A stretch of DNA of 64,000 nt from Ndongobacter massiliensis. Its GTDB lineage: Bacteria; Bacillota; Clostridia; Tissierellales; Peptoniphilaceae. Under the pieces are notes generated by a model, which worked only from the letters and a program-made list of their open reading frames with translations, did not search any database and was not told where the DNA came from. The translations under genes and the position numbers were made by a program. Numbering within the stretch: position 1 is the first letter of the stretch; every line of letters begins with the position of its first letter. Where the stretch lies: the NCBI RefSeq assembly GCF_900120375.1, contig NZ_LT635480.1, forward strand, positions 1,742,840 through 1,806,839, given 5' to 3'. Below are positions 1 through 64,000 of this stretch, piece by piece.

Positions 1-719
1 AATTGGGCTTGGACATCAAAGAAGCGGACGTCGATATGCTTGGACGCGCTACGAAAGTCAAAATCGACAAAGATAACACGGTCATTGTCGGCGGCGAAGG
101 GGATGCGGCGAAGTTGGAAGATCGCGTGAACCAGATCAAAGCGCAGATCGAAAATACCGAATCCACCTATGATGAAGAAAAGCTCAAAGAGCGTCTGGCG
201 AAGTTGTCGGGCGGCGTAGCCGTGATTCGCGTCGGTGCGGCGACAGAGACGGAAATGAAAGAAAAGAAGCTGCGCATTGAAGATGCGCTGTCGGCGACAC
301 GTGCGGCGGTTGAAGAAGGCATCGTGCCGGGCGGCGGCGTGGCCTTTATTGATGCCATTCATGCAGTTTCCGAGCTGGCGGAAACGCTCGAAGGCGACGA
401 GAAGGTCGGTGCGCGCATTGTGGAGCGCGCGTTGGAAGAACCGGTGCGTCAGATTGTTGCGAATGCCGGTTTGGAAGCGTCCGTTGTTACGGAGAAGGTC
501 AAGCACAGTGCGATTGGCGAAGGCTTTGATGCCTACAAGGGCGAATATGTCAACATGTTCGATGCCGGCATTGTCGATCCGACGAAGGTTTCCCGTTCGG
601 CATTGCAGAACGCCGTTTCTATCGCGGCAATGATTTTGACGACCGAGGCGGCTGTCGTCGATATTCCGAAAGAGACGAATGATGCGCCGAATCCGGCAGC
701 GGGCGGCTACGGATATTGA
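1..719 (+). CDS. groEL: Chaperonin GroEL, C-terminal part (5' truncated by window edge)
   Basis: This is the last ~238 codons of the 60-kDa chaperonin, the ATP-driven double-ring folding chamber of the cytosol. The frame is already open at the first bases, so the start lies outside the window. Apical and intermediate domain sequence is followed by the equatorial hallmarks PGGGVA and AAMILTTEA(A)VV. The tail is GGYGY rather than the more usual Gly-Met repeat. A strong terminator follows 20 bases after the stop, so this is the end of its operon, normally groES-groEL. Identification is secure. Confidence 0.97.
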
Positions 720-738
720 TCTTTTGAAAAGAGAATGT

Positions 739-787
739 AAAGGGGCTGTGTCAGAACGAGCAAATCGTTCGATACAGCCCCTTTTTT
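739..787 (+). terminator. Intrinsic terminator of groEL
   Basis: AGGGGCTGT and ACAGCCCCT pair around a ~25-base interior that can fold further (GAACGA/TCGTTC), followed by TTTTTT. It lies 20 bases after the groEL stop. The same stem may also serve the convergent ABC operon ending at 858, but it lacks a good T-run in that direction. Confidence 0.88.
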
Positions 788-857
788 GATGAAGATAAGT
801 ATTTGTACTTCTAAACTCTTCTAGAAAGTTTTCATTTTTTCTACCATGCAAATCCTG

Positions 858-1472
858 TCAAAAAGCGATGCGGTTTGGAATGGAGATGACATGGTCTACC
901 GGAAAAGCTCCGCCCTCCTGTTCATGGCTGACAAATACGACCGTCTTCCCATGAAGAAACCGCTGCGTCTGTTCCATCACCAATTTTTTACAATCGGGAT
1001 CGAGATGGGCAAAGGGCTCATCGAGCAGCAGCAGATCCCAGTCGCTGAGCAGGGCACGCAACAGAGCGACGCGGCGTTTCATGCCACCCGACAATGTGGA
1101 AACGGGGGTGTCGGAAAGGCCGGAAAGGCCGAAAGAGGCCAAGGCAATTTCCGAATCAGCGGCGGAAATCGGGGCAACAAGGCGAAAATTATCAATGACG
1201 CGCAGCTCCTCTACCAGCCGGTTTTCCTGAAAAACAAAGGCAATTTTACGCGTGGAAAGGGCGCTTTGCGGCGAGCTCCGGGGGAAACGGTCATCGTAAA
1301 TTTTGCCGGAATCCATACATTCCAGCCCGGCGATCAAGCGTAAAAGGGTGGTCTTCCCACAGCCGGAGGGACCGAACAATTGCGTAGTTTTTCCTTCAGG
1401 AATTTCAGCGGAAAAGCGATGGAGCACCGTATGTGCGCCGTATTTTTTCGTAACTTGTGCAATGTGAATCAT
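858..1472 (-). CDS. ABC transporter ATP-binding protein (SsuB/TauB/NrtD type)
   Basis: This is the ATPase of an importer and sits on the cytoplasmic face of the permease encoded just upstream. Walker A GPSGCGKTT is at residues ~34-42, the signature LSGGMKRR at ~127-134 and Walker B LLLLDEP at ~147. At 204 residues it is shorter than the family norm (~240-260), with a compact C-terminus. The ATG at 1472 overlaps the permease stop as ATGA, indicating translational coupling. The same frame stays open far upstream, but that stretch only shadows the permease. The family handles small organic substrates such as sulfonates, nitrate or thiamine precursors; the substrate here cannot be told. Confidence 0.88.
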   Translation of the reverse strand: MIHIAQVTKKYGAHTVLHRFSAEIPEGKTTQLFGPSGCGKTTLLRLIAGLECMDSGKIYDDRFPRSSPQSALSTRKIAFVFQENRLVEELRVIDNFRLVAPISAADSEIALASFGLSGLSDTPVSTLSGGMKRRVALLRALLSDWDLLLLDEPFAHLDPDCKKLVMEQTQRFLHGKTVVFVSHEQEGGAFPVDHVISIPNRIAF

Positions 1473-2275
1473 GAAAACCTCTGCAGTCGACTTTTCAAGT
1501 GGGACAGAAGGAGTCGGTTCAGTGTTCCCCATACGTAGGCGCTGACAAGAATCCAGAGCGTCCATGCGCACAGATCGGTAAGTTCCAGATAAATTTTGCT
1601 TTGATACAGCTGTGCACCGATGGATCCGCGAATCTGTCCAATGACTTCGGCGGCGGTGCCGACCTTCCAGGATAAGCCCATGGCAATTTGTGCCGCCGCC
1701 TGATAGTAGGGGAAAATCTGCGGCACATAAATGCCGCGAATCAGGTGGGTCTTGCGCACGCGAAAGACATGACCCATTTCTAAAAGCGCAGGATCCACCG
1801 CACGCAATCCCTCGAGCAGGGTGTTGTAGAAAATCGGCAAAACCATCGCCAGAACGAGCAACACCCCCAGCGCACGACCGGAAACCCAGAAGAGTGCAAA
1901 TAGGACGAGCGAAGCAACCGGAGCAGAACGGAGGAGCAAAAGCGGAGGGGTCAGAAGGTGCTCCAACCAAGAAAAGTGCGCCGCGGGAATGGCAAGCCCG
2001 ACACCCAGCGCCTGTCCGAGAAGAAACCCGAGCAAGATACGCATCGTACTCGCACAGAGAATGGAAGAAAACGAAGGCTCGCCAAGGAGTGAAAAAAAGC
2101 GGCGAAAAACGGCAATGGGACCGGGAAAGAAAACCGGGTTATTCATCGCGCGCGCGGCAATCGCCCAGAGCAGAATCCAGCCGAGCCCTCCAAAGAACGG
2201 GGGTAAAGAACGACGGCTTTTTTGTACCGTCGTTTGAGCCTTCGCAGACTTTAAGGCAGCATCCTTACGGTTCAT
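1469..2275 (-). CDS. ABC transporter permease (SsuC/TauC type)
   Basis: This is the membrane subunit of the importer, with about six hydrophobic segments beginning near residue 28. The cytoplasmic EAA-type loop, which docks the ATPase, is recognisable as EGLRAVDPALLEMG followed by IYVPQI. I chose the ATG at 2275, 11 bases inside the end of the binding-protein gene. It gives a 268-residue protein typical of the family. An in-frame ATG at 2338 would add a charged N-terminus without a better ribosome site. It is the middle gene of the minus-strand order binding protein, permease, ATPase. Confidence 0.85.
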   Translation of the reverse strand: MNRKDAALKSAKAQTTVQKSRRSLPPFFGGLGWILLWAIAARAMNNPVFFPGPIAVFRRFFSLLGEPSFSSILCASTMRILLGFLLGQALGVGLAIPAAHFSWLEHLLTPPLLLLRSAPVASLVLFALFWVSGRALGVLLVLAMVLPIFYNTLLEGLRAVDPALLEMGHVFRVRKTHLIRGIYVPQIFPYYQAAAQIAMGLSWKVGTAAEVIGQIRGSIGAQLYQSKIYLELTDLCAWTLWILVSAYVWGTLNRLLLSHLKSRLQRFS

Positions 2276-3431
2276 AGTAAAAAGCGTCGTCCGGTTCGCT
2301 TCCGCCCACGGCTTTCGGGTTCTGTTCAAAAAGGACATGCAGATAGGCCGCGAGACCTTCCTTCATGGGTGTGCCGTCGATGTATGTGATATTGCAGAGC
2401 GGCAGCGCTTTCTCAGCGACGGTCTGCGGAACGATGTCGTAGGCGTCGATGAGCGCGGCGGCATCTGCCGGATGTGCGTTGACATAGTCGATCGAAGCAT
2501 GGTAGGTCTGCAGAAAATTTTGAACGGCATGGGGATTTTTTTCAATATATTCGCGCTGCCCGATCAGTACGCCCGTGATCAGCGTCGAAGGCGCAGTGGT
2601 TTTCGCTTGCAGTGCATTCCAAGCTTCATTCAGATCCACCGCGATGCGCAAATTTTCCGCTTTCTCTTGCGCCGCGGTGACAAAGGGCTGCGGCAGCAGC
2701 GCAACGGCGGTTTCATCTTGTAAAAGCGCCTGCAGCGCAGCGCTGTGTTCCGATTGCCAGGAAATCGTGACATCCGTATCGGGATCCAGCCCGTTCTCCG
2801 ATAGCAGATAACGCAGCACATATTCTGGCGTTGCACCCTGTCCCGAAGCGTAGATCGTTTTTCCGCGCAGGTCGGCAAAAGAATGGACGGTATCGCCATT
2901 TTCCGTCAAGTAGAGGACGCCGAGCGTGTTGACCGCTAAAACTTGGATCTTTCCCTCGGTTTTGTTATACAGCACTGCGGCTAGATTGGCCGGCACACAG
3001 GCAAGATCGACTTCTTTTTTTATAACTTTCGGAATTATTTCATCCGGGGCGCTCACAATCTCTGCGTTGGGTGCAATCACAGCGGTTGTCGGGGCAGCTG
3101 CCGCGTCGGACTCGGCAGCGGATGCTTCGTCCTTTGTCGGCGCGCCGCTTTCCGCGTCATGGAGCAGTTTGACCAATCCCATGGCCGTCGGCCCCTTGAG
3201 TGCGGCAATGCGCGGCGGGACTTCTTCCGCCGGCAATGCGCGGAGTGAATTTTCCGCGACGGATTTGGTTGTGGAAGCGGGATCCGTCTCCACAGAGGAT
3301 GCCGCGGACGACGCAGAGGACGAGGCGGAAGATTCCGACGACGCCGGCGCAGCCTGCCCGCAGGCGCTGAAAAGCAAAAGACCGGCGAGAAGCCACGCGG
3401 TCGGTTTGGACATAAAAGTTTTATATTGCAT
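2265..3431 (-). CDS. ABC transporter substrate-binding lipoprotein (NMT1/SsuA-like)
   Basis: This is the extracytoplasmic receptor of the importer. The signal peptide ends in a lipobox (LLFSAC, Cys ~24) followed by a Ser/Ala-rich linker to about residue 55. The mature domain contains KGPTAMG near its start and a DLRGKTIYASGQG-type segment, as in type-II periplasmic binding proteins of the NMT1/ABC-sulfonate family. A ribosome site (AAAGAGG) stands 8 bases before the ATG at 3431. It is the first gene of a three-gene operon. The ligand is unknown; no thiamine riboswitch or other leader is visible upstream. Confidence 0.85.
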   Translation of the reverse strand: MQYKTFMSKPTAWLLAGLLLFSACGQAAPASSESSASSSASSAASSVETDPASTTKSVAENSLRALPAEEVPPRIAALKGPTAMGLVKLLHDAESGAPTKDEASAAESDAAAAPTTAVIAPNAEIVSAPDEIIPKVIKKEVDLACVPANLAAVLYNKTEGKIQVLAVNTLGVLYLTENGDTVHSFADLRGKTIYASGQGATPEYVLRYLLSENGLDPDTDVTISWQSEHSAALQALLQDETAVALLPQPFVTAAQEKAENLRIAVDLNEAWNALQAKTTAPSTLITGVLIGQREYIEKNPHAVQNFLQTYHASIDYVNAHPADAAALIDAYDIVPQTVAEKALPLCNITYIDGTPMKEGLAAYLHVLFEQNPKAVGGSEPDDAFYYEP

Positions 3432-3508
3432 GAATGCCTCTTTCTAAATCACGAATCATGGGAATAGGGTTATTTTATCACAACAAGGTTGGTGAAAAGC
3501 GGGATGGA

Positions 3509-3537
3509 TTGACTTCTTTCAGCTTTGGAATTACCAT
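3509..3537 (+). promoter_or_regulatory. Candidate promoter for the MacB-type ABC pair
   Basis: TTGACT, 17 bases, then TACCAT lies about 85 bases before the ATPase start in the 190-base divergent gap between the importer and exporter operons. The -10 match is only 4 of 6, so this is tentative. No other structure stood out in the gap. Confidence 0.25.
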
Positions 3538-3621
3538 AAGCTAACAAAATTATATCAAAATCTTAAAGTGATGACAAAACGCGTATCAAAATTTTTAGGC
3601 AAGGAGTGACGGGGGCGTGCC

Positions 3622-4317
3622 ATGATAAAAATTCAGAAGCTGCAGAAAGTGTATATGCAAGGCGATCAGCGTGTTGAGGTTTTGAAAGGACTGGATCTTA
3701 CGATCCCGGACGGCGAATTGGTTTGCTTGCTCGGTCCCTCCGGCTCGGGCAAGTCCACGCTGTTGAATATCCTGGGCGGTATTGAATCGTTGGATGCGGG
3801 GACGGTGGAAGTGGGCGGCGCTTCCCTTGGGACATTGAATAAAAAGGCGCTGAGCCTGTATCGGCGAAAAAATGTCGGCTTTGTCTTTCAATTCTATAAT
3901 TTAATCAGCAATCTCAATGTACAGGAAAATATTGAGGTGGGGGCGTATTTGTCGAATGCACCATTAGACGTAGAAGAAATGATGGATGCATTGGGACTCC
4001 AGGAACAAAAGAAAAAATATCCAAATCAAATTTCCGGCGGACAGGCGCAGCGCACGTCGATTGCCAGGGCTATGGTGAAAAATCCGTCGCTATTGATTTG
4101 TGATGAGCCTACGGGAGCATTGGATTATGAAAGCGCTAAAAATGTTTTAGTTCGGATCGAAAAGTTGAAAGAGACCTATCATCCCATCATTATTATTGCG
4201 ACACATAATGCACAAATTGCCAAAATGTGCACGACAATTATTCGCTTGCACAATGGGACGATTCAGTGCGTCGAACACACGGAACACCCGCTTGCCGCGG
4301 AGGAGATTGTATGGTGA
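3622..4317 (+). CDS. ABC transporter ATP-binding protein (MacB/LolD family)
   Basis: This is the cytoplasmic ATPase of a mechanotransmission-type ABC system. Walker A GPSGSGKST is at ~38-46, the signature ISGGQAQRT at ~137 and Walker B LLICDEPTGALD at ~155; length is 231 residues. A GGGGG ribosome site lies 6 bases before the ATG. The following permease gene overlaps by 7 bases. These pairs usually power peptide or lipoprotein handling, antibiotic resistance or envelope signalling rather than bulk transport. No sensor kinase or regulator is adjacent to narrow the role. Confidence 0.92.
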   Translation: MIKIQKLQKVYMQGDQRVEVLKGLDLTIPDGELVCLLGPSGSGKSTLLNILGGIESLDAGTVEVGGASLGTLNKKALSLYRRKNVGFVFQFYNLISNLNVQENIEVGAYLSNAPLDVEEMMDALGLQEQKKKYPNQISGGQAQRTSIARAMVKNPSLLICDEPTGALDYESAKNVLVRIEKLKETYHPIIIIATHNAQIAKMCTTIIRLHNGTIQCVEHTEHPLAAEEIVW

Positions 4318-6563
4318 TGAGAAATCCGATTCATAAGCGTATACCGCGCTTGCTCCTTAAGGAACCCACACGCTATCTACCGCTTTTTGTATTGTTATTG
4401 GTGACCATCGTTTGCTTGTCGTCTTTTTATATTGTGCAAGGCGCCGTTGAGCAAATCTATTACGATCATCTTGAAACAGGACGCGTCGAGGATGGACAAT
4501 TTACAACGATTACTGAACTCAGCGAAGCAACTTGGGAAAAAATTGAGAAAAAAGGCGTCCGCTTATATAAAAATTTCTATGTGGAGGCGGAGGATGGGGA
4601 GGCCACGCTCAATCTTTACGCCGTGCGCAAAGCGGTCAATTTGCCCACGGTGATTGCAGGGCGATTACCGGAAGCGGCGGATGAGATTGCCCTCGATGAA
4701 AATTATACAAGCGCCCATGGATACCACGTAGGTGATTCCATAACTGTAGGAGATCAGCGGTTTCAACTTGTCGGGACCGTTGTTTTGCCGGATTATATCG
4801 CCATGATGAAGAACCGCAATGACCTAGTGATGGATACAATGAATTTCGGTGTGGGACTTGTCAGCGATGCCGGCTTTCAGCGTTTTTCCGACAAGGGAAT
4901 TCAATACAATTACGCCTACCTCGAAGAGAAAAAATCGGCCGATAAAAAAGAAGCCAATGACAAGCTCAAGGAGCTTACCAAACTCGTTTATGAGGACAAT
5001 ATCTTAACCGACGCTATGACCCGCGCACAAAACAATCGGATTGCCTACTTGCTAGACGATATGAGCGGGGATGTTCCGATGATGCACATGGTATTACTTT
5101 TGGCTATGGTGTCGATAGCCTTTGTTTTTACGATGCAGACGCGGAATTTGATCGAATCCGAATCCGGTGTGATCGGGACGTTGATGGCCTCGGGGTACAG
5201 CAAGTGGGAATTGTTGCGCCATTATATGCTCTTGCCTTTGCTGGCGGTTCTGCTGGCATCACTCATCGGCAATATTCTTGCCTACACAAAATTGTATAAA
5301 ATGTATGAGGGAATGTATTATAGTTCTTTTTCCTTGCCGCCCTTTACACCATTTTTTCATCTGCGCGCCTTTTTATTAACGACATTGATCCCTGCCGTCG
5401 TGATACTGCTGATCAATTTGTTTATGCTGTTAAAAATGTTGACAATTTCTCCCCTGCGCTTTTTGCGCAAGGATTGGGGAAAGAAGATGCATACAATGGC
5501 GATTGATTTGCCGAAACTGCCTTTTTTAACCCGCTATCGTTTGAAAGTTTTGCGCAACAATAAAGGAAACGTATTTGTTCTACTTTTTGGGGTCACGCTT
5601 GCCAGCATCTTTCTCTGCTTCGGATTGGGAATGCGTCCGATTTTTGAAGCGCATACGAAAAGTATAATGGAGGAGTTGCCGGCGAATGTGCAAACCTATG
5701 TGCGGGAATCTGACGAAGCCGTTGACGGAGAAAAATTTGGTGCAGCGTCTTTTGAGCTTGTTATCGATGGAACGACTCACTCATTTGTACTACAGGGTAT
5801 TTCCGAGCATAGTCGCTATTTTCCGGAGCATTTGCTGACGGGTTTGAAAGAAAATGAAATCGCCGCTTCCGAGGGTTTATTGGAAAAATTTCAACTCAAT
5901 GTCGGCGACGGGATTGAAGTCGTCAACCCCTACACGGCGGAGCGATACGAATTTACGATTCGAACGGTCCGGAGCGGCGCGGTAAGTTTGTCCGCATATA
6001 TGCCGTTAAAAGCGTTCAATACGGTCATGGGTTATGCCCCGGAGTATTTCTCGGGCTACTATTCCGATCAGAAATTAAACTTGGATGAAAAAAATGTCGT
6101 CACCCGCGTCGATCGTGAGACAATCGGACAAGTAGCAAAGCATTTTTTGGATAATTTCGGTGCAATTAGTGGACCGATTGTATTCATTTCGATCCTCTTC
6201 TATTTTGTTTTTATCTATTTGTTGGCGAAAGCGATTGTCGAAAAATCCAAGACGGACATCTCTTATTTGAAAATATTCGGTTTTACAGATCGGGAAAGCA
6301 CCCGTATTTATCTACATGCGACAGGAATTATTTTAGGTTTTTATCTATTGTTACTGCCGATACTGCTTCAAAAACTTATGGTCATTCTACTCCGTGTTGC
6401 CTTGCAAAAATTCGACGCCTATATGGCGCCGGTTTTGCCGTCCTACGTGTATCTCATTGCGATGGGCACAGGATTTATTTTATTTATCCTTGTGCAATAT
6501 TTACAGATGCGAAAGATTGCAAAGATCAACATGGCGGAAGTGTTAAAAGAAGTCTGCGGATGA
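4311..6563 (+). CDS. FtsX/MacB-type ABC permease with two FtsX units
   Basis: This is a 750-residue membrane partner of the preceding ATPase. One N-terminal transmembrane helix (~24-46) precedes an extracytoplasmic region of ~240 residues. Three helices form the first FtsX unit. Another helix near ~440 leads to a second extracytoplasmic domain, and three C-terminal helices form the second FtsX unit. The start is ATG 4311, or ATG 4317 two codons later; GGAGG at 4299-4303 fits either. No family-specific substrate motif was recognised. Antimicrobial-peptide resistance and lipoprotein release are both possible. Confidence 0.88.
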   Translation: MVMRNPIHKRIPRLLLKEPTRYLPLFVLLLVTIVCLSSFYIVQGAVEQIYYDHLETGRVEDGQFTTITELSEATWEKIEKKGVRLYKNFYVEAEDGEATLNLYAVRKAVNLPTVIAGRLPEAADEIALDENYTSAHGYHVGDSITVGDQRFQLVGTVVLPDYIAMMKNRNDLVMDTMNFGVGLVSDAGFQRFSDKGIQYNYAYLEEKKSADKKEANDKLKELTKLVYEDNILTDAMTRAQNNRIAYLLDDMSGDVPMMHMVLLLAMVSIAFVFTMQTRNLIESESGVIGTLMASGYSKWELLRHYMLLPLLAVLLASLIGNILAYTKLYKMYEGMYYSSFSLPPFTPFFHLRAFLLTTLIPAVVILLINLFMLLKMLTISPLRFLRKDWGKKMHTMAIDLPKLPFLTRYRLKVLRNNKGNVFVLLFGVTLASIFLCFGLGMRPIFEAHTKSIMEELPANVQTYVRESDEAVDGEKFGAASFELVIDGTTHSFVLQGISEHSRYFPEHLLTGLKENEIAASEGLLEKFQLNVGDGIEVVNPYTAERYEFTIRTVRSGAVSLSAYMPLKAFNTVMGYAPEYFSGYYSDQKLNLDEKNVVTRVDRETIGQVAKHFLDNFGAISGPIVFISILFYFVFIYLLAKAIVEKSKTDISYLKIFGFTDRESTRIYLHATGIILGFYLLLLPILLQKLMVILLRVALQKFDAYMAPVLPSYVYLIAMGTGFILFILVQYLQMRKIAKINMAEVLKEVCG

Positions 6564-6637
6564 CCAAATAGCGGCCTATGCACGAACAAGGGATTTTCGG
6601 CGGCATTGATGCGGGCGGCGGTGCCATCACGCACAGA

Positions 6638-6678
6638 AACAACCCGAGGGAAGCGACCGTCTCTTACTTCGGGTTGTT
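6638..6678. repeat. Perfect 10-bp inverted repeat, possible terminator
   Basis: AACAACCCGA (6638-6647) and TCGGGTTGTT (6669-6678) can form a stem with a 21-base loop between the convergent genes ending at 6563 and 6731. No T-run follows on either strand, so if it ends transcription it is not a textbook terminator. Nothing else was recognised in the 167-base gap. Confidence 0.4.
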
Positions 6679-6730
6679 CTGGACGCAGTTAATTTGAAGT
6701 GGCCGATAAGCTTCCAACGCATTGTAGCGT

Positions 6731-7156
6731 TTAAGGGGCAATGGACTCCAATTGCGTGGTCCACGGCGTGTCGTGGACACGTTCAAAATATTGTCCGACG
6801 CCGTCCTGCACGACGGTGACGCCGTCGTCTTCTACGAAAGCGTACGAATCTTTCCCGTTAATCGTGATTTTCCACAAATTTTTTCGCAGCAGTTCGGCCG
6901 GAAGCACCTCATAGGTTAAGTCGCCGCGGATGCGAATTAAAGTGGGTTTGTTGTCCTCTTCCGAAAAAGAGAGGTAGGGGAACTCCACATCGTCGAAGGG
7001 CGAGGCGTCTTCCAACTGATAAAATCCCGAAAAACCATGGACTTTCGGCGGATGCTTGATTTGCGTTCCGACAAGGGCAATCAGAAGAACGACATTTAGA
7101 ACGAGGGACGTCCAAAAGAGGAGACGTCCGCGCTTCATCAATCCATGTTGATCCAT
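6731..7156 (-). CDS. Small membrane-anchored protein, function unknown
   Basis: This 141-residue protein has one transmembrane helix at ~14-31 near the N-terminus (LVLNVVLLIALVGTQ) and a ~105-residue acidic, beta-rich-looking domain presumably outside the cell. No Cys, catalytic motif or known family was recognised. A clear ribosome site (AAAGGAG) precedes the ATG at 7156. The gene stands alone on the minus strand, divergent from the hydrogenase operon. The long open frame and ribosome site support a real gene. Confidence 0.7.
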   Translation of the reverse strand: MDQHGLMKRGRLLFWTSLVLNVVLLIALVGTQIKHPPKVHGFSGFYQLEDASPFDDVEFPYLSFSEEDNKPTLIRIRGDLTYEVLPAELLRKNLWKITINGKDSYAFVEDDGVTVVQDGVGQYFERVHDTPWTTQLESIAP

Positions 7157-7334
7157 GTGAAACTCCTTTTTATTTCTGTCCGACTGGATATTCCGCGGCT
7201 ATAGACAAGCCAAGGAGATGTTTTTGTTTGACGGTGGTAAGTAATACTGGCAACAATTTCCTCCACTTCCATTATTTTTTCTTAAGTTTGTTTCGATAGA
7301 AACCTTCTCATTGCATGGATATATTACCCAGCTT

Positions 7335-7361
7335 GCACAAAACTTCAAACAGCGTTTGTGC
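7335..7361 (+). promoter_or_regulatory. Inverted repeat upstream of the hydrogenase promoter, candidate operator
   Basis: GCACAAAA (7335-7342) and GTTTGTGC (7354-7361) form a near-perfect dyad centred about 35 bases upstream of the extended -10 element. That is where an activator or repressor would act. It does not match the Rex consensus (TTGTTAAnnnnTTAACAA). No regulator is encoded next to it. Confidence 0.4.
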
Positions 7362-7379
7362 CTGCCATAGGGTGGAATA

Positions 7380-7388
7380 TGGTAGAAT
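7380..7388 (+). promoter_or_regulatory. Extended -10 promoter of the hydrogenase operon
   Basis: TGG-TAGAAT is an extended -10 element 30 bases before the first start codon. No good -35 hexamer lies 16-18 bases upstream, which is common for extended -10 promoters. It would drive the three redox genes that follow. Confidence 0.5.
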
Positions 7389-7418
7389 GAAGCTAACTGG
7401 AGTCAGATAGGAGGAGAT

Positions 7419-7697
7419 ATGAAAGTTTCCGTATGCACCGGATCGAAGTGTTCCTTTTACGGTTCGGATCACATCATTTTTTGTCTGGAAGATCTAAAGG
7501 AATATCTACATAATTTGGACGGCATCCCGGAAGAGGCGGAACTGGATATCGAGCTGCTCCCCTGCCAGGGCTTTTGCAAAAAGGGCAATCACGGGGTTGC
7601 CCCGGTGGTGTATGTGGAAGGGGAACTGGTCGAGCGGGCGCAGAGTCAGCAGATTATGGAGATGGTGCTGAATCGCTTTGAAGAGGGGGCTTTATGA
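7419..7697 (+). CDS. NuoE-like thioredoxin-fold [2Fe-2S] protein
   Basis: This 92-residue protein carries four cysteines in the NuoE/2Fe-2S ferredoxin pattern: C6-x4-C11 and C49-x3-C53, with PVVYVEGEL after the second pair. It corresponds to the C-terminal cluster domain of the 24-kDa complex-I/hydrogenase subunit without its N-terminal helical part. The ribosome site is GGAGGAG. Its stop overlaps the hydrogenase start as ATGA. The likely role is electron transfer to or from the hydrogenase. Its usual partner NuoF is absent, and the flavoprotein at 9303 may substitute (inference). Confidence 0.85.
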   Translation: MKVSVCTGSKCSFYGSDHIIFCLEDLKEYLHNLDGIPEEAELDIELLPCQGFCKKGNHGVAPVVYVEGELVERAQSQQIMEMVLNRFEEGAL

Positions 7698-9196
7698 AGG
7701 GATCGTATGTCGATGTAATCAACATCCGGCGTATGGTTTTCTCGAATATCGCACGCATGGCCTATGAAAATGCCCCATTGTCGAAATTGCACGAGGAAAC
7801 CTTTCGTCTGTTGCCCGGAGAAGTCTCCACGTATCGGGAGAATATTTTTCGTGAACGCGCGGTCGTGGGAGAACGGATGCGCATGGCCCTTGGGTTGGAT
7901 GCGCGCACGGCGGCGGAAACCGGACCGATTACAGAGGGAATCGAAGAAATTGATGTACATACGCGCATTTTCAAGCCGCCCCTCGTTTCGGTAATTAAAA
8001 TTGCCTGCGAAGCCTGTCCGGAACGCTTCATTTCGATTACGGATAATTGTCGAAAGTGCCTGGCGCATCCGTGCATGAACGTATGCCCGAAAAATGCGAT
8101 TACGATCGGGAAGGATCGGTTGCACATTGATCAGGACAAGTGCATCAAGTGCCGCAAGTGCGTGAGCGAGTGCCCCTACCATTCGATTGTCGAGACGGGG
8201 CGTCCGTGTGCGGAAGTGTGCGGGGTGCGCGCGGTCGGTTCGGATTATCTCGGACGTGCGGAAATTGATCCGGACAAATGCGTCGCGTGCGGGGCGTGTA
8301 TTACGGCGTGTCCGTTCGGCGCAGTAGCCGATAAATCGCAGATTTATCAGCTGGTCATGTCCATCCAGAAGACGCATGACGTGTATGCCATTGTAGCGCC
8401 TTCCTTTGTGGGGCAATTCGGTCCCCTGACGACACCGGAGCAGATTTTTGAAGCCATTCGCCGTCTGGGCATCAAAGACGTTATTGAAGTCGGACTGGGC
8501 GCGGACCTGACAACGATGAATGAGGCGAAGGAATTTTTGGAGACGGTGCCGGGCGAACGGCCCTACATGGGGACCTCGTGCTGCTATTCGTGGAAACTCA
8601 TGGTCTCCAAATTGTTTCCGGAACAGAATGAGCTGATTTCGGAGAGCTCGACGCCGATGATTTACACGGCGCTGCAGCTGAAAAAAGCCCACCCGGGCTG
8701 CAAGGTCGTATTCATCGGACCCTGTATCTCGAAAAAGCTCGAAGCCCTACAGGAATCCGTGTCGGAATACGTCGATTTCGTCATTACCTATGAGGAACTC
8801 ATGGGGATGTTTATTGCCCGCGATATTGAACCGGGCGCTTTGAAGGTGCCGGACGAAGTGCAGGATGCCTCGGCGACGGGGCGCGGGTATGCCGTGGGCG
8901 GCGGTGTGGCGCAGGCGGTGGTTGCCCGTGCGAAAGAACTGGACCCGCGGTGCGAAATCATTGTCGAAGGTGCCGAAGGATTGGCGGACTGTGTCGCGTT
9001 GATGCGTCTGGCAAAGGCGGGCAAAAAAGACGGGCACTTGCTGGAGGGCATGGCGTGTGAAGGCGGCTGTGTGGGCGGGCCGGGAACCATTATGGCGGCG
9101 TCCCGCACAAAACGCGAGGTTTCAAAGTTCGCCGCGCGCTCCCCGTTTGCCTCGCCGGCGGACAATACGAATATTCCGGAAGAAGATAAGCCCTGA
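7694..9196 (+). CDS. [FeFe] hydrogenase-like iron-sulfur protein, group-B type
   Basis: This is a predicted cytoplasmic H2-evolving or H2-oxidising enzyme of 500 residues. A helical N-terminus of ~100 residues precedes several Cys-rich 4Fe-4S motifs, including CIKCRKCVSECP and CVACGACITACP. The H-cluster domain follows with L1 TSCCYSW (~293), L2 GPCISKK (~342) and L3 ACEGGC (~452), so all cluster cysteines are present. GPCISKK instead of the group-A MPC motif, and the domain order, place it nearer the group B hydrogenases. Maturases HydE/F/G are not in the window. The physiological direction is unknown; redox sensing is an alternative. Confidence 0.9.
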   Translation: MKGSYVDVINIRRMVFSNIARMAYENAPLSKLHEETFRLLPGEVSTYRENIFRERAVVGERMRMALGLDARTAAETGPITEGIEEIDVHTRIFKPPLVSVIKIACEACPERFISITDNCRKCLAHPCMNVCPKNAITIGKDRLHIDQDKCIKCRKCVSECPYHSIVETGRPCAEVCGVRAVGSDYLGRAEIDPDKCVACGACITACPFGAVADKSQIYQLVMSIQKTHDVYAIVAPSFVGQFGPLTTPEQIFEAIRRLGIKDVIEVGLGADLTTMNEAKEFLETVPGERPYMGTSCCYSWKLMVSKLFPEQNELISESSTPMIYTALQLKKAHPGCKVVFIGPCISKKLEALQESVSEYVDFVITYEELMGMFIARDIEPGALKVPDEVQDASATGRGYAVGGGVAQAVVARAKELDPRCEIIVEGAEGLADCVALMRLAKAGKKDGHLLEGMACEGGCVGGPGTIMAASRTKREVSKFAARSPFASPADNTNIPEEDKP

Positions 9197-9302
9197 GCGA
9201 TTCGACTGTGATGGACATGTGGTAACCGCCGGTTTTGTGACGGTCAGTTCCCAATCGTTCGGGTGACCACGTTCGGTATGTATACAGAAGGAAAGGAAAC
9301 CT

Positions 9303-10460
9303 ATGGAAACGAAGTATCTTATTATCGGTTCGGGCATTGCCGCCCTCCAGGCGGCGAAGGGCATCCGCAAAAAGGATCCGGAGGCAACCCTTACGCTCGT
9401 TTCAAAAGAGGAGCACGTACCTTACTATCGCTTCCGCCTCACGGAGGCCATCGCAAGCGATGCCTCATTGGAGGAGTTGCTTGTGGAAAAGCCCTCTTTT
9501 TATGAGGAGAATCGGATTCGTATTCTTCTGCGCACGACGGTGACGCATGTGGATTACGAGAAAAAAGAGGCACAGCTGGCGGGCGGGGACAGCATTTTCT
9601 ATGAAAAATTATTGCTTGCTGTCGGCTCGCAACCCTTTATTCCGAAGTACGAGGGACGGCACAAGGAAAATCTGTTTTCCGTGCGCACCTATCGGGACAT
9701 TGAACGCCTGCGGGAAAAAATGGATTCGTTGCCGTGTATTTTAGTCGTCGGCGGCGGCTTATTGGGGCTGGAAGCGGCGCATTCCCTGTTGCAAAAGGGA
9801 TTGGAAGTGCATATTTGCGAATTTGGGCCGCGCCTGCTGGCCAAACAGGTCAATGAAAAGATCAGTGCGCAATTGCAAGCGGATTTGGAAAAAGAAGGTT
9901 TTTTGATTCATACAGGGGCGACTCTGCAGGAAGCGAGCGGCTTCAACCGCGTGGAACAGGTCACCTTGACCGACGGACAGACATTTCCCTGTGATGCCGT
10001 GTTGTTTTCCGTTGGCGTGCGCGCACAAACGGATTTGGCGAAAGGACTTGACGTCAACCGCGGTATCTGTACCAATGAAAAGTTGGAGACGAGCCGGCCC
10101 AACGTGTGGGCGGCGGGGGATTGTGCCGAAGTGAACGGCGCTTCTTACGGGTTGTGGACGGCGTCCATGCAGATGGGAAAAATCGCCGGGGAAAATATGA
10201 CGGGCGGTTCCGAAACTTATAAGAATCCGCAACTGTTCACCAAGCTGCAAATCGGCGAGGTGCAGGTTTTCTCCGCCGGATCCTACGAGGGCGACGAAGT
10301 TTGGGAAAAGACCGTCGACGGGACGCAGGTGCAGATCTTTTATAAGGAAGGCACGATCATCGGGGGTATTTTGTATGGCTCCACGGCCAAGATGGGCAAG
10401 GTGCGCAAGTTGATCGGGACGCAAACGCCACAGAACGAGCTGGCAGAGGTTTTTCGCTGA
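9303..10460 (+). CDS. NAD(P)H:rubredoxin reductase-like FAD flavoprotein
   Basis: This 385-residue pyridine-nucleotide-disulfide oxidoreductase-fold enzyme has no redox-active Cys pair. FAD Rossmann motif GSGIAA is at 9-14, the NAD(P) motif VVGGGLLGLEAA at ~148-159 and the second FAD motif AAGDCAE at ~270. The C-terminal domain resembles NROR/NirB-type reductases. It sits 106 bases after the hydrogenase, with its own ribosome site (AGGAAAGG) and a strong terminator behind it. Probable reactions are NAD(P)H-dependent reduction of rubredoxin or of the small [2Fe-2S] protein. A rubredoxin gene lies at 54169 and a flavodiiron protein at 36488. Confidence 0.85.
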   Translation: METKYLIIGSGIAALQAAKGIRKKDPEATLTLVSKEEHVPYYRFRLTEAIASDASLEELLVEKPSFYEENRIRILLRTTVTHVDYEKKEAQLAGGDSIFYEKLLLAVGSQPFIPKYEGRHKENLFSVRTYRDIERLREKMDSLPCILVVGGGLLGLEAAHSLLQKGLEVHICEFGPRLLAKQVNEKISAQLQADLEKEGFLIHTGATLQEASGFNRVEQVTLTDGQTFPCDAVLFSVGVRAQTDLAKGLDVNRGICTNEKLETSRPNVWAAGDCAEVNGASYGLWTASMQMGKIAGENMTGGSETYKNPQLFTKLQIGEVQVFSAGSYEGDEVWEKTVDGTQVQIFYKEGTIIGGILYGSTAKMGKVRKLIGTQTPQNELAEVFR

Positions 10461-10497
10461 GAACGGAAGCCGAGGCAGAGTCGGTAATAAAAAGACG

Positions 10498-10532
10498 AAA
10501 AACACGGATGCGCACTCGTGTCCGTGTTTTTT
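10498..10532 (+). terminator. Intrinsic terminator after the flavoprotein
   Basis: AAAAACACGGA pairs with TCCGTGTTTTT across a short loop, and the T-run continues to 10531. It ends the redox operon. Confidence 0.92.
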
Positions 10533-10537
10533 ATACA

Positions 10538-10567
10538 TTGGCAAAGTGGGAAAAAATAGCGTAAAAT
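10538..10567 (+). promoter_or_regulatory. Promoter for the L,D-transpeptidase/ECF/truA genes
   Basis: TTGGCA (10538-10543), an 18-base spacer and TAAAAT (10562-10567) lie 61 bases before the start codon and immediately after the previous terminator. Confidence 0.55.
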
Positions 10568-10628
10568 AGGGAGCGAGTAGGATTCTGTCGAGAAAAATGA
10601 ATTGGGACTATGCCGATTCGGAGGAGTT

Positions 10629-12017
10629 ATGAAGCTGACAAAAAAACAAAAAGTCCTTTTTCTGTTTGGTATTGGGCTTCTTTTGGTTTACGTAGGAGGC
10701 GTGATTATTTTTTCCATGAACACGCTGCCGAATACGTATGTGAACGGAAAAAATCGGAGTTTCCAATCCAAAGATGAAATTTTTGAATATCGAGAACCGG
10801 ATCGTTCCATTCATTTTCAGGGGTTGGCGGGAGAGGATTTCCATATGCGGGAATCCGACATTGACTTTACGCGCCATGTACAGGGCAGTCCGGTGCTGAA
10901 ACAAAATGGCTGGGCGTGGCCGATTGCTTTTTTTCAGCGAGATGAGTACACCATTGCATATGACGTGACTTATGACGAGCAAAAGCTCCGTTTTGCGATC
11001 TTGGATTCGCCGCTGAATGAAGAGGGGACGCTGCCGACGGATGCCCGCATTGAGGTCGGGGACAAAGGAGCGGAGATTGTTCCGGAAGTGCGGGGTACCC
11101 GCATCGTACCGGAAAAAGCGGCACAGCATATTGTGCAGGCGTTTACCGACGGCGCGACGGATGTGACGCTCGACGACATCTATATCGAACCGAAGCTCAA
11201 AAAGGATGATCCGCAGATTTTGGCGGAAAAGGAACAGATTGATTCGATTTTGCGTTCGCGCATACACTTTGATTTTGTCGATCGCAAATACGACTTAGCT
11301 GGCAAAACCTTGCTGGGTCTGTACGATCGGACGGAAGACGGCAAGTACGTGTTTAATGATGACCGGCTGGCGACTTGGGTGGCGGATATGGCCCGGGAGA
11401 CCGATACGCTGGGTGAATATCGCAATTTTGAGGCGACGGGCATCGGCACCATCCAGGTTCCGCCGGGGATTTATGGCTGGCAGTTGGATGTGGCGACAAC
11501 CGTGGAAGAGATTAAAAAGAAACTCGCCAAAGAGGGAGATTTTGAAATGATTCCCGCTTACAATGCCTACGGCGGCGTGCGCGCGAGCAATGACATCGGC
11601 AATACGTATATTGAAATTGATCTGTCGCGACAGCATTTGTGGGCATATATCGACGGTGAACTATATCTGGAGTCGGATGTGGTGAGCGGCGTTGTGGACG
11701 GCAAACACGAAACGCCGGTCGGCGTAAACTGCATCTGGTCGATGGAGCGGGATCAGACGTTGACCGGGACAAAGACCGGCGATCAACCGGAATACGAAAC
11801 GCCGGTCAAGTACTGGATGCCCATCGATTATCGAGGCGTGGGCATGCACGACGCGCCGTGGCGCGGAGCCTTTGGCGGCGACATTTATTTGAGCGCCGGA
11901 AGTCACGGGTGTATCAATTTGCCACCTTCGGTGGCGGAAGCAATTTTTAAGGCGTATGAGACGATGACACCGGTTGTCGTATATGAGAGTTCAACGTCCT
12001 ATTCAAAAACGGAATGA
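10629..12017 (+). CDS. L,D-transpeptidase (YkuD domain) with peptidoglycan-binding region
   Basis: This enzyme makes 3-3 cross-links in, or attaches proteins to, peptidoglycan outside the membrane. The 462-residue protein has one N-terminal transmembrane anchor (~9-30). A ~280-residue region follows, resembling the putative peptidoglycan-binding domain that often precedes YkuD. The C-terminal YkuD domain holds the catalytic motif SHGCINLP, with nucleophile Cys ~428 and an upstream histidine in GMHD. GGAGGAG precedes the ATG at 10629. The EcfA1 gene starts only 13 bases after the stop, so the two are probably co-transcribed. Confidence 0.92.
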   Translation: MKLTKKQKVLFLFGIGLLLVYVGGVIIFSMNTLPNTYVNGKNRSFQSKDEIFEYREPDRSIHFQGLAGEDFHMRESDIDFTRHVQGSPVLKQNGWAWPIAFFQRDEYTIAYDVTYDEQKLRFAILDSPLNEEGTLPTDARIEVGDKGAEIVPEVRGTRIVPEKAAQHIVQAFTDGATDVTLDDIYIEPKLKKDDPQILAEKEQIDSILRSRIHFDFVDRKYDLAGKTLLGLYDRTEDGKYVFNDDRLATWVADMARETDTLGEYRNFEATGIGTIQVPPGIYGWQLDVATTVEEIKKKLAKEGDFEMIPAYNAYGGVRASNDIGNTYIEIDLSRQHLWAYIDGELYLESDVVSGVVDGKHETPVGVNCIWSMERDQTLTGTKTGDQPEYETPVKYWMPIDYRGVGMHDAPWRGAFGGDIYLSAGSHGCINLPPSVAEAIFKAYETMTPVVVYESSTSYSKTE

Positions 12018-12030
12018 CAGGGGCAGAGGT

Positions 12031-12927
12031 GTGAAAAACGAAGAAAATAATCGGCGCGATCCGCTGCGATCGGACGGCTTGCCGCAGCGAGCGGAGCCGC
12101 AAATCGTGGTGGATCACGTCGTGTATGAGTATCCCGCCGTGACCGCAGACGATGCACCGCTGCGCGCGCTCGACGGGATTTCCTTGGAAATTGCATCTGG
12201 CGAGTTTTTAGCGGTGCTGGGACACAACGGGTCGGGCAAATCCACATTGGCAAAATTGCTCAACGCACAGATGACACCGACGCAAGGGCGCATTACCATC
12301 CTCGGCATGGACACCGCCGAAGAGGAAAAACTGTGGGACATCCGTTCGCACTGCGGCATTGTATTTCAAAATCCGGACAACCAGATGGTCGCGTCTGTTA
12401 TCGAGGAAGATGTGGCGTTCGGACCGGAGAACTTGGGCATTCCCAATCCGGAATTGCGCGACCGCGTCGACGAAGCGCTGCGCGCCGTTGGCATGTACGA
12501 GCATCGTCGTCGCGCGCCGCACGAGTTGTCCGGCGGGCAGAAACAACGCGTGGCGATCGCCGGGGTGCTGGCGATGCGACCCGACTGCATTATTATGGAC
12601 GAACCCACGGCCATGTTGGATCCGATCGGGCGGCGGGAAATTCTCAATGCCATTCATTATCTGCATGAAAAAGAACACAAGACGATTCTGTTGATTACCC
12701 ATAATATGGAAGAGGCGGCGTGCGCGGATCGCGTCGTGGTACTGCATCGCGGGCATATCGCACTGGAAGGCACGCCGCGCAAAGTCTTTTCCCGCGTTGC
12801 GGAAATGCGTCGCTTGGCGCTGGATGTTCCGCAGGTGACGGAATTGGGCTTCTTATTGCACCAAGCGGGGCTTGCCGTGCCGCCGGATGTGTTGAGCGTC
12901 GAAGAATTGTTGGAGGCGCTGGCATGA
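12031..12927 (+). CDS. ecfA1: Energy-coupling factor transporter ATPase EcfA1
   Basis: This is one of two ATPases that, with EcfT, form the shared energising module for vitamin- and metal-binding S-components. Walker A GHNGSGKST, signature ELSGGQKQR, Walker B IIMDEPTAMLD and the H-loop in ITHNMEE are present. The likely start is GTG at 12031 behind GGGGCAGAGG. It leaves a ~25-residue polar N-terminus, which is longer than usual. The stop overlaps the EcfA2 start as ATGA. Confidence 0.93.
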   Translation: MKNEENNRRDPLRSDGLPQRAEPQIVVDHVVYEYPAVTADDAPLRALDGISLEIASGEFLAVLGHNGSGKSTLAKLLNAQMTPTQGRITILGMDTAEEEKLWDIRSHCGIVFQNPDNQMVASVIEEDVAFGPENLGIPNPELRDRVDEALRAVGMYEHRRRAPHELSGGQKQRVAIAGVLAMRPDCIIMDEPTAMLDPIGRREILNAIHYLHEKEHKTILLITHNMEEAACADRVVVLHRGHIALEGTPRKVFSRVAEMRRLALDVPQVTELGFLLHQAGLAVPPDVLSVEELLEALA

Positions 12928-13811
12928 GTATTCGCTTTGAAAATGTTACATTTTATTATGGGCGCGACAATAAACACCCCCTCAAGGCATTAGATGGCGT
13001 CAATCTGGAAATTCAGGCGCATGAATACATCGGTCTGATCGGGCACACCGGCTCAGGCAAATCGACGCTCGTGCAGCATATGAACGGGCTGAATCTGCCG
13101 CACGAGGGTCATGTCATCGTCGACGGCATCGACACTACGGCGGAAAAGGCGGATCTGCGCACCTTGCGCCAAAAAGTCGGCTTGGTATTTCAATATCCCG
13201 AAGATCAATTGTTTGAAGAAACGGTGGCGCAGGATATTGCCTTCGGACCGAAGAACCTCGGATTGTCCCCGGAAGAAGTCGAGGAGCGAGTGCGCTCCAG
13301 TATGGAAGCCGTGGGGCTTTCGTACGAGCGCTTCAAAGACACCTCTCCTTTCGACCTTTCAGGTGGGCAAAAACGTCGCGTTGCCATCGCCGGTGTGCTG
13401 GCGCTGCAACCGTCCTACCTCGTACTCGATGAGCCGACGGCGGGACTCGATCCGCGGGGGCGCGAAGAGATTCTCGGCGAACTGCGGGCTCTGTATGAAG
13501 CGCGCCCGGAAATGACCATCGTGTTGGTCACCCACTCCATGGAAGATATTGCAGCGCATGCCACGCGCATTTTTGTCGTCGATCACGGAAAAATCGTCAT
13601 GGACGGTGCACCTCGTGAAATCTTTGCGCGCGAAGAGGAATTGGAGCGCATTGGGCTCTCCGTCCCCGAAGTGACGCGCTTTCTGCGCGCTTATCGGCGC
13701 GCCGGGCACGAGGTCGACGACCGCGCGTTGACGGTGGAAGAGGCGTTCAACACCCTCTACGCGTATCTGACGTCGCGGGAAGGAAAGGAGCCGTCATGTC
13801 CGAACGCATAA
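12924..13811 (+). CDS. ecfA2: Energy-coupling factor transporter ATPase EcfA2
   Basis: This is the second ATPase of the ECF module, 295 residues. It has Walker A GHTGSGKST, FQYPEDQLFEETV (the Q-loop region typical of EcfA2), signature DLSGGQKRR and Walker B VLDEPTAGLDP. The ATG overlaps the EcfA1 stop and the end overlaps EcfT by 16 bases, which supports translation as one complex. A frame open upstream of 12924 is a shadow of EcfA1. Confidence 0.94.
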   Translation: MSIRFENVTFYYGRDNKHPLKALDGVNLEIQAHEYIGLIGHTGSGKSTLVQHMNGLNLPHEGHVIVDGIDTTAEKADLRTLRQKVGLVFQYPEDQLFEETVAQDIAFGPKNLGLSPEEVEERVRSSMEAVGLSYERFKDTSPFDLSGGQKRRVAIAGVLALQPSYLVLDEPTAGLDPRGREEILGELRALYEARPEMTIVLVTHSMEDIAAHATRIFVVDHGKIVMDGAPREIFAREEELERIGLSVPEVTRFLRAYRRAGHEVDDRALTVEEAFNTLYAYLTSREGKEPSCPNA

Positions 13812-14587
13812 CCATCGGTCAGTATCTGACCGGAGACAGTTTCCTTCACCGGCTGGATCCCCGCGTCAAGATTTTTCTGACCATCGTATTTATGGTCTGT
13901 ATCTTTCTCGTGTCAAGCTATTGGGGCTATGCCGTATTTCTCGGCTTTGTATTGTTGTGCATGATCGTGGGGGAGGTGCCACCCAAACAGCTGTTCAAAG
14001 GGCTGCGCCCGATTTTTCTGATCCTCCTGTTTACCTTTGCCATCAACCTGTTGACGACGCCGGGCGAACTGCTTTTTGAAGTCTGGGTGCTGCGTGTGAC
14101 CCAAGAGGGGTTGCATAAGGCGGTGTTCATCGCCATACGCATCGTATTGTTGGTTTTGGGCACATCGCTTTTGACACTGACCACCAGTCCGCTTTCGTTG
14201 ACGGACGGCATGGAGGCGCTGATGAAGCCACTCACGCTGGTACGTTTTCCGGCGCATGAACTCGCCATGATGATTTCCATTGCGCTGCGCTTTATTCCAA
14301 CGCTGTTTGATGAATCGGATAAAATTATGCGAGCGCAAAAGGCGCGAGGGGCGGATTTTGAGTCCGGCAACCTATTTCAGCGCGCCCGGGCGATGATTCC
14401 CCTTATGGTGCCGCTCTTTTTGAACGCGTTTCGCCGCGCTGAAGAATTGGGGACGGCGATGGAAGCGCGGTGTTATCGGGGTGGCGCGGGGCGGACGCGG
14501 TTAAACCCGCTGCGCATGGCCCTTGCGGATTGGATGACGTTCGGGCTGACCTCTGCGTCGCTCCTTGCGACGGCGTGGATCTTCTGA
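13796..14587 (+). CDS. ecfT: Energy-coupling factor transporter transmembrane protein EcfT
   Basis: This is the 263-residue membrane scaffold of the ECF complex. Clusters of hydrophobic helices in the first half are followed by the cytoplasmic coupling helices with the family ARG-type motifs, RAQKARGADF and MEARCYRGG. No S-component is encoded in the window, so substrate-specific subunits must be elsewhere. It overlaps EcfA2 at the 5' end and truA as TGATG at the 3' end. Confidence 0.94.
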   Translation: MSERITIGQYLTGDSFLHRLDPRVKIFLTIVFMVCIFLVSSYWGYAVFLGFVLLCMIVGEVPPKQLFKGLRPIFLILLFTFAINLLTTPGELLFEVWVLRVTQEGLHKAVFIAIRIVLLVLGTSLLTLTTSPLSLTDGMEALMKPLTLVRFPAHELAMMISIALRFIPTLFDESDKIMRAQKARGADFESGNLFQRARAMIPLMVPLFLNAFRRAEELGTAMEARCYRGGAGRTRLNPLRMALADWMTFGLTSASLLATAWIF

Positions 14588-15327
14588 TGAAAAATGTACG
14601 GCTCGTGCTTGCCTATGACGGCACGGATTTCTGCGGTTTTCAGCGGCAAAAAGAGGTGCGTACGGTGCAGGCGGTTGTGGAAGAAGCGCTCTCGCGCCTG
14701 CTGCGACGAAAAACGCGGATCATCGCCGCCGGTCGCACCGATGCCGGCGTGCATGCCGAAGGACAAGTGGTCAATTTTCTGACCGACGGACGCTTGGCGC
14801 CGCGTGGCATTGCCTTCCAATTGGCGCCGTATTTGCCGGAAGATGTGCAGGCGCTTTTTTCCGAAGCAGTTCCGCTTTCGTTTCATGCGCGCTTTTCCGC
14901 ACATAACAAGACCTATCGCTATGAATTGGCAACGACCCAGCGCTTCTATCCGACGCAGCGCCATTACCATGGCCATTGTACATACCCGTTGGACATTGAA
15001 CGCATGCGCGCCGCGTTGCCGCTCTTTTTAGGGGAACACGATTTTTCTGCTTTTTCGCGGCAGGACCCCCTGCGTTCGCCGCGGCGCCTGTTGAAAGCGG
15101 CGCAAATGGAAGCGTACAACAGCGAACTGCGGTTCCGTTTTACGGCGGAAAGTTTTTTGCAGCGCCAGGTGCGCTGTCTCGTCGGTGCGTTGATTGAGGT
15201 GGGGCGCGGACGCTTGTTGAAAAAAGAGATAGAAGCCTTATTGGTGCAGGGAGCGACGTCGCCCGCCGTTCCGGTTGCTCCGGCATGCGGGCTATATTTG
15301 GAATCCGTCACCTATCCGGAACCATAA
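14587..15327 (+). CDS. truA: tRNA pseudouridine(38-40) synthase TruA
   Basis: TruA isomerises U38-U40 in the anticodon arm of many tRNAs. The 246-residue length matches the family. The catalytic Asp is D52 in GRTDAGVHA; FHARF and the RQVR segment (~194) are also typical. The ATG at 14587 shares a base with the EcfT stop (TGATG). The ecfA-ecfA-ecfT-truA order is common in Firmicutes, where ribosomal genes rplM-rpsI often follow; here they do not. Confidence 0.96.
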   Translation: MKNVRLVLAYDGTDFCGFQRQKEVRTVQAVVEEALSRLLRRKTRIIAAGRTDAGVHAEGQVVNFLTDGRLAPRGIAFQLAPYLPEDVQALFSEAVPLSFHARFSAHNKTYRYELATTQRFYPTQRHYHGHCTYPLDIERMRAALPLFLGEHDFSAFSRQDPLRSPRRLLKAAQMEAYNSELRFRFTAESFLQRQVRCLVGALIEVGRGRLLKKEIEALLVQGATSPAVPVAPACGLYLESVTYPEP

Positions 15328-15347
15328 CCGGGGCGGGGACTCGTCGG

Positions 15348-15379
15348 TCGAAGGCGTTCGGCTGTCGGTACGCCTTCGA
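15348..15379 (+). repeat. 10-bp hairpin after truA
   Basis: TCGAAGGCGT (15348-15357) and ACGCCTTCGA (15370-15379) form a perfect stem with a 12-base loop. No T-run follows (AAAATCG), so it may be an RNA stabiliser or a weak terminator between truA and the carrier gene. Confidence 0.45.
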
Positions 15380-15430
15380 AAATCGAGGTTGTCGAATAGG
15401 GAGTGAAAATGAAATGCTTTGGGGGATGGA

Positions 15431-16336
15431 ATGGCAATACTTTTTCAACAATTGCTTGCTATGGCGCTATTGGTAGGATTGGGTTATGTTTTGGGCAAGA
15501 AAGACATGCTGCATGAAAAAACGGGACAGGACCTCAGCAGCTTTCTGATGAAGGTCATTTTGCCCTGCATGATCTTTCTCGCCTTTGATCGCGATTTCTC
15601 CGGCAGCGAGGCGGTGGAACTGGGCGAGATTTTTATCCTGAATTTCCTGTGCATGGGGCTGAATATCCTCGTCGCAGGATTGCTGTTTTCCGAGCATGAA
15701 GGGATTGAGCGCTACGCCTGCGTTTTTAATAATAAAGCATTTATGGGCATTCCGGTCGTTACGGCGCTCTTCGGCGCAGAAGCGGTCTTTTATGTCACGC
15801 CGAGCATCGTGGTGAATCATCTGTTTATCTGGACGTATGGGGCAGCAATTTTGGGCAGGGATCGGCAGGCGCTCACCCTGCACCGCATCTTTTGGAATCC
15901 CAGTACAATTTCCTTTTTGCTCGGATTGCTTTACTATGTGTCACCGTTTCGCCTGCCGGAGCCGGTGGGAAATGCGCTGCATTTGCTGCGCGGCGTCAAT
16001 ACGCCCCTTGCCATGGTATTGCTCGGCTACTTCCTTTGTGCAGAATCGCTGCCCAGTATTTTTCAAAATCGCAAGGCGTGGAAAGTATCCTTTGTTCGCC
16101 TGCTCTTACTGCCGCTTCTGACCGTCCTGGGGCTGTGGCTGTTACCCGGCTCGTCCGATTTTAAGTACGTCATGACCATTGTATGGGCGACGCCGACGGC
16201 GATCAATCTGTCCATGCAGGCGGCAATGATTGGACAGGACACCGGTTATGCTGCGCAAGTGACCAGCTTGACCACGCTGCTTTCGCTGTTTACCATACCT
16301 TTGGTGCTGCAGGCGGCACAGTGGCTGATCGGGTAG
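15431..16336 (+). CDS. AEC-family (auxin efflux carrier type) membrane transporter
   Basis: This ~301-residue integral membrane protein has about ten hydrophobic segments arranged as two five-helix halves. Family hallmarks include LILPC-like VILPCMIFLAF near residue 45, NNKAFMGIPV and ATPTAINLSMQA near the end. Bacterial AEC members move organic acids such as malate or malonate, or amino acids; the substrate here is unknown. I prefer ATG 15431 behind GGGGGAT over the in-frame TTG at 15419. It looks monocistronic. Confidence 0.85.
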   Translation: MAILFQQLLAMALLVGLGYVLGKKDMLHEKTGQDLSSFLMKVILPCMIFLAFDRDFSGSEAVELGEIFILNFLCMGLNILVAGLLFSEHEGIERYACVFNNKAFMGIPVVTALFGAEAVFYVTPSIVVNHLFIWTYGAAILGRDRQALTLHRIFWNPSTISFLLGLLYYVSPFRLPEPVGNALHLLRGVNTPLAMVLLGYFLCAESLPSIFQNRKAWKVSFVRLLLLPLLTVLGLWLLPGSSDFKYVMTIVWATPTAINLSMQAAMIGQDTGYAAQVTSLTTLLSLFTIPLVLQAAQWLIG

Positions 16337-16405
16337 CGTTCTAAAATTCTGTCCGACTTTCCAGCGGAGAGCGGGGCAGAGAAGACTTTCAAAATTGAAT
16401 CAGTA

Positions 16406-16414
16406 TGATATAAT
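16406..16414 (+). promoter_or_regulatory. Extended -10 promoter of the maltodextrin operon
   Basis: TGA-TATAAT is a perfect -10 hexamer with the upstream TGn extension, 63 bases before the binding-protein start. The -35 region (TTTCAA, 16-base spacing) is poor. Confidence 0.65.
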
Positions 16415-16424
16415 ATATACGAGG

Positions 16425-16458
16425 AATTCGTTTTACCTCGCGATAAAGGAAAACGATT
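16425..16458 (+). promoter_or_regulatory. Imperfect inverted repeat in the maltodextrin leader, candidate operator
   Basis: CGTTTTACCT (16429-16438) and AAGGAAAACG (16446-16455) form an 8-of-10 dyad just after the promoter, extended by flanking AATT/GATT. The right arm with its flank (GGAAAACGATTCG) partly resembles a catabolite-responsive element but lacks the outer TG...CA. Binding by a LacI/CcpA-type repressor is only a hypothesis. Confidence 0.3.
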
Positions 16459-16476
16459 CGTAAAAAGGAGGGATTC

Positions 16477-17824
16477 ATGGTAAAAAAACTTGCAGCACTG
16501 TTGTTGGCCGGGGGCGATGTCCCTGTCGCTTGTCGCCTGCGGCGGCGGAAAAGAGGACGCAAAATCCGGGAACGAAGGTGGAAAGGATATGCCCGCGGAA
16601 GGACTGAAGGGGTCCATCAGCGTGCAGGCGGAGACGGCGTGGATGCCGTACTACGAGGCGGCAATCGCGCGGCTCAAGGAAAAGAATCCGGATGCGGAAG
16701 TCAAGATTATTGAAAAAGGCGCGTTTGATCACCTTGATGCCTTGGATCAGACGAGCCCGGAAAATGAAGATATTGCAGATGTTTTTTCGATTCCGGCGGA
16801 TCGTCTGTACGGCCTTGTGGACAATGAGAATTTGGCTGCCATTGATGCCGAATCCATCGTCAAGACCGTGGGCGGATGGGCGGACTTTGCGGCGTTCAAT
16901 AAAGGATTGGGCGGCAATTTCAAGATCGGCGAGGAGTATTTCGCCTTCCCGATGAACATTGAGTGCCTGATTGCTTTCAAACAGAAGGCCAATGCCGAAG
17001 CCCAGGGCATCGATTTGACTAAGCCCATTGCAATCGGTGCGGAGACTGCGAAATCCGTACTCGTGCCGGCGCATGACGCATGGTACGGCGTTGCTCTTTT
17101 GAATGCGGGCGGCATTGAACTCCTGGCGAAAAAAGACGACGGTTCTCTTTACAGCGATTTGACCGCAGAATGGGCGGAATTGCCGGCAGAAAAGCAGGCG
17201 GTGATTCAGGCACTGTATGACTACTGGAAGGCGAATGCAGACGCCAACACTTCGCTGTTTGAAGATAAGGCGGGGTATGCTTATACGGACTCTGCATTCA
17301 AGACCGGCGAAAGCGGCGTTGTGCGTTTGGGTGGTCCGTGGGACTATGACACGATTGCAAAAATGGCCGGGGAAGAGAATCTGGAGTTGGGTTCCCTCGA
17401 AGATATTACGATTGCAGGAAAGCCGCTCGTTCACTGGAAAGGTGGATGGGGCTATGCGATTAACGTCCGCGATGAGGGAAATGAGGATAAGATGGCTCTG
17501 GCGCAGGCATTGATTGCCGAGTTGGCAAACCCGGAATACTTTGAAGATTTCTTCAAGGCGACAGGTAAGATTATGGAGCAAGTGCCGGCGGACAAGTATG
17601 AAGCGTCCGGATTGACTGATGTGGAAAAATCCACCATTGTCAATGTGATTGCTTCGTACCAGAATGCGGTCAGCCGCCCACTGTTCACCGAATATGGAAA
17701 AGTTTGGGACAGTTGGAAAAATGCGGTGCTTTCGTGGAACTCGGTGAAACCGGGCTCGGCGGAGGAGGCGTACAAGGAGTTGAAGTCATCCTTTGATTCC
17801 ATGATGAGCAATTTCAATAAATAA
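16477..17824 (+). CDS. malE: Maltose/maltodextrin-binding lipoprotein (MalE-like), frameshifted in the signal peptide
   Basis: This would be the extracellular receptor delivering maltodextrins to MalFG. The best start (ATG 16477, AAGGAGG 6 bases before) gives MVKKLAALLLAG and then leaves frame at a G5 run (16510-16514). The frame of the mature protein resumes with AMSLSLVAC-GGG, a perfect lipobox. Removing one G joins both halves into a normal lipoprotein of ~448 residues. The mature part is intact to the stop and contains typical binding-protein segments. Without correction, only a weak TTG at 16490 or ATG at 16517 could start the long frame, losing most of the signal peptide. A sequencing error or a slippage switch are both possible. 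Confidence 0.8.
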
Positions 17825-17848
17825 AAAACGGATGAAGGTCGTTGGCTG

Positions 17849-17874
17849 CGGAGGATTGTCGGTGCAATCCTCCG
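17849..17874 (+). repeat. Perfect 10-bp intercistronic hairpin after malE
   Basis: CGGAGGATTG (17849-17858), loop TCGGTG and CAATCCTCCG (17865-17874) form a strong stem without a T-run, 25 bases after the malE stop. Such hairpins behind binding-protein genes commonly protect the upstream mRNA from 3' exonucleases, so that the receptor exceeds its permeases. Partial termination is the alternative. Confidence 0.6.
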
Positions 17875-17904
17875 TTGCCATCAATGTTCGCCGGAGGAGT
17901 TTTC

Positions 17905-18363
17905 ATGTTTCAACAAAAGCGTTTATCCCGAAAAATGGTCTATGCGGTTTTGGGCGTAGTTGCCGTGCTGGTTTTGGTGTTATGCCTGGAGGCGCTGTTT
18001 CTGACGAAAGACCGGACGCTTTTTGAGACTTGGCGTGCGCAGGTTGCTACGGAGTTGACCGTTTCGGATTATGCGGCGGTGCAAGTTATGACATTGCTGC
18101 AGACGGTATTGATTCCGGCGGGCTACGCGCTGCATCTTTTTTTTGCCGTGCATAAAGCGGGATTGCTGAAAATCGCCTACTGGGTGTGGGGATTGCTTTT
18201 ATTTTATGTGTTATTTATGCAGATTCTTCAATTTCAAACGGGCAATCTTTTCTGGTGGGTGCGATGCCTCTTGTTTTTCGCACTCTTTCTTTTACATTGC
18301 AATCTCAGCTACGGCGTGCGTGTACCGCAGGAGAGAATGCGATCGCGCAAGGAGACATTTTAG
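17905..18363 (+). CDS. Small integral membrane protein in the maltodextrin operon, unknown function
   Basis: This 152-residue, very hydrophobic protein has about four predicted transmembrane helices (~13-33, ~60-82, ~88-108, ~113-130) and a basic C-terminus. I do not recognise the family. GGAGGAG precedes the ATG at 17905. It lies between the binding protein and MalF, so a role in permease assembly or regulation of uptake is conceivable but unproven. Confidence 0.72.
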   Translation: MFQQKRLSRKMVYAVLGVVAVLVLVLCLEALFLTKDRTLFETWRAQVATELTVSDYAAVQVMTLLQTVLIPAGYALHLFFAVHKAGLLKIAYWVWGLLLFYVLFMQILQFQTGNLFWWVRCLLFFALFLLHCNLSYGVRVPQERMRSRKETF

Positions 18364-18426
18364 GGGCGACGAAAGCGACCTACTGAGGATCGCATCGCGT
18401 CGCCGGTCGGATGGAAAGGAGTTGTT

Positions 18427-20472
18427 ATGAAGTACCCCGTTGTCCTACAGGACCGCGTGGGACGGGAGTATCCACGCAAGAACCGCTACCTTGCGGAGTT
18501 GGCGTTGGCACAGCAACAGGGCGATACGGAAAAAGAGCAGACTCTTTTACGGGGCAAGGAGAGTCATCCGTACATCATAGAGCTGCGTGCGTACGAGACT
18601 GCGGAAAAAACGTTTCTGGAAAAATTAAAAGTCGAGGAGGCGGATGCGGAAAAGCAGATCGACGACACCGATAAGAAGCTGCGCGGGTACATGATGGAAC
18701 TGTTTCGCGCGGAAAAGCAGGCGGCATTTTATAAAGACTACGTCGATTTGTCTTATGACGCGGAGATGGCCTATCGGACAGCGCAAAAAAAAGTCGACTA
18801 CCTGCCTGCTATGATTGTCGATTATCGTCTGCTGCAATTGGATTTGGCGTATGCGCATGAAGAAGCCCCGAATCCTGAAGAAGAGGCGCGCTACCAAAAG
18901 GAACTCGCTGCCTATAAGGAAACGCGCAAGCAAGCGTATGAGGCGCGCATCGCGCAGCTGCGGCAGTCCTACAAAGAAGGGAATATTTCGCGCACCGCTT
19001 TTGAAAACGAGCGCAAGATTACACGCAGCGAATACAAAGAAGAACTGGATCTCAAAGCGTATCGCTCGCCGGTGCGCTACCAAAGGGATCTGATTCGCAA
19101 TCTCAAACACCACTTAAAAAATGACAATAAGCAGCAAGAAGCGGTGCTGGGGGAAGAAATTTCTGCTGTGCGCCGCAGCACGCCCTCGGAAAAGGAAAAA
19201 CTTTCCCTTTGGCGTTGCTATTTGTCGATTCCCTTTCCCGGGGTCGGGCAGATTCTCAACGGGCAATTGGTAAAAGGGCTCCTTTGCCTCCTCGGGGTGC
19301 TCTTTATTTACCTGGTCGCCATTCCCTACGCACTGGGCTACGGCAATTACCAGGGCGACGGCATTGCAGGATTGATTACACTGGCGGAAGGCGGCAGGCG
19401 CGTCGATCGTTCCCTGATCTTCCTGATTGAAGGGCTGATCTCCATACTCTTTCTCTTCCTGTCGGCCGTGATTATCATTTTGTCCTACCGCGACGCCCGG
19501 CAGGTCGAAAAAGATGAACGCATCGGCATTCGCCCGAATTTGTGGTTTGAGACGAAGCGGGAGATTAGTGAAAACGGCTTTCCGTACTTCGTAAACATTC
19601 CCGCCATTCTGCTGATTTTATTCATTACTTTAGTGCCGATTTTTACGGCGGTGCTCCTGTCCTTTACGGGCATGGACCCCAATCATCAGTCGAAATTCAG
19701 TTGGATCGGGCTGGAAAACTACATGACCATCTTCCGCGCACAAGGCCTGCAAGGGTCTCTGTTCTGGCGTATTTTGGGTTGGACAGTCATCTGGACGATT
19801 GGCGCGACCACGCTTGCCATCGCCATCGGCATGGGGCTTGCCATTCTGGTCAACGGCGAGCACATACGCGGAAAGCGCTTTTTCCGTACCGTTTACATTC
19901 TTCCGTGGGCAGTTCCGGCATTCATTACGATTATGTTTTTCTCCGTCATGTTGGCGCCCAACGGCTATTTGAGCGATCTGATCACAAGTCTTGTCGGAAA
20001 AACGGTCAATGTTAAAAATGATACGAATTTGACGCGCACGGCTTTGATTCTGATTCAAGGGTGGTGCGGCAATGCCTATGTATTCTTACTGGCGACCGGT
20101 GTGCTGCAGTCCATTCCCAATGACCTTTACGAAGCCGCAGAGATGGACGGCGCGAACGGGCGGCAGAAGCTATTGAACATCACATTGCCGATGCTGCTTT
20201 TCCAGACGGCGCCCATTCTCGTCGGACAATATACCTTCAACTTCAACAACTACACCATCATCGATTTGTTCAATCAAGGCGGTCCTTTCAATCCGAGCCG
20301 CTATGGCAACCTTGCCGGTTCCAGCGACCTCCTGATTTCTTACATTTTCAAATTGACGATGGATAACCAATACCAGGCGTTCGGCGCGGCGATTTCGATT
20401 CTCATTTCATTGGCGCTCATTGTCATTGCCTTTATGGGCTATCGTCGGACGGCAGCTTTTAAGGAGGACTGA
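18427..20472 (+). CDS. malF: Maltodextrin ABC permease MalF-like with a long coiled-coil-like N-terminal extension
   Basis: This is the membrane subunit forming the sugar channel with MalG. At 681 residues it is much longer than usual for the family (~290-520). Residues 1-~262 are highly charged and rich in Glu/Lys/Ala heptad-like runs, with no membrane segment. Residues ~263-355 hold a PGVGQILNGQ segment and two helices. The permease core (~385-680) follows, with the EAA loop EAAEMDGANGRQKLL at ~563. AAGGAG precedes the ATG. MalG starts 1 base after the stop. The permease identity is clear; the function of the N-terminal region is unknown. Confidence 0.88.
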   Translation: MKYPVVLQDRVGREYPRKNRYLAELALAQQQGDTEKEQTLLRGKESHPYIIELRAYETAEKTFLEKLKVEEADAEKQIDDTDKKLRGYMMELFRAEKQAAFYKDYVDLSYDAEMAYRTAQKKVDYLPAMIVDYRLLQLDLAYAHEEAPNPEEEARYQKELAAYKETRKQAYEARIAQLRQSYKEGNISRTAFENERKITRSEYKEELDLKAYRSPVRYQRDLIRNLKHHLKNDNKQQEAVLGEEISAVRRSTPSEKEKLSLWRCYLSIPFPGVGQILNGQLVKGLLCLLGVLFIYLVAIPYALGYGNYQGDGIAGLITLAEGGRRVDRSLIFLIEGLISILFLFLSAVIIILSYRDARQVEKDERIGIRPNLWFETKREISENGFPYFVNIPAILLILFITLVPIFTAVLLSFTGMDPNHQSKFSWIGLENYMTIFRAQGLQGSLFWRILGWTVIWTIGATTLAIAIGMGLAILVNGEHIRGKRFFRTVYILPWAVPAFITIMFFSVMLAPNGYLSDLITSLVGKTVNVKNDTNLTRTALILIQGWCGNAYVFLLATGVLQSIPNDLYEAAEMDGANGRQKLLNITLPMLLFQTAPILVGQYTFNFNNYTIIDLFNQGGPFNPSRYGNLAGSSDLLISYIFKLTMDNQYQAFGAAISILISLALIVIAFMGYRRTAAFKED

Positions 20473-20473
20473 C

Positions 20474-21367
20474 ATGAAGAAGAAGAAAAAGACCTCCGGA
20501 CTTTATCTCAAGGATCAACAGCCTTTAACACCGGCGGGGAAAGTCGGCGTGGGCATTACCTATGCGATTTTAATTCTATGGAGTTTCATCGTTCTGTGGC
20601 CGGTGCTGCAAATTCTACTTGCTTCCTTTAACGGTGCGCAGGGGAAATATTTGATCCTGAACGGAGCCTATGAATTTTCACTGGATAATTTTCGCGAATT
20701 GTTCAGCGACACCTACTTCCTTTTGTGGCTGAAAAACACGATCTTTATTGGCATCGCTTCCGCCGTGATTCAGACGCTGGTCGTCGCCTTCACCGGATAC
20801 GCCTATTCGCGCTTCCGCTTTAAGTACAAGAAAGGGTCGCTCCTGGCAATCCTGTTGATCCAGGTGGTGCCGACCTTTGCCGGAATTACGGCGTACTTCA
20901 CCCTCCATCAGATCATTTCCGGGGTCATTCCGGCATTTTCGCGACAGATGCTTCTGGTTTTGATTTATTCGGCAGGCGGCATTGCGAACAACACGCTGAT
21001 ACTCAAAGGCTACATCGACTCGATTTCTTCGGAGCTGGATGAAGCGGCGCGCATCGACGGATGTTCCAATTTTCAGGTCTTTCGCATGATCATCACGCCC
21101 ATTGTTCGGCCAATGCTGGCGATTATTGCCCTATGGGCGTTCATCGCTCCCTTTACGGATTATATGCTGCCGAAGGTGTTGCTCACGAGTCCCCAGGAAT
21201 ATACGCTGGCGACGGGGTTGCAGACGTTGATTGCGGATACGCGCACCATGCGTCAGCCGCTCTTTGCGGCGGGCGGTCTGTTGACGGCGCTGCCCATCGT
21301 CGCGCTCTTTATCGCATTGCAGAAACAATTGGTGTCGGGTCTGTCTTCGGGCTCTGTGAAAGGATAA
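20474..21367 (+). CDS. malG: Maltodextrin ABC permease MalG-like
   Basis: This is the second channel subunit, 297 residues with six transmembrane helices after a lysine-rich cytoplasmic N-terminus (KKKKK). The EAA loop DEAARIDGCSNFQVF (~190) contacts the ATPase. I chose ATG 20474, preceded by AAGGAGG inside the end of malF. An upstream extension of the frame is a shadow of malF. The gene is tightly packed between malF and malK. Confidence 0.93.
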   Translation: MKKKKKTSGLYLKDQQPLTPAGKVGVGITYAILILWSFIVLWPVLQILLASFNGAQGKYLILNGAYEFSLDNFRELFSDTYFLLWLKNTIFIGIASAVIQTLVVAFTGYAYSRFRFKYKKGSLLAILLIQVVPTFAGITAYFTLHQIISGVIPAFSRQMLLVLIYSAGGIANNTLILKGYIDSISSELDEAARIDGCSNFQVFRMIITPIVRPMLAIIALWAFIAPFTDYMLPKVLLTSPQEYTLATGLQTLIADTRTMRQPLFAAGGLLTALPIVALFIALQKQLVSGLSSGSVKG

Positions 21368-21371
21368 TACG

Positions 21372-22457
21372 ATGCAAGTCAAATTAGAAAATATTGGAAA
21401 AAAATACGAGGGACGCGAAGAATTCACCTTACGTCACATCAATTTGGACATCAAGAGCCAAGACTTCTGCGTCATCCTCGGCCCCTCCGGATGTGGAAAA
21501 AGCACGCTTTTGCGCATGATTGCCGGGCTCAACTCCATCACCGAAGGCGAACTCATCTTCGGCGACCGTCTGGTCAACAACGTTCCGCCGAAAGATCGCG
21601 ACATCGCCATGGTATTTCAAAGTTATGCCCTGTATCCGCATATGACAGTGTACGACAACATGGCGTTTTCTTTGAAGATGCGCAAAGAGCGTAAAGGCAT
21701 TATCGACAAGCGCGTGAAGGACGCCGCAAAATTGCTGCAAATTGAAAACTATCTCTATTCCCGTCCTTCGGACATTTCCGGCGGACAGCGCCAACGCGTC
21801 GCCCTCGGACGCGCCATTGTCCGCAAGCCGAACATTTTCCTCATGGATGAGCCGCTCTCGAACCTGGATGCGAAGCTGCGCGAACATATGAGGATTGAAT
21901 TGGTGCGGATTCATCAACAGATGAAAACGACGACGATCTACGTCACGCATGACCAAACGGAAGCCATGACGATGGCGACAAAAATTGTCTTGTTGGATAA
22001 GGGCAAGATTCAGCAGGCGGGGGCACCGGATGAATTTTACAACACGCCGTCCAACACTTTTGTCGCGCAGTTTATCGGCTCGCCAACCATGAACCTTTTG
22101 GAAGGAAAGATGGTCAACGGCGTCTTTGTGACGGAAAATGACGAGGTGCGCATTGAACCCGGTGCGGAAGATGCGGCACGGCTGCGCGCCTACGAAGGCA
22201 AAAAAGTGATCGCGGGAATCCGCTCGGAGCGCTTTTTACGCAAGGAAAGCACGGATAAAAACCACTTTATATCGCATGTGGATGTCATTGAAAACTTCGG
22301 CAAGGAGCAGTCGCTCTTTGTGAAATTGCCCAGTGGAAAAGATTTGGTTCTGACTATGCCGGGCCATTACCGTTTTGCGCAGGGGCAGGAAGAGGAATTT
22401 GCCTTTGACAGCGCGGCGATGCATTATTTCGACGGAGAAACGAAGACACGCATTTAG
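21372..22457 (+). CDS. malK: ABC transporter ATPase MalK/MsmX/UgpC type
   Basis: This is the 361-residue ATPase of the carbohydrate importer. Walker A GPSGCGKST is at ~37-45, the signature DISGGQRQRVALGRA at ~136 and Walker B IFLMDEPLSNLD at ~157. The C-terminal ~120 residues form the regulatory OB/TOBE domain typical of MalK. Some Firmicutes share one such ATPase among several sugar importers. Placement directly after malG supports service to this transporter. Confidence 0.93.
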   Translation: MQVKLENIGKKYEGREEFTLRHINLDIKSQDFCVILGPSGCGKSTLLRMIAGLNSITEGELIFGDRLVNNVPPKDRDIAMVFQSYALYPHMTVYDNMAFSLKMRKERKGIIDKRVKDAAKLLQIENYLYSRPSDISGGQRQRVALGRAIVRKPNIFLMDEPLSNLDAKLREHMRIELVRIHQQMKTTTIYVTHDQTEAMTMATKIVLLDKGKIQQAGAPDEFYNTPSNTFVAQFIGSPTMNLLEGKMVNGVFVTENDEVRIEPGAEDAARLRAYEGKKVIAGIRSERFLRKESTDKNHFISHVDVIENFGKEQSLFVKLPSGKDLVLTMPGHYRFAQGQEEEFAFDSAAMHYFDGETKTRI

Positions 22458-22480
22458 TACGAGCAGGGATGAGGAAACGA

Positions 22481-24178
22481 ATGAACGATTGGAATTACAA
22501 TTCGCAACCGGAAGAAATGTATGCGGCGGGTGCGCCGTTCGGGCACGACGCTTTGGAAGCACATGTATGCTGGCACGAGGCACCGCAGGCACGTCCGCCG
22601 CATACGGTGCTTCCTGCGGAGTTGGAGTTGGTAAAATACCCGCGCGGACTCGGTGTGATTCTGCCGATTTTTTCGCTGCCATCGCCTTACGGCATCGGTA
22701 CCTTCGGCGAAGCGGCGTATCGGTTTTGCGATTTTCTAGCAAAATCTGGAGTCCGGTATTGGCAAGTGCTGCCGCTCGGACCGACGAGTTATGGTGACTC
22801 CCCTTATCAGAGCTTTTCCGGGCTGGCGGGCAACCCCTATTTTATTGACCTGGATTTTCTGTGTGCGGAAGGCTTGTTGGAATCGGAAGAACTGGCGGCC
22901 ATTCACTTCGGGGATGAAATCGATCGGGTCGACTATTCACTTCTCTACAATCAACGCTATCGCCTGCTTTGGCGCGCTTTTGAGCGCGCCGTGGGGCAAA
23001 CGGAACGTGCACCGTTGACCCCGTCGGAAGCGTTTCAGCAAGCTGGGCTTTCCGGCGATTGTGGAACGCGGGAGGCGTTGGCACAATTTCGCGAACAAAA
23101 CGCAGACTGGATTGAAGACTACGCGCTCTTCCAGGCGCTGAAAGCGGAGCACTTCGATGTCGAATGGACGCAGTGGGCGGATGTGTACCGAGACCACCAT
23201 GCGGAAGCTTTAGACGCATTTCGCGCCTCCCATGAGGTGGAAATCCTCTTCCAGATTTTCATGCAGTATCACTTTTTCCGCCAGTGGGAGGCGCTGCGTG
23301 CGTATGCTCATGACAAGGGGCTCTTGTTTATTGGCGATATACCCATTTACGTGGCGCACGATTCGGCGGATGTCTGGGCGGCACGGGATCAATTTCTGCT
23401 CGACGAAAAGGGCAACCCGCGCGTCGTCGCAGGGGCGCCGCCGGACGTTTTTACGGCGGACGGGCAAAGATGGGGCAACCCCATCTATAATTGGGCGGTC
23501 ATGCGCGATCGCAACTACGATTTTTGGGTGCGGCGATTTCGTGCCAATTTCCGCCTATATGACATTTTGCGACTGGATCACTTCATCGGTTTTGAACATT
23601 ACTGGTCCGTGCCGGCGGAAGAGGAAACGGCGCGCAACGGGCGCTGGGAAGCCGGCCCCGGGTTTGCCTTTTTCCAAAAAATGCAGGAGGCGCTGGGACC
23701 GCTGCCCATCTTAGTGGAAGATCTCGGCGTGCTCACGCCGGAGGTCATTGCGCTGCGCGAGCGGACGGGCTTTCCCGGCATGAAGCCGTTGCAGTTCGCT
23801 TTCGGCGGGGGACCGGATTCTGACTATCTGCCGCACAATTTTGAGCGGCGCACCAGCGTTTACACAGGCACTCACGACAGTGATCCGCTGCGCACCTGGT
23901 GGGAAAATCTGGATCCGCAGACGCGTTATCTCGTGGGGGCTTACTTTGCCATTTCGAAAGAGGAAGAGGTGCGCTGGGCGCTGTTGCGCGGTGCGGCAGC
24001 CTCGGTTGCCGATCTCTGCATTTTCCAGATGCAGGACATCTTGTGGACAGATGCCTCCAGTCGCACCAATTTGCCGGGGGCCTTGGGTGGAAATTGGCAG
24101 TGGCGCCTGCGTCCCGATTATGCGGATCCGGGGTTGGCAAAGAAGCTCCGGGAATTGATCGGTTTGTACGGGCGGTAA
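22481..24178 (+). CDS. malQ: 4-alpha-glucanotransferase (amylomaltase)
   Basis: This GH77 enzyme disproportionates imported maltodextrins in the cytoplasm. The ~565-residue protein has an N-terminal extension of ~50 residues before the start of the family domain (RGLGVILPIFSLPS). Catalytic motifs are visible: the nucleophile Asp in LRLDHFIGF, the acid/base Glu in LVEDLG and the third Asp in TGTHDSD. The usual motif is THDNDT, so this Ser is a small deviation. ATG 22481 has GAGG 6 bases upstream; ATG 22469 is possible. It is the last clear member of the operon. Confidence 0.94.
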   Translation: MNDWNYNSQPEEMYAAGAPFGHDALEAHVCWHEAPQARPPHTVLPAELELVKYPRGLGVILPIFSLPSPYGIGTFGEAAYRFCDFLAKSGVRYWQVLPLGPTSYGDSPYQSFSGLAGNPYFIDLDFLCAEGLLESEELAAIHFGDEIDRVDYSLLYNQRYRLLWRAFERAVGQTERAPLTPSEAFQQAGLSGDCGTREALAQFREQNADWIEDYALFQALKAEHFDVEWTQWADVYRDHHAEALDAFRASHEVEILFQIFMQYHFFRQWEALRAYAHDKGLLFIGDIPIYVAHDSADVWAARDQFLLDEKGNPRVVAGAPPDVFTADGQRWGNPIYNWAVMRDRNYDFWVRRFRANFRLYDILRLDHFIGFEHYWSVPAEEETARNGRWEAGPGFAFFQKMQEALGPLPILVEDLGVLTPEVIALRERTGFPGMKPLQFAFGGGPDSDYLPHNFERRTSVYTGTHDSDPLRTWWENLDPQTRYLVGAYFAISKEEEVRWALLRGAAASVADLCIFQMQDILWTDASSRTNLPGALGGNWQWRLRPDYADPGLAKKLRELIGLYGR

Positions 24179-24201
24179 ATGGAAAGCTATCGGGAGTTTC
24201 T

Positions 24202-24969
24202 ATGATTCTTTACTTTTCTGGAACCGGAAATAGCGCCTATCTAGCGAAGAAGTTGGCACAGGAAACGAGGGATACCCTTTTTTCTCTGAATGACGCCTTG
24301 AAGTACGGGGCGGATCCGCAACTTACGGAAGTGGATCGCCTGATTTTCGTTACGCCCACGTATTCCTGGCGCCTTCCGCGCGTCGTTGCCGCTTGGATTC
24401 GCCGCGTCGATTTTCCATCTGGTTTGCCGGTCTGGTTTGTCATGAACTGCGGCAGTGAAATCGGCAATGCCGATCGCTACAACCGCCGGCTATGTGCGGA
24501 AAAAGGGCTGCAATATCGGGGGACGGCGGAAATTCAAATGCCGGAAAACTATGTAGCACTTTTTCCGGTTCCGGATGAAACGGAGGCCCGAGCTATTATT
24601 GCCCGGGCGGAACCAGCTCTGGAGGAGATTGCCCGGTCTTTAGAGAAAGAACGTCCTTTTCCACCGCGGCGGATTCGACTTCTCGACCGCTTGTACAGCC
24701 GCATGGTGAATCCGATTTTCTATGCGTTGTTTGTAAAAGCGCGTGCCTTTCGTGTCGATGCGCGCTGTATTGGCTGCGGAAAGTGTGAAATACGTTGTCC
24801 TCTGAACAATGTGCGCCTGGTAGAGGGAAAGCCGGTTTGGGGCAATGCTTGTACGCACTGCATGGCCTGTATTTGCGGCTGTCCGACCCGGGCCATTGAA
24901 TATGGAAAAAAGACGGTCGGAAAACCGCGTTATTGGTGTATGGGCGAGAACGATTTTCGCGAAATATGA
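24202..24969 (+). CDS. EFR1-type protein: flavodoxin domain plus 2[4Fe-4S] ferredoxin domain
   Basis: This is a 255-residue electron carrier. The N-terminus matches the flavodoxin phosphate loop (FSGTGNSAYLA, ~5-15). The C-terminus has two clusters, CIGCGKCEIRC and CTHCMACICGC. FMN and two 4Fe-4S centres in one chain are typical of the EFR1 ferrodoxin family of anaerobes, whose partners are mostly unknown. GGGAG precedes ATG 24202. The same frame stays open upstream but only shadows malQ. It is 23 bases behind malQ, so possible co-transcription may not reflect function. Confidence 0.9.
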   Translation: MILYFSGTGNSAYLAKKLAQETRDTLFSLNDALKYGADPQLTEVDRLIFVTPTYSWRLPRVVAAWIRRVDFPSGLPVWFVMNCGSEIGNADRYNRRLCAEKGLQYRGTAEIQMPENYVALFPVPDETEARAIIARAEPALEEIARSLEKERPFPPRRIRLLDRLYSRMVNPIFYALFVKARAFRVDARCIGCGKCEIRCPLNNVRLVEGKPVWGNACTHCMACICGCPTRAIEYGKKTVGKPRYWCMGENDFREI

Positions 24970-24977
24970 GGTGCGAT

Positions 24978-25006
24978 TTGCTTCTTCCGACATCCTGTGG
25001 TAGCAT
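24978..25006 (+). promoter_or_regulatory. Promoter of tRNA-Pro
   Basis: TTGCTT, a 17-base spacer and TAGCAT with an upstream TGG extension lie 20 bases before the mature tRNA-Pro. Confidence 0.6.
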
Positions 25007-25025
25007 AAATCGAACATTTTATTCC

Positions 25026-25102
25026 CGGGGTGTAGCGCAGTTCGGTAGCGCACTTGTCTGGGGGACAAGGGGTCGCAGGTTCAAATCCTGTCACTCCGAC
25101 CA
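25026..25102 (+). tRNA. tRNA-Pro (anticodon GGG)
   Basis: The full cloverleaf is visible. The acceptor stem is CGGGGTG/CACTCCG with one G-T pair and the D-arm is GCGC/GCGC. The anticodon stem CTTGT/ACAAG carries loop CTGGGGG, and the T-arm is GCAGG-TTCAAAT-CCTGT. Discriminator A and the encoded CCA (25100-25102) follow. Confidence 0.95.
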
Positions 25103-25228
25103 AAAGAAAAACCGCTTGAAATCAATGGTTTCAGGCGGTTTTCTCATTTGTACATTTGTTCGATTTTTTGCGTTTGTCCCCAGTTTTGTCCCCAGTTCAA
25201 AAATGAATACTTGGTAACTTTTTGGTAA
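25091..25228 (-). pseudogene. Relic of a tyrosine integrase C-terminus at tRNA-Pro
   Basis: On the minus strand a 45-codon frame follows an in-frame TAA and ends with TGA inside the 3' half of tRNA-Pro. It contains tandem ELGTKLGTN followed by a basic tail. LGTKLGT repeats near the C-terminus followed by termination in a tRNA 3' end resemble integrases of tRNA-targeting prophages and integrative elements. No start codon, catalytic R..H-x-x-R..Y region or element remains. It is interpreted as an integration scar. The match rests on pattern recognition only. Confidence 0.5.
25108..25143 (+). terminator. Intrinsic terminator of tRNA-Pro
   Basis: AAACCGC-TTGAAA pairs with TTTCAG-GCGGTTT around TCAATGG, with one mismatch and a following TTCTC. 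It sits 5 bases after the tRNA. Confidence 0.8.
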
Positions 25229-25230
25229 TT

Positions 25231-25265
25231 ATAAAAAAGAGAATGTTGAAAGTTCAACATTCTCT
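25231..25265 (-). terminator. Intrinsic terminator of tRNA-Ser
   Basis: On the minus strand AGAGAATGTTGAA, loop CT and TTCAACATTCTCT form a perfect 13-bp stem followed by TTTTTATAA. It begins 8 bases after the tRNA-Ser CCA end. Confidence 0.93.
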
Positions 25266-25272
25266 AAGTGAA

Positions 25273-25361
25273 TGGCGGAGCGGGTGGGATTCGAACCCAC
25301 GTGCCCGTGAAGACAAACTGATTTCGAGTCAGCCCCGTTATGACCACTTCGATACCGCTCC
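25273..25361 (-). tRNA. tRNA-Ser (anticodon CGA)
   Basis: This is a class-II tRNA of 89 bases including an encoded CCA. The acceptor stem is GGAGCGG/CCGCTCC with discriminator G. Anticodon loop CTCGAAA sits in stem CTGA/TCAG, a long variable arm follows, and the T-arm contains GTTCGAATCC. It is convergent with tRNA-Pro. Confidence 0.95.
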
Positions 25362-25396
25362 ATAGGATTGCTTTTCTTTTGCGAAGTGACTGCTGT

Positions 25397-25425
25397 ATTC
25401 TATCGCAATACCCCCAAAAATGCAA
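25397..25425 (-). promoter_or_regulatory. Promoter of tRNA-Ser
   Basis: On the minus strand TTGCAT (25420-25425), a 17-base spacer and TAGAAT (25397-25402) lie 35 bases upstream of the mature tRNA-Ser. Confidence 0.72.
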
Positions 25426-25436
25426 ATAAAGGCGCG

Positions 25437-25465
25437 CAATAGCGAGCGGAAAAATCTCGCTATTG
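25437..25465. repeat. 10-bp inverted repeat between tRNA-Ser and the SPFH gene
   Basis: CAATAGCGAG (25437-25446) and CTCGCTATTG (25456-25465) form a perfect stem with a 9-base loop. It follows the SPFH terminator on the minus strand and may be a second-chance terminator or a boundary of the tRNA-Ser promoter. Confidence 0.5.
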
Positions 25466-25470
25466 CGCGA

Positions 25471-25510
25471 TAAAAAGCACCGAGCCTGCAAAAAAGCAAA
25501 CTCGGTGCTT
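25471..25510 (-). terminator. Intrinsic terminator of the SPFH gene
   Basis: On the minus strand AAGCACCGAG and CTCGGTGCTT pair around a T-rich 16-base loop and are followed by TTTATC, 11 bases after the stop codon. Confidence 0.85.
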
Positions 25511-25521
25511 GGGAAGGAATT

Positions 25522-26802
25522 TTACTCGTCCGCGTGTAGTTTCGTTCCGCATTCTGGACAGAATTTCAGATTGCCTTCCGGCAAGGGCGTGTGACAATTC
25601 GGGCATTCTTTTTTTACCGGAACGGGCTTTTTCGCGCCGCATTCCGTGCAAAATTTCCCGCTGTTTTCCGTCCCGCATTCCGGGCATTTCCATGTCGCCG
25701 CATTGGCGTAACCGGCAACCGCTGCACCGGAATTTTCGGCAGGTGCTTGCGGAGCTGTTGCGCCAGATTGTGCAGGATTCGGCTGCGCGGGAGCGGGTTG
25801 TGCAGCGCCTTGTTGCGCCTCCAGTCCAAGCGCCCCCAGTGTTGCCGAGCTCATATTCAGTCCCATGCCGACGCCCATAAAAGCTTGTCCTGCGCCGCCT
25901 TCGTTGGAGCCGGCCGCTTCCATACCGCGAGCGATGGAGCCGCTCATATACCCGCGGCGAATGGCCTCATCCGAGAGCATGGCGCCCTGTGAGCGGATAT
26001 TGATGAGCTTTTGCGTCTCTTCCGTAAAGGAAACGGATTCTATTGCGACGGATTCGATTTGGAAGCCACGCAATTCGGTCCACTTGGCATCCAATGCATC
26101 CTGCAGATATTCCGCTAACTTCATCGTTTGTGCGCCGACGTGAGAAGCTTGTATACCGTCCACGCTCATTTGCGTCAGTGAGGTTTGCAAAGCGGTGAGA
26201 AATTCACCCCGATATTGCTCGTTAATGCCCTTCATTGCAATGGGGGCTTCCATCGTGCGATCCCCGACCTCGACATAGAATTTAATCGGATCGACAATGC
26301 GAATCGAGTAGGCGCCGTGGGCGCGCAGATAGAGTTCCGCGTTGTAGAAGTGATCAAAGTAATTGAGCGGACTCGGCGTGCCGAATTTCAAATCGCGAAT
26401 TTCCTGTGTGTTGATAAAGACGACTTTTTGCTGGAAAGGCGTGGAACCGGAAAAACGGAAACGGTTGAAAGTTTCTTTAATCGCCGGCCCCCATTGTCCG
26501 TTCAGCATCGAGGGACTGGCGGTGTTGTCCACCTTGAAATAACCGGGCTCCGCCGTATAGTCAATGACTTTTCCGCCGTCAATGAGCATCATAAACTGCC
26601 CGTCATATACGTGAATGATCGATCCGTTCGAAATAACGCCTGCGGTGCGCTTCGTATTGCTGTTTCGCGGGTCATTCGGACGTACAAAGACCCCCGGGGC
26701 CATGGCAATTTCCGGTCCCATGTGATCCGCTTCAATGACCTCCAACCACTGATCCGCTAATCCGCCGCCAATGGCGTTGACGGTCGCTCTGATTAAACCC
26801 AT
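25522..26802 (-). CDS. SPFH-domain protein with two C-terminal zinc ribbons (YdjI-like)
   Basis: This 426-residue protein is of the type annotated 'virion core protein-like/SPFH'. The N-terminal and central ~300 residues resemble SPFH proteins such as B. subtilis YdjI. A Gly/Ala/Pro/Gln-rich linker (~310-370) leads to two zinc ribbons, CPECGTENSGKFCTECG and CPNCH...CPECG. SPFH proteins scaffold membrane microdomains, but no transmembrane helix is evident here. AAGGAGG precedes the ATG at 26802. The biological role is unknown; envelope stress is the usual suggestion. Confidence 0.85.
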   Translation of the reverse strand: MGLIRATVNAIGGGLADQWLEVIEADHMGPEIAMAPGVFVRPNDPRNSNTKRTAGVISNGSIIHVYDGQFMMLIDGGKVIDYTAEPGYFKVDNTASPSMLNGQWGPAIKETFNRFRFSGSTPFQQKVVFINTQEIRDLKFGTPSPLNYFDHFYNAELYLRAHGAYSIRIVDPIKFYVEVGDRTMEAPIAMKGINEQYRGEFLTALQTSLTQMSVDGIQASHVGAQTMKLAEYLQDALDAKWTELRGFQIESVAIESVSFTEETQKLINIRSQGAMLSDEAIRRGYMSGSIARGMEAAGSNEGGAGQAFMGVGMGLNMSSATLGALGLEAQQGAAQPAPAQPNPAQSGATAPQAPAENSGAAVAGYANAATWKCPECGTENSGKFCTECGAKKPVPVKKECPNCHTPLPEGNLKFCPECGTKLHADE

Positions 26803-26828
26803 ACACGCCTCCTTGTACGATGTTGATA

Positions 26829-26872
26829 TGCTTTCAAGCATACTATACCCAAAAGCGTCTCTCCATTGTAAA
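26829..26872 (-). promoter_or_regulatory. Promoter of the SPFH gene with a palindrome over the start site
   Basis: On the minus strand TTTACA (26867-26872) or TTACAA one base over, an 18-19-base spacer and TATAGT (26842-26847) are followed by the perfect dyad ATGCTT-GA-AAGCAT (26829-26842), where transcription would begin. A repressor bound there could block initiation. Confidence 0.45.
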
Positions 26873-27033
26873 AAAATGGTAAACTTCGTCGGATACGGAA
26901 GGTACATTTCCTTCGAGAAATTTGTAGATTGATGGACATCAAAAATTTTTATTCACATTTTACTCACAATTTTTGACTATACTTGACCAAACAGGAAAAT
27001 CGTGCAAAACTGTTCATACAGGACGGAGGGAAT

Positions 27034-29013
27034 ATGGCAAATATAAATAAAAAAACGAATGGCCCCAAACGGCCGCGTCCGATTCTTTTTTACTACGCGG
27101 GCGTGTTAATTCTCGTATTGCTTTTTCAATTTTTCTTTGGACCGGCGATGCACGAAGCGGGCGTTGAGGAAGTCAGTTATGATCAATTCACGGCGATGAT
27201 TTCCGAAGGGCGCGTCACCAAGGTGACCAACGACGGGACGATGTACCGCATTGAGGGAAAAGATAAGGAAGGTAACGAAAAAGAGTACAAGACGGGGCTG
27301 TGGAACGATCAGGAAAATCTGACAAAATTGTTGGACGAGCATGAAGTGGAATACAGTTCAGAAATTCCGCCGAAGCCCAATGTATTTTTGTCGTATCTGT
27401 TCACACTCGTCATTCCATTGGCAATTTTCTGGCTCGCCGGGCGGTATTTGATGCGCAATATGACCGGCGGCAATGCGATGAGTTTCGGCAAGTCCAAGGC
27501 GAAAATCTATGTGAAAGCGCAGAGCGGCAAAACATTCCGCGATGTGGCGGGACAGGAAGAAGCCAAGGAAAGTCTCAATGAGATCGTCGACTATTTGGAT
27601 CATCCGAAGCGGTATAACGACATCGGTGCCGTATGCCCGAAAGGTGTGCTGCTGGTCGGCCCGCCGGGCACCGGAAAGACGCTGTTGGCAAAAGCCGTTG
27701 CCGGGGAAGCGAATGTACCGTTTTTCATTATCTCCGGCTCGGAATTTGTGGAGATGTTTGTCGGGCTGGGCGCTTCCAAAGTCCGCGATTTGTTTAAGCA
27801 GGCAAAAGAAAAGGCGCCATGCATTGTCTTTATTGATGAGATTGACACCATCGGAAAGCGACGCGACGGCGCCGGTTTCGGCGGCAATGACGAACGCGAG
27901 CAGACGCTGAACCAGTTGCTGAACGAAATGGACGGTTTTGAAGGAAACACCGGCGTGGTCATTCTCGCGGCGACGAATCGTCCGGAAATTTTGGATCCGG
28001 CGTTGACCCGTCCGGGGCGTTTTGACCGACAGATTCGCGTCGAACTGCCCGACATCAAAGGGCGCGAGGACATCCTGCGCGTGCACGCGAAAGATGTGCA
28101 GATGGAAAGCGGCGTCGATTTGAAACTTATCGCCCGCATGACGGCGGGGGCATCCGGGGCAGATCTTGCGAATATCATCAATGAGGGCGCGCTGCGCGCC
28201 GTGCGGGAAGGGCGTCGACTGGTAACGGAAGATGATTTAGTCGAGTCGGTCGAGGTGGTCATTGCCGGACAGCAGAAGAAGAATGCCGTTATCACCGATC
28301 GCGACAAGAGGATGATTGCGTATCACGAGGTGGGGCATGCCCTCGTCGCGGCGATGCAGAAACATACGGCGCCGGTGACAAAAATTACAATTATTCCGCG
28401 CACTTCCGGGGCGCTTGGTTACACGATGCAGGTCGATGAGGAAGAAAAAGTGCTGATGACGCGCGAAGATCTGTTCCAACAGATCGTGACGCTGACGGGC
28501 GGACGTTCCGCCGAAGAATTGGTCTTTGATACCAAAACAACCGGCGCATCCAACGACATTGAACGTGCGACGAAGATGGCAAGGGCGATGGTCACGCGCT
28601 TCGGCATGACCGATGAATTTGATTTTATTGCGTTGGAGACGGTCACCAATCAGTATCTCGGCGGCGATACGCAGTTACAGGCGTCGATGGGAACGGCGGA
28701 CCAAATCGATGATATGGTGCGAAAGATTATTTCCGCCGCTCATAAAAAGGCCTTGGAGATTTTGCGCGAATATGAGCAACAGCTCCACGACATCGCAGAC
28801 TTTTTGATCAAGAAAGAAACGGTCACGGGTGAGGAATTCATGGACATTTTGGATCGCAGTCTGGAATTCTACGGCAAGAAAACCGTGGCGGAGATGAAAA
28901 AGGAAGACGAGGAGAAAGAGCGGGAAGCGACAAGCATAGCGAACGAGGAGAGCGAAGCTGCAATGCAAGCGCCCTCGGAAACGACGTCTTCTCCACCGGA
29001 AAATGAAGAGTAA
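27034..29013 (+). CDS. ftsH: ATP-dependent zinc metalloprotease FtsH
   Basis: This membrane-anchored AAA+ protease degrades misfolded membrane proteins and regulators. The 659-residue protein has two transmembrane helices (~14-33 and ~118-137) around an extracytoplasmic domain. The AAA module has Walker A GPPGTGKT at ~209, Walker B IVFIDEID and second-region-of-homology [19 protein letters not shown]. The zinc site HEVGH is at ~431. The C-terminus is acidic. I chose ATG 27034 (GGAGGG) over an in-frame start at 26983. The 230-base gap upstream contains a TTGATG-GA-CATCAA dyad (26929-26942) but no convincing promoter. Confidence 0.97.
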
Positions 29014-29041
29014 AAAAACGGGGCGACGCCCCGTTTTTTTA
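29013..29041. terminator. Bidirectional terminator between ftsH and brnQ
   Basis: A-run, CGGGGCG-A-CGCCCCG and a seven-T run form a compact GC stem usable on both strands between these convergent genes. Confidence 0.93.
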
Positions 29042-29074
29042 ACCGAAAGTCATAAGAGAAGGTAAGAGAGAAAA

Positions 29075-30433
29075 TTAGTTTTTGGAAATGTCGGCGCTCT
29101 TTTTACCGATCTTCGCCCAGAGCAACAATCCCAAAAAAGCAAGCGTCCCCGGCAGCAGCCAGCCCATACCTTCTGTAAACAGTGGCAGATATGTTTTTAC
29201 CTTATCGAGCAGCGCGATAGCAAAGGGCTGCTTGGAAAGGAAGGGGGGCGCCGCCTTGATAAAGTCGAAGAGGGCGGCAATGCCGATGACAAAGAGCGTG
29301 CCGGAAAAGACCCGTTGCGGCAGCGGATGAACCGCGTGAATAATCCATAAAAGCATTAAGCCGATGGACAGCGGATACAGGAACATAAGCACCGGAATGG
29401 AGAGGGAAATGATGGTATTCAGTCCGAAATTCGCGATGCCGAAGGACAGAAGCGTGAACAGTACCATCCACTGGTTGTAACTTGGTCCCTTGGGGAAAAG
29501 ACGGGAGAAAGTGCCAGAAATGGCGACAATCAATCCGACAGCGGTTTTCAGGCAGGCGACAAAGACGATGAGCGCCAGCAGGAGCTGACCGAAGAGTGCA
29601 AAGTAGTGATTGGCGGTCAAACCGAGTATGGTTGCCCCATTCGATTGCAGTTCCATGACCCCGAGGCTGGAGGCGCCCAGATAGGAAAGTGCTCCGTAAA
29701 TCGTCGCCATCAGAACTAAAGTTACAAGACCGGCCTTAAAGACCTCCACCGCCATACGCTTCGCGTCGGAGACACCCATGGCGCGGATATTCGTGATGAT
29801 GATAATGGCAAAGGCGAGCGAGGCGAGCGCATCCATCGTGTTGTAACCGTCCAGAATGCCCTGCACAAAAGCGCGTGTATCATAGGGCGGTTGTGCGGGA
29901 AAGTCTGCCGGTGCGCCCATCGGGCGAAGAATGACAAAAATGAGCAAAATGCTGAGGAGAACGAGAAAAATCGGCGCCATCCAACGTCCGATGATGTCCA
30001 TGATCCGTGTCGGGTATTTTGCAAAAAAGTAGGCAAGGGCAAAAAAGACGACGGAATAGAGGAAAAGCGGCAGGCGGACGCTGTCGGGAAAGAAGGTCCG
30101 CAGTCCGGTTTCAAAGGCCGTCGTTGCCGTACGGGGAATGGCAAAGAGCGGGCAGATCGTCAGGTAAAGAGCGACGGTGAAAAACAGACCGAAGTGCGGA
30201 CCGGCAATGGAGGCAAAACCGTTTAAGTCGTGCTTCTGTGATAAGGCATAGGAAATCACGCCAAGGACGGGCAATCCAATGCCGGCGACCCAAAAGCCGA
30301 GCGTGGCGGGAAGGACATTTTTTCCGGCAAGTTGTCCCATAAAAACGGGGAAAATGAGATTTCCGGCTCCAAAAAACAGACCAAAGAGCAGGAGTCCGAC
30401 GAGAACGGTTTGGCGAAATGCTAATTTTTTCAA
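29075..30433 (-). CDS. brnQ: Branched-chain amino acid transport system carrier BrnQ
   Basis: This LIVCS-family symporter takes up Leu/Ile/Val with Na+ or H+. The 452-residue protein has about twelve transmembrane helices. Family features are GLFFGAGNLIFP near residue 20, PRTATTAFE near 100 and NTIISLSIPVL near 320. Translation appears to start at TTG 30433, preceded by AGGAAG. The leader is short (~60 bases), which argues against a T-box. Confidence 0.93.
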   Translation of the reverse strand: MKKLAFRQTVLVGLLLFGLFFGAGNLIFPVFMGQLAGKNVLPATLGFWVAGIGLPVLGVISYALSQKHDLNGFASIAGPHFGLFFTVALYLTICPLFAIPRTATTAFETGLRTFFPDSVRLPLFLYSVVFFALAYFFAKYPTRIMDIIGRWMAPIFLVLLSILLIFVILRPMGAPADFPAQPPYDTRAFVQGILDGYNTMDALASLAFAIIIITNIRAMGVSDAKRMAVEVFKAGLVTLVLMATIYGALSYLGASSLGVMELQSNGATILGLTANHYFALFGQLLLALIVFVACLKTAVGLIVAISGTFSRLFPKGPSYNQWMVLFTLLSFGIANFGLNTIISLSIPVLMFLYPLSIGLMLLWIIHAVHPLPQRVFSGTLFVIGIAALFDFIKAAPPFLSKQPFAIALLDKVKTYLPLFTEGMGWLLPGTLAFLGLLLWAKIGKKSADISKN

Positions 30434-30492
30434 TTTGTGGCTTCCTTTCTACTGAACCGGCGATGAGGGGAGATTGCCCGTTTATTTTTCCC

Positions 30493-30521
30493 ATTATACT
30501 TTAGGGAAAGAATTTTTTCAG
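30493..30521 (-). promoter_or_regulatory. Candidate brnQ promoter
   Basis: On the minus strand a perfect TATAAT (30493-30498) lies 60 bases before the start codon. The corresponding -35 region is weak (about TCTGAA). Confidence 0.45.
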
Positions 30522-30565
30522 ATTTTTTTACAAACATATTACATAGAAAAAGCGAGGGCGTACTA

Positions 30566-30591
30566 CCCCCCCCCATCAAAAATGGTATACT
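30566..30591 (+). promoter_or_regulatory. Extended -10 promoter of the ABC exporter with a C9 tract in the spacer region
   Basis: TGG-TATACT (30583-30591) is an extended -10 element 49 bases before the ATPase start. A run of nine C residues (30566-30574) occupies the position between it and any -35 hexamer. Homopolymers of this length in a promoter spacer are prone to length change. Confidence 0.5.
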
Positions 30592-30639
30592 TAAAAATAT
30601 GACCGGTGAAAAAGCCGGCGTTGAAAAAAGGGAGGCTCT

Positions 30640-31395
30640 ATGATTGCGATTGAAGGAGTGACCAAAAAATTTGGAAAAAAGACTGCAGTAGATAATTTAT
30701 CTCTGCAATTGCAGGAAGGCACGATTACCGGTTTTATCGGACCGAACGGCGCAGGAAAGACGACGACCATACGCATGCTTTGCGGAATCTTAAAGCCGGA
30801 TGCCGGAACGATTACGCTGAACGGCAAAGATATCCAGAAAGAACCGCTGGCGGCGAAAGAGGAATTCGGTTTTATTCCGGACAGTCCGGATGTATTTTTG
30901 ACCTTGAAAGGCACGGAATACATCAATTTTATTTGCAATATCTACAATGTGCCCAAAGAAGTGCGCCCCGCGCGCATGGAAGAATTACTGCGCGATTTTG
31001 AGATGACCAGCGTGGTCGGGGATCGCCTGGAGACCTATTCGCACGGAATGCGTCAAAAAATTCATATCATCGCTGCATTGATGCACGATCCGAATATCTG
31101 GATTTTGGATGAGCCGATGACCGGCTTGGATCCGCAGTCGTCGTACCTGTTGAAGCAGCGGATGAAACGACATGCCCAGGCGGGCAATATTGTCCTTTTT
31201 TCTACGCATGTACTGGAAGTGGCGGAAAAACTTTGCGACCAGATTGCAATTATCGACAAGGGCGAACTCGTGTACACGGGTACGCTGGAAGCGCTGCAGG
31301 AACGCTACCCGAGTCGTTCGCTGGAAGAAATCTTCCTGGCGGTGACGAAAAGTCGGGTTCTGGCGGAGGAGACGGAGGAAGGAGCCGTTCAATGA
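30640..31395 (+). CDS. ABC transporter ATP-binding protein (ABC-2 exporter type)
   Basis: This 251-residue ATPase has Walker A GPNGAGKTT (~36-44), a degenerate signature YSHGMRQK in place of LSGGM, Walker B WILDEPMTGLDP and an H-loop in STHVLE. CcmA/DrrA-type ATPases with SHGM are common and active. GGGAGG precedes the ATG. The stop overlaps the permease start as ATGA. The exported substrate is unknown. Confidence 0.92.
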   Translation: MIAIEGVTKKFGKKTAVDNLSLQLQEGTITGFIGPNGAGKTTTIRMLCGILKPDAGTITLNGKDIQKEPLAAKEEFGFIPDSPDVFLTLKGTEYINFICNIYNVPKEVRPARMEELLRDFEMTSVVGDRLETYSHGMRQKIHIIAALMHDPNIWILDEPMTGLDPQSSYLLKQRMKRHAQAGNIVLFSTHVLEVAEKLCDQIAIIDKGELVYTGTLEALQERYPSRSLEEIFLAVTKSRVLAEETEEGAVQ

Positions 31396-33116
31396 ACGAA
31401 GGTTTTCAGATTCGTCGCCTGCTGAGTTTGATTCGCGTGAACGTCAAGGAAAGTCTTTCCCAGGTCTTTTCACAGGCAGGCGGCAAGCGCGGCGGCAGTC
31501 AGCGCGCGGCGCGCTTTCGAGGGGTGCTGCTTCTGGCGGTGATCGTCCTTGCCTGTATCCCGCTGGCCTTTCTCTTGGCAAGCGGGGTCTCCGAGACAAC
31601 GCGGCTTCTGCTGCCAGCGCAGCTGGAACCGATTATCGTATCGGTAATTCTGGTGATCGGCATGTTGATCATCTTTGTTCCGAGTTTCGTTTTGGTGCCG
31701 ACCTCCTACTATTTTTCTGAGGACCTAGAGCTGTACATGGCAATGCCGGTACGTCCCTCGGAAATTTTAGCGGCGAAATTTTTAAGCGTTACCGTTCAGC
31801 AGTATGCGATTGCTCTGCTCTTTGTGATCCCGTTGACTGTGGGATATCTGCAGGTCGCTTTCAGCGTGCGCGCCCTTTTCGGCTGGCTGATCAGCATCCT
31901 TTTTCTGCCGATTTTTCCGGTTTTATTTGTAAGTCTGCTCACCTGGCTTTTGATGCTCATCGCGCCCGTTTTGCGCAATAAAAACCGCATGGCCCTGGTG
32001 ACGGGCGTGTTCAGTATTGCGGTCGCCATTGGGATCAATATGGTCTTACAGTCCGGCGATCCGTCGGTCCTATTGCAGAATGTCGTTTTTAACGGGGAGG
32101 GCATTTTCCAAACTGCCGCCATGGTGTTTCCGCCGCTGCGAGGAGCCCAGCTCATGATTGCCGGAAACGGGGTGGGGTCGTTTGCTCTGGGATTGGTTTT
32201 TGTCGTCGGGGTCAATGTGCTGCTCTTTCTCGTCTACCTTTTCCTGATGGAAAAATCCTATTTCCGGGTGATTTTGTCCATGAATGTCGGAGGTGCGAAG
32301 CGCGTGGAGCTGAATGCCGGGGCGCGTGCCGGCGCGGTGAGTCGCAGTGGTTCCACCTTTGGAAGTCTGGTGCAGCGCGAATGGCATGTGCTTTTCCGCA
32401 CACCGGCGTATTTTCTCAATTCCGTATTGGGCGCCTTCATCCTTCCGATTATGCTTATTGTCGGTATATTTATTGGCATTTCCCGTGCCGAGGTTTCACC
32501 GGATGAGGTCCTTCAACTTTTGCGCAGCGGATATCCCCAACTGCTCGAGATTATGGGCGGCGCGATTCCGCTGGGCCTGGCTGCGGGCTGGCTACTGGGC
32601 ATATTTTCCGGCGCAATCAGCGGGACGTCGATTACAGCGTATTCGCGCGATGCGAAACACCTGGGCGTTTTGGCGGCGATGCCGATTTCTCCGCTGCAGC
32701 TTGCGCTGGCAAAGATGGTGCCGGGGTTGGTGTTGGGACTTCTCTGTCCTGCTTTGTTGATGATCGGCGCAGGCGTGTTGTTGGGCGGACAACCGATATT
32801 GCTGGTTTCGATTCTCATCGGCGGCATTCTTTCCACGTATTTAACGAATTGCCTCGACTTAATTTTAGATGCGATGCGCCCGCGGCTGCAGTGGAGCAAT
32901 GAGCAGCAGGCGATTAAGGGGAATGTGAACGTCTTTTTCGGTCAAATTATCCACTTTGCACTTTTCGGTGCCATTCTGTTTTTGGGCATTCAATTGCCGG
33001 ACTACTTTGTGACGTACACCTATATCGTGATGGGCGTCACCCTGCTTCTCAGCCTTTTGGCAACACTGTTTTTAGCGCGCCGGGCGGGGCGGCTTCTGTT
33101 GCGCATGAACGCATAG
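31392..33116 (+). CDS. Large ABC-2-like exporter permease
   Basis: This 574-residue membrane partner of the preceding ATPase has about 12 or more hydrophobic segments in two similar halves. Basic cytoplasmic loops occur at the N-terminus and around residue ~315. The AYSRDAKHLGVLAAMPISPLQL region near ~415 is a feature of the putative ABC-2 exporters with large permeases (YthQ-like). The substrate is unknown. Confidence 0.82.
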   Translation: MNEGFQIRRLLSLIRVNVKESLSQVFSQAGGKRGGSQRAARFRGVLLLAVIVLACIPLAFLLASGVSETTRLLLPAQLEPIIVSVILVIGMLIIFVPSFVLVPTSYYFSEDLELYMAMPVRPSEILAAKFLSVTVQQYAIALLFVIPLTVGYLQVAFSVRALFGWLISILFLPIFPVLFVSLLTWLLMLIAPVLRNKNRMALVTGVFSIAVAIGINMVLQSGDPSVLLQNVVFNGEGIFQTAAMVFPPLRGAQLMIAGNGVGSFALGLVFVVGVNVLLFLVYLFLMEKSYFRVILSMNVGGAKRVELNAGARAGAVSRSGSTFGSLVQREWHVLFRTPAYFLNSVLGAFILPIMLIVGIFIGISRAEVSPDEVLQLLRSGYPQLLEIMGGAIPLGLAAGWLLGIFSGAISGTSITAYSRDAKHLGVLAAMPISPLQLALAKMVPGLVLGLLCPALLMIGAGVLLGGQPILLVSILIGGILSTYLTNCLDLILDAMRPRLQWSNEQQAIKGNVNVFFGQIIHFALFGAILFLGIQLPDYFVTYTYIVMGVTLLLSLLATLFLARRAGRLLLRMNA

Positions 33117-33160
33117 CCTTATTCCGCAGGACGCATGGTATTGATCCATCGGAGTTGAAA

Positions 33161-33186
33161 AGCCACCTCTCTGTAGCGAGGTGGCT
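33161..33186 (+). repeat. 9-bp hairpin after the exporter operon
   Basis: AGCCACCTC (33161-33169) and GAGGTGGCT (33178-33186) pair with an 8-base loop, 45 bases after the permease stop. The absence of a T-run leaves termination uncertain. The rest of the gap to 33374 holds a TATAAT (33318-33323) flanked by the GTCCAA/TTGGAC dyad, probably left from the promoter of the broken Fic gene. Confidence 0.4.
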
Positions 33187-33374
33187 GCAGGGGCAGGGTG
33201 GAGATGGTCTGTTTGATGTCAAAAACAAAGGACGAAAAGTCGTAATTTGTTCATAATTTCCACTTTGAGAATTCAGGACTTATCGTCCGGCGGCTCGATA
33301 AATCGTCCAAAATATATTATAATTGGACAAAAGGAATCCTCGTTGGACGGAAGGGACTCTTATGAGATCGTTTC

Positions 33375-33884
33375 TTGATTCCTGCTTTTATCTGTGACTT
33401 CCTTTGCATTCATCCTTTTAATGATGGGAATGGAAGGATGAGCAGACTTCTCACACTTCTTCTTTTGTATAAGAACGGCTATAAAATAGGAAAATACATC
33501 AGTATTGAAAGACAGATAGAGAAAACAAAAGACAGATATTATGACACCCTTGAAGAAGCCGACGCAGGATGGCACGAAGAAAAAAACGATCCGACTCCTT
33601 TTATCAGGTACATGTTGCAGGTGATCTTAGCTTGCTACATAGAATTTGAAGAAAGAGTCGGATTGATGGCAGAACATGGGGGTGGAAGTACCGCATACGA
33701 TATCGTCAAGCATTATGTAGAGGCCAAAATCGGCAAGTTTACCGGGGCAGAAGTTATGGCAAACTGTCCGAGTATCGGAAGGTCCTCTGTACTTGCCTCA
33801 TTAAAGCAACTTACGGAAGAAGGACTTATTCTTCGCGAAGGAGCAGGAAGAAGTACATTTTATGTTCGTGCGGACTATAAATAA
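33375..33884 (+). pseudogene. Fic-domain protein, 5'-truncated remnant
   Basis: About 169 codons match the C-terminal half of a Fic AMP/nucleotidyl-transferase. They open in the middle of the Fic core (IPAFICDFLC) and include the complete active-site loop HPFNDGNGR, then the helical tail and a winged-helix-like end. The first ~200 residues expected for the family are missing, and the DNA before 33375 does not encode them. The apparent start is a TTG without a ribosome site. The DNA is more AT-rich than its neighbours, suggesting acquisition and decay. A short translated fragment cannot be excluded. Confidence 0.72.
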
Positions 33885-33958
33885 ATATCATCGAAAATAG
33901 AAATAAATCGGATGGAAACTGGTGTTTTCGGATGAAGGGCGGCATTGTCCTTTATGAT

Positions 33959-35221
33959 TCATGAGCCTTCGTATAGGCATGACTCTGAGAATAGCCTAAC
34001 AGGTATTTCAAATTCACTTCGATCGGCGGGGAGTTTGGTTTCTTCAAAGAGCGAAGCAAAGGAGATCGCGTGCTTTCCAAAGCGCTCACGCAGCGCATAG
34101 AGGGCGGCATCGAGATCTTCTTTTTTTTGCCTCTGCGAAAAGGCGGACAGAAAACCGAGCTGGCGGTACGTTCGCAGGGGGCGCAGGTGAATGGCGCGAA
34201 TGGTAAGGGCACGTACTGGTTTTTGCCAATCGTATCGCTCGGTAAACAGCGCCATTCCCGCTTCGCGAAGAAGGAGGGAGCTTTGCGTCGGCAGGGCAAG
34301 TAAGGTTTGAAATTGACGTGTGTAAAGATCACAATCGCGCACGGAAAGCTGAACACCGCTGGCTTCGAGCCCGTGTTCCCGCAGGCGTTGGGACACCGAG
34401 AAACACAGCACCTGCAGAACGCGCAGGACTTCGGCATTGTCGACGAGATCCGCGCGGCAGGTTACGCCGCGTCCGACGGACCGGATGGGTGCGCGGTATT
34501 GCACATTGTGTACGGGATCGGCGTCCCGGCCGTTCGCGTGATGCCAGAGCAAAATACCCGACACGCCCAAGATTTTTCGAAGAAAATGCGGATCGCTTCC
34601 GGCAAGATCGCCCAGTGTACAAATGCCGCAGGCGCACAGCTTGCGGCGCGTAGATCCGCCGACGCCCAGCATGTTTTCCACGGGAAGCGGATCGAGGATT
34701 TGTCGGAATCGATCGCGTGGAATTTCCGTCACCGCATCGGGTTTCTTTAAGTCGCTGCCGAGTTTCGCAAAAGTTTTGTTGAAACTGACGCCGACACTTA
34801 CCGTAATGCCCAGTTCTTTTTTGATGCGGCATCGAATGTCATCGGCAATGGTACGTCCATTCCCGAAGAGTTTTTGGGAGCCGGTCACATCCATCCAGCA
34901 CTCATCCATTCCGAAGGGCTCGACAAGATCGGTGTAGCGGGCGTACAGGGCGCGAGCCCGGCGCGAATAGTCGAGATACATTTCGTAATGCGGCGGCACG
35001 ATAAGCAGATCGGGGCACTTCGTCAGCGCCTGCCCGACGGGTTCGCCGGTTTTGACACCGAAGCGCTTTGCTTCCTGTGATTTTGCCAATACAATGCCGT
35101 GCCGATCTTCCTGCGATCCGCAGACAGCGAGTGGGAAACCGCGCCACTGCGGATGGTGGTGAATTTCGATCGAAGCGTAGCAATTGTTCATATCAGCGTG
35201 AAGAATGACGCGGTCTTCCAT
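33959..35221 (-). CDS. Y-family DNA polymerase (UmuC/DinB-like)
   Basis: This is a predicted error-prone translesion polymerase of ~420 residues. Catalytic carboxylates lie in HADMNNCYAS near the N-terminus and in GMDECWMDVT (~105). Palm/fingers, a helix-hairpin-helix thumb (LGVGGSTRRKL) and a little-finger domain follow. No C-terminal beta-clamp peptide is obvious. I favour ATG 35221 behind AAAAGG, but ATG 35239 is also in frame. It is divergent from the XRE/ImmA pair and shares its control region. Its promoter is overlapped by repeated GCAACT sites, so repression by that XRE protein is likely (inference). Confidence 0.88.
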   Translation of the reverse strand: MEDRVILHADMNNCYASIEIHHHPQWRGFPLAVCGSQEDRHGIVLAKSQEAKRFGVKTGEPVGQALTKCPDLLIVPPHYEMYLDYSRRARALYARYTDLVEPFGMDECWMDVTGSQKLFGNGRTIADDIRCRIKKELGITVSVGVSFNKTFAKLGSDLKKPDAVTEIPRDRFRQILDPLPVENMLGVGGSTRRKLCACGICTLGDLAGSDPHFLRKILGVSGILLWHHANGRDADPVHNVQYRAPIRSVGRGVTCRADLVDNAEVLRVLQVLCFSVSQRLREHGLEASGVQLSVRDCDLYTRQFQTLLALPTQSSLLLREAGMALFTERYDWQKPVRALTIRAIHLRPLRTYRQLGFLSAFSQRQKKEDLDAALYALRERFGKHAISFASLFEETKLPADRSEFEIPVRLFSESCLYEGS

Positions 35222-35283
35222 GAACATGAGCCTTTTCATACGCTGTTCAGCGTTGACAAATGCCCCCTTTCCCTGTAAAATAA

Positions 35284-35360
35284 AAGCAACTGAATTGCTT
35301 GTTTAGGAAAATTATACGCAACTTAATAGAAAAATGCAACTGAAAAGGCAATTGAGTTGC
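35284..35360. promoter_or_regulatory. Four GCAACTnAA operator-like repeats in the divergent control region
   Basis: Copies are at 35286-35294 (GCAACTGAA), 35318-35326 (GCAACTTAA), 35336-35344 (GCAACTGAA) and inverted at 35352-35360 (GCAACTCAA on the minus strand). The first is part of the dyad AAGCAA-CTGAA-TTGCTT; the last two face each other as an inverted pair. Copy 2 lies in the polymerase promoter spacer and copy 3 overlaps its -35. They are the probable binding sites of the adjacent XRE repressor. Confidence 0.7.
35311..35339 (-). promoter_or_regulatory. Promoter of the Y-family polymerase
   Basis: On the minus strand TTGCAT (35334-35339), a 17-base spacer and a perfect TATAAT (35311-35316) lie ~90 bases before the polymerase start. 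Two GCAACT repeats overlap it. For the opposite gene only a weak TTGTTT(18)TTAATA is visible around 35299-35328. Confidence 0.72.
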
Positions 35361-35380
35361 GCATAAAGAAGGGAGAGACG

Positions 35381-35788
35381 ATGCGATTTGGAGAAAAACT
35401 GAAAAAATTGCGAGAAGAACGAGGTATGACGCAGCAGGAATTTGCCGATGCCGTGGGGGTTTCTCTGCGCACCGTCGGCAACTATGAAAAAGAAGGAAGG
35501 CTTCCGCGTTATCGCAGCGTGTACGAAAAGATCGCCGCGCTGTTCGGGGTCAGTGTGACCTATCTTTTGAGCGATGCCGATGATTTTATATTGACGGCGG
35601 GGGAACAATATGGCGCGCGCGGTGCGGAGCAGGCGCGGGACTTGGTGCAGAGTATGGTCGGTCTGATGGCGGGCGGCAATCTGCCGGACGAAGATAAAAA
35701 GGCAATTTTGGATGCCTTGCAGGAGGCCTATTACTTTTCAAAAAAAGAAAATCAAAAGTACGCTTCTGCAGAAAAGAAAGGTCGCTGA
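35381..35788 (+). CDS. XRE-family helix-turn-helix repressor (ImmR-like)
   Basis: This 135-residue regulator has an N-terminal Cro/CI-type helix-turn-helix at ~5-58 (MTQQEFADAVGVSLRTVGNYEKEGRLPR). The acidic/helical C-terminal ~70 residues are likely the oligomerisation and protease-sensitive part. GGGAGA precedes the ATG. Its stop shares a base with the next gene (TGATG). The pairing with an ImmA/IrrE protease mirrors ImmR-ImmA of ICEBs1 and DdrO-IrrE of Deinococcus. The expected role is to repress its own and the divergent promoter until cleaved. Confidence 0.9.
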   Translation: MRFGEKLKKLREERGMTQQEFADAVGVSLRTVGNYEKEGRLPRYRSVYEKIAALFGVSVTYLLSDADDFILTAGEQYGARGAEQARDLVQSMVGLMAGGNLPDEDKKAILDALQEAYYFSKKENQKYASAEKKGR

Positions 35789-36351
35789 TGATTCGCTCCA
35801 TGCAACGGGACGTGGCGCGCCTGGTGCGACGGCACGGTACCCGTGATCCGCGGCGCCTTTTGGAGGAGCGCGGCGTACAGCTGCTGCCCATGCCGCGCGC
35901 GACGCATGTACTTGGAATGTATACGGTGTTGCTGCGCAATCGCTTTGTTTTCTATAATGCGAATTTGGACGATGCGATTTTGCGTATGGTATTTGCCCAC
36001 GAATTGGGACATGATTGTTATCATCGCCGGCAGGCGGCGCAGGATCTTCCACCGGATCTTTCTCTGACGGGAGCGCGTTCGCGTCTGGAAACAGAGGCGA
36101 ATTGCTTTGCTGCTTACCTCCTTATAGAAGAGGATGAGCTTTTCGAGGGCATTCGGGAGCGGGAAACGATCGGAGAGTTGGCGACCCGTTTTCGCGTAGA
36201 TGAGAGTCTGATTATTTATCGCTTGCGGGAATTGCAGAAGGAGCAGCGTCCGGATGTTCCCCTTTTCCTGACCGAAGAAGCGGAGCCGAACTTTTTTCGG
36301 GCAATTGATGGACGTAATCCCCTCTATTGGGCGCCGGAAAATCGCGATTGA
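35788..36351 (+). CDS. ImmA/IrrE-family metallopeptidase
   Basis: This 187-residue protein is predicted to be a zinc peptidase. The catalytic motif HELGH is at 71-75, with ETEANCFAAYLL ~30 residues later supplying the third ligand, as in COG2856. The C-terminal third is short and helical, without the GAF-like domain of Deinococcus IrrE. The start overlaps the XRE stop, so the two are translationally coupled. Family members inactivate their cognate XRE repressor by site-specific cleavage after DNA damage or an equivalent signal. Cleavage of the upstream partner here is inferred. Confidence 0.9.
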   Translation: MIRSMQRDVARLVRRHGTRDPRRLLEERGVQLLPMPRATHVLGMYTVLLRNRFVFYNANLDDAILRMVFAHELGHDCYHRRQAAQDLPPDLSLTGARSRLETEANCFAAYLLIEEDELFEGIRERETIGELATRFRVDESLIIYRLRELQKEQRPDVPLFLTEEAEPNFFRAIDGRNPLYWAPENRD

Positions 36352-36389
36352 GCAAGGTTGGCGTGAAAGAGCGGGCAATGGGCGAATCG

Positions 36390-36417
36390 TTGCAATTCGG
36401 ACGAAAAGCGGTAGAAT
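36390..36417 (+). promoter_or_regulatory. Promoter of the flavodiiron gene
   Basis: TTGCAA, a 16-base spacer and TAGAAT lie ~70 bases before the start codon in the gap after the ImmA/IrrE gene. Confidence 0.5.
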
Positions 36418-36487
36418 AAATCTGTAAAAGAAAGCCTACGCCAACCGAACAGGAGAGGCGAAAAATAAAAATATAACAGGAGGACCT

Positions 36488-37726
36488 ATGAATATACGCA
36501 GCGTAGCAATTAACGATTTCCTATCTTACATCGGTGTCAATGACCGTGAAGTGCAGCTTTTTGAGAGCCAGTGGCCCTTGCCGGATGGCGTCACCTATAA
36601 TTCCTATTTGATTCGCTCCGATAAGACCGCGCTTTTGGATACGGTCAAGGTGACGAGGGCGGAAGATTTTATTGAGAACCTGAAAGAAGCGCTGAACGGG
36701 CGCTCGCTGGATTATCTTGTCATTCATCATATGGAACCGGATCATAGCGGTGCGATTGACCTGGTTGTCAATTTGTTCCCGGATGTGGAAATTGTCGGCA
36801 ATAAAAAAGCGATTGAGTTTTTACACAATTTTTACGACATGAAACAGGTACGCACCCGGGAAGTCAAAGAAGGTGATGTTTTAGACCTCGGTGCGCAGAA
36901 ACTGCAGTTTTTCATGACCCCGATGGTACATTGGCCCGAATCCATGGTTAGCTATGAACCCGGAAGCGGCATTCTCTTTTCGCAGGACATCTTCGGCAGT
37001 TATGGTGCGCTGTCTGGCGGCATTTACGACGACAACATCGACTGGTTTGTGCGTGCGGATGAAGCGGCGCGCTACTATTCGAATATTGTAGCGAAATACG
37101 GACGTCAGGCCAAAAAAGCGCTGCAAAAGTTGGAAGCGTTGGACATTAAAATGATCTGCAGCATACACGGTCCGGTGTGGCGCACACATCCGGAACGCAT
37201 CATTGACCTGTACAAGCGATTGGCAAATTGGGAAGTGGAAGACGGCGCAACGATTGTGTTCGGCAGCATGTACGGAAACACGGCGCAGATGGCGGAAATC
37301 ATAGCGCGAGCGCTGGCGCAAAACGGCGTATCGAACATCCGTCTTTTTGATGTCGCAAAGACGCACGCGTCCTACCTGCAGCATGAGATTGCCAAACGCC
37401 GTGCGACGGTGTTGTTGAGTTGTTCCTACAACAATGGACTGTTCCCGCCCATGGAAAATCTGTGTAATATCATTGCGGAAAATAAGATGGAAAATCATCT
37501 GCTCGGCATCGCCGGCAACTTTTCGTGGAGCGGCGGGGGTCTCAAGAACTTGCAGAAATTTGCCGAGTCACAGAAGGGGTTTGAACTTCTGGAGCCCATG
37601 GTTGAAGTGCGGAGCGCCGTAAAAGAGGCCGATGTCGAAAGGCTACAAGAGTTAGCGAAAACGATAGCGGATGCCCTGAAGGAGCGTCGCGAGGACAGCG
37701 TCAAGGACCTGTTGGGACGTGCGTAA
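36488..37726 (+). CDS. Flavodiiron protein (FprA-type, O2/NO reductase)
   Basis: This is a cytoplasmic scavenger that reduces O2 to water and/or NO to N2O. The N-terminal metallo-beta-lactamase-like domain has the full diiron ligand set: H81-x-E83-x-D85-H86, H148 in MVHWPES, D167 in FSQDIFG and the later His in SIHGPVWR. A C-terminal flavodoxin domain follows, with FMN loop GSMYGNTAQM from ~257. Length is 412 residues and AGGAGG precedes the ATG. Electrons normally come from rubredoxin, and a rubredoxin (54169) and a rubredoxin-reductase-like flavoprotein (9303) are in the window. Confidence 0.94.
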   Translation: MNIRSVAINDFLSYIGVNDREVQLFESQWPLPDGVTYNSYLIRSDKTALLDTVKVTRAEDFIENLKEALNGRSLDYLVIHHMEPDHSGAIDLVVNLFPDVEIVGNKKAIEFLHNFYDMKQVRTREVKEGDVLDLGAQKLQFFMTPMVHWPESMVSYEPGSGILFSQDIFGSYGALSGGIYDDNIDWFVRADEAARYYSNIVAKYGRQAKKALQKLEALDIKMICSIHGPVWRTHPERIIDLYKRLANWEVEDGATIVFGSMYGNTAQMAEIIARALAQNGVSNIRLFDVAKTHASYLQHEIAKRRATVLLSCSYNNGLFPPMENLCNIIAENKMENHLLGIAGNFSWSGGGLKNLQKFAESQKGFELLEPMVEVRSAVKEADVERLQELAKTIADALKERREDSVKDLLGRA

Positions 37727-37731
37727 ATGCA

Positions 37732-37760
37732 GCGGAGACTCGGTCGAGTCTCCGTTTTTT
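37732..37760 (+). terminator. Intrinsic terminator of the flavodiiron gene
   Basis: CGGAGACTC, loop GGTC, GAGTCTCCG and TTTTTT, 6 bases after the stop. Confidence 0.95.
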
Positions 37761-37980
37761 CAATAGCTTTTTACGGGAAATCCTTCTTCCCGGGCGCATG
37801 CAATGTTGCCGAAGAATGATTTCGTGTTTGTTCCGACCGCGAGTGTGACGGCAACATCGGGCAAAATGTCGCCGTTTGCCAACCGTTGGGATATTCGATA
37901 AAATAGCTCTACATAAGAAAAAAGAGCATAAAAATCCCATAGCGGGAGGCGCGACCCGGGCGGGTCGAAAAGAGGTGTAT
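37761..37980. other. 220-base intergenic stretch before the giant activase gene
   Basis: No accepted gene lies here. On the minus strand a reading frame ending at 37760 stays open for more than 40 codons (GDILPDVAVTLAVGTNTKS in its middle) and looks protein-like. It has no start codon or ribosome site of its own outside the neighbouring gene and was not recognised. On the plus strand GATAAAAT near 37900 could be a -10 element for the next gene. Confidence 0.3.
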
Positions 37981-40900
37981 ATGGCGTATTTTGTCGGCTT
38001 GGACGTCGGTTCAACGACGGTAAAAGTCGCTGTTTTCGATGCGAATCAGCAGGTGGTTTTTTCTTTGTATCGGCGGCATCGCAGTGATGTCAAAGAAACG
38101 GTTCGCTGCGTCTTGGAAGCCTTGTATGATAAATTGGGGGATGTGTCGGTGCACATGAATGTGACCGGTTCGGGCGGTATGTTTGTGGAAACCGTGCTGG
38201 GCATTCCCTTTGTACAGGAAGTCATTGCCGAAACAACCGCAATCCGCAAGGAGATTCCGCAGACGGATGTGATCATTGAATTGGGCGGAGAAGACTCCAA
38301 AATCACCTATTTGGCGGGCAATATTGAACAACGTATGAATTCCATTTGCGCCGGCGGTACCGGCGCATTTATCGACCAAATGGCGGCGTTACTGGATACC
38401 GATGCCGGCGGGTTGAATCAACTGGCCGATGCGTATACGAAGCTCTACCCGATCGCTTCGCGCTGCGGCGTCTTTGCCAAGACCGATGTGCAGGCGCTGC
38501 TAAACGATGGCGCCTCCAAAGAGGACATCGCCATGAGCGTTTTGCAGTCGGTGGTCAATCAGACGATCTCCAATTTGGCGTGCGGGCGGCCGATTCGTGG
38601 CAATGTGACCTTTTTAGGCGGACCGCTTCACTTTTTATCCAATCTGCGGGCGCGTTTTATGGAAACACTCGGCGAGGAGAATAACCGCTTTTATGCGCCG
38701 GAAGATGCCCAGCTCTTTGTGGCAAAAGGTGCCGCCTACAGCGCACAGGAGGGGACGGAAGCCGTCTTCCTGCGCACGATTTTAGCGCGCTTTGACGATG
38801 TGTCGGCGGTGGTTGTCGATGAACAGCAGACCTTGGATCCGTTATTTACCTCGCAGGAAGAGTATGATGCATTTTTAGCGAAACATCATACCCAGCAGGT
38901 CCTGTACAAAAAATTGGAAGCGCACGTCGGCCCCTGTTATCTGGGGATCGATGCCGGCTCCACGACGTCAAAAATGGTGCTGTTGGACGACGACGGCGCG
39001 ATTCTTTATTCCCATTACTCGAATAACCGCGGCAAGCCGCTCGAACACGTCATCGAAAATGTGAAGGAAATTTACGCGCGGATGCGCCCGGACGTCTATA
39101 TTGCGTATTCCGGCATCACCGGCTACGGGGAAGATTTTATCAAGGCGGCGATCGGTGTCGACACGGGAGAAGTCGAGACGATCGCGCATTACACGGCTGC
39201 GCGCTACTTTGACCCTGAAGTGGATTTTATTTTGGACATTGGCGGGCAGGACATGAAAGCGATGCATATTTCCGACGGGGTCATCGATTCAATCCAGTTG
39301 AACGAAGCGTGTTCTTCCGGATGCGGCTCGTTTTTGGAGACCTTTGCCTCTACCGTGGATATGGATGCGAAAGCCTTTCAAAAAGAAGCCCTTTTTGCCG
39401 CGCATCCGACGGATCTGGGCAGCCGCTGCACGGTATTTATGAACTCTAAAGTCAAACAGGCGCAAAAGCAGGGAGCGGAAGTCGGTGACATCGCAGCGGG
39501 GCTGTGTTACTCGGTCATTAAAAATGCGATTCAAAAGGTCATCAAGGTGCGAGATCCGAAACGTTTAGGTCGCCGCTTGGTCGTGCAGGGTGGAACATTC
39601 TACGGGGATGCAATCCTACGCGCGTTTGAAAAAATCACGGGGCGCCACGCGACGCGCCCGTCTATCGCCGGGCTCATGGGTGCGATGGGCATGGCCTTGA
39701 TTGCACGGGATCGTTCCACGGGCTTGACACGGATGAAATCCGCGGAAGAACTGCAAAATTTCTCCTACAAACAACGCAATGCGCGCTGTGGGCGGTGCAC
39801 GAATAATTGCGCGCTGACCATCAATGTGTTTTCCGACGGCCGTCGCTACATTTCCGGCAACCGCTGTGAGCGTGGCGCCGGCATCAAGCGCGAAGCGTCG
39901 GATTTGCCCAATCTGTTCAAGTACAAGTACGAGCGACTGTTTCATTACTACAGCTCGCTGTCCAAGGAGCAGGCGTGCTACCCCGAGGTGGGCATTCCGC
40001 GGGTGCTGAATATGTATGAGAATTATCCTTTCTGGCATACATTTTTCACGCGGCTGGGCTTTCCGGTGCGCCTTTCGGCGCGCAGCTCCCGGGAATTGTA
40101 CGATAAGGGGTTGGCGTCGATTTCTTCGGAGACGGTCTGCTATCCGGGAAAGATGGTGCACGGGCACATCGAAGATTTGGTGGAACGGGGCGTGAAATTC
40201 ATCTTCTATCCCAGTGTGTTCTACGAGACGCAGGAGTTTCACCGGGCGGACAATCATGTGAATTGTCCCGTCGTTGCGGGTTTTCCCGAAGTGATCAAAA
40301 ACAACGTTGCCTCTATCGATGAAAACGGCGTGGCCTACTTGCATCCGTTTCTCTCATTTCAGGATCAGGAAGTGCTGGCCAGGCGCCTGGTCGAAGTATT
40401 CGACGCCTTTGAAATCGAAGGGGTCAAGTATCACATTGATGCGGCGCGGGTGCGCAAGGCGGCGGAAATTGCGTGGAGAGAACAAGATCAATTCAAGGAA
40501 GACATTCGCGAAGAGGGCGCGCGGGCGATTGCGTATGTGCGCAAGGAAAAGGGACGCAAGGGCATTGTACTGTGCGGGCGCCCCTATCACATCGATCCGG
40601 AGATTCATCACGGCATTCCGGAACTCATCAACAGCATGGGATTAGCAGTGCTGTCCGAGGATGCCGTTGCCTATAATATGAAGGACATTTCCAAGCCATT
40701 GCGCGTATTGGATCAGTGGGTGTACCATTCGCGGTTGTACCGGGCGGCGGAGTTTGTCGCGAAGGACGCGGATTTGGAGTTGATTCAGCTGAATTCTTTC
40801 GGTTGCGGGCTCGACGCAGTGACGACCGATCAGGTCGCGGATATTTTGCGGGCGCACGGGAAAATTTACACACTGTTAAAAATTGACGAAGTGTCCAACT

Positions 40901-42237
40901 TAGGGGCGATAAAAATCCGCATTCGCTCCCTGGTCCAGGCGTTGGAAGAGCGCGTGGAGGTGCGCACGCCGGAACCGGTATTGGCGCAAAAAGCTGTTTT
41001 TACGCGCGATATGCGCAAAGACGGGTTTACCATTTTGGTGCCGGCGATGGCACCGGATCATTTCCGCATTCTCGATGCAGCGATGACCAGTGAAGGTTAC
41101 AAGATGGATTTTCTGCCGCGCGTCGACCGCAAGGTCATTGATGCGGGGTTGAAATATGTGAATAATGATTCGTGTTATCCGTCCATCACGGTGGTGGGAC
41201 AGATGATGGAAGCGTTGGAATCGGGGCGTTATGATCCGAATCGGGTGGCGCTTCTGATGACGCAGACCGGCGGTGCATGCCGCGCTTCCAATTATGTGGG
41301 ATATATCCGCAAAGCGCTGCAGGAAATGGGCCATCCGCAAATTCCGGTCATTGCGCTCTCCGCGCAGTCCATTGAATCCAGCCCCGGTTTTCGTGTGACA
41401 CCCAGGCTGCTGAAAAAAGGCGTGATTTCACTGATTGCCGGCGATCTCCTTATGCGCTGTGCGAATGCGACGCGCCCGTACGAGTGTCATGCCGGAGAAA
41501 CGGACCGCGTGAAGGAACGTTGGATTGAAGCTTATCGCAGCTTGGTCCAAAAGCCGCGCATGACCCGGTATCGGCAACTGGTGCAGCAGACCGTGCGTGA
41601 ATTTGATCGCATTCCGCGGCGCGATGTGGTGAAGCCGAAAGCGGGCATCGTCGGGGAAATTCTCGTCAAGTATCTGCCGGAAGCGAACAATCATCTGCAA
41701 GATCTGTTGGAAGCAGAAGGGGCGGAAGTGGTTTTGCCGGATCTGGTGGACTTTTTCCTGTACTGTCTGCGCAATGCGAAACACAAGGCGGACTTGCTCA
41801 AGACGAATCGATTTAAGGCACAGCTTGTACAGCTTGGGGTCCACTACATTGAATATTATCGTGCGCCTGCGCGGCATGCGCTGCGCGCTTCTACGCATTT
41901 TACCGAACCCTTTCACATCGAACAGGTAGAGCGGTTTGCCGAAGAGGTTGTAGCGCTGGGGCATCAATACGGCGAGGGGTGGTTGCTCAGCGGGGAAATG
42001 ATTGAACTGATTCATGAAGGGGCGCCGAACATCGTCTGCATTCAGCCCTTCGGCTGTTTACCGAATCACATCACGGGCAAAGGCGTGATGAAGTCGATTC
42101 GTGAAAAATATCCGCAGGCGAATATCGTGGCGATCGATTACGACCCGGGCGCGAGTGAGGTCAATCAGATCAATCGCATCAAACTTATGATGACAAGCGC
42201 CCGTGAGAGCGTGCGCGAGGAAGAACAATCGGTCTGA
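37981..42237 (+). CDS. Giant 2-hydroxyacyl-CoA dehydratase activase-like protein (two ASKHA domains plus DUF2229/HgdB-like region)
   Basis: This 1418-residue cytoplasmic iron-sulfur protein is predicted to use ATP for low-potential electron transfer. Domain 1 (~3-300) starts with LDVGSTTVK and has cluster cysteines C123 (ICAGGTGAF) and C162 (SRCGVF). Domain 2 (~320-600) starts with GIDAGSTTSK and has C444 (ACSSGCGSF) and C483 (SRCTVF). The remaining ~800 residues hold a Cys-rich turn (CGRCTNNC), a DUF2229-like part and a dehydratase-like end with CYPS, GGACRAS and FGCLPNH. AGAGGTG precedes the ATG. Such fused proteins are widespread in anaerobes but their substrate is uncertain; related double-cubane cluster proteins reduce small molecules. 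Confidence 0.88.
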   Translation: MAYFVGLDVGSTTVKVAVFDANQQVVFSLYRRHRSDVKETVRCVLEALYDKLGDVSVHMNVTGSGGMFVETVLGIPFVQEVIAETTAIRKEIPQTDVIIELGGEDSKITYLAGNIEQRMNSICAGGTGAFIDQMAALLDTDAGGLNQLADAYTKLYPIASRCGVFAKTDVQALLNDGASKEDIAMSVLQSVVNQTISNLACGRPIRGNVTFLGGPLHFLSNLRARFMETLGEENNRFYAPEDAQLFVAKGAAYSAQEGTEAVFLRTILARFDDVSAVVVDEQQTLDPLFTSQEEYDAFLAKHHTQQVLYKKLEAHVGPCYLGIDAGSTTSKMVLLDDDGAILYSHYSNNRGKPLEHVIENVKEIYARMRPDVYIAYSGITGYGEDFIKAAIGVDTGEVETIAHYTAARYFDPEVDFILDIGGQDMKAMHISDGVIDSIQLNEACSSGCGSFLETFASTVDMDAKAFQKEALFAAHPTDLGSRCTVFMNSKVKQAQKQGAEVGDIAAGLCYSVIKNAIQKVIKVRDPKRLGRRLVVQGGTFYGDAILRAFEKITGRHATRPSIAGLMGAMGMALIARDRSTGLTRMKSAEELQNFSYKQRNARCGRCTNNCALTINVFSDGRRYISGNRCERGAGIKREASDLPNLFKYKYERLFHYYSSLSKEQACYPEVGIPRVLNMYENYPFWHTFFTRLGFPVRLSARSSRELYDKGLASISSETVCYPGKMVHGHIEDLVERGVKFIFYPSVFYETQEFHRADNHVNCPVVAGFPEVIKNNVASIDENGVAYLHPFLSFQDQEVLARRLVEVFDAFEIEGVKYHIDAARVRKAAEIAWREQDQFKEDIREEGARAIAYVRKEKGRKGIVLCGRPYHIDPEIHHGIPELINSMGLAVLSEDAVAYNMKDISKPLRVLDQWVYHSRLYRAAEFVAKDADLELIQLNSFGCGLDAVTTDQVADILRAHGKIYTLLKIDEVSNLGAIKIRIRSLVQALEERVEVRTPEPVLAQKAVFTRDMRKDGFTILVPAMAPDHFRILDAAMTSEGYKMDFLPRVDRKVIDAGLKYVNNDSCYPSITVVGQMMEALESGRYDPNRVALLMTQTGGACRASNYVGYIRKALQEMGHPQIPVIALSAQSIESSPGFRVTPRLLKKGVISLIAGDLLMRCANATRPYECHAGETDRVKERWIEAYRSLVQKPRMTRYRQLVQQTVREFDRIPRRDVVKPKAGIVGEILVKYLPEANNHLQDLLEAEGAEVVLPDLVDFFLYCLRNAKHKADLLKTNRFKAQLVQLGVHYIEYYRAPARHALRASTHFTEPFHIEQVERFAEEVVALGHQYGEGWLLSGEMIELIHEGAPNIVCIQPFGCLPNHITGKGVMKSIREKYPQANIVAIDYDPGASEVNQINRIKLMMTSARESVREEEQSV

Positions 42238-42283
42238 ACGCAAGGACGCGGTTTGACGCAGAAAAAAATAGGGAGAATCAGGC

Positions 42284-43450
42284 ATGAAACGGTGGATAAA
42301 GCGCATCGTTCTATTGGCGGCAGTAGGCGTATTGTTTTTCTGGTTTGTCCAGGATCGATTGGACCGCCTGTATGCGGCGGAGCAAAAGGCATCGGGCAGC
42401 GGTGCGACAGTGGAAAATAATGGCCGAATCGACGTGGAAAAATTGGCAAATGAAAATCGCGTGCAGCGCGTTGTGGAACACGAATTGTTCTTCTTGTTGG
42501 CGGGGGTGGACGAAAATGAGGAAAAAGGGCAGGGTGGCGTCCGCTCCGATACGATGATGCTTTTCAAGGCGGATTTTGATAAAGGAACCATCGATTTATT
42601 GTCCCTGCCGCGGGATTCACGGGTTTACGTCGAAGAGCAGTACACGAAGCTGAATCATGCGCATGCCTACGGCGGGATGGATCTGACCATCCAAACCATT
42701 CGCGATTGGCTGGGAGTGGATTTGGACTATTTCGTAGAAGTGGATTATCAGGGCGTTAAAGATATCGTCAATGCCATGGGTGGCGTCGAATATACCGTAC
42801 CGGAGGAAGTCGAGGCTTACGGTTATACGACGGCGGAAGGCGAGGAGCGCGTGATGCGTCCGGGGAAACAGGTATTGGACGGGGAAGCGGCGCTGTCGTA
42901 TCTGCGCCACCGCAACAGCTACAGCAGCGGCGATTTGGGACGCGTGGAAGCGCAGCAGGCATTTTTGAAAACCGTCGTGAAGCAGCTCCTTTCTTCCGAT
43001 GCCATCTCCCATTTGCCCGCGCTGATCAAAACGTATTTTCAACACGTGCGCACCAACATTCCCTGGACGGATATTGCCGGCATGTTGCCGCAGCTAAATC
43101 AGTTTACCGATGCGGAATTGACGACGCATACGATTCCCGGGGTGGGTGAATATATCGGCGATGTCTCGTATTTCTTGGTGGACGCCGAAAAGACGGAGGC
43201 GCTGGTGCGCGAATTATTTCCGAATTACCTCCTGCGCAACCGCGCGGAGTTGCCGCCGGATTGGGAGCTTTTGGAGATGAACGACACCTCGTTTGACACG
43301 CCGTTAGAAGAGGAGCCGGATACGGAATACGATACACCGGAGTATGAGGAATCGAACGATTTCGAGGGGATGAATGTGGAGCCAGAATCTTTCGATGCGG
43401 AGACGATGCAGGGACAGGAGATCCAGGGGGATTCCGGCGAAGGCGAATAG
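42284..43450 (+). CDS. LytR-CpsA-Psr (LCP) family wall-polymer ligase
   Basis: This membrane-anchored enzyme attaches teichoic acid-like or capsular polymers to peptidoglycan. The 388-residue protein has a single N-terminal helix (~7-22) and an LCP domain (~65-265). Conserved polar residues are in RSDTMML, LSLPRDSRVYV and LRHRNSYSSGDLGR. A variable extracellular segment precedes a very acidic, low-complexity tail (~325-388, rich in Glu/Asp). GGGAG lies upstream of the ATG. It begins a closely spaced run of genes continuing to the SDR at 50352. Confidence 0.92.
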   Translation: MKRWIKRIVLLAAVGVLFFWFVQDRLDRLYAAEQKASGSGATVENNGRIDVEKLANENRVQRVVEHELFFLLAGVDENEEKGQGGVRSDTMMLFKADFDKGTIDLLSLPRDSRVYVEEQYTKLNHAHAYGGMDLTIQTIRDWLGVDLDYFVEVDYQGVKDIVNAMGGVEYTVPEEVEAYGYTTAEGEERVMRPGKQVLDGEAALSYLRHRNSYSSGDLGRVEAQQAFLKTVVKQLLSSDAISHLPALIKTYFQHVRTNIPWTDIAGMLPQLNQFTDAELTTHTIPGVGEYIGDVSYFLVDAEKTEALVRELFPNYLLRNRAELPPDWELLEMNDTSFDTPLEEEPDTEYDTPEYEESNDFEGMNVEPESFDAETMQGQEIQGDSGEGE

Positions 43451-43464
43451 CAGAAGGGGCGACA

Positions 43465-44487
43465 ATGCGAAACGAACGAAAAGACGATCACATTTACAAG
43501 TATCTGAAGACCGAGTACAAGGGCGATACGCTGCTTGGCGATGTGTATTTTGAAACGAACGCACTGCCGGAATTGAATGTGGACGACATCGACCCCTCCG
43601 TCACTTTTTGCGGGAAGACGATCGGATTCCCACTCCTGATCAATGCCATGACGGGCGGAACGGACATGACGGAAGGGATCAATCAGGATTTGGCGATGCT
43701 CGCCCGCGATTTCAATCTGCCGATGCAAGTCGGTTCACAGCGCATTGCACTCGAAGATCCGAACACGGTGGAGAGCTTTACCATTGTACGTTCCGTTCTG
43801 GGGCCGGAGCACGTGGTTTTGGGAAATTTAGGGGCTCTCGCGACGGTTCATGAAATCGAACGCGCCCTGGATATGCTGCAAGCCGACGCAATCGGGCTGC
43901 ACCTGAATGTGGCACAGGAATTGTGTATGAAAGAGGGCGACCGTCATTTTCGCGGGACGGAAGCGGCATTGCGTGCCGCACAGCAGGCCTTTCCCGGACG
44001 CATTCTCGTCAAGGAAGTGGGCTTTGGTTTGAGCAAGGCGGTGGGGCGGAAGCTCCGCGATCTGCAGATTCCGATGATCGACGTGGGCGGTGCGGGCGGC
44101 ACAAACTTTTTGGAATTGGAAGATTTGCGCAATGTCGAAGCGGACAGTTCCGAGTTTTACGATTGGGGCATTCCCACTGCCCAGTCGCTGCTCAATATTC
44201 GTTCGACCTGTCCGGACGCCTTTGTCATCGCGGGGGGCGGACTGCGTACGGCAAGCGACATGATCCGCGCGGGCATGCTCGGAGCCGACCTTTGTGCGAT
44301 GAGCGGCGAAATCCTGCGCTATCTGTTGATCGGCGGCTACGAATACACGAAAAAAGCGTTGGCGATGCTTATTGATCGGACAAAAACAGGGCTGCTGCTT
44401 TTGGGTTGTCGGCGTTTTGAAGACCTGCGCAATGTGCCGCATCGCTTGACCGGCAAATTGGCGGAAAGAGTCGGTGACGATGTGTAA
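43465..44487 (+). CDS. fni: Isopentenyl-diphosphate delta-isomerase, type 2 (FMN-dependent)
   Basis: The enzyme interconverts IPP and DMAPP for isoprenoid synthesis using reduced FMN. It has 340 residues with the N-terminal RKDDH signature, INAMTGGT (~61), MQVGSQRIAL, VKEVGFGLS, the phosphate/FMN site DVGGAGGTNF and the glycine-rich AGGGLRTA. Type-2 enzymes often accompany the mevalonate pathway, but no other isoprenoid gene is in the window. The next gene overlaps by 8 bases. Confidence 0.95.
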   Translation: MRNERKDDHIYKYLKTEYKGDTLLGDVYFETNALPELNVDDIDPSVTFCGKTIGFPLLINAMTGGTDMTEGINQDLAMLARDFNLPMQVGSQRIALEDPNTVESFTIVRSVLGPEHVVLGNLGALATVHEIERALDMLQADAIGLHLNVAQELCMKEGDRHFRGTEAALRAAQQAFPGRILVKEVGFGLSKAVGRKLRDLQIPMIDVGGAGGTNFLELEDLRNVEADSSEFYDWGIPTAQSLLNIRSTCPDAFVIAGGGLRTASDMIRAGMLGADLCAMSGEILRYLLIGGYEYTKKALAMLIDRTKTGLLLLGCRRFEDLRNVPHRLTGKLAERVGDDV

Positions 44488-45994
44488 GCGCAGTACGGAA
44501 GTGTTGAGCGGGGACCCTCTGCACAAGGTGTTCCGGCGGGGTGCGCTTCTTTTGTGCATTCTCCTGTTGCTGGGCGCCTGCAAAACGGGACCCGACACGG
44601 CGTCGAATCAGCCGGTCGAGCAGTCCGAGGCGACAGCACAGAGTGCGGTCACGAATGCGGACGCGACGAGCGAGAAAGCGCCGGTAAGTTCCGGTATGGT
44701 ATCGAACGAGCCGTCGGTGGCCACGCTACAGACGCTGCAGCAAGACATCGCACGGGTGGAATCGGATTTTCTATCTTCGTGGTCCTTGGATCTGCCGGAG
44801 CCGCAAATTCCGGCTCCCCTTACGTCAGCGCAGCGCGAAGCGGATTTTGAAGCATTGTATGCGATCCTGTCTGAGGATTATCCGTTTTTCGGGGTGGAAA
44901 AGCGTCGCACGGGTGTGGATTGGCGCACCAGAAAAGAAGAGTATGTCGCGCGGGTCCGCGCTTGTGCGGATGACGAAGCGTTCTTTGAAGAAATCGCCGC
45001 AATTTTAGACGATTTGCACAACGATCACACCAAACTTTGCGGTTGGGAAGAAATTGAATCGGTGCTGGAGCACTACTCATATTACGCGGATCTGCCTTCC
45101 ATTCGCGAAGAATATCTCGCATTAAATTTGCCCGTGGTGCGCGATCGCTATAACGTGGAGGGGCAGCAGCCTTCCGCAGATGCGAACGGGGTTTGGGAGG
45201 ACGATCCGTCGCAATGGGTGCACAATCTTTTTTGCCAGGATCTGGTCGCCGGGCGTGTCGGGTATATCGTCGTGCCGGAGATGCTCTCGGAGACCGAATG
45301 GGGCTATGATCAGCAAGTACTGCAGGAATATCTGCAAACGGCAATCGATTATCCGGCACTGGTTGTGGATATTCGGCAAAATCCGGGCGGGCTCATGGAA
45401 TATTGGCTGAATTTTCTGGCACCGACCCTAGCGGATCGTTCCTACCGGGCGACCAACTGGCTCTTTTTCCGCGGCGGCGCGCCGTCTCGGCGCATGTTGC
45501 ATGCACTGGAACCATCCGTGACGGCCATTGCGGAATTGCCGCAGCGCCTGCACATGTTGGGAAATCGTGCTCCGATTTTTGCTCATAGGGAAGATTTGAA
45601 GGAATTTTCCTGGTTTTATGAAGATGATCAGGAAGTGGCGCCATTGCAGGACGGACCGCGCTTTCACGGGCGATTGTACCTCCTCGTGGACGACGGTGTG
45701 TACAGCGCCGCGGAAGCCTTTGCGTCTTTTGCCAAACAAAGCGGATTTGCGCAATTAATTGGAAGAAGAACCGGGGGCGACGGCATCACGATGGGTATGT
45801 TATATCGTGTCCTTCCGAATTCGGGGCTGGTGTTTACGTACCCGAATGCCCTCGGTTATTCGCAGGACGGAAAAATTAATGAAGAAGAAAAGACGGAGCC
45901 CGATGTGGTGACGTCGGATCCGATCGGTTGGGTGTTGGAACGCGAAGCTTCTTTGCAGACATGGAACGATCGGAAGGGGGAAAAGGATGAGTGA
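44480..45994 (+). CDS. S41-family peptidase-like lipoprotein
   Basis: This ~504-residue protein is predicted to act outside the membrane. It has a lipobox LLLLGAC and a Ser/Thr/Glu-rich linker to ~90, then a helical region with DDLHNDHTKLCG. The C-terminal-processing-protease fold follows, with VGYIVVPEM, VVDIRQNPGG and the nucleophile region DDGVYSAAEAFA (Ser of SAAE). The catalytic Lys is not obvious. No PDZ domain was recognised. GTG 44474 is an alternative start; ATG 44480 is preferred. It overlaps its neighbours at both ends, suggesting one operon. Confidence 0.85.
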   Translation: MCKRSTEVLSGDPLHKVFRRGALLLCILLLLGACKTGPDTASNQPVEQSEATAQSAVTNADATSEKAPVSSGMVSNEPSVATLQTLQQDIARVESDFLSSWSLDLPEPQIPAPLTSAQREADFEALYAILSEDYPFFGVEKRRTGVDWRTRKEEYVARVRACADDEAFFEEIAAILDDLHNDHTKLCGWEEIESVLEHYSYYADLPSIREEYLALNLPVVRDRYNVEGQQPSADANGVWEDDPSQWVHNLFCQDLVAGRVGYIVVPEMLSETEWGYDQQVLQEYLQTAIDYPALVVDIRQNPGGLMEYWLNFLAPTLADRSYRATNWLFFRGGAPSRRMLHALEPSVTAIAELPQRLHMLGNRAPIFAHREDLKEFSWFYEDDQEVAPLQDGPRFHGRLYLLVDDGVYSAAEAFASFAKQSGFAQLIGRRTGGDGITMGMLYRVLPNSGLVFTYPNALGYSQDGKINEEEKTEPDVVTSDPIGWVLEREASLQTWNDRKGEKDE

Positions 45995-46784
45995 GGAAAG
46001 AAAAAAACCAATTTTTTACCAACCGCCGCATGAAAAGAGCCGGATCGGACGCGTCATTGCGGTCATGTCCGGCAAGGGCGGCGTAGGAAAATCACTGGTA
46101 ACGGGACTTGCGGCGCTGGCCGTGGCGCGTTCCGGAAAAAATGTGGGCATTTTGGATGCGGATATTACCGGTCCTTCGATTCCCGCGTCGTTCGGCGTAA
46201 AACCGCCGCTGCCGATGGTGGACGGAACTGCCTATGCCGCCCGGAGTGCGACGGGCATTCAGATCGTTTCGACGAACTTGATATTGCCGAAGGAAACGGA
46301 CCCGATTATCTGGAAGGGACCGATGATCGCACAGGGCGTGAAACAGTTTTGGAGCGATATTGTCTGGGAAGATGTCGATGTGCTTTTTGTCGACATGCCG
46401 CCCGGAACGGGCGATGTGCCGCTGACGGTTTTTCAGACTTTGCCCGTGGACGGCATTCTGATTGTCGCCTCGCCGCAGGAACTGGTGTCCATGATTGTTG
46501 AAAAAGCCATCAACATGGCGCGGATGATGGGCGTGAAAGTTTTGGGAATGATTGAGAATATGAGCTATTTCCGTGCACCGGACACGGGAACGGAGTACAA
46601 GATTTTTGGCGAAAGTCACGTCGATGAGGTGGCGGCGGAAAAGAAAATTCCGGTGTTGGCGAAGTTGCCGCTGGACCCCGCAGTGGCGGCGACCATCGAT
46701 GCCGGGCGCATTGAAGAATTGGATACGCGGGTGCTTTCCAAAGTCGTGGATGTGATTGCGGCGTTGCCGCTGCGAAAGGAGTAA
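45987..46784 (+). CDS. Mrp/NBP35 (ApbC)-family P-loop ATPase
   Basis: This is a predicted iron-sulfur cluster carrier or scaffold of 265 residues. Deviant Walker A GKGGVGKS is at 29-36, with DADITGPSIP, DVLFVDMPPGTGD and IENMSYF also present. The CxxC that normally follows MSYF and bridges a 4Fe-4S cluster in the dimer is replaced by RAPDTG, so classical cluster binding is doubtful. GGGGGAAAAGG precedes the ATG. The start overlaps the S41 gene by 8 bases; transketolase follows after 3 bases. Confidence 0.9.
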   Translation: MSEERKKPIFYQPPHEKSRIGRVIAVMSGKGGVGKSLVTGLAALAVARSGKNVGILDADITGPSIPASFGVKPPLPMVDGTAYAARSATGIQIVSTNLILPKETDPIIWKGPMIAQGVKQFWSDIVWEDVDVLFVDMPPGTGDVPLTVFQTLPVDGILIVASPQELVSMIVEKAINMARMMGVKVLGMIENMSYFRAPDTGTEYKIFGESHVDEVAAEKKIPVLAKLPLDPAVAATIDAGRIEELDTRVLSKVVDVIAALPLRKE

Positions 46785-46787
46785 TGG

Positions 46788-48797
46788 ATGTTTGATAGAA
46801 CGGATCAGTTGGCCATCAATGCACTGCGTGTGTTGAGTGTGGACCAAATCAATCGGGCAAATTCGGGGCATCCCGGGTTGCCCTTGGGGGCGGCGCCGAT
46901 GGCGTATGCATTGTGGCGCACAATGCGGCAAAATCCGGCGAATCCGCAATGGGCGAACCGCGACCGTTTTGTGCTTTCAGCGGGGCATGGTTCGGCATTG
47001 CTGTATAGTTTGCTGCATCTGTCGGGCTATGATCTCTCTATAGAGGATTTAGAGGCATTCCGACAGTTGGGTTCGCGCACGCCGGGCCATCCGGAATACC
47101 GCGATACGCCGGGGGTTGAGGCAACGACGGGACCGCTGGGGCAGGGCTTTGCCAATGCGGTTGGCATGGCGATGGCGGAAGCGCACCAAGCGGCGCTCTA
47201 CAATACGCCGTCGCACAAAATTGTCGATCATTATACGTATGCGCTGTGCGGCGACGGTTGCCTGATGGAAGGCATTTCCGGGGAAGCGGCTTCGCTCGCG
47301 GGGCAGCTCAAGTTGGGCAAACTTATCGTGCTCTACGATTCGAACGACGTGTGTCTGGACGGACCGACGTCGATGACCTTTTCCGAGAACGTCGGTCTGC
47401 GCTTCAAGGCATACGGCTGGCAAGTGTTGCATGTACCGGACGGCAATGATGTGGAAGCGATCGCGCAGGCGCTGGAGGCGGCAAAACAGGCGACGGAGCA
47501 GCCGACGTTAATTGAAGTCAAGACAGTAATCGGGTTCGGTTCGCCGAAACAGGGTACGAATCAGGTGCACGGTAACCCCATCGGGGAAGAGGGACGCAAG
47601 GCGTTGTGCGAAGCGCTGGATTGGAAGGAGGCGCCCTTTGTCATCCCGCAGGCGGTCTATGACCGCTTCCGGGAGTGTATCGCCGAGCGCGGTGCACAGG
47701 CAGAAGCAGCTTGGAACGAAGCCGTTGCTGCCTATGAAAAAGAAGATCCGCAGCGCGTCGCCGCGTACCGGGATGCATTGGCGGGGCGTTTGCCGGAAAA
47801 TTGGGCATCGAAGCTGCCGGTCTACAAAGCGGGCGACAAGGCGCTTGCCACGCGCAAGAGCTCCGAGGCGGCAATTCAACAGGTTGCGGCAGCGCTTCCG
47901 CAATTCTGGGGCGGTTCGGCAGATCTTTCGTCTTCCAACAACACATTGATTCAGGGCGAGCTCGATTTTCTGCCCGGCTCCTACGAAGGACGGAATATCT
48001 GGTACGGCGTGCGTGAATTTGCCATGGCGGCGATTCAAAACGGCATTGTGCTGCACGGCGGTTCCAAGACCTATGCCGCGACGTTCTTTGTCTTTTCAGA
48101 TTACCCACGCGCCGCCGTGCGCGTGGCGGCGCTCTCCAAGTTGCCGGTAATCTACGTATTCACGCATGATTCCGTGGCGGTCGGGGAGGACGGACCGACG
48201 CATGAGCCGATTGAACAGCTGGCGTCGTGGCGCGCCATGCCGAATGTCGATGTGCTGCGTCCGGCGGACGGCAATGAGGTGTCGCAGGCGTGGCGCTTGG
48301 CAGTCGAAAGCGAAGATCATCCGACGCTTCTGGTGTTGAGTCGCCAGAATCTGCCCGTGCTGGAATATTCCGCCGCGCTGGCAGAAGAAGGGGTCGCGCG
48401 TGGTGGGTACGTTGTCTCAGAGGCGGACGGAAGCGTGCCGCAGGAGGCAACGGGCTTACTATTGGCGACCGGCTCGGAAGTTTCGTTGGCGTTGGAAGTG
48501 CAGAAACTCTTGGCGGATCAGGGCATCTGCACCGCCGTTGTATCGTTGCCGAGTTTCTTCCGCTTCGATCAACAGGAGGAAGCCTACCGCGAGCGCGTTT
48601 TGCCACGTCGAATTCAAAACCGCATGAGCATTGAAATGGGCGCGACCTTCGGTTGGGCGAAGTATGTCGGAAGCGCGGGCATTCGCTGCGGCATTGACCG
48701 TTTCGGCGCATCCGGCAAGGGCGCGGAAGTGACGGCGAAGTTCGGTTTTACCGCCAAAGCGCTGGCGGCACGTTACCGGGAAGCCTTTGAAAAGTAA
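46788..48797 (+). CDS. tkt: Transketolase
   Basis: This thiamine-diphosphate enzyme of the non-oxidative pentose phosphate pathway has 669 residues, the full family length. The ThDP/Mg motif is [13 protein letters not shown] (~152), with HPG near the N-terminus, [11 protein letters not shown]-like [10 protein letters not shown], the Glu in VREFAMAA and the [16 protein letters not shown]-like loop ([16 protein letters not shown]). AAGGAG precedes the ATG. The small transaldolase follows, making a sugar-phosphate interconversion pair. Confidence 0.97.
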
Positions 48798-48891
48798 TGG
48801 AGAAGCTCGCGCCTTTGCGCGGGAAAAGCCCCGCATAAGTGGGCAACAGAACACCGGCGAGCGCCGGCAGCTATAGAAAGGGAGGAATGTT

Positions 48892-49545
48892 ATGAAATTT
48901 TTTCTGGATACGGCAAATGTGGATGAAATTCGACGCGTAAATGATTTGGGATTGTGCGACGGGGTTACGACGAATCCGACGCTGATTTCCAAGGAAGGGC
49001 GTCCATTTGAGGAAGTGGTCAAGGAAATTTGTTCGGTGGTCGATGGTCCCGTTTCGGCGGAAGTCATCGGTCTGAAGAAAGAGGAAATGATCGAAGAAGC
49101 GCGGAATTTGGCAAAGTGGGCGGATAATATCGTCGTCAAGATTCCGATGACGGAAGAGGGACTCGGTGCGATTAAAGTACTCGCCGCCGAAGGCATTAAG
49201 ACGAACTGCACCCTGATTTTTTCCGTCGCGCAGGGTCTGATGGCGGCAAAGGCGGGCGCAACTTACATCAGTCCGTTTATCGGTCGCATTGATGACATTG
49301 GCGAGCGCGGTATGGATCTTATTGAAGATCTGCGCATCGTTTTGGACAACTACGGCTATGATACGGAAATCATCGCCGCCTCGATCCGTCACATCGGGCA
49401 CCTGGAAGAAGCTGCATTGGCAGGCGCGGACATCGCTACGGTGCCGGGGTCGCTTTTCCCGAAACTGTGGAGTCATCCGCTGACCGATAAGGGCATTGCG
49501 AACTTCCTCAAGGACTGGGAAAAGTATCAGAAGGGCTTAAAATAA
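48892..49545 (+). CDS. Small transaldolase / fructose-6-phosphate aldolase (TalC/FSA family)
   Basis: This 217-residue TIM-barrel class-I aldolase has [13 protein letters not shown] at the start, TTNPTLI, the Schiff-base Lys K83 in VVKIPMT and the C-terminal phosphate site SIRHIGH...GADIATVP. Members act either as transaldolase or as fructose-6-phosphate aldolase, and sequence alone does not settle which. Linkage to transketolase favours the transaldolase role. The 94-base gap upstream contains small GC hairpins (for example CCGGCG-AG-CGCCGG) and the GGGAGG ribosome site. Confidence 0.93.
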
Positions 49546-49587
49546 GCTGGCAAACATTCAAGACAAACGAAACGGCAGGAGAACTTT

Positions 49588-50352
49588 ATGAAAAGATTTT
49601 CAGGAAAAGTGGCGGTAGTCACGGGTGCAAGCTCCGGCATGGGGCGGGACATCGCCCGCGGTCTTTGTGAAGAGGGGGCCATCGTCGTTGCGGTGGCGCG
49701 CCGCCAGAACCGCCTCGAGGAACTGGCAGAAAAATGCAAGGATATGGAAGGAAAGATTCTCCCCTACGTGGCGGATCTGATGAATGATGAAGAAAATCGG
49801 AAGATGGTCGACTACGCTGTTGAGCAGGGTGGAAAAATCGATATTCTCATCAACAATGCCGGCATGATGGATGAAATGAAGCCGGTTGGCGAAGTGGACG
49901 AAGATTTGTATCACCGGGTCATGACGCTCAATGCCAAAAGCCCCATGTTGGCGATGCAGCGTGCCGTTCAGGTGATGAAAGAGCAGGAAACGGGCGGCGT
50001 TATTCTGAACATCGCTTCCATCGGCGGAACGAACGGCTGCAAAGCCGGCGCCGTCTACACGATGTCCAAGCACGCGCTAGTCGGTCTGACGCAGAATACC
50101 GCATTTATGTATGCCGGGAAGAACATTCGCTGCAATGCAATTTGCCCGGGCGGTGTCAAGACCGAGGTCGGCGTCAATATGAAAGCACCGAGTCAGTTGG
50201 GCATTGCGCGCGTCATGGCAGGCGTGGACACCAGTATTCGACAGGCGGAAGTGGAAGAAATTACGGGGTTGGCGCTCTTTGTCGTTAGCGATGCCGCGTC
50301 GTTTGTCAACGGTTCGATCATTACGGCGGATGGCGGTGTGACGAGCTGCTGA
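49588..50352 (+). CDS. Short-chain dehydrogenase/reductase (SDR)
   Basis: This is a 254-residue classical SDR. The cofactor motif TGASSGMG is at ~12-19, NNAG at ~88, and the catalytic Ser, Tyr and Lys lie in NIASIGG and YTMSK. ARR after beta-2 suggests NADP(H) preference (inference). The substrate is not predictable. AGGAG precedes the ATG, 42 bases after the transaldolase, and a strong terminator follows. Confidence 0.9.
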   Translation: MKRFSGKVAVVTGASSGMGRDIARGLCEEGAIVVAVARRQNRLEELAEKCKDMEGKILPYVADLMNDEENRKMVDYAVEQGGKIDILINNAGMMDEMKPVGEVDEDLYHRVMTLNAKSPMLAMQRAVQVMKEQETGGVILNIASIGGTNGCKAGAVYTMSKHALVGLTQNTAFMYAGKNIRCNAICPGGVKTEVGVNMKAPSQLGIARVMAGVDTSIRQAEVEEITGLALFVVSDAASFVNGSIITADGGVTSC

Positions 50353-50377
50353 CGGCGGGAATTCTACAAAATATATA

Positions 50378-50415
50378 CCACAAGAAAAAGCGGGATTTTC
50401 CGCTTTTTCTTGTGG
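50378..50415 (+). terminator. Strong intrinsic terminator after the SDR gene
   Basis: A perfect 16-bp dyad has arms at 50378-50393 and 50400-50415 and a GATTTT loop. Its core GCGG/CCGC is followed by TTTTTCTT. It closes the gene run that starts at 42284. Confidence 0.92.
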
Positions 50416-50824
50416 AACCCTTTTTGCTTCGTTACGATGAGGGCGATTCTGTTTTTTGCTCGTTACAGCAAACACATGGCTCTGTCGACGGACTAAAATA
50501 GAATAATTGCAAAAAACACAGCATCGTCGTGCCGCTTAAAAGGCAAAAAAGCCAAAAACACCAGCTATCACGTCTTCGAAATGAATGAAATTGACCGTCC
50601 AAATGCGCAACAAAGCGAAAAGATCAGCAGTTTTCCAAAGAATTTAGAAAAAGTTGACCGTGTAAAATCGTAAAATAAAAAAAACATCTGTCGAAAACTC
50701 TAAAATTGGAAACTCGGGTCCTATTTCATAAATTGCAATAAATTTTTATGTAAATTTTCAAGTTTATATTTACTTTGTACAACAAGCCTCGTCAACTTAG
50801 TTGACACAACGGAAAGGCGCGTCT
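50416..50824. other. AT-rich gene-free interval
   Basis: About 400 bases without a recognised gene, clearly more AT-rich than its surroundings. It holds two copies of TTGACCGT (50591-50598 and 50654-50661), the palindrome TTGTACAA (50775-50782) and a 15-base operator-like palindrome at 50791. A 31-codon frame beginning at the ATG near 50581 has no ribosome site. It could be a long regulatory region or the remains of a lost gene. Confidence 0.5.
50791..50805 (+). promoter_or_regulatory. Palindrome GTCAAC-TTA-GTTGAC, candidate operator
   Basis: A perfect 6+3+6 dyad lies 19 bases before the start codon of the membrane-protein gene, next to its ribosome site. The form resembles MarR- or TetR-type operators. 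No such regulator is encoded in the window. Confidence 0.5.
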
Positions 50825-51715
50825 ATGAAAATAAAAAAAGCACATCCTCGAAAATATCCGTATCAGAAAAAACGAACATTGATACTGTATCTGATTCTGC
50901 GAGCGTTGGTTATCGCCGGACTGGTGCGTGCCGCGTTCCGAAGAGAGTGGGAAACGGTCTTTATGTGCGTGCTCGTGCTGTTCCTGTTTTTATTGCCGAG
51001 CATTTTGCAACGACAGTGGAAAATTGAACTGCCGAGCACACTGGAATGTATTATTCTTCTTTTTATTTTTGCCGCACAAATTTTGGGCGAAATTAACAAT
51101 TTTTACGGACGCGTTCCGCATTGGGACACGGCACTCCATACGGTCAACGGATTTCTCTGTGCCGCCATCGGCTTTGCATTGGTCGATCTATTCAATCGGC
51201 AGGCGCACATGACCTTCAAATTATCGCCGCTCTACCTTGCCATTGTGGCTTTTTGCTTCTCGATGACCATCGGAGTTTTATGGGAATTTCTTGAGTACAG
51301 CGGGGATCAGTTCCTGGGCATGGATACGCAAAAAGACACCGTAGTGCACGAAATTCATTCCGTGATGTTGGATCCGCAGCAACAAGGTCATGTGGTTTCT
51401 CTCGAAGGCATTACCGATACGGCGGTGATCTACGCCGACGGCCATCAGGAGTTGTTGGGCTTGGGCGGCTATTTGGACATAGGCATCCATGACACCATGA
51501 AGGATCTTCTGGTGAATTTTGCCGGTGCCGTCGTCTTTTCCTTTATTGGCTATTATTATGTAAAAAATCGCGGAAAGGGGCGCTTTGCCGCGCGTTTTAT
51601 TCCGAAAGTGTTGTTCGACGAAACGGACGCTTCGGAAAAAGACGAGCAGTCAAGGACAGCAGCACAGGGGTCAGCAGGAGGGAAAGAAGCGTCGGATAGA
51701 ACAGGTCGCGAATAA
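50825..51715 (+). CDS. DUF2238-like integral membrane protein
   Basis: This 296-residue protein has about six transmembrane helices. Conserved-looking features are FYGRVPHWDTALHTVNGF (~98) and WEFLEYSGDQ (~157), which resemble the DUF2238/YjdF family. The C-terminal ~35 residues are charged and cytoplasmic. GGAAAGG precedes the ATG. Function is unknown. The isolated position behind an AT-rich operator region suggests individual regulation. Confidence 0.75.
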   Translation: MKIKKAHPRKYPYQKKRTLILYLILRALVIAGLVRAAFRREWETVFMCVLVLFLFLLPSILQRQWKIELPSTLECIILLFIFAAQILGEINNFYGRVPHWDTALHTVNGFLCAAIGFALVDLFNRQAHMTFKLSPLYLAIVAFCFSMTIGVLWEFLEYSGDQFLGMDTQKDTVVHEIHSVMLDPQQQGHVVSLEGITDTAVIYADGHQELLGLGGYLDIGIHDTMKDLLVNFAGAVVFSFIGYYYVKNRGKGRFAARFIPKVLFDETDASEKDEQSRTAAQGSAGGKEASDRTGRE

Positions 51716-52028
51716 GGAAAAACGTCGCATAGCTGCCACGCATCCGGGTGGTGAGCCATTCTGAACCGATCCGGCGACTTTTTTTAGGACAGAATTTTTC
51801 GGCAGAGGTCGAAGAAAGACGCGCGTATTTTTCCGTTTTCATAGAAAGCATCTTTCTATACATCTTTTATGTTCGGATTTTCGGCAATAGGAATGCTGTA
51901 CAAGCTTATTTATCACATCATTTTGATAAAGTTATTTTCGCAACACTATTATCACCGGAACAAACCGTTAATGCGCATAGGGAAAATCCGAGATTGTGCA
52001 CGCCGAGCGCCCTTCCGCGGGACCCAAT
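51716..52028. other. Convergent intergenic region with two inverted repeats
   Basis: No gene was recognised between the convergent genes. ATAGAAAG-CAT-CTTTCTAT (51841-51859) and TTTATCA/TGATAAA (51909-51915/51924-51930) are dyads in an AT-rich core. Neither has a proper T-run, so no clear terminator is visible for either strand. Confidence 0.45.
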
Positions 52029-52760
52029 CTACCGTGCTCCGAGAAAGCGAAAAAGCCAATCCATAGTCGAATCCAGAAAGAAAGTGTAGGCGAGGATGGA
52101 GGGGATTTTTGCCCAGAGCAGGGTGCCGAGAAAGAAGCGAAAGCGCATCTTGGAAAGCCCGGCAAACATACAGATCAGATCATCGGGCATAAAGGGGAAG
52201 AGCATGGCAAAGGCGAAAAAACCGTTGAATTTTTTCTGATTGCGGTCCAACCATTGGCTGTATTTGTTATAGCTGCTGTCGGAAACCACGGCGCGGACAA
52301 GGTGTATGCCGTAGCGGCGCGCCAGACCGAAGGCGGCGGATTCCCCGAGCAGAATGCCGATGTAGTTGTAGACAAAGCCGAGGACGGGCCCGAAGAGCCA
52401 AACACCCATGACAAGCGTCACACCACCCGGAATGATCGGGATTACGCATTGAATGACCTGCAGGAGCAGAAAAAGCACAGGCGCCCAAGGTCCGGCTTCG
52501 CGCATGAGTGCCTGCAGGCGTTCGCGGTCCGTCAGGTATCCCTTGGAGAAGGCCCAAACGCCGGCAATCAGGAACAACATGATGCCGAGGACACTCAGCC
52601 ATTGCATCCATTTTCGGATGCGCATGGTCTGCTCTTTTGACAGGCGCAAATGTGTCGCAATGCGCCCCGGTTCGCGGTGGAGATCGGCCTCCCGCTCGTG
52701 TTTGAGCCGGGCAGAAAGTGACTCGGAAGATTTTTTGGGATCAGGCGTCAGCATGGTCAT
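52029..52760 (-). CDS. TVP38/TMEM64 (SNARE-associated/DedA-like) membrane protein
   Basis: This ~243-residue protein has about five transmembrane segments. Family hallmarks are the re-entrant loop IPGGVTLVMGVWLFGP (~115) and LLGESAAFGLARRYG (~140). VTT-domain proteins of this type are implicated in lipid scrambling or flipping. The start is ATG 52760 or 52754, without a strong ribosome site. The 20-base overlap with the preceding glycosyltransferase suggests coupling. A possible role is handling the glycolipid made by that enzyme (inference). Confidence 0.88.
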   Translation of the reverse strand: MTMLTPDPKKSSESLSARLKHEREADLHREPGRIATHLRLSKEQTMRIRKWMQWLSVLGIMLFLIAGVWAFSKGYLTDRERLQALMREAGPWAPVLFLLLQVIQCVIPIIPGGVTLVMGVWLFGPVLGFVYNYIGILLGESAAFGLARRYGIHLVRAVVSDSSYNKYSQWLDRNQKKFNGFFAFAMLFPFMPDDLICMFAGLSKMRFRFFLGTLLWAKIPSILAYTFFLDSTMDWLFRFLGAR

Positions 52761-54048
52761 TTTTTCGTGCGCGAAACCGGAGACGTGCGCGTTGAGCAAA
52801 AAAACGTTCTGCGAGGCGCCCGCAGTCGCTTTTTTGCAATTGGGCTTTCGACATTGCCTGCAAACGGTACAAAAGACGGGTTTGTTGGAATTTTGTCGGG
52901 CCTTCCCGCTGCAGTACTTCCCGGTAAAGATGCAGTACGCGTTCCCCGAACAGGCGCGTTCCAAAGCGCTCCCGCGAGGCATGTGCCCCTTCGGCGAGGG
53001 TTTGTCGTTGCTCCGGATTATCCAATAGGGCATTCCAATGTTTGACCAATTCGTCTGTTGTCGTATAGCAATAGCCATTCGCCTCGTCTTCCACAACGCC
53101 GTCCAGTGCGAGGTCTTTGCGCGCCAGCACCGGAAGATCATTGGCCAATGCTTCAATGTAGGTCAGCCCCTGTGTTTCCGAGATGGACGCGGAAAGAAAG
53201 ACATCCAACAGCTGGTAAGCCTCGTAAATGCGCTCCGCGGGAATCATGCCGGCAAAGCGCACGTAGGGGCGTAAACCGAGATGGTCGGTTTCTTCTTCCA
53301 GATTTTTTCGATACGCACCGTCGCCCGTCAAAATAAGCATACAGCGGCGTCCAGAGTCGATAACGGCACGCAGGGCGCACAACAGTTCGCTGTAATTCTT
53401 CTCTTTTGCCAAACGCCCCACGCTGCCGAAACGCGGCACATCCGCCGGGACGTCAAGGGCGGTGAGCAGTTCCTGTTTGCGCACCTCTGAAATGCGCTGT
53501 TCGTATTTTTGAAGGTCAATCCCGGTGGGAATGATGCGGACGTCGTCGCCGACATGACCCCGGCGCAGGGAATCACGCGCTTTGGCACTGGGCGCAATAA
53601 TCACATCGCAGTCGTGCAGACGCGAGCGCATGACAGGAGCGACGAGACCCGATCCATTGCCGACGGGCAGGACATAACGCACGTAGTGCTCATACATCGT
53701 GTGATAGGTGTGGACGATGGGACAGCGGCATCGCGCCGCAATGGTTCGAACGAAAGAATAGGTAAAAAACTCACACTGGGAGTGGATAATGTCCGGATTC
53801 CATGTGATCAATTCGCGAATGAGCGGATCGCGGTGCGCCAGCGATGCGCGCACACCGGGGTAGATATTGAACGGCACGGAGCGTATGTAATAACATCGTC
53901 CGTCCACGTAACTTTTTCCGGTGGGAGAGAGGGTCAGCAAGCGCACATCCTGCCCTGCTTTTTCCAATTCGCGCATCAAGTTGAGCGAGGAAATAATGAC
54001 GCCGTTGACGGTTGCCGGGCTTTGATCGCTGGTCAATAGAATTTTCAT
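52741..54048 (-). CDS. GT4-family glycosyltransferase (diacylglycerol glucosyltransferase-like)
   Basis: This predicted membrane-associated transferase of 435 residues has a GT-B fold. The N-terminal domain begins MKILLTSDQSPATVNGV and contains YHTMYEHYVRY. The C-terminal domain has the GSVGRLAKEKNY linker and the donor-site E-x7-E motif SETQGLTYIEA (~303). The pattern fits glycolipid synthases that glucosylate diacylglycerol. The last ~70 residues are basic, suited to membrane contact. AAAGGAG precedes the ATG at 54048. The acceptor is inferred. Confidence 0.87.
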   Translation of the reverse strand: MKILLTSDQSPATVNGVIISSLNLMRELEKAGQDVRLLTLSPTGKSYVDGRCYYIRSVPFNIYPGVRASLAHRDPLIRELITWNPDIIHSQCEFFTYSFVRTIAARCRCPIVHTYHTMYEHYVRYVLPVGNGSGLVAPVMRSRLHDCDVIIAPSAKARDSLRRGHVGDDVRIIPTGIDLQKYEQRISEVRKQELLTALDVPADVPRFGSVGRLAKEKNYSELLCALRAVIDSGRRCMLILTGDGAYRKNLEEETDHLGLRPYVRFAGMIPAERIYEAYQLLDVFLSASISETQGLTYIEALANDLPVLARKDLALDGVVEDEANGYCYTTTDELVKHWNALLDNPEQRQTLAEGAHASRERFGTRLFGERVLHLYREVLQREGPTKFQQTRLLYRLQAMSKAQLQKSDCGRLAERFFAQRARLRFRARKNDHADA

Positions 54049-54111
54049 TCGGACTCCTTTACGGCCTGGGAAACGGAGCATCGCATTGGCCATGATTTAC
54101 ATTGCACGGAC

Positions 54112-54120
54112 AGTATAACA
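54112..54120 (-). promoter_or_regulatory. Extended -10 promoter of the glycosyltransferase gene
   Basis: On the minus strand TGT-TATACT (54112-54120) lies ~64 bases before the start codon, immediately after the rubredoxin terminator. Confidence 0.55.
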
Positions 54121-54122
54121 TG

Positions 54123-54143
54123 AAAAAGAGCGCCGCAGCGCTC
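54123..54143 (-). terminator. Intrinsic terminator of the rubredoxin gene
   Basis: On the minus strand GAGCGC-TGCG-GCGCTC is followed by TTTTT, 26 bases after the stop. Confidence 0.9.
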
Positions 54144-54168
54144 CTTCCCACAGATTCAAAGTTTTTTG

Positions 54169-54333
54169 TTACTCTGCCACCGGCTCGAACTCGTCTTTAC
54201 CCACGCCACACATCGGGCATACCCAATCCTCCGGCAGATCTTCAAAAGCCGTTCCCGGAGCAATTCCGTTGTCCGGATCCCCTAAGGCCGGATCGTAAAT
54301 GTACCCGCATGCGGTGCATTCATATTTTTTCAT
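54169..54333 (-). CDS. Rubredoxin
   Basis: This complete 54-residue one-iron electron carrier has the two knuckles CTACGY (C6, C9) and CPMCGV (C39, C42), plus the invariant aromatic and acidic residues [18 protein letters not shown] and [14 protein letters not shown] lies 6 bases before the ATG at 54333. It has its own promoter and terminator. The likely partners are the flavodiiron protein at 36488 as acceptor and the flavoprotein at 9303 as reductase. Confidence 0.97.
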
Positions 54334-54391
54334 GACTTCCTCCTGTACTGGTTTTTACAGCGCGGCAATCGCAATCCGCGTTGTTTTTCCT

Positions 54392-54420
54392 ATGATACCC
54401 TTTTTCACGGGAAATGTCGA
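54392..54420 (-). promoter_or_regulatory. Rubredoxin promoter
   Basis: On the minus strand TCGACA (54415-54420), a 17-base spacer and TATCAT (54392-54397), both 5-of-6 matches, lie ~59 bases before the rubredoxin start. Confidence 0.68.
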
Positions 54421-54460
54421 ACGGAGCGTGTTGGCCTTCGCGAAGGAGGGTATATAAAAC

Positions 54461-54892
54461 ATGAAAAGAAAACAGAGAAAGGAGGAGACCTTGGCGTATT
54501 TATTTTCCGGGAGCGTGCCCAGTGAAATTACCAATGTCTGCGCGCTGGTATCCCGTCTGGTCGATGAGCTGCGTCCGCGCCTGCAGGCGGAGTGTCTCGG
54601 GGTGTTACGCCTCGTGCTCAGCGAACTGATGATTAACAGCTGTGAGCACGGGAATGCGAATGATCGTAAAAAAGGGGTATTTCTTGACTTGGCGATTACG
54701 GACGATTATATCGACATCATTGTAACCGATGAAGGCGCCGGGTTCTCCTATGACGCCGGCGCGTATGACCCGGCGAACTTGTCTTGTTCAGGGCGTGGAC
54801 TGAAGATCGTAGCAGGACTGTGTGATGCCCTGGAAGTGCAGAATGCGCGCGTACACTGCCGCGTGCGGCGCGGCGGAGCGACGCGCCGGTAA
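54461..54892 (+). CDS. RsbW/SpoIIAB-like ATP-binding anti-sigma kinase
   Basis: This 143-residue protein has a single HATPase domain of the anti-sigma-factor kinase type. The N-box is ELMINSCEHGNAND (~66), the G1 box DEGAGF (~94) and the G2 box SGRGLKIV (~113). There is no dimerisation or sensor domain. Partners (anti-anti-sigma STAS protein, sigma factor) are normally adjacent but are missing here, so its target is unknown. AAGGAGGG lies 9 bases before the ATG. Confidence 0.86.
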   Translation: MKRKQRKEETLAYLFSGSVPSEITNVCALVSRLVDELRPRLQAECLGVLRLVLSELMINSCEHGNANDRKKGVFLDLAITDDYIDIIVTDEGAGFSYDAGAYDPANLSCSGRGLKIVAGLCDALEVQNARVHCRVRRGGATRR

Positions 54893-54945
54893 TCGCACCG
54901 AGAAAACAATGGCTCGGACAAGATCGTATTCGGCACGAGATCCGG

Positions 54946-54968
54946 CAACGGCGCGAGCCGTTGTTTTT
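54946..54968 (+). terminator. Intrinsic terminator of the anti-sigma kinase gene
   Basis: CAACGGC, loop GCGA, GCCGTTG and TTTTT, 53 bases after the stop. Confidence 0.92.
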
Positions 54969-55012
54969 CTTTGTCACGCTGCGGTTCGCGGTGGCAGAAA
55001 AAAGGCATTTTG

Positions 55013-55057
55013 TGGTACCATACCCGTGAAGTTGTGAGGAAGGGGGGGCGTAAGCCC
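55013..55057 (+). promoter_or_regulatory. typA promoter and a hairpin over its ribosome site
   Basis: TGG-TACCAT (55013-55021) is an extended -10 candidate. The only Shine-Dalgarno sequence is AAG7 (G-run 55042-55048). Its 3' end pairs in GGGC-GTAA-GCCC (55046-55057), a short stem with a GNRA tetraloop directly before the ATG at 55060. Confidence 0.4.
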
Positions 55058-55059
55058 TG

Positions 55060-56883
55060 ATGATACGAGAAGATATTCGAAATATAGCCATTATTGCCCA
55101 TGTCGATCACGGGAAAACTACGCTGGTCGACGGGCTTTTGCGAACCAGCGGCACCTTTCGTGCCAATCAGGAAGTGCGCGAGCGGGTCATGGATTCCAAC
55201 GACATTGAACGGGAGCGCGGCATCACGATTTTATCGAAAAATACCGCAATTACCTATCGCGGAACGAAAATCAACATTATTGACACACCGGGCCATGCGG
55301 ATTTCGGCGGCGAAGTGGAGCGCGTTCTGAAAATGAGCGACGGCGTCATTTTGGTTGTTGACGCCTTTGAAGGACCTATGCCCCAGACCAAATTCGTGCT
55401 GCGCAAGGCCGTCGATCTCGCATTGCCGGCGATCGTCTGCATCAATAAGATTGATCGACCGGATGCCCGCGTTGCGGAAGTACAGGAAGAGGTGCTGGAT
55501 CTGTTTGTCAGTCTGGATGCGCCGATCGAATACCTGGACAGTCCCTTTGTCTATGCTTCAGCGAAAAATGGTTGGGCAAGCGAATCGCCGGACGAGCCTG
55601 GGACGGATATGCATCCGCTTTTGGACGTGATTTTGCGGGCTATTCCCGCGCCGGAGGGGGATGTCTCTGCACCCTTTAAGCTTCTTATTTCAACGACGGA
55701 TTACAACGACTACGTGGGGCGTATCGGCATCGGAAAAATCGAGGCAGGAGAAATTCACCTGCACGATGAAGCGGTCATCCGCAATTACAATCATCCGGAT
55801 CGCAATGAAAGCATCCGCATTACGAAAATTTTTGAGTTTGAGGGACTGGAGCGCGTGGCCGTGGAAACGGCGCGCATGGGTTCCATCGTTGCCGTTTCCG
55901 GTGTCGAACACATCGAAGTCGGAGATACGCTTTGCTCCCCGGACGATACGATGCCGCTGCCTTTTGTGAAAATCTCCGAGCCCACTCTGGCGATGCGCTT
56001 TTCCGTCAACGATTCGCCCTTTGCGGGGCGTTCCGGGCGCTTTGTCACATCGCGGCATTTGCGCCGCCGCCTGTTCAAAGAATTGGAAACGGATGTGAGT
56101 CTGCGCGTCGAAGAGACGGATTCCACCGATGAGTTCAAGGTCAGCGGGCGCGGGGAATTGCACCTGTCCGTGTTGATTGAAAATATGCGCCGCGAGGGCT
56201 ACGAGTTCCAGGTGTCCAAACCGGAAGTGTTGTTCCGCAACGATGCCAAGGGACGTCGTCTGGAACCGATGGAGCGGGCGACGGTGGATGTCGAGCAGGA
56301 TTTCGCCGGTTCCGTGATCCAGGCACTGGGACAGCGGCGTGGGGAACTGGTGGAAATGTCTGCCTCTCCCACGGGATATACGCGTTTAATTTTTTCGATT
56401 CCGGCGCGCGGGCTCATCGGGTATCGGCAGCAGCTGCTCACCGACACGCGCGGCACCGGTGTACTCAACAGTGAATTCGAATCGTATGGCCCGTACAAAG
56501 GGGACATTCCCCGTCGCGCGATGGGTTCGCTGATTTCTTTTGAGACGGGCACCGCAACGACCTATGGATTGCACGCCGCCCAAGAGCGCGGCAATCTCTT
56601 TATCCGACCAGGGGAGGAAGTCTACGAGGGACAGGTGGTCGGCGAAAACCCCAAAGGTGTGGATCTGGAAGTCAACATCTGCAAGAAAAAGCAGCAGACG
56701 AACATTCGTGCCGCTGCTTCTGACGATGCGCTCAAACTGGTATCGCCGGTGGATCTGAGTTTGGAACAGATGATGGAGTTCGTCGAAGTGGACGAACGCA
56801 TTGAGGTGACACCGGATGCATTTCGCCTGCGCAAGGAAATCCTGGATAACCAACTGCGGTATAAGAGCAAAAAGCGGCAATAG
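55060..56883 (+). CDS. typA: Translational GTPase TypA/BipA
   Basis: This 607-residue ribosome-binding GTPase is used under cold and other stresses. The G1 motif AHVDHGKTT (~12-20), RGITILSKN switch I, DTPGHADFGGE (G3) and NKIDRPDAR (G4) are intact. Domains II, III and V and the TypA-specific C-terminal domain follow, with SFETGTATTYGLHAAQERG. The downstream cls gene begins 17 bases later. Confidence 0.97.
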   Translation: MIREDIRNIAIIAHVDHGKTTLVDGLLRTSGTFRANQEVRERVMDSNDIERERGITILSKNTAITYRGTKINIIDTPGHADFGGEVERVLKMSDGVILVVDAFEGPMPQTKFVLRKAVDLALPAIVCINKIDRPDARVAEVQEEVLDLFVSLDAPIEYLDSPFVYASAKNGWASESPDEPGTDMHPLLDVILRAIPAPEGDVSAPFKLLISTTDYNDYVGRIGIGKIEAGEIHLHDEAVIRNYNHPDRNESIRITKIFEFEGLERVAVETARMGSIVAVSGVEHIEVGDTLCSPDDTMPLPFVKISEPTLAMRFSVNDSPFAGRSGRFVTSRHLRRRLFKELETDVSLRVEETDSTDEFKVSGRGELHLSVLIENMRREGYEFQVSKPEVLFRNDAKGRRLEPMERATVDVEQDFAGSVIQALGQRRGELVEMSASPTGYTRLIFSIPARGLIGYRQQLLTDTRGTGVLNSEFESYGPYKGDIPRRAMGSLISFETGTATTYGLHAAQERGNLFIRPGEEVYEGQVVGENPKGVDLEVNICKKKQQTNIRAAASDDALKLVSPVDLSLEQMMEFVEVDERIEVTPDAFRLRKEILDNQLRYKSKKRQ

Positions 56884-56900
56884 TCCGAAAGGAAGGAGCC

Positions 56901-58364
56901 ATGGGCAATTCCGTCATTGACATGATCTTCGGAGTATGGTCTTCGCTGGGGTGGTTGAATGTCATTCTGGCGATGGTCGTTACGTATTTGGGGCGCAATA
57001 AACCCGCACGTTCGACGATGATGTGGGTGATGGTTTTGACTTTTCTGCCGATTGTCGGGTTTTTCCTCTATCTGCTTTTGGGACAGGATTATCGGCGCGC
57101 AAAGATGTTTCGGCTCAAAGCCGAGCAGGATGAAATGGTTCGTCGCGTGACGGACGCGCAGAACCGGGAAATTCAATCCGGCGCGACGCGCTTTCGCGAT
57201 CCGGGCATGGAAGAGCATCTCGATTTGATACGCCTGGCGTTAAATGCCGACAATGCATATTATTCCGAAAGTAACGAAGTCCGATTATTTTTTGATGGAG
57301 AGGCGAAGTTTGCCGCACTTTTTCGCGACATTGAAGCGGCACAGTTTTCGGTGGATGTGCAATATTATATTCTGCAGCCCGATGAACTGGGCTATGCGCT
57401 TCTGGAACGCTTGGAGGCGGCGGCGCGGCGCGGGGTGCGCGTGCGGCTGCTGGTTGACGCCGTTGGCGGCAGGCGTCTGTGGAAGCGCGATTTTGAACCG
57501 CTATGTGCCGCCGGTGGCAATGTTTCGATATTTTTTCGCTCCCTGATCCGCCCAATCAATTTTCGCATCAACTACCGCAATCACCGGAAAATTGTCGTCG
57601 TTGACAATGCCGTCGGCTATATCGGCGGCTTTAATGTCGGCATGGAATACCTTGGTGCCAATGCGCGCTTAGGTCCTTGGCGCGACACACATCTGCGCGT
57701 GAAGGGCGACGCTGTGGCAAGTCTGAAACTGCGCTTTTTGAAGGATTGGCTCTATGCCTCCGGGGATAATCCGGCGGATGAGCCCGATGTGCGCAATGTA
57801 CCGAATCCCGCAGGTCATGTCGGGATGCAGTTGGTCACGAGCGGTCCGGACACGCCCCACACCAATATCAAGTACGCGATGGTGCAGATGATTCGTTCCG
57901 CAAAAGAGGCAATTTACATTCAAACGCCGTACTTGGTCCCGGACTTGACCTTTTTGGATGCACTGACCATGGCACTGGTTTCGGGGGTACAGGTGCATAT
58001 TATGATTCCGAATAAACCGGATCATCCTTTCGTCTATTGGGCGACGACGTCGTATGCGGGCATGCTTCTGCGAGAGGGGGCGAAAGTGTATCGGTACGAC
58101 GCGGGATTTTTACATTCCAAGGTGTTGATCGTCGACAATCTGGTGTCCATGGTCGGTTCAGCGAATGTGGATGAACGCTCGTTTCTGTTAAATTTTGAAG
58201 CGTCCATGTTGCTCTACGATCGAACGGTCAACCGCAATTTGCGCACGCAGTTTTGGAAAGATGCGGAAAAAAGCACCCTGTTGACACCGGAACGGTATGC
58301 ACAGCGGCCCCTCTTCCAACGTATCAAGGAGCCAATTGCGCGGTTGCTGTCTCCGCTCTTATAG
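56901..58364 (+). CDS. cls: Cardiolipin synthase (phospholipase D type)
   Basis: This membrane enzyme condenses two phosphatidylglycerols. The 487-residue protein has two N-terminal transmembrane helices (~15-32, ~40-62). Two phospholipase-D HKD motifs follow: NYRNHRKIVVVDN (~227) and FLHSKVLIVDN (~407), with GSANVDERSF after the second. GGAAGGAG precedes the ATG, and it is likely in one transcript with typA. Confidence 0.95.
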   Translation: MGNSVIDMIFGVWSSLGWLNVILAMVVTYLGRNKPARSTMMWVMVLTFLPIVGFFLYLLLGQDYRRAKMFRLKAEQDEMVRRVTDAQNREIQSGATRFRDPGMEEHLDLIRLALNADNAYYSESNEVRLFFDGEAKFAALFRDIEAAQFSVDVQYYILQPDELGYALLERLEAAARRGVRVRLLVDAVGGRRLWKRDFEPLCAAGGNVSIFFRSLIRPINFRINYRNHRKIVVVDNAVGYIGGFNVGMEYLGANARLGPWRDTHLRVKGDAVASLKLRFLKDWLYASGDNPADEPDVRNVPNPAGHVGMQLVTSGPDTPHTNIKYAMVQMIRSAKEAIYIQTPYLVPDLTFLDALTMALVSGVQVHIMIPNKPDHPFVYWATTSYAGMLLREGAKVYRYDAGFLHSKVLIVDNLVSMVGSANVDERSFLLNFEASMLLYDRTVNRNLRTQFWKDAEKSTLLTPERYAQRPLFQRIKEPIARLLSPLL

Positions 58365-58444
58365 TGGGACTTTTTCGTCGCGCCGCGTTTCTATGAGAAT
58401 GGCTGGTACGATGTGATCAATCTTGTTGGAATTGCAAAAAGATG

Positions 58445-58479
58445 TTGTTAAATGGGCGGTTGTTGGGTATGATTATACT
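58445..58479 (+). promoter_or_regulatory. rex promoter region with a Rex-box-like half-site
   Basis: TTGTTAAAT (58445-58453) matches one half of the Rex operator (TTGTTAAnnnnTTAACAA). The other half is degenerate. It lies around the -35 position of a candidate -10 TATACT (58474-58479). Autoregulation by Rex is plausible. Confidence 0.4.
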
Positions 58480-58508
58480 GTTCAAGTGTCAGAGTATAGG
58501 GGGATATT

Positions 58509-59153
58509 ATGAAACAGGAAAAGCCAATTTCAGGAGCGGTCATCCGCCGCTTGCCGAAATATTATCGTTATCTCGGTATGATAGAAGAGCGGGGCATCGT
58601 GCGCATTTCGTCGCAGAATCTCAGTGAAATCACCGGATTCACCGCTTCCCAGATTCGTCAGGATTTCAATCATTTTGGCGGTTTCGGACAGCAGGGATAC
58701 GGTTACAATGTCGAAAAACTGCGCGGGCATCTTGCAACCATTATCGGTCTGGATAAAACGTACAAAATGGTCGTGGTCGGCGCCGGGCACATGGGACAGG
58801 CGATTTGCAATTACAAGGGATTCCGTTCGGGCGGCTTCCATATCGAGGCACTTTTTGACAGCAATCCGGAAAAAATCGGCACGACGATCAATGACATTTC
58901 CGTGCTGGATGTTCAAGAACTGGGCGCATTTATCCGCAAACACGAGATTTCCATCGTTGCGATTACGACGCCGAGCGATTCGGCGCAGGCGATTGCGGAA
59001 TGTGCGACCGAAGCCGGTGCCAAGGGAATCTGGAACTTTGCCCCCGTCGATTTGAAATTGCCGGAGGGTGTGGTGTTGGAAAATGTGCATTTGGATGAAA
59101 GTTTGCATGCACTGACCTATTACTTGGGGAATTTGAAGGACTACCAGGGCTGA
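58509..59153 (+). CDS. rex: Redox-sensing transcriptional repressor Rex
   Basis: This 214-residue dimeric repressor senses NADH/NAD+. An N-terminal winged helix (~1-80) carries the recognition segment TASQIRQDFNHFGGFG. A Rossmann domain follows with VVGAGHMGQA (~93), and the C-terminal domain-swap helix ends the protein. Rex typically controls fermentation and hydrogenase genes. No full Rex box was seen at the hydrogenase operon in this window. GGGGG precedes the ATG. Confidence 0.96.
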   Translation: MKQEKPISGAVIRRLPKYYRYLGMIEERGIVRISSQNLSEITGFTASQIRQDFNHFGGFGQQGYGYNVEKLRGHLATIIGLDKTYKMVVVGAGHMGQAICNYKGFRSGGFHIEALFDSNPEKIGTTINDISVLDVQELGAFIRKHEISIVAITTPSDSAQAIAECATEAGAKGIWNFAPVDLKLPEGVVLENVHLDESLHALTYYLGNLKDYQG

Positions 59154-59163
59154 GGCGGAAGCA

Positions 59164-61113
59164 ATGGCCCTGTTGACCGTACAAGCGCTCGAAAAAAGCT
59201 ACGGGATTGCGCCGATCTTGCGCGATGTCGGCTTTTTCGTGGAAGAGAACGATAAAATTGGAATCATTGGGGTCAATGGCAGCGGAAAAACGACGCTGCT
59301 GCGGCTGCTCGCCGGCGAATTGGAACCGAACAGTGGGCAGGTGATTTGTGCGCCGGATCTGCGCATGGGCTATTTGTCGCAGAATGTACACATCACCTCT
59401 CGGAAAAGCCTGTATGATACGTGTAAAGATGCCTATGCGCGGGCCTTTGCATTGGAAAAAGAGTTGCGTTTGCTGGAGAAGGAAATGGAGACGGCGGCCG
59501 CGGATGCACATCACCTGGAGCAGGTGATGACGCGCTATCACGTGGTTACGGAGCGCTTTGAAGCGGAAGGTGGGCTTGCCTATCGTTCCGAGATTCGCGG
59601 GATGCTCAAGGGTATGGGCTTTTCGGAAGAACGGTTTGCACAGCCGGTCGCTTCGCTGTCCGGTGGCGAAAAGACGCGTCTGGAACTGGCGGTTATGCTC
59701 TTGGGGCGTCCGCAGCTTTTGTTGCTCGATGAGCCAACCAACCATTTAGATGCGGCGTCGGTGGACTTTCTGGAGGGCTATTTGCGCGCGTTTCGCGGGG
59801 CAGCCCTCATAGTTTCTCATGATCGTTATTTTTTGAATCGTCTGGTGAATCGCGTTTTTTTAGTGGAACACCATCGGCTGGAGCACTACGACTGTGGCTA
59901 TGCGGCATACACCGTGCGGCGGCACAAAGATCTGGAAGCCCGGCGGCGCGCCTATGAAAATCAGCAAAAAGAAATTGCTCGGCAGCAGGAAATTATCGAC
60001 CGGCTGGCTCGGCAGGGCGGTTCCTTGCGGAAACGCGGCATTTCTCAATCGCGTTCGCGGCAAAAGCTGTTGGACAAAATGGTACGGCTTGAGGCCCCTC
60101 CGGCGGAGGAGGGCAATATGCGTTTGCGTTTCACGCCGAAGTATGAAAGCGGGGAGCAGGTGCTGCGCGTTCGCGATCTGACATTTTCCTATGACAAGGA
60201 AGCGGCACCGCTTTTTCAAGGGGTGAATTTTTCCATTCGTCGCGGCGAGTGCGTCGCGCTGGTGGGCGCCAACGGAATCGGCAAGACGACTCTATTTCGC
60301 CTTTTACTGAAGAAGCTGTTGCCGGACACCGGGAGTGTACAAACCGGGGTATCGGTAAAAACCGCTTGGTTTGATCAGGAGCAGGAACAGCTGCATGATG
60401 AAAAAACCGTGTTGGATGAGTTGTGGGACGCCTATCCGCGGCTCACACATTATGAAGTACGGCGCTACTTGGCAGCGTTTCAATTCGTGGGCGACGATTT
60501 GTTTCAGATCGTGGGTGAACTTTCCGGCGGGGAGCGCGGCCGTTTATCCATGTTGAAGTTGATGCTCAGCGCGGCGAATTTTTTGCTGCTGGACGAACCG
60601 ACAAACCATTTGGATATTGAATCGCGTGAGATCTTGGAAGATGCCCTGAATCAATATGAAGGGACTTGTCTGGTCATCAGTCACGATCGCTATTTCATCA
60701 ATCGCACTTGTCAGCGGATTTTGTTTTTGCAGGCAGACGGCGTGCGGGAATACCTCGGCAATTACGATGATTTTTTAGCAAAACGGGAACAGGAATGTGC
60801 GGAGCAAGCCGGCGTGGCGCCGGCGGAAACGCAGACGCGCACGGCGCAGAAAAAACGGGAAAAAGCACAGCGTGTGGTGCGTCGCGCTTCTCGAGCGCTG
60901 CGCGTGCAGGCGAGGCAGGCGGAAAAGGAAGTCGAGCGTCTGGAGCAGGAATTGGAGGTACGTAAGCAGGCGGCGTATGATCCGGCGCTTTATGAAGATC
61001 ATGAAAAAGCGCGCGCGGTACATGATGAAATCGCCGCGCTCGAAGAATCCTTGGAAAAGTGTGAGGAGCAGTGGTTGTCCTTGCAGCTGCAGGTGGAGGG
61101 GGAAGAGAAATGA
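59164..61113 (+). CDS. ABC-F family ATPase (Uup/YfmR-like ribosome-associated factor)
   Basis: This is a soluble protein of 649 residues with two ABC domains and no membrane part. Walker A motifs GVNGSGKTT (~37) and GANGIGKTT (~368), signatures LSGGEKTR and LSGGERGR, and paired LLDEPTNHLD motifs are present. Between them is the charged P-site tRNA interaction linker. The C-terminal ~95 residues form a Glu/Arg-rich coiled coil as in Uup. ABC-F proteins rescue or modulate ribosomes, and some give antibiotic resistance. The stop overlaps the GDPD start. Confidence 0.93.
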   Translation: MALLTVQALEKSYGIAPILRDVGFFVEENDKIGIIGVNGSGKTTLLRLLAGELEPNSGQVICAPDLRMGYLSQNVHITSRKSLYDTCKDAYARAFALEKELRLLEKEMETAAADAHHLEQVMTRYHVVTERFEAEGGLAYRSEIRGMLKGMGFSEERFAQPVASLSGGEKTRLELAVMLLGRPQLLLLDEPTNHLDAASVDFLEGYLRAFRGAALIVSHDRYFLNRLVNRVFLVEHHRLEHYDCGYAAYTVRRHKDLEARRRAYENQQKEIARQQEIIDRLARQGGSLRKRGISQSRSRQKLLDKMVRLEAPPAEEGNMRLRFTPKYESGEQVLRVRDLTFSYDKEAAPLFQGVNFSIRRGECVALVGANGIGKTTLFRLLLKKLLPDTGSVQTGVSVKTAWFDQEQEQLHDEKTVLDELWDAYPRLTHYEVRRYLAAFQFVGDDLFQIVGELSGGERGRLSMLKLMLSAANFLLLDEPTNHLDIESREILEDALNQYEGTCLVISHDRYFINRTCQRILFLQADGVREYLGNYDDFLAKREQECAEQAGVAPAETQTRTAQKKREKAQRVVRRASRALRVQARQAEKEVERLEQELEVRKQAAYDPALYEDHEKARAVHDEIAALEESLEKCEEQWLSLQLQVEGEEK

Positions 61114-62042
61114 AAATTTTTGCGCATCGCGGCTATTCCGCCAAATATCCAGAAAACAGTATGCTTGCCTTCCAAAAAGCCGTGGAGGTCGGGTGTGATG
61201 CCATTGAGTTGGATGTGCATTTTTCCAGAGATTACAAACTGGTCATTATTCACGATGACGCGCTTTCGCGAACGACGAATGCGGTCGGCTTTGTGCGCCA
61301 CCATTCCTTGCGCGATTTGCAGAATTATGAATTGACCGGCGATTACGAAGGCGATCCGCAGCATATATTGACATTGGAAGAGTATCTGCGCTGGGCGAAG
61401 GATCGCCCGATTCAAACCAATATTGAGTTGAAGAATGATCGCTTTCGCTATCCGGGCATGGAAGAGGCGGTAATGAAACTCATTCATGCGATGGATATGT
61501 TTGATCAGGTGCTCCTTTCTTCGTTTAGTGCGGAGAGTATTGCACTGCTGAAATTGAAATGGCCGCAGATGCGGTGCGGATGGCTGATTGATGAAATGCG
61601 CGATACGACCTTGGATAAGGCGCTGGAAATCAAAGCGGACTCGCTGCATCCTTCGATTGACATTGTGGATGAGGAGCTGATTGTGCAGGTGCACGAAACG
61701 GGACTTTCCATCTACGCGTATACGGCGAATTCTGATGAAGAACTGGAACGTATGAAGTCGCTGGGGGTCGATGGGCTCTTTACGGATGAGCTGGAACGCG
61801 CACGTGCGCATTTCGGATTGCACACAAAACCATATGCGGACAAGGAAGTGCAGGCGGCGAGGACGTTGCAGGAAAAACCGGCGCGCACGGCAAAAGATCG
61901 TCTGCGCCTTTCCCGAAAAGCGCGCGGCATCTCCGGCGGACTTTTCGGCATTTTTATCTTTATGATCGTTTCCATAGCGGGTTCTGTCATTGCCGCTAAG
62001 TTGGTTATGGGACTTTTGGGGCGTTTTTTCCCGGGCGCATGA
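61110..62042 (+). CDS. Glycerophosphodiester phosphodiesterase with a C-terminal membrane helix
   Basis: The enzyme releases glycerol-3-phosphate from glycerophosphodiesters. The 310-residue protein begins MKIFAHRGYS, with catalytic HRG at ~6-8, AIELDVH at ~33 and HDD at ~49. A C-terminal ~55-residue extension ends in one transmembrane helix (IFIFMIVSIAGSVIAAKLV) and has no N-terminal signal. The catalytic domain therefore probably lies on the cytoplasmic face. ATG 61110 overlaps the ABC-F stop. Confidence 0.92.
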   Translation: MKIFAHRGYSAKYPENSMLAFQKAVEVGCDAIELDVHFSRDYKLVIIHDDALSRTTNAVGFVRHHSLRDLQNYELTGDYEGDPQHILTLEEYLRWAKDRPIQTNIELKNDRFRYPGMEEAVMKLIHAMDMFDQVLLSSFSAESIALLKLKWPQMRCGWLIDEMRDTTLDKALEIKADSLHPSIDIVDEELIVQVHETGLSIYAYTANSDEELERMKSLGVDGLFTDELERARAHFGLHTKPYADKEVQAARTLQEKPARTAKDRLRLSRKARGISGGLFGIFIFMIVSIAGSVIAAKLVMGLLGRFFPGA

Positions 62043-62118
62043 CCGGAAATTTTATTTTTCAGCGTAAGAACGTTTCTCATTGCAATGTAAAGAAGGAAAT
62101 TTATCGAAAGAGGGGAGT

Positions 62119-64000
62119 ATGAAAAAACGAAGACTCGCATGGGGATTGGCCCTGACGCTGTTATTGACCGCGTGCGGCGGAACCACCGCACCGGAATCGA
62201 CAGCCGGTGACTCGCAGGCCGTGGAAAGTACGGCGGAAAGTGCATCTGCGGAAGCGGCGGGCAAGCTCAAGCCGGGCACCTATTCCGCCAAAGCAATGGG
62301 CATGGATGGTGACGTGGAAGTGATGGTCACCGTGAGCGAAGATCGCATTGAAAAAGTGGAAATTGGCGAACAGAATGAGACATCGGGCATTTGTGAAAAT
62401 GTCTATGCACAGATTCCGGCGCAGGTGGTCGAGTACCAATCGCTGGGCGTAGATTCGGTTGCCGGAGCGACCATTACATCGGGCGCTGTGAAGCGTGCGC
62501 TGGAGGATGCCATGGAGCAGGCGGGTGCCGATGTAAAGGCATGGAAAGCGGTTGAAATTCCATCGCAGGCGAAAGATGAAGAATTTACCTACGATGTGGT
62601 CGTGTGCGGCGGCGGGCTGTCCGGCATTATGGCGGCTTGTGAAGCGGCGCGTGCGGGCGCGAAGGTGGCACTGATTGAAAAAACAGGCATGCTCGGCGGA
62701 ACCAGTATTACCGCTTCGGGAAATATGTTGGCAGCGCCGACGGAAGCGGATCAAGCGACAATGAAGGAAGGCTGGCTTGCCCGCAGTTCGGAACAGACGC
62801 TCAATCCGATTGATGAGGAGATGTTGGATGCGCTGATTGCCGTTTCTCCGCAGGTGATGGGACGCTATGACGAAGCGGGCGTTTCGTACCGCATCGAAAA
62901 AAATGAGAAGAACGGCTCCATCACGGTCAAAATCAATCCAAATGAGGCGTCGAAGAAAAATGCGGAAGCGATTCAAATTCCGTCGAAGAAAGCGAATGCG
63001 AAAGGCGCGCCGGCGCTGATCGATGCCTTCAAAAAACAAATGGAAACGCTGGGCGTCCAAGTGTATTTGAACACCCCGGCCACGAAGCTGCTGCAACGGG
63101 AGAACGGTGCGGTCGCCGGCGTGGTGAGCGAGACGGAAAAGCACGGAACCAAGACGTTTCACGCGGGTGCCGTAGTGCTGTCCACCGGGGATTATGCGCA
63201 CAACAAGGAATTGGATGAAAAACTGAATCCGCGCGGACGCGGCGAATACTCGGCATCAGCGGTGGGCAACACCGGAGACGGACTGAATATGGCGCTGGAA
63301 GCCGGCGGCGTATTGAATCTCTTCCAGGATTCGATGAGCGGCGTATTCAACGCCAATCCCTACGACATGCCCATGATCGGCGATCCGACCAACGGGTACC
63401 CCTTTGAGGCGCTGTTGCTCAATATGTCGGGCGAGCGCGTTTACAAGGAAGATGGCGGTTCGCATCCGCAAAAGTTCCGCTTCGTGCGCGAGGACGGCTT
63501 GAACACCGCATGGTGTCTGATGGATGCGGAAATCGCGAAAAAGTTCATCAAATTGGATGAATATCTGAAACAGACGGAAAACAACCATCCGATCATTCGC
63601 GTTTATCAGGCGGACAGCATTGCGGAATTGGCAGACAAAATGGAGTTGGATGGCGCCGTAGTGCAGGCAGCAGTGGACCGCTACAATGAGCTCTGTGCGA
63701 AGGGCGAAGATGAAGATTTCGGCAAAGCACCGGAATTTCTGAGTGCAATTGATGAAGGACCCTTCTACGCGGCACTGCTTTATGATGCAACGCGCGGCGA
63801 TTACGGCGGCATTAAAACCAGTCCGAAAGCGGAAGTGGTGACGGAGAGCGGGGAAGCCATCCCCGGACTGTACGCCAGCGGCATCATCTCGTCCGGTCAG
63901 TTCTTCGGCGACTTTTATCCCGGACGTCAGGCGATCGCTGTGGCGGCACATATGGGCTTCATTGCCGGCCAGTCGGCTGCAGCGCATGCGACTGCTGTGA
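62119..64000 (+). CDS. Flavinylated FAD-dependent reductase lipoprotein (fumarate/urocanate reductase-like), 3' end outside window
   Basis: At least 627 codons are open to the window edge without a stop. Signal peptide with lipobox LLLTAC leads to an acidic linker. An FMN-binding domain (~48-135) contains VAGATITSGA, where the Thr would receive covalent FMN from ApbE. A flavocytochrome-c/fumarate-reductase FAD domain starts with VVVCGGGLSGIMAA (~160) and GGTSITASGN, and ends with GLYASGIISSGQFFGDFYPG. The layout suggests an extracellular terminal reductase for a small acceptor or flavin-based electron transfer. The substrate is unknown. AGGGGAG precedes the ATG. Confidence 0.92.
   Translation, partial: MKKRRLAWGLALTLLLTACGGTTAPESTAGDSQAVESTAESASAEAAGKLKPGTYSAKAMGMDGDVEVMVTVSEDRIEKVEIGEQNETSGICENVYAQIPAQVVEYQSLGVDSVAGATITSGAVKRALEDAMEQAGADVKAWKAVEIPSQAKDEEFTYDVVVCGGGLSGIMAACEAARAGAKVALIEKTGMLGGTSITASGNMLAAPTEADQATMKEGWLARSSEQTLNPIDEEMLDALIAVSPQVMGRYDEAGVSYRIEKNEKNGSITVKINPNEASKKNAEAIQIPSKKANAKGAPALIDAFKKQMETLGVQVYLNTPATKLLQRENGAVAGVVSETEKHGTKTFHAGAVVLSTGDYAHNKELDEKLNPRGRGEYSASAVGNTGDGLNMALEAGGVLNLFQDSMSGVFNANPYDMPMIGDPTNGYPFEALLLNMSGERVYKEDGGSHPQKFRFVREDGLNTAWCLMDAEIAKKFIKLDEYLKQTENNHPIIRVYQADSIAELADKMELDGAVVQAAVDRYNELCAKGEDEDFGKAPEFLSAIDEGPFYAALLYDATRGDYGGIKTSPKAEVVTESGEAIPGLYASGIISSGQFFGDFYPGRQAIAVAAHMGFIAGQSAAAHATAV

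Follow-up and report, generated by a model that had tools for sequence, protein, structure and literature searches.

In a 64,000-nucleotide stretch of Ndongobacter massiliensis DNA (the window), part of a single-contig 1.86-Mb genome, we found a small XRE repressor gene and an ImmA/IrrE-like M78 metallopeptidase gene (ImmA) placed divergently from a Y-family DNA polymerase gene on the opposite strand. We consider it likely that the XRE-ImmA pair is a self-contained, protease-relieved derepression switch for translesion synthesis, of the ImmR-ImmA and DdrO-IrrE kind. Mutagenic polymerases are usually seen as members of the LexA-RecA SOS regulon. Protease-relieved XRE repressors are already known from ImmR-ImmA, DdrO-IrrE and CapH-CapP; what would be new is one dedicated to a translesion polymerase, and a literature search returned no description of XRE-M78 control of a Y-family polymerase. 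A survey of Y-family polymerases that covers their operon partners does so without mention of XRE, HTH or peptidase (PMC6511836).

The three genes and their intergenic region

The XRE and ImmA genes overlap as TGATG and together span 35381-36351 of the forward strand. Coordinates and Pfam matches (Table 1) bear out the preliminary description of this DNA, which had reported the overlapping pair and the divergent polymerase. The flanks of the locus encode transporters, a Fic fragment, a flavodiiron protein and a CoA-enzyme activase, and a search of these flanks for phage genes found none.

Table 1 Genes, promoters and putative operators of the window locus.
Feature	Position	Strand	Details
Y-family DNA polymerase, PRK03103-like (PolY/DinB superfamily)	33959..35239	-	PF00817, E 3e-41
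XRE-ImmA promoter	35253..35281	+	TTGACA-17-TAAAAT
Putative operator O1, full 13-bp dyad	35286..35298	.	GCAACTGAATTGC; at the XRE transcription start
Polymerase promoter	35311..35339	-	-10 TATAAT 35316 to 35311; 17-bp spacer; -35 TTGCAT 35339 to 35334
Putative operator O2, half-site	35318..35330	.	GCAACTTAATAGA; polymerase spacer, where relatives hold a 13-bp dyad
Putative operator O3, half-site	35336..35344	.	GCAACTGAA; overlaps polymerase -35 (35334-35339)
Putative operator O4, full 13-bp dyad	35348..35360	.	GCAATTGAGTTGC; upstream of polymerase -35, within the XRE 5' leader
XRE repressor, 135 aa	35381..35788	+	HTH_3, E 9e-13
ImmA/IrrE-like M78 metallopeptidase, 187 aa	35788..36351	+	Peptidase_M78 (PF06114), E 1.7e-13

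The polymerase, the sole Y-family member in the genome, matches both the IMS and IMS_C domains (PF00817, PF11799), and the catalytic motifs HADMNNCYASIE and MDECWMDVT can be read from its translation; by sequence it has the domains and the catalytic Asp and Asp-Glu of an active enzyme. Its true start is probably the ATG at 35221 rather than 35239, since relatives begin directly at (M)xRVILHxDMN and AAAAGG lies 9 nt upstream.

The N-terminal domain of the XRE protein matches ImmR, CapH and DdrO in profile and fold searches. It is nearest to ImmR (7t8i; profile E 9.9e-12, Foldseek rank 2) and CapH, whose N-domain (7t5u) is among the top matches, and thus contains an ImmR-like DNA-binding domain, with SLRTVGNYE as the recognition helix. 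The tail contains a conserved GLMAGG at residues 94-99, a motif that is near-invariant among XRE homologues as GL[FM]AGG. In the predicted model (pLDDT 89.5), two long C-terminal helices are connected by a loop that comes after this motif. Cleavage of DdrO takes place in the loop that links its last two helices (PMC8072749), which makes the loop of the XRE protein the likely candidate for cleavage.

ImmA carries an HEXXH motif and a distal Glu and is encoded in an operon with the XRE gene, as in ImmR-ImmA. Across 39 aligned homologues H71-E72-x-x-H75 and E101 are invariant, and so is G74; with all catalytic residues kept, the earlier assignment to the ImmA/IrrE type stands. A fold search with the ImmA model (pLDDT 88) gave PprI as the best match, with the PprI-ssDNA complex 8sln first. 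CapP (7t5t) is also among the top matches of the protease. The 187-residue protein has no GAF domain; Peptidase_M78 is its sole Pfam match and the model shows no further domain.

The intergenic gap holds four copies of GCAACTnAA, at 35286, 35318 and 35336 on the forward strand and at 35352-35360 on the reverse strand. This 9-mer occurs 37 times in the genome, counting both strands, with no second comparable cluster, so that four copies within 75 bp are far beyond chance. The full dyad form, seen in O1 and O4, is GCAA-N5-TTGC. O1 begins 5 nt past the -10 of the XRE promoter, and relatives place a dyad at the same position, directly after the -10. O3 lies over the -35 of the polymerase promoter and O2 in its spacer. 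The preliminary description had noted all four copies and these two placements correctly; it had also called the polymerase promoter good, which holds for the perfect -10 but not for the -35, where only 3 of 6 positions agree with the consensus. The XRE promoter is the better match to consensus, and the two promoters point towards each other. Compared with its relatives the window polymerase promoter is less regular: its -35 is weak, and its spacer holds no more than a half-dyad. Read from sequence, the putative operators serve both the repressor's own promoter and the divergent one, as in switches of the ImmR-ImmA type.

A genome-wide dyad search found no promoter-located full dyad away from the locus and thus no wider regulon; a many-gene regulon with a common motif, such as the RDRM of IrrE-DdrO, was not seen. 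The third exact dyad, at 1346284, was rejected as an XRE target as it falls inside a kinase-like coding gene. One-mismatch dyads were likewise rejected, being in coding frames, or apparently so by context translation, with the exception of one at 137909 between 5S-like and tRNA genes.

Cassettes and operators in related genomes

ImmA is encoded in 81 of 130 genomes of the same family (E<=1e-6). We fetched and re-annotated 90 XRE-ImmA loci. The three-gene arrangement recurs in 50 of these, mostly from one Tissierellales family, with the polymerase divergent from the pair; another 10 have a different Y-family polymerase downstream on the same strand, one has a polymerase upstream on the same strand, and 29 have none within reach. 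The downstream polymerase shares about 25% identity with the cassette polymerase and belongs to the same broad PRK03103 group. Genomes of about 1.8 Mb encode only one or two Y-family polymerases, so the adjacency to XRE-ImmA is far above chance, though the loci share inherited gene order and are not independent. Purifying selection is seen in each of the three genes, with dN/dS of 0.00-0.33 in 12 close species pairs. In a wider contig collection searched by tblastn, XRE-ImmA was nearby in only 3 of 80 polymerase relatives, making the cassette mostly a Tissierellales trait. Two Tissierella loci (L044 and L045) group beside a genome of the same order, which points to Tissierellales as the order and probably Peptoniphilaceae as the family.

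The usual polymerase promoter of the 50 cassettes reads TTGACA-N3-[13-bp dyad]-N-TATAAT, with the dyad filling the 17-bp spacer. For the 48 cassettes with a spacer of this length, outer symmetry of the 13-mer reached 3.08 out of 4 at a single register, offset 3, compared with 0.7-1.4 at the neighbouring offsets 0, 1, 2 and 4. The letters of the dyad vary with the recognition helix of the adjacent XRE protein: SxKTISRYE (K..R) goes with GAC in the polymerase spacer (29/29), SLRT[IV]xNYE (R..N) with GCAA (9/9) and xRT[IV][GV]SYE (R..S) with GAAG (7/8, with one tie). Unsupervised motif finding returned the same groups, yielding GACA, GCAA or GAAG depending on the helix class of the XRE protein. 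Descriptively the co-variation is strong, but it does not reach phylogenetic significance, as about 6 changes on the ImmA tree leave only 2 strictly independent pairs, too few for a sign test. The earlier suggestion that XRE and polymerase have operators in common thus gains support from conservation beside orthologues in 50 loci, from exact placement in the promoter and from the apparent change with the XRE helix.

In genus g16 the polymerase lies 120 kb or more from XRE-ImmA, and the XRE and polymerase promoters share GTCATTCAAGTA just after the -10, which fits the g16 helix class. As a trans-operator this element is suggestive only, its 11-12 bp being within the largest shuffle values and near the chance maximum. 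Candidate trans-operators in three other genomes with the polymerase elsewhere (G034, G058 and G021) were not convincing.

LexA is encoded elsewhere in the same genome (G000:C1:850234) but does not appear to control the window polymerase: a LexA-SOS polymerase should have a LexA box upstream, and no CAAACN4GTTTG within 1 mismatch occurs in the whole window. We then scored as a LexA box any CGAACN4GTTCG with <=2 mismatches within 300 bp upstream of a polymerase. Such boxes precede 31 of 74 clostridial polymerase relatives that lack XRE-ImmA (6 expected), the other 43 having none at this cut-off. Among the 50 cassette polymerases only 3 have one, with 2.1 expected, which is not an enrichment. 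Within the same order, 20 Y-family polymerases without adjacent XRE-ImmA belong to a sister subgroup of the cassette clade; 19 have the box and the twentieth has it with three mismatches. One polymerase inside the cassette clade, from a genome without ImmA (G048), carries a perfect LexA box. The simplest reading of these sequences is that the regulator changed from LexA to XRE-ImmA in the cassette lineage. The preliminary description of a LexA-independent, SOS-like module is therefore apt in that cassette polymerases appear free of LexA control while related ones often carry its box; with LexA present in the genome, however, the module would stand beside SOS, not instead of it.

Phage relatives and the proposed switch

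Temperate gut phages of the Ca. Heliusvirales (PV036413, PV036428 and PV036429) have all three genes in an identical orientation, with the polymerase as the first gene of a rightward operon that continues into early genes, including an exonuclease and an ssDNA-annealing protein. Two Heliusvirales phages have a similar operator in the polymerase promoter spacer; the promoter of phage L263 reads TTGACA-AAC-GCAACTCACTTGC-C-TATAAT, and its XRE protein is 52% identical to that of the window. Other related XRE-ImmA pairs have as their divergent neighbour a protein of about 186 aa that matches no Pfam family, and a large serine recombinase is found near one examined pair. The locus had been described as free of mobile elements, which is true of its flanks but not of the cassette kind, given the temperate gut phages and the related pairs in serine-recombinase elements. 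Carriage by a mobile element and control of its genes, as in switches of the ImmR-ImmA type, is thus found in the phage relatives and not at the window locus. The proposed window switch is a homologue of the immunity switches of phages and mobile elements, and a common origin with the phage switches is likely. In phylogenetic trees, the bacterial cassette polymerases form their own clade and the phage polymerases fall apart from it. Bacterial cassettes of the GAAG class combine XRE-ImmA proteins nearer to those of phages with a polymerase of the bacterial cassette type, which suggests that the regulator was exchanged in these cassettes.

We propose that an XRE dimer binds the 13-bp dyads in the polymerase promoter spacer and at the start of the XRE promoter, where, on strong comparative evidence, it would repress the polymerase as well as the XRE-ImmA operon. 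By analogy with the family, co-translated ImmA, once activated, would cut XRE in the loop after GL[FM]AGG, and the resulting drop in active XRE would allow the polymerase and the XRE-ImmA operon to be expressed together. Newly made XRE would then reset the switch. The activating signal is the least certain step; it is most likely DNA damage, sensed perhaps through ssDNA, which activates PprI and CapP directly (PMC10904395), or through RecA, which is needed for the ImmA-mediated derepression of ICEBs1 after damage (PMC6540685).

The ICEBs1 precedent, together with the presence of LexA in the genome, also allows a two-input arrangement in which LexA-RecA SOS acts through RecA-dependent activation of ImmA, making the switch a side branch of SOS and not an independent sensor. 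This is possible, though we think it the less probable course, as PprI and CapP respond to ssDNA directly and the locus has no LexA box. We regard it as improbable that the locus is a domesticated or decaying prophage immunity region, a remnant of a temperate-phage repressor/early-gene switch with no cellular role. The divergent XRE-ImmA and polymerase of the Heliusvirales, the spacer operator of L263 and the relatives in serine-recombinase elements are what such a remnant would resemble; against it are the lack of phage genes in the flanks, the presence of the cassette across the whole family with low dN/dS for all three genes, and the separate clade of the cassette polymerases. A lack of function is not likely, and this reading is disfavoured.

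Two further accounts leave the polymerase outside the switch, and both seem very unlikely to us. COG2856-Xre pairs have been predicted as toxin-antitoxin or similar modules (PMC2701414), which would make XRE an antitoxin, the COG2856 protein a type II toxin and the polymerase a bystander. The same study itself notes the cleavage of ImmR by ImmA and expects a third component. Moreover, nearly all cassettes have an operator in the polymerase promoter, and a bystander would hardly be picked twice, as the second polymerase subfamily joined to XRE-ImmA in 10 loci would require. The operators could instead serve XRE autoregulation alone, with the polymerase constitutive or otherwise controlled; they are predicted to serve the XRE promoter too, and 29 XRE-ImmA loci have no polymerase. 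Autoregulation would not explain why the polymerase spacer is occupied by the dyad at precisely one register, nor the sequence that the distant g16 polymerase shares with the XRE promoter, the latter near the chance maximum by itself.

Beyond the protease-relieved switch at this locus, we give roughly even credence to a broader reading: that in a family of small-genome, host-associated anaerobes the damage-tolerance polymerase passed from LexA-SOS control to a phage/mobile-element-type XRE-ImmA switch, more than once and with regulator exchange, placing mutagenic synthesis under a second, SOS-independent damage sensor, and that temperate gut phages use this switch to put a translesion polymerase first among their lytic genes. 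A conserved cassette with a mutagenic polymerase under a protease-relieved repressor would let a separate sensor, uncoupled from classical SOS, set the stress mutation rate. The operator and helix classes would offer a natural data set on DNA choice by XRE repressors, and the phage copies suggest both a source of such switches and a reason for an early translesion polymerase upon phage induction.

Comparison with known systems

Like ImmR-ImmA of ICEBs1 from Bacillus subtilis, the window locus pairs a small XRE repressor with an M78 protease, through which the ICEBs1 repressor, controlling the genes of its element, is inactivated. ICEBs1 controls excision and transfer, whereas the window switch is predicted to control one chromosomal polymerase outside a mobile element. 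DdrO-IrrE/PprI of Deinococcus is a protease-relieved XRE repressor system acting on DNA-repair genes, and PprI is the closest fold to the window protease; the latter lacks GAF, and its regulon would comprise one locus, where that of Deinococcus has about 20 genes. The translesion cassette of Deinococcus answers to LexA and not to IrrE, although IrrE-DdrO is present (PMC8072749). In Myxococcus xanthus the XRE regulator DdiA takes part in a damage response that is independent of LexA and affects an error-prone polymerase; it activates dnaE2, directly or indirectly, and the available text of that report mentions no M78 partner (PMC12288472).

The CapH-CapP pair of CBASS operons, an XRE repressor and an ssDNA-activated protease dedicated to one operon, resembles the window pair. 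However, the operon under its control is an immune one and not a polymerase, and CapP is larger (291 aa) than the 187-aa window protease. For LexA-controlled Y-family polymerases (Pol V, YqjW and lexA-imuAB-dnaE2), as predicted for the window locus, repressor proteolysis turns on mutagenic synthesis, but through RecA-stimulated self-cleavage, whereas the window locus has a separate protease and no LexA box. Unlike the Ca. Heliusvirales immunity region, which is followed by the phage early operon, the bacterial cassette stands alone.

Partner genes of XRE-ImmA pairs

Beyond the Y-family polymerase, the pair formed by a small XRE repressor gene and an ImmA/IrrE-like M78 metallopeptidase gene (XRE-ImmA) was found beside other genes. 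At locus L160, a RecD2 helicase gene directly follows the pair; in this single case, a switch of this kind, with its inferred relief of the repressor by the protease, would have another DNA-repair gene as its partner besides the polymerase. A conserved protein of about 175-193 amino acids is divergent from XRE-ImmA at L188, L189, L203, L207-L210, and L212, with a similar arrangement at L206. None of the copies of this protein that were tested matched a Pfam profile. These loci are probably another mobile element using the switch. One of them, L208, has a large serine recombinase nearby.

Features at the compared loci and in the Ndongobacter massiliensis genome (G000)
Feature	Location	Strand	Match
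XRE-ImmA followed by RecD2 helicase	L160 (G019:C1:852014-862505), 2721-5914	-	TIGR01448, 850 bits
Two tandem Y-family polymerases divergent from one XRE-ImmA pair	L180 (G003:C3:1-9834), 1404-3867	-	
Second XRE and M78 pair, different subfamily from the window pair	G000:C1:143799 (L217), 3680-4707	-	
Fic-domain protein	window, 33375-33884		Fic profile 66-93 of 93

The window Fic protein starts inside the Fic domain, and its start is apparently truncated in this frame.

Polymerase variants

In genus g25, XRE-ImmA is kept while some polymerases are broken into several frames or missing (split or absent at L134, L137, L161; L129, L138, L142, L154, L158). At L226 (G017:C105), an XRE-like gene is divergent from the polymerase, no ImmA was detected in the genome, and a LexA-like box with one mismatch lies at -111, possibly reflecting an intermediate or third type of control.

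The LexA element of Ndongobacter massiliensis

The LexA gene of this genome (G000:C1:850234, L214) is preceded by CAAACAAATGTTTG in place of CGAACN4GTTCG, and elements of this type likewise occur in several clostridial polymerase promoters.
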